Below are positions 1 through 10,109 of a stretch of 10,109 nucleotides of DNA, one piece after another. This stretch comes from Aquimarina sp. GTDB lineage: Bacteria > Bacteroidota > Bacteroidia > Flavobacteriales > Flavobacteriaceae. The stretch is taken from NCBI GenBank assembly GCA_011524575.1, contig WTKB01000062.1:1-10109 (forward strand), given 5' to 3'. Position numbers and translations under genes: made by a program. The notes beneath the pieces were generated by a model. That model was not told where the DNA came from. It made no database searches and worked only from the letters and a program-made list of their open reading frames with translations. Each line of letters opens with the position of its first letter. Position 1 is the first letter of the stretch.

Positions 1-270
1 ATAGAAAAAGACTTCGGAAATATAACCCAGGTCGCCTATGAATGTGGATTTAATCCGTTTGAAGATGCAAGGGCAACCTTTGATATTCGTTTTTATCTGG
101 TAGCAATTTTATTTCTTGTTTTTGATTTAGAAATTAGTTTTTTATTTCCGTGAGCATTAATTATTAGTAACTTGAATTTATTTCAATTTTGAATTATGAT
201 TATTTTTTTAATTATTTTGACAGTTGGATTCATTTACGAGTGGTACAAAGGCGCGTTAGAATGAGAATAA
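1..270 (+). CDS. nad3: NADH dehydrogenase subunit 3, 5'-truncated by the window
   Basis: Membrane subunit of respiratory complex I (NADH:ubiquinone oxidoreductase) in the inner mitochondrial membrane. The window opens inside the gene: 89 codons remain before TAA at 268-270, so about 30 N-terminal residues are missing compared with a usual length near 120. The family signature is clear: [12 protein letters not shown], the conserved quinone-site loop with its reactive Cys, is followed by [18 protein letters not shown] and a second membrane segment. UGA must be read as Trp three times (in FPW, QFW and near the end in LEW), which fixes the genetic code. It heads the plus-strand block in this window and is followed by a non-coding island before rps11. 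Identification is firm. Confidence 0.97.
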
Positions 271-429
271 ATTAAACGTAAATTATTTAATTTTTTGCTA
301 GTAAGCTAACTTAAAAGAGTAAAATATTCTGCCTGATCTTTGTTGTTTCACCTGCAGTTTACTTCTTATTTAAACTACTTTAGTATGGAATTTCAAATAT
401 GTTAGCTACCAAATTACAAAAGAACAATA
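271..429 (+). other. non-coding island between nad3 and rps11, possible structured RNA
   Basis: This is the longest gene-free stretch in a genome that otherwise leaves 0-40 bases between genes. No ORF of note is present: an ATG at 399 opens only 12 codons, and one at 384 hits TAG after six. No cloverleaf tRNA could be folded. Bases 301-310 (gtaagctaac) can pair with 401-409 (gttagctac) with one bulged A, closing a domain of about 109 bases. Inside it agttta and taaact (about 354-378) form a 6-bp hairpin. The size and closing helix recall a small structured RNA, but no diagnostic motif is visible. It may instead hold a promoter or processing site. Confidence 0.35.
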
Positions 430-780
430 ATGTTTAAGCAAAATTCTGCTATTCTTTTAGTTAATTTAACCCGCTCTAATGTTTTCTTTACACTCACTTC
501 TTTAGATGGGCAAATTTTAGGATCGGTGTCAGCTGGCCAATTTAAAACAAAAGGTGCAAAAAAAGTTACGGTGACAACTATTAAAGCGTGCCTTTTAAAA
601 TTAAATCAAAGTATAACTCAAAACTTACTATTTCATGTAAAGTTTAAAGGATTATCTAAACACAAACGCTTAATACTAAAATTACTTACAAAAAATTTAA
701 ATTATGCTGTTTTAAGTTTTGCTGATATTACGACTTTACCACATAATGGGACCAAACCTACAAAAATCCGACGTATATAG
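430..780 (+). CDS. rps11: ribosomal protein S11
   Basis: Small-subunit mitochondrial ribosomal protein (uS11), which binds rRNA on the platform near the E site. 116 residues, slightly shorter than the bacterial protein (about 130), mainly through a short N terminus. The C terminus is diagnostic: TTLPHNGTKPTKIRRI matches the bacterial S11 ending (PHNGCRPPKKRRV type). The central SAGQFKTKGAKK and the AxxL region also fit. An in-frame TAG at 403-405 lies upstream with no other ATG between, so the start at 430 is well supported. There is no Trp codon. The TAG stop (778-780) overlaps the first two bases of the following trnM. Confidence 0.95.
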   Translation: MFKQNSAILLVNLTRSNVFFTLTSLDGQILGSVSAGQFKTKGAKKVTVTTIKACLLKLNQSITQNLLFHVKFKGLSKHKRLILKLLTKNLNYAVLSFADITTLPHNGTKPTKIRRI

Positions 781-853
781 CGAGGTAGTTCAAGTTGGTT
801 AGAACAATAGAATCATAATCTATAAGTTGTAGGTTCAAGTCCTATTCTCGCTA
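779..853 (+). tRNA. trnM: tRNA-Met (CAU), elongator type
   Basis: The cloverleaf folds fully: acceptor AGCGAGG/TCTCGCT (one G-U), D stem GTTC/GAAC, anticodon stem ATAGA/TCTAT around loop ATCATAA with anticodon CAU, T arm GTAGG-TTCAAGT-CCTAT, discriminator A853. The A1-U72 pair and AU-rich anticodon stem lack the three G-C pairs of initiators, so this is probably the elongator. A lysidine-modified Ile tRNA cannot be excluded from sequence. It begins inside the rps11 stop codon. Confidence 0.9.
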
Positions 854-866
854 TCTTTCGTATTAA

Positions 867-937
867 GGCTAGGTCGCAAAGTGGTTTTGCAAAAAATTGC
901 AAATTTTTTTACATTGGTTCGAATCCAATCCTAGCTT
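867..937 (+). tRNA. trnC: tRNA-Cys (GCA)
   Basis: Acceptor GGCTAGG/CCTAGCT (first pair G-U), D stem GCAA/TTGC, anticodon stem AAAAA/TTTTT around TTGCAAA with anticodon GCA, T arm ATTGG-TTCGAAT-CCAAT. Discriminator U (937) is the expected identity element for Cys. The anticodon stem consists only of A-U pairs, which is unusually weak. Confidence 0.9.
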
Positions 938-965
938 TATTCGAGAGGCTGAAAAGAAAAAATAA

Positions 966-1205
<240 letters not shown>

Positions 1206-1218
1206 AAAATATAAATTA

Positions 1219-1291
1219 TAGGGTATAACGTAATTGGTAACGTGTTTGCTTTGGGTGCAAAAAACTATAGGTTCGAATCCTATTACCCTAA
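1219..1291 (+). tRNA. trnP: tRNA-Pro (UGG)
   Basis: Acceptor TAGGGTA/TACCCTA perfect, D stem ACGT/ACGT, anticodon stem TTTGC/GCAAA around TTTGGGT (anticodon UGG followed by G37, as usual for Pro), T arm ATAGG-TTCGAAT-CCTAT, discriminator A. First of a tight trnP-trnS-trnF cluster with 2-3 base gaps. Confidence 0.95.
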
Positions 1292-1293
1292 AC

Positions 1294-1376
1294 GGATAAA
1301 TGGCTGAGTGGTTTAAAGCATCAATTTTGAAAATTGACATAAAATTTTATCGGAGGTTCGAATCCTTCTTTATCCA
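1294..1376 (+). tRNA. trnS: tRNA-Ser (UGA)
   Basis: Acceptor GGATAAA/TTTATCC perfect, D region TGGCTGAGTGG typical of class II tRNAs, anticodon stem TCAAT/ATTGA around TTTGAAA with anticodon UGA (reads UCN), extended variable arm, T stem closing with CCTTC. Discriminator A rather than G is slightly unusual for Ser. Confidence 0.93.
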
Positions 1377-1379
1377 TTA

Positions 1380-1452
1380 GTTTAGATAGCTCAATTGGTA
1401 GAGCAAAAGATTGAAGCTCTTTGTGCTATTGGTTCAAGTCCAATTCTAAACA
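1380..1452 (+). tRNA. trnF: tRNA-Phe (GAA)
   Basis: Acceptor GTTTAGA/TCTAAAC perfect, D stem GCTC/GAGC, anticodon stem AAAGA/TCTTT around TTGAAGC (anticodon GAA), T arm ATTGG-TTCAAGT-CCAAT, discriminator A1452. It lies 15 bases before sdh3. Confidence 0.95.
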
Positions 1453-1467
1453 ACATTACTTTAACGT

Positions 1468-1752
1468 ATGCTAAAACGCAATCGCCCAATTTCACCGCAT
1501 CTATTAATTTACAAAGCTACTTTAAATTTACAACGATCAATTTTCCATCGTTTTTCTGGCATTACTCTTGTTATCAGTTTACTTTTATCAGTTTACTTTT
1601 ATCAGTTTACTTTACAAAGTTCCTTATTTAACGTTACTCAGACTATTTTAGTTACGCATTTTTTTCTTTTTTTCTTTTGAAAAAATTTAACTTATTTTAT
1701 TTTTGGGTTTCATATTTTTAGTGGAATCCAATATTTAATTAATAAATTTTAA
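1468..1752 (+). CDS. sdh3: succinate dehydrogenase membrane anchor subunit 3, short form
   Basis: Membrane anchor (SdhC family) of complex II, which helps hold heme b and the ubiquinone site. 94 residues, reading UGA at 1678-1680 as Trp. The N terminus RPISPHLLIYK and the SIFHRFSG motif are classic: S24 and R28 have the spacing of the quinone-binding Ser and Arg. H82 in FGFHIFSG corresponds to the heme axial His. Two membrane helices are visible (about 31-48 and 73-91). Homologues usually run near 125 residues with a third helix, but here a TAA falls at once after IQYLINKF and sdh2 starts 1 base later. The usual GxRHL motif reads GIQYL. An exact 14-base triple repeat lies in helix 1. The gene is real, but possibly reduced. 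Confidence 0.88.
1572..1613 (+). repeat. 3 x 14-bp perfect tandem repeat inside sdh3
   Basis: Three exact consecutive copies of TATCAGTTTACTTT, followed by a non-repeat boundary. The unit is not a multiple of three, so each copy is translated in a different frame, and together they encode part of the first membrane helix. One or two copies would shift the rest of sdh3 out of frame. Confidence 0.98.
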
Positions 1753-1753
1753 C

Positions 1754-2512
1754 ATGTTTTTACGCCCAATAACTCTAAAATTAACAAAATCTGAAACAAA
1801 GTTATTACACAATAACACACTACGTTATTTTCGTATTTATCGTTGAAATCCATATTTACAAATAAAACCACATTTTAGCATCTATCCTATTAATACTTCA
1901 CAATGTGGATCTATGATTCTAGATGTATTAATTTATATTAAAAATTATCATGATGCTTCACTCACATTTCGTCGTTCTTGCAGAGAAGGTATTTGTGGTA
2001 GTTGCTCAATGAACATTGAAGGAGTAAATGGTTTAGCTTGTTTAAAAAATGTTCCCAAATCCGAAAACTCCCAACTTTTTTTGACAATTTATCCACTACC
2101 TCATTTACAAATTATTAAAGATTTAGTTCCTGATTTAACTAACTTTTATCGTCAGTATAGCTTAATCAAACCTTGATTAATTGCACCGACAAATGTTGAG
2201 AAGGAACATTTACAGTCAACAACGGATCGGGCGCAGCTTGATGGGCTATACGAATGTATCTTGTGTGCATGCTGCTCCGCAAGTTGTCCTAGTTATTGAT
2301 GGAATTCGGATAAGTATTTTGGTCCTTCGATCTTACTTCAAGCTTATCGTTGAGTTTCTGATTCACGTGATACTGCTCAACGTCCTCGTCTTAATTATCT
2401 TAATCAAAAAATGCGTTTGTTTTCATGCCATAGTATTTTAAACTGCACGAGTGTTTGTCCTAAAGCGTTAAATCCAGCGCGAGCCATTCAAAAATTAAAA
2501 TCAGAAATTTAA
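1754..2512 (+). CDS. sdh2: succinate dehydrogenase iron-sulfur subunit
   Basis: Electron-transfer subunit of complex II, carrying electrons from the flavoprotein to ubiquinone on the matrix side of the inner membrane. 252 residues, full length, with UGA as Trp four times (one in YWW next to a UGG). All cluster ligands are present. The [2Fe-2S] cluster has C76, C81, C84 and C96 ([10 protein letters not shown]...LAC). The [4Fe-4S] cluster has C168, C171, C174 and C235. The [3Fe-4S] cluster has C178, C225 and C231 ([28 protein letters not shown]). Spacing matches bacterial SdhB. The N-terminal RYFRIYRWNP is the usual ferredoxin-fold start, and ATG 1754 is the only start giving it. It follows sdh3 with a 1-base gap, suggesting cotranscription. 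Mitochondrially encoded sdh2 is restricted to a few lineages, including red algae and jakobids. Confidence 0.97.
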
Positions 2513-2519
2513 CGTTGTC

Positions 2520-2592
2520 GGCGAAAAGAACTAGGTGGTTTAGTGTTAGATTGTGATTCTAAAAATCGTGGGTTCGAATCCCATTTTTCGCC
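2520..2592 (+). tRNA. trnH: tRNA-His (GUG)
   Basis: Acceptor GCGAAAA/TTTTCGC with an encoded G(-1) at 2520 opposite C73, the His identity pair. D stem ACTA/TAGT, anticodon stem TTAGA/TCTAA around TTGTGAT (anticodon GUG), T arm GTGGG-TTCGAAT-CCCAT. Confidence 0.95.
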
Positions 2593-2611
2593 CACAATGT
2601 TAGTTGATATT

Positions 2612-2682
2612 GCGAAAATAACTTAATGGTAGAGTGTAATCTTGCCAAGATTAGTGTAAGGGTTCGAATCCCTTTTTTCGCT
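2612..2682 (+). tRNA. trnG: tRNA-Gly (GCC)
   Basis: Acceptor GCGAAAA/TTTTCGC perfect, D stem ACTT/GAGT, anticodon stem TAATC/GATTA around TTGCCAA (anticodon GCC), T arm AAGGG-TTCGAAT-CCCTT. The acceptor stem is identical to that of the neighbouring trnH. A second Gly tRNA (UCC) lies on the other strand at 4924-4998. Confidence 0.95.
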
Positions 2683-2698
2683 AATATAAGTTTAAGTT

Positions 2699-3319
2699 AT
2701 GACATTTACAGTAGAAATATTTTTATTTAGTTTATTTAGTTTATTTAGTTTATTATCTGCGACTTTAGTTGTTTTACTCAACAATGCTGTGCAATCAGTA
2801 TTGTTTTTGGTACTAACTTTTTTTAATGTCGCATGTCTGTTATTACTACTAGGGGCTGAATTTTTTGCTTTTTTACTGATTATTGTTTATGTAGGAGCAA
2901 TTGCGGTGTTATTCCTCTTTGTCATTATGATGTTAAATCTAAAGTTAGTACCAAAAACAAGCCATTTTGGTATTACAATACCTATTGTAGGTTTAGTTAT
3001 TGGGTTACTAAGTTTAAATTTTAATTCTTTTTTAGATCACACAGATTTGCTAAGGTTGTGTACTTTAAATTCAGAAGGACTTTTAAATTCGTGATTACAG
3101 GAACGAGAAATTCGTGAAAATATAGTTGTTGTCGGAAATGTTCTTTACTCAACTTATGGTTTACTTTTTTTACTTGCAAGTTTAATTTTGTTGGTAGCAA
3201 TGATTGGTGCAATTGTCTTAACAATGCACTACAAATTAAGCTCTAGAGCACAAAGTATTAATTTACAATTAATACGAAACCACAAGGATTCGGTCAAGTT
3301 TATTACTATACGGAAATAA
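2699..3319 (+). CDS. nad6: NADH dehydrogenase subunit 6
   Basis: Membrane subunit of complex I in the proton-pumping arm. 206 residues, typical length. An internal UGA at 3092-3094 is Trp, and reading stops at TAA 3317-3319. Hydrophobic helices fill residues about 5-110. The conserved stretch ADFFAFLLIIVYVGAIAVLFLFVIMML-like (around residues 55-80, with VYVGAIAVLFLF) is the ND6 signature containing the pi-bulge Tyr-Val-Gly. A late helix is followed by MIGAIVLTM, also typical. The N-terminal helix contains an FSLFSLFSLL repeat from a 9-bp tandem duplication. It lies between trnG and trnL(UAG), the last plus-strand genes before the hairpin. Confidence 0.96.
2722..2752 (+). repeat. 9-bp tandem repeat (about 3.4 copies) in nad6
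   Basis: TTTATTTAG occurs three times in succession with a partial fourth copy. The unit is three codons, so copy number changes only the length of the first Nad6 helix (repeated LFS). Confidence 0.93.
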
Positions 3320-3340
3320 AAAAGTATTAATTTACTCCCT

Positions 3341-3425
3341 ACGGATATGATGAAAATGGTAAACATATTAGATTTAGGATCTAATGAGTGTCTAGCTCTT
3401 GAGGGTTCGAGTCTCTCTATCCGTA
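3341..3425 (+). tRNA. trnL: tRNA-Leu (UAG)
   Basis: Acceptor ACGGATA/TATCCGT perfect, class II long variable arm, anticodon stem TTAGA/TCTAA around TTTAGGA (anticodon UAG), T arm GAGGG-TTCGAGT-CTCTC, discriminator A. Its 3' 33 bases (3393-3425) are inside the left arm of the 81-bp inverted repeat. The 3' half of this tRNA could therefore pair with the right arm instead of folding normally unless cleaved early. Confidence 0.95.
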
Positions 3426-3557
3426 GTAAAAGTTGGAGTAGTTATTTGAAAAGTTAAACAAAAGGGAGGTAACTTAGTTACCTCCCTTTTGTTTAACTTT
3501 TCAAATAACTACTCCAACTTTTACTACGGATAGAGAGACTCGAACCCTCAAGAGCTA
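3393..3557. repeat. perfect 81-bp inverted repeat, 3-base loop
   Basis: Arms 3393-3473 and 3477-3557 are exact reverse complements around the loop TTA (3474-3476). The GC-rich core GGGAGGTAAC/GTTACCTCCC sits at the tip. The left arm contains the last 33 bases of trnL(UAG) plus 48 bases of spacer. The right arm ends exactly at the cob stop codon (3555-3557 on the minus strand). Complementarity stops sharply at both outer edges. Large stem-loops at transcription-unit junctions are known from red algal mtDNA (Chondrus crispus); I infer the same role here. Confidence 0.97.
3426..3524. terminator. probable bidirectional terminator or 3'-processing hairpin
   Basis: This is the tRNA-free part of the inverted repeat: 48-bp arms of spacer sequence plus the loop. 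It separates the plus-strand unit ending in trnL(UAG) from the minus-strand unit ending in cob, so both RNA polymerases run into it. Either transcript would carry an extremely stable hairpin. The termination role is inferred from position and structure, and mRNA 3'-end protection or a replication function are alternatives. Confidence 0.55.
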
Positions 3558-4703
3558 TTTAGTCCTAAACTCTAATAAAAAGTGCTCTACCTGACCTAAT
3601 AACGGGATGAATATCAGAAAATATAAGAAATAAATTAAACTTAAACTTTGCCCAATAATAATATAAGGATCTTCCACCGGCATCCCACCAATTCAGCCCA
3701 GTAAAAAACAGCAACTTAAAAGAAGACCGTAAAACAACTTGTAAATCGGACGGAACCTTGAACTACGGACCTCCGTACTATGAATTCAAGGAAGTGCTGC
3801 TAAAATTAAAATCGATGCTAACATAGCGATAACCCCGCCTAATTTATGAGGGATACTTCGTAAAATTGCGTAAAACGGTAAGAAATATCATTCAGGCACA
3901 ATATGTGCAGGAGTAACCATTGGGTTTGCTTCAATATAATTATCTGAATGTCCTAAAACATTTGGGAAAAAATACAGAAAAATACAGAAAAATAAAAAAA
4001 ATAAACTTAAACCAAAAAAGTCTTTAATTATAAAGTACGGAAACATATTAATTTTATCGACTTTTGACTCAATACCTAATGGATTACCAGATCCATCTTG
4101 ATGTAATAAAGTAATATGAAGTAACGAAACAGCTGCAATGACAAACGGAAGGAGATAATGTAAACTAAAAAAACGATTAAGAGTTGCATTGTCAACACTA
4201 AACCCACCTCATAACCAAGTTACAATAGAGTCACCAATAAAAGGAACTGCTGAAACTAAGTTTGTAATGACTGTAGCGCCTCATAAACTCATTTGACCTC
4301 AAGGTAATACGTAACCAATAAATGCAGTAATAATCATTAAAAGTAAAATTAAAACTCCAATTACTCAAACTCATTGTTTTGGCTTAACATATGAGCCAAA
4401 ATATAAACCTCGAAATACATGAATATAAACAATAATGAAAAACATAGAAGCACCATTAGCATGACCGTAGCGTAAAAGTCAACCAAAATTCACATCACGC
4501 ATAATGTGTTCTACACTTGCAAAAGCTAAGTCGACATGGGGTGTATAATGCATTGCTAAAAAAATTCCCGTAAGAATTTGTATTATTAAACATATAGAAG
4601 CTAAAAAACCAAAGTTTCATGCATAATGAATGTTTATCGGAGTTGGGTAACTGATTAAATGATCGTTAACAATGGAAATAACAGGAAGTTTAACTGTACG
4701 CAT
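3555..4703 (-). CDS. cob: apocytochrome b
   Basis: Central subunit of complex III (cytochrome bc1), binding hemes bL and bH and the two quinone sites. 382 residues, standard length. Heme ligands H81/H95 and H182/H196 have the invariant 14-residue spacing. The Qo-site motif PEWYF is present in [20 protein letters not shown], and [14 protein letters not shown] is conserved. UGA is read as Trp many times. The C terminus ILIPLLG-like ([16 protein letters not shown]) continues to RTK and stops at TAG (3557-3555), which is the outer end of the inverted repeat. It is the last gene of the minus-strand unit. A 10-bp tandem repeat sits in one helix. The start at 4703 gives the usual N terminus with [15 protein letters not shown]. 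Confidence 0.98.
3971..3994 (-). repeat. 10-bp tandem repeat (2.4 copies) in cob
   Basis: AATACAGAAA occurs twice followed by AATA. On the coding strand it encodes the CIFLYFF part of a membrane helix just before PNVLGH. The unit is not a multiple of three, so the copies are read in different frames. Confidence 0.9.
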
Positions 4704-4729
4704 TTTATATAAATTTCGTTAGTTTTTGA

Positions 4730-4814
4730 TTACTCACTATTGGACTTGAACCAATAACTTAATCTAAAGAATGGATTTTAAATCCATCGTGTTTACCATT
4801 TCACCAAGTGAGTA
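4730..4814 (-). tRNA. trnL: tRNA-Leu (UAA)
   Basis: Acceptor TACTCAC/GTGAGTA perfect, anticodon stem ATGGA/TCCAT around TTTAAAA (anticodon UAA), class II variable arm, T arm ATTGG-TTCAAGT-CCAAT, discriminator A. It reads UUR, complementing trnL(UAG). Confidence 0.95.
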
Positions 4815-4832
4815 AAATAAAAAATAAAGGTT

Positions 4833-4904
4833 TTGGTGTAACAGGATTCGAACCTATACATGCTAGCATCAAAAGCTAATGCCTTCCCATTTGGCTATAC
4901 ACCA
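4833..4904 (-). tRNA. trnQ: tRNA-Gln (UUG)
   Basis: Acceptor TGGTGTA/TACACCA perfect, anticodon stem TTAGC/GCTAG (one U-G) around TTTTGAT (anticodon UUG), T arm ATAGG-TTCGAAT-CCTGT, discriminator A. Confidence 0.94.
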
Positions 4905-4923
4905 AAAAATAAATAGGTCTTTT

Positions 4924-4998
4924 AAGCGGGTAAAGGGATTCGAACCCTTACACTTTAGTTTGGAAAACTAACGATATACCAATTTACCTACACCCGCT
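4924..4998 (-). tRNA. trnG: tRNA-Gly (UCC)
   Basis: Acceptor AGCGGGT/ACCCGCT perfect, anticodon stem TTAGT/ACTAA around TTTCCAA (anticodon UCC), T arm AAGGG-TTCGAAT-CCCTT. It lies 16 bases downstream of ymf39. Confidence 0.95.
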
Positions 4999-5014
4999 AA
5001 TTTTGTTTATTTAA

Positions 5015-5569
5015 TTATTTAATTAATTTTTGCAAATGCTCGCGAAAATAGATGGTTTTAATTGTTTTAAAAGCTGGAACTTTTAAAGTCCCTTCAAAAA
5101 AATTCTGTACTGCAACAAACTTTTGAAGTTTTTCTGCAATTATTAAAGTAAGGACTTTAGTTAATTGGACTTCTAACCGAGCTGAAAACTCTAGTTTTTT
5201 TTTTAATTTATTTTTAAGCTCAAAGTGATAAAAAGACGAAAATTGAGCTAAAATATAAAAATTGAAGCCTTTAAAATCAGCCTTTAAGTTACTAAAAATG
5301 TGAGGTCAAATTACTTTAGTTTGAAGTTTGTTTTGCTTGTTTTGAGTGATTGTAATTAGCTTAGATGTTGAAGCAACTAATTCTGATTTTATAGCGGTAG
5401 TTTGAGAGTTAAAAAAATCCTCCACACTAGAAGAAAGCCGAGATGACGCAAGAAAACAGAAAACAGAAAAGCAAATTAAAATTAAAGTTTCTTCGTTAAT
5501 TAAAATAATTTTTAAGTTAATTAAAATTAAACCAATTAAAATTAAACTAAAATTTACACGATTAGTCAT
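5015..5569 (-). CDS. atp4: ATP synthase F0 subunit b (Ymf39)
   Basis: Peripheral-stalk subunit b of ATP synthase, historically ymf39 in red algal and protist mtDNA. 184 residues, usual length, with one UGA Trp at 5308-5306. It is identified mainly by position (after cox3, before the tRNAs and cob, as in red algae), length and architecture. There is a hydrophobic N terminus (residues about 7-45, possibly two close membrane segments), then VEDFFNSQTTAIKSEL, then a long Lys/Glu-rich helical region with coiled-coil character. The protein evolves fast and has few invariant residues, so the family call is less certain than for the cox genes. A 7-bp tandem repeat lies in the hydrophobic part. The next gene upstream, cox3, ends 18 bases before the start. 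Confidence 0.85.
5451..5471 (-). repeat. 7-bp tandem repeat (3 copies) in ymf39
   Basis: AGAAAAC-AGAAAAC-AGAAAAG, the third copy differing in its last base. It encodes CFSVFCF in the hydrophobic N-terminal part. The unit is not a multiple of three. Confidence 0.85.
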
Positions 5570-5587
5570 AGTTAATATTTTATTTAA

Positions 5588-6406
5588 TTAGTTACCCCCT
5601 CATCAGTAAATTGAGACAAATAAAAATAATCACACAACATCTACAAAATGTCAGTATCAGGCAGCAGATTCAAATCCAAAATGATGTTGTTGAGTAAGTT
5701 GAAAATTTTGAAGCCTAAAAAAACAGCTAGCTAAAGCGATTGTTCCAATGAACACATGAAAACCATGAAAACCTGTTGCTAAATAAAAAGTTGATCCATA
5801 AATACCATCTGATAATCTAAAATCAGCAACATTGTACTCGTATGCTTGAAATCCAGTAAAAATCGATGCTAATAGTATAGTTAAAAGTAAACTTAGTAAC
5901 GCTTGGGAGCGTTGATTTGCAACAATTGCATGATGTGATCAAGTAACGGTACAACCTGAAAGTAGCAGAATTAACGTGTTTAGCAGCGGAATGTCTCATG
6001 GACTTAATGTAATGATTCCTTTTGGTGGTCACGTAGCACCAATATCAATTGAAGGTGTTAAGCTACTATGAAAAAAAGCTCAGAAAAAAGCAAAAAAAAA
6101 TAAAACTTCTGAGACAATAAAAAGTAAAACGCCATACCGTAAACCTTGTTGGACGATACCTGAATGATGGCCTTCAAAAGTAGCTTCTCGAGATACATCA
6201 CGTCATCAAGTAAACATTATTACTAAAAGAAGTATAAAACTAGTACTTAAAATAAACGCTCCTAAAGCAAAAGCATGTAAGTATAATACTCCTCCAATCG
6301 CACAAAAAAACGCAGCAATTGAAGCAAAAAAAGGTCATGGGCTCGGATCAACAAGATGGAAGGGGTGACGTTGAAATGTTTTGAAATGTTTTGAAACAGT
6401 AAACAT
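5588..6406 (-). CDS. cox3: cytochrome c oxidase subunit 3
   Basis: Seven-helix core subunit of complex IV that stabilises Cox1 and its proton uptake. 272 residues, standard length. Conserved blocks are [14 protein letters not shown] at the N terminus, [46 protein letters not shown] and the ending [21 protein letters not shown]. Many UGA Trp codons, including a UGA-UGA pair near the end. The ATG at 6406 directly follows the stop of the 39-codon ORF. The leader before RHPFHLV is extended by a 10-bp tandem repeat (SKHFKTFQ). Confidence 0.98.
6371..6396 (-). repeat. 10-bp tandem repeat (2.6 copies) in the cox3 5' end
   Basis: TTGAAATGTT twice followed by TTGAAA. It encodes the KHFKTFQ part of the Cox3 leader, and the copies are read in different frames. 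Confidence 0.92.
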
Positions 6407-6526
6407 TTACTTATTTTTTTTAAAATACCTTAAAAATCTACGAATGAAATTTTGCAGGACTTTTGGATAAAAAAGAAAAACAAAAAAAATGAAAAGTAGG
6501 GTAAGTTGAAAAAGCGAAATTCGCAT
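6407..6526 (-). CDS. 39-residue TatA-like membrane protein in the cox2-cox3 spacer
   Basis: Short ORF that starts 11 bases after the cox2 stop and ends with TAA immediately before the cox3 ATG, so it fills the spacer. The start at 6526 is the only in-frame ATG, and an in-frame TAA lies upstream. The protein begins MRISLFQL, has one hydrophobic segment (residues about 5-20), a short YPK hinge, then a basic amphipathic stretch RRFLRYFKKNK. This order (short N-terminal helix with Gln near residue 7, hinge, basic amphipathic helix) is that of TatA/TatB, and MxISLxQL resembles TatA N termini. The usual FG hinge is FY here. Red algal mtDNAs encode the partner TatC (ymf16), which is not in this window. 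No Trp. The function is inferred; a chance ORF is possible but is made less likely by the tight fit. Confidence 0.6.
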   Translation of the reverse strand: MRISLFQLTLLFIFFVFLFYPKVLQNFIRRFLRYFKKNK

Positions 6527-6537
6527 CGCAGTTGTAT

Positions 6538-7314
6538 TTACTCACTTAGTTTATTACAAATTCAAGACACGTAATTTTGTAAATTAACAGCTTCAATCAC
6601 AATAGGCATAAAGCCATGGTTAATTCCACAAATTTCGCTACATTGTCCATAATAAATTCCTTCACGCTTTACGAAAAGAGAGGTTTGATTTAAACGCCCA
6701 GGAACCGCATCACATTTCACGCCTAATGAGGGAACCGCTCAACTGTGTAGAACATCAGCAGCAGATACAATAATACGTACATGTGTGTTTGTTGGAATAA
6801 CTACGTTATTATCAACTTCAAGTAAACGAAATTGGCCAATGTTTAAATCATCTTCTGGAATCATGTAACTTTCAAATTCAATTGACTCACCACTTTCATT
6901 CTGGTAGTCAGAGTACTCGTAACTTCAGTATCATTGATGGCCAATTGTTTTTATAGTTAAAGTTGGTGAAATTATTTCATCCATGGCGTAAAGGAGAGAA
7001 AACGAAGGAATTGCGATAATTAGTAAAATTAAAGCTGGTGTTAATGTCCAAATAATTTCAATTACTGTACCATGAACTAAGGTTGACGAAACGGGATTTT
7101 GGTTTTCTTCAAAATGCCATAAAGTTTTCGCAAGCATTCAGGAAACAAAAATTGCAATAACACAAACAAAAAACATTAAATCATGATGAAGGTTAATAAT
7201 CCCTTCCATGATTGGTGTCGCAGGATCTTGAAAGCCAAGCTGTCATGGTTCTGCGACATCACAAAAAGTTAGTAGCGGGTTCGCTGACAAAATAAAGGTT
7301 AAAATAAATTTCAT
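6538..7314 (-). CDS. cox2: cytochrome c oxidase subunit 2
   Basis: Carries the CuA centre that takes electrons from cytochrome c. 258 residues, standard. An N-terminal hydrophobic leader (about 1-18) resembles those cleaved in other algae and fungi. Two membrane helices follow (about 42-62 and 84-108), then the conserved GHQWYWSYEY aromatic region (125-134). All CuA ligands are present: H190, C225, E227, C229, H233 and M236 (in [13 protein letters not shown]). UGA and UGG are both used for Trp. It starts 5 bases after cox1 ends, so the two are certainly on one transcript. Confidence 0.98.
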
Positions 7315-7319
7315 AGAAG

Positions 7320-8903
<1,584 letters not shown>

Positions 8904-8920
8904 AAAAATTAATTTTTTTA

Positions 8921-8992
8921 CGAGAGAGACGGGATTCGAACCCGCACCTTTTAATGCGACAGACTAACACTCTACCTTTGAGTTTCTCTCCC
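8921..8992 (-). tRNA. trnD: tRNA-Asp (GUC)
   Basis: Acceptor GGGAGAG/CTCTCTC (one G-U), D stem ACTC/GAGT, anticodon stem TTAGT/ATTAA (one G-U) around CTGTCGC (anticodon GUC), T arm GCGGG-TTCGAAT-CCCGT, discriminator G as expected for Asp. It separates the ribosomal protein pair from cox1. Confidence 0.93.
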
Positions 8993-9005
8993 TTTTTAAC
9001 TTATT

Positions 9006-9407
9006 CTACTTTATAAATTTAATTTTAACTGGAAATATTTTAATTAAGTTATTACTAATTTTTTTCTGAAGTTGGTGACTTAGTTCCGAAAACTCAAAAA
9101 AAACTGTGCCGGGTTTTAAAAACTGTGCTCGCGCTTCAAAATTTCCTTTCCCTTTTCCCATACGTGATTCTAAACTAAGTTTAGTTAAAGTTAAATTCAA
9201 GTTAAATTTAGATCAAAATTTAACACCGGTTTTTTGGTTTTTTAGGATTTTTTTTATAACCCATTCAAAAGTTTTGATTTGAGTTTCCGTTAACCTTACA
9301 CTCTCAAGAACTTTGAGACCTGAAACCCCGAAATGAAGTATGTGATTTTTTTGAACACAAGTTTTTTTTGAGTATTTTTTGTGAAAGTTTTGGGGCGTTA
9401 ACTGCAT
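9006..9407 (-). CDS. rpl16: ribosomal protein L16
   Basis: Large-subunit ribosomal protein (uL16), near the peptidyl-transferase centre and the tRNA acceptor arm. 133 residues, typical. One UGA Trp in KFW. It is identified by SRMGKGKGNFEARA (residues 81-94), the near-invariant L16 block, followed by FLKPGTVFFEF and a C-terminal ISNNLIKIFPVKIKFIK matching the family's KLPxKxKFV ending. LHFGVSGLKVLE matches the FGxYGLkAle region. It starts 1 base after the rps3 stop, conserving the bacterial S10-operon order rps3-rpl16. Confidence 0.96.
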
Positions 9408-9408
9408 A

Positions 9409-10086
9409 TTATTTTTCTTTTGTATAAAAAAGTCAGACTTTAAAGTTACATTTTCCTAACTTAAAAAAAATAGGAATAGATGCAAACTCGACGTAATTTT
9501 CTAAAGTTACTAATGGTAACGTACCTACTGTTTGACTAATCGTTTTAGCCATTGGGTTGCTGGACGTTTCAAAACGGCCTGAAACTGAAAGTCTGAATCC
9601 TTTTAAATAAAAACGTTGAACTCCGAATTTCGTAGGTAAAAGTTTTGTCCGTTGTAAATTTGTAGTTAGTAGAGAGTTTAATAAAACTAAAATTTTTCGT
9701 AAAGGAAATTTGTTGTTAAATAAAAATAAGGCATACCGAGTTACTAACGTAGCTGAAACGGAAAAGCAAGGTAAATTATACATATAAAACTCGCGTGAAA
9801 CAGTTTTTTCGTTTAATGGAAATAATGTTTGTACTTTCGGAGTTTGGCTTAAAGAGTTTGGATGTAAATAAAGGCTAATTTTTTGACTTGAATTAAATGT
9901 TTGAATTACAATTTTATCTAAAAAAAGAAAAAAAGTTGAATTAGAAGAAGCAGCCGATACAAAATTAATTCAGGTGAGAGTACGAAGGGTTTTTATAGTT
10001 TTTTTAAAACTATAATTTTGTACAGTTTGTACTCATTTAAGTTGAATACCAATACGAAGACTGGTGGGGTTAATTTTTTTTGACAT
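9409..10086 (-). CDS. rps3: ribosomal protein S3
   Basis: Small-subunit ribosomal protein (uS3) at the mRNA entry tunnel. 225 residues. The N terminus MSKKINPTSLRIGIQLKW is the S3 start (GQKxNPxxLRLGI...W). The C-terminal domain GFRLSVSGRF (residues 163-172) followed by PMAK, GTLPLVTLENYVEF and KLGKCNFKVWLFY matches the bacterial GRLxGAexAR...G.iPL.TLradIdY...tk.G.iGVKVWI region. Three UGA Trp codons, the last 8 residues before the end. The middle (about 40-150) is poorly conserved and holds most of the divergence. It lies directly upstream of rpl16. The 23 bases beyond its ATG to the window end show nothing identifiable. Confidence 0.93.
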
Positions 10087-10109
10087 ATTTTTGGTTAAGC
10101 TATCTAAAT

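Follow-up and report, generated by a model that had tools for sequence, protein, structure and literature searches.

TatA and TatC make up a two-component translocase, TatAC, encoded in the mitochondrial genome of the jakobid Andalucia godoyi, and together the two proteins, assayed by AmiA export, partly complement E. coli lacking TatABC (PMC6251230). The taxa for which that study lists a mitochondrial TatA are jakobids, cryptists, ochrophytes and Ancoracysta only. Many mitochondrial genomes retain TatC without a visible partner, no eukaryotic substrate is known, both TatC-only proteins tried failed in E. coli, and single components from Reclinomonas could not stand in for their E. coli counterparts (PMC6251230). 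In cryptophyte mitochondrial DNA, tatA lies within a syntenic block, block E, ordered cox2-tatA-cox3-rpl12-rpl7-rps19, which is broken in some cryptophytes, cox2 being gone from it in one of two blue/green species (PMC5910586). The same study presents a 16-protein mitochondrial tree that joins cryptophytes with red algae, a grouping its authors call unexpected (PMC5910586). Published florideophyte mitochondrial gene tables include tatC (PMC11050817, PMC12189398, PMC10455443), and under the name secY it has the highest Ka/Ks among 23 mitochondrial genes of Gelidiales (PMC5064358). Among bacterial members, E. coli TatA has a transmembrane helix at residues 6–20, a hinge F20-G21-T22-K23 and an amphipathic helix at residues 24–43 (PMC4121141); the polar side chain at residue 8 matters in transport, and the hinge glycine is conserved (PMC5201420).

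The window analysed here is a whole contig of 10,109 nt (C130) from a prokaryote bin (G000). It is mitochondrial, with UGA read as Trp, and carries nad3, rps11, atp9, sdhC, sdhB and nad6 on the plus strand and cob, atp4, cox3, cox2, cox1, rpl16 and rps3 on the minus strand, the rps11 and rps3 calls scoring under their Pfam cut-offs. This is the florideophyte gene order, as given in rows of Table 1 of PMC12189398. A second contig of the bin (C270, positions 1–7330) contains atp6, atp8 and three proton-pumping nad-type genes. The closest database proteins are 92–95% identical for cox2 and 90% for cox3; four database cox2 proteins (P0002–P0005) span 88–95%. At 6739–6741 a TGA codon gives HSWAVPS in the cox2 of the window, where the closest database cox2 reads HSSAVPS, a difference that reflects either sequence variation or a mistake in one of the records. 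Among named entries, the nearest for both cox2 and cox3, at 80–85% identity, belong to Pseudoceramium, Ceramothamnion, Centroceras and Campylaephora; Ceramothamnion and Pseudoceramium are confirmed as Ceramiales, and the source is therefore taken to be a ceramialean red alga or close kin. The presence of red-algal mitochondrial contigs in a prokaryote species bin is eukaryotic contamination.

A spacer of 131 nt, made up of 11 nt, 39 codons and a TAA, separates the cox2 stop (6538) from the cox3 ATG (6406). The enclosed reading frame, here called ORF39, starts with ATG, is read in code 4 on the minus strand from 6526 to 6407 and translates as MRISLFQLTLLFIFFVFLFYPKVLQNFIRRFLRYFKKNK*. The preliminary description of this spacer, a 39-codon ORF beginning 11 bases past the cox2 stop with its TAA touching the cox3 ATG, is exact on the minus strand; read on the plus strand, 6407–6526 contains stops. 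Since the TAA abuts the cox3 ATG, ORF39 shares the cox3 frame. The features of the locus are as follows.

6407–6526, minus strand: ORF39, candidate mitochondrial TatA, 39 codons plus TAA
6470–6514, minus strand: predicted transmembrane helix, codons for residues 5–19 with polar Gln7, from the AlphaFold helix and hydropathy
6461–6472, minus strand: putative hinge Phe19-Tyr20-Pro21-Lys22, in place of the TatA hinge Phe-Gly-Thr-Lys, with a predicted helix break at residue 20
6413–6466, minus strand: codons of the predicted basic amphipathic helix, residues 21–38, from the hydrophobic moment on three scales and the AlphaFold model
6527–6537, minus strand: 11-nt leader from the cox2 stop to the ORF39 ATG, from the sequence
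6538–7314, minus strand: cox2 (258 aa), upstream of ORF39, Pfam COX2 at 1.1e-63
5588–6406, minus strand: cox3 (272 aa), downstream, its ATG abutting the ORF39 stop, Pfam COX3 at 5.7e-111

The contig is compact, with gaps from −3 nt upward, and only three of the 24 junctions listed in the window exceed 36 nt: nad3-rps11 (159 nt), trnL-cob (128 nt) and cox2-cox3. Judged by length, similar cox2-cox3 gaps occur in Fushitsunagia catenata (131 nt; PMC11050817), Grateloupia turuturu (144 nt; PMC10455443) and Ahnfeltiopsis flabelliformis (170 nt, with cox2 annotated shorter; PMC12189398). Cox2-3 spacers have been sequenced as markers in many species (e.g. PMC3527623, PMC12724006).

The predicted layout of ORF39 resembles that of bacterial TatA and TatB (PF02416; E. 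coli TatA, PDB 2mn7). AlphaFold2 run without an alignment places helices at residues 5–19 and 21–38 with a break at Tyr20 (mean pLDDT 90.5, pTM 0.44), a model that counts for little in a lone 39-residue peptide, and the best 15-residue hydropathy window is residues 5–19 (mean 2.69). In an ungapped register, Gln7 falls on Gln8 of E. coli TatA and Phe19 on Phe20. Traits of the TatA/B/E family that ORF39 displays are a single short N-terminal transmembrane helix (predicted, 15 residues), a polar residue in that helix at the equivalent of position 8 (Gln7) and a predicted amphipathic helix past the hinge; a Phe ahead of the hinge and a Lys behind it are shared as well. The amphipathic character of the tail is pronounced: within residues 21–39 the best 15-residue hydrophobic moment is 0.93, a value reached by 0.06% of 100,000 residue shuffles (P 0.0006), and P stays at or below 0.0103 in all nine combinations of three hydrophobicity scales with three window lengths. 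When the 38 ATG ORFs of 30–70 aa on both strands of the two mitochondrial contigs are ranked by this moment, ORF39 comes first, the next value being 0.71, and it alone combines a transmembrane stretch of at least 1.9 with a downstream moment of at least 0.6. ORF39 differs from bacterial TatA and TatB in being just 39 residues long, in having Tyr20 where the conserved Gly21 stands, in lacking Gly in its amphipathic helix and in containing no Asp or Glu among its 39 residues, a criterion of our own drawn from 34 TatA/B sequences.

Searches with family models return no TatA. ORF39 has no PF02416 match at E values up to 10, where HMMER filters drop most matches above ~0.1, and does not reach the gathering score of 21 bits; NCBIfam gives no TatA match, and the single weak Pfam match, MotB_plug (E 0.076), lies under its cut-off. 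On a home-made profile of 34 non-redundant TatA/B sequences, ORF39 scores 2.4 bits (P 0.004; P 0.017 with the hydrophobic pattern fixed), and held-out 39-residue TatA/B sequences each score at least 39.1 bits. This balanced profile was built from E. coli TatA and the 85 of 90 loci that passed filters on length and letters; removal of sequences at 65% identity or more left 34, and it mixes TatB with TatA. The mean score of ORF39 over the 34 sequences has P 0.02 (P 0.095 with the hydrophobic/polar pattern fixed) and the maximum P 0.005 with that pattern fixed; taken singly, nine of the 34 comparisons give P <0.05 and 25 give P ≥0.05. The resemblance is colinear over residues 3–30, and shuffling the transmembrane part alone yields P 0.08–0.41, so that this segment contributes little to the score. 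Set against 12 39-mers with a transmembrane stretch and a basic tail, taken from all frames of both contigs, ORF39 has the best score, 2.4; its own sequence in a shifted window scores 2.2, and the rest of those listed −1.2 or less. Ungapped comparison with E. coli TatA gives a score of 40 against a segment-shuffle mean of 19.4 (P 0.0001); over six TatA sequences the maximum has P 0.00095, with three of the six single comparisons at P 0.34–0.57. A first TatA profile, heavy in Flavobacteriales (45 sequences, 48/63 loci), gave P 0.12–0.25.

We read this similarity as a faint colinear resemblance, not membership. ORF39 is not assigned to the TatA/B/E family: three features were tested and each spoke against it, namely the family score, the hinge glycine and the acidic residues. 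The yardsticks are all bacterial sequences; mitochondrial TatAs are described as greatly divergent and scattered in clustering (PMC6251230), and thus a faint profile score does not exclude one. The TatA architecture claimed in the preliminary description, with a short membrane helix, a hinge and a basic amphipathic helix, is supported by the predicted helices and the amphipathic tail; the hinge glycine is replaced by Tyr, and acidic residues are lacking. The TatA identity it had proposed agrees with architecture and gene position, whereas PF02416 and NCBIfam do not recognise the peptide and the profile score is weak.

The location of ORF39 matches the cryptophyte tatA slot, cox2-tatA-cox3, a match noticed after the architecture. 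In our judgement, nothing speaks more strongly for a TatA than a TatA-shaped ORF exactly at this slot in a lineage with a retained tatC. Cryptophyte mitochondrial TatA is likened to ORF39 by gene position, by tatC in the same type of genome and by the tree that groups the two lineages, not by sequence, and the cryptophyte block is itself broken in some species. No tatC of this alga was found on the two mitochondrial contigs, and the sole TatC match in the bin adjoins ORFs read as bacterial. On balance, ORF39 is probably a real gene. The best single explanation, ahead of the three rivals considered below, is that it is an unannotated mitochondrial gene for a minimal, divergent TatA-type protein in an ancestral cox2-tatA-cox3 block, a reading to which we give a little under an even chance.

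Part of the evidence would fit a non-coding spacer, in which T-rich and then A-rich DNA happens to read as hydrophobic and then basic, the length reflects RNA processing or drift and the ORF is meaningless. An open frame is by itself unremarkable in a T-rich spacer, since 44% of 20,000 dinucleotide shuffles contain one of at least 39 codons; the placement of the ATG is remarkable, as only 0.165% of the shuffles (632 of 307,376 in a larger set) contain an ATG ORF of that length. A transmembrane stretch followed by an amphipathic basic tail, under limits looser than the observed ORF39 values, occurs in three of 307,376 shuffled spacers as an ATG ORF of at least 39 codons and in nine as an ORF of at least 30, but those limits were fixed after ORF39 had been seen, the spacer was chosen for its striking look and the P values are uncorrected genome-wide, so that the true significance is below the quoted figures. 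When the T-rich and A-rich halves are shuffled apart, none of 5,000 open frames reaches the ORF39 moment. The RNA fold of the spacer is insignificant (z −1.27; 26 of 200 shuffles fold equally well), no Rfam family matches it at E up to 0.5, and it is the only gap above 36 nt in the contig that lacks even a tentative explanation other than ORF39. Codon usage gives no support to ORF39 as a gene and argues the other way. Per codon, its log-odds come to −0.158; 39-codon gene windows average 0.145, with a 5th percentile of −0.099, and a score at least as high is reached by 82% of shuffles. In synonymous codon choice it ranks among the lowest 4.3% of 469 gene windows, a level as low being found in 2.2% of simulated genes for the same peptide; and six of its seven Leu codons are CTN, where the genome prefers TTA. 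Also counted against ORF39 is that it is known from one metagenomic contig with homopolymer runs. A non-coding reading would accord with the use of the spacer as a non-coding marker (PMC3527623) and with a protein search, of low sensitivity, that found no homologue; weighing these points, we consider it somewhat unlikely.

A real gene at this position could also encode a small membrane protein other than TatA, such as a lineage-specific cytochrome oxidase or ATP synthase subunit, or an assembly factor beside cox3. One transmembrane helix with a basic amphipathic tail is a generic architecture, the conserved TatA glycine and a Pfam match are missing, and ORF39 bears some resemblance to the start of the atp8 protein of this alga, at its N-terminal end (ungapped score 48 against a null of 35.6, P 0.035). 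However, atp8 is already present on the second contig (Pfam YMF19, 4.2e-12), some TatA comparisons give a lower P than atp8, the likeness to TatA/B runs colinearly over the stretch given above, and the corresponding cryptophyte slot is occupied by tatA (PMC5910586), which together make a protein of another kind unlikely. Far less probable is a leader (upstream) ORF whose TAA-ATG end couples cox2 and cox3 translation and whose peptide is unimportant. The stop abutting the cox3 ATG in the same frame is what such an element would look like, but it leaves the amphipathic peptide unexplained, and the same-strand gaps sdhC-sdhB, atp4-cox3, cox2-cox1 and rpl16-rps3, of 1–18 nt, have no room for one. 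Further candidates were rejected: a structured RNA in the spacer, on the fold z score (−1.27) and the blank Rfam result, and a copy of another mitochondrial gene, the matches being just of the shared-composition kind.

On paper, ORF39 could act in the manner of a TatA. The sequence predicts a 15-residue transmembrane helix that carries one polar residue close to the N-terminus, then a break, then a basic helix of strong amphipathicity. After insertion, the N-terminus would face the intermembrane space, the basic helix would rest against the inner membrane on its matrix side, and Gln7 may touch the polar site in TatC. Together with a TatC that is also mitochondrially encoded, ORF39 would then form a two-component TatAC translocase that carries a folded protein out of the matrix. 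It would share this mitochondrially encoded set-up with Andalucia, whose TatA and TatC are annotated genes of tested function (PMC6251230), whereas ORF39 is a candidate that family models do not recognise. A wider proposal, to which we hold tentatively and which falls somewhat short of an even chance, is that red-algal mitochondria are not TatC-only but encode a 39-residue, glycine-less TatA in a marker spacer, that cox2-tatA-cox3 is ancestral and shared with cryptophytes, and that other TatC-only mitochondria may hide an equally short TatA. If true, a large group without known TatA would become TatAC, and the hunt for a substrate would gain a complete machine. It would also support a mitochondrial gene order common to red algae and cryptophytes, and would warn that a marker treated as non-coding may be under selection.

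Other red-algal mitochondria were sought by DNA searches of 395 genomes of the order, 66 of the genus, 395 of the phylum, 398 of the phylum of G464 and 397 of the family; besides the source bin, none gave a match of at least 300 nt above 71% identity. Scans of viral contigs found no relative with cox3 and five with cox1, at 49–57% identity. The cox3 scan of genome contigs returned at least 80 loci, all listed ones titled as bacteria, and four of the six patterns hold Trp, often as TGA in code 4. No fusion of ORF39 to cox3 was present among the best 120 of 1,770 matches, the longest being 292 aa against a query of 312, and ORFs of 25–150 aa in 198 loci gave nothing convincing against ORF39 (best E 0.079). 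Two contigs in prokaryote bins of the same order, G141:C5 and G100:C2, look mitochondrial from their dense tRNA genes; their cox2 and cox3 matches lie apart, and neither has a TatC or TatA match. A protein database search, of low sensitivity with a 40-residue query, found no ORF39 homologue and not even the ORF of the window itself; database gene callers seem to skip it, and hence the absence of protein homologues means little. In a literature search with subscription papers mostly outside its reach, no TatA or named ORF was found in a red-algal cox2-cox3 spacer.

Each of the other two long gaps of the window has an explanation of its own, a tentative one in the case of nad3-rps11. In that gap (271–429) Rfam matches nothing at E values of 0.5 or less, 5S RNA included; it may hold a divergent 5S rRNA (rrn5), given that in Grateloupia turuturu rrn5 adjoins rps11 on the flank opposite atp9 (PMC10455443 Table 2). 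The trnL-cob gap is filled by a perfect inverted repeat at 3393–3557, with two 82-nt arms separated by 1 nt, which also takes in the cob stop codon and the 3' part of trnL(UAG). Shorter stem-loops of 51–63 nt are reported at transcription unit borders in florideophyte mitochondrial DNA (PMC3386957), and the last stretch of the second arm of the repeat in the window copies the tRNA end in antisense.
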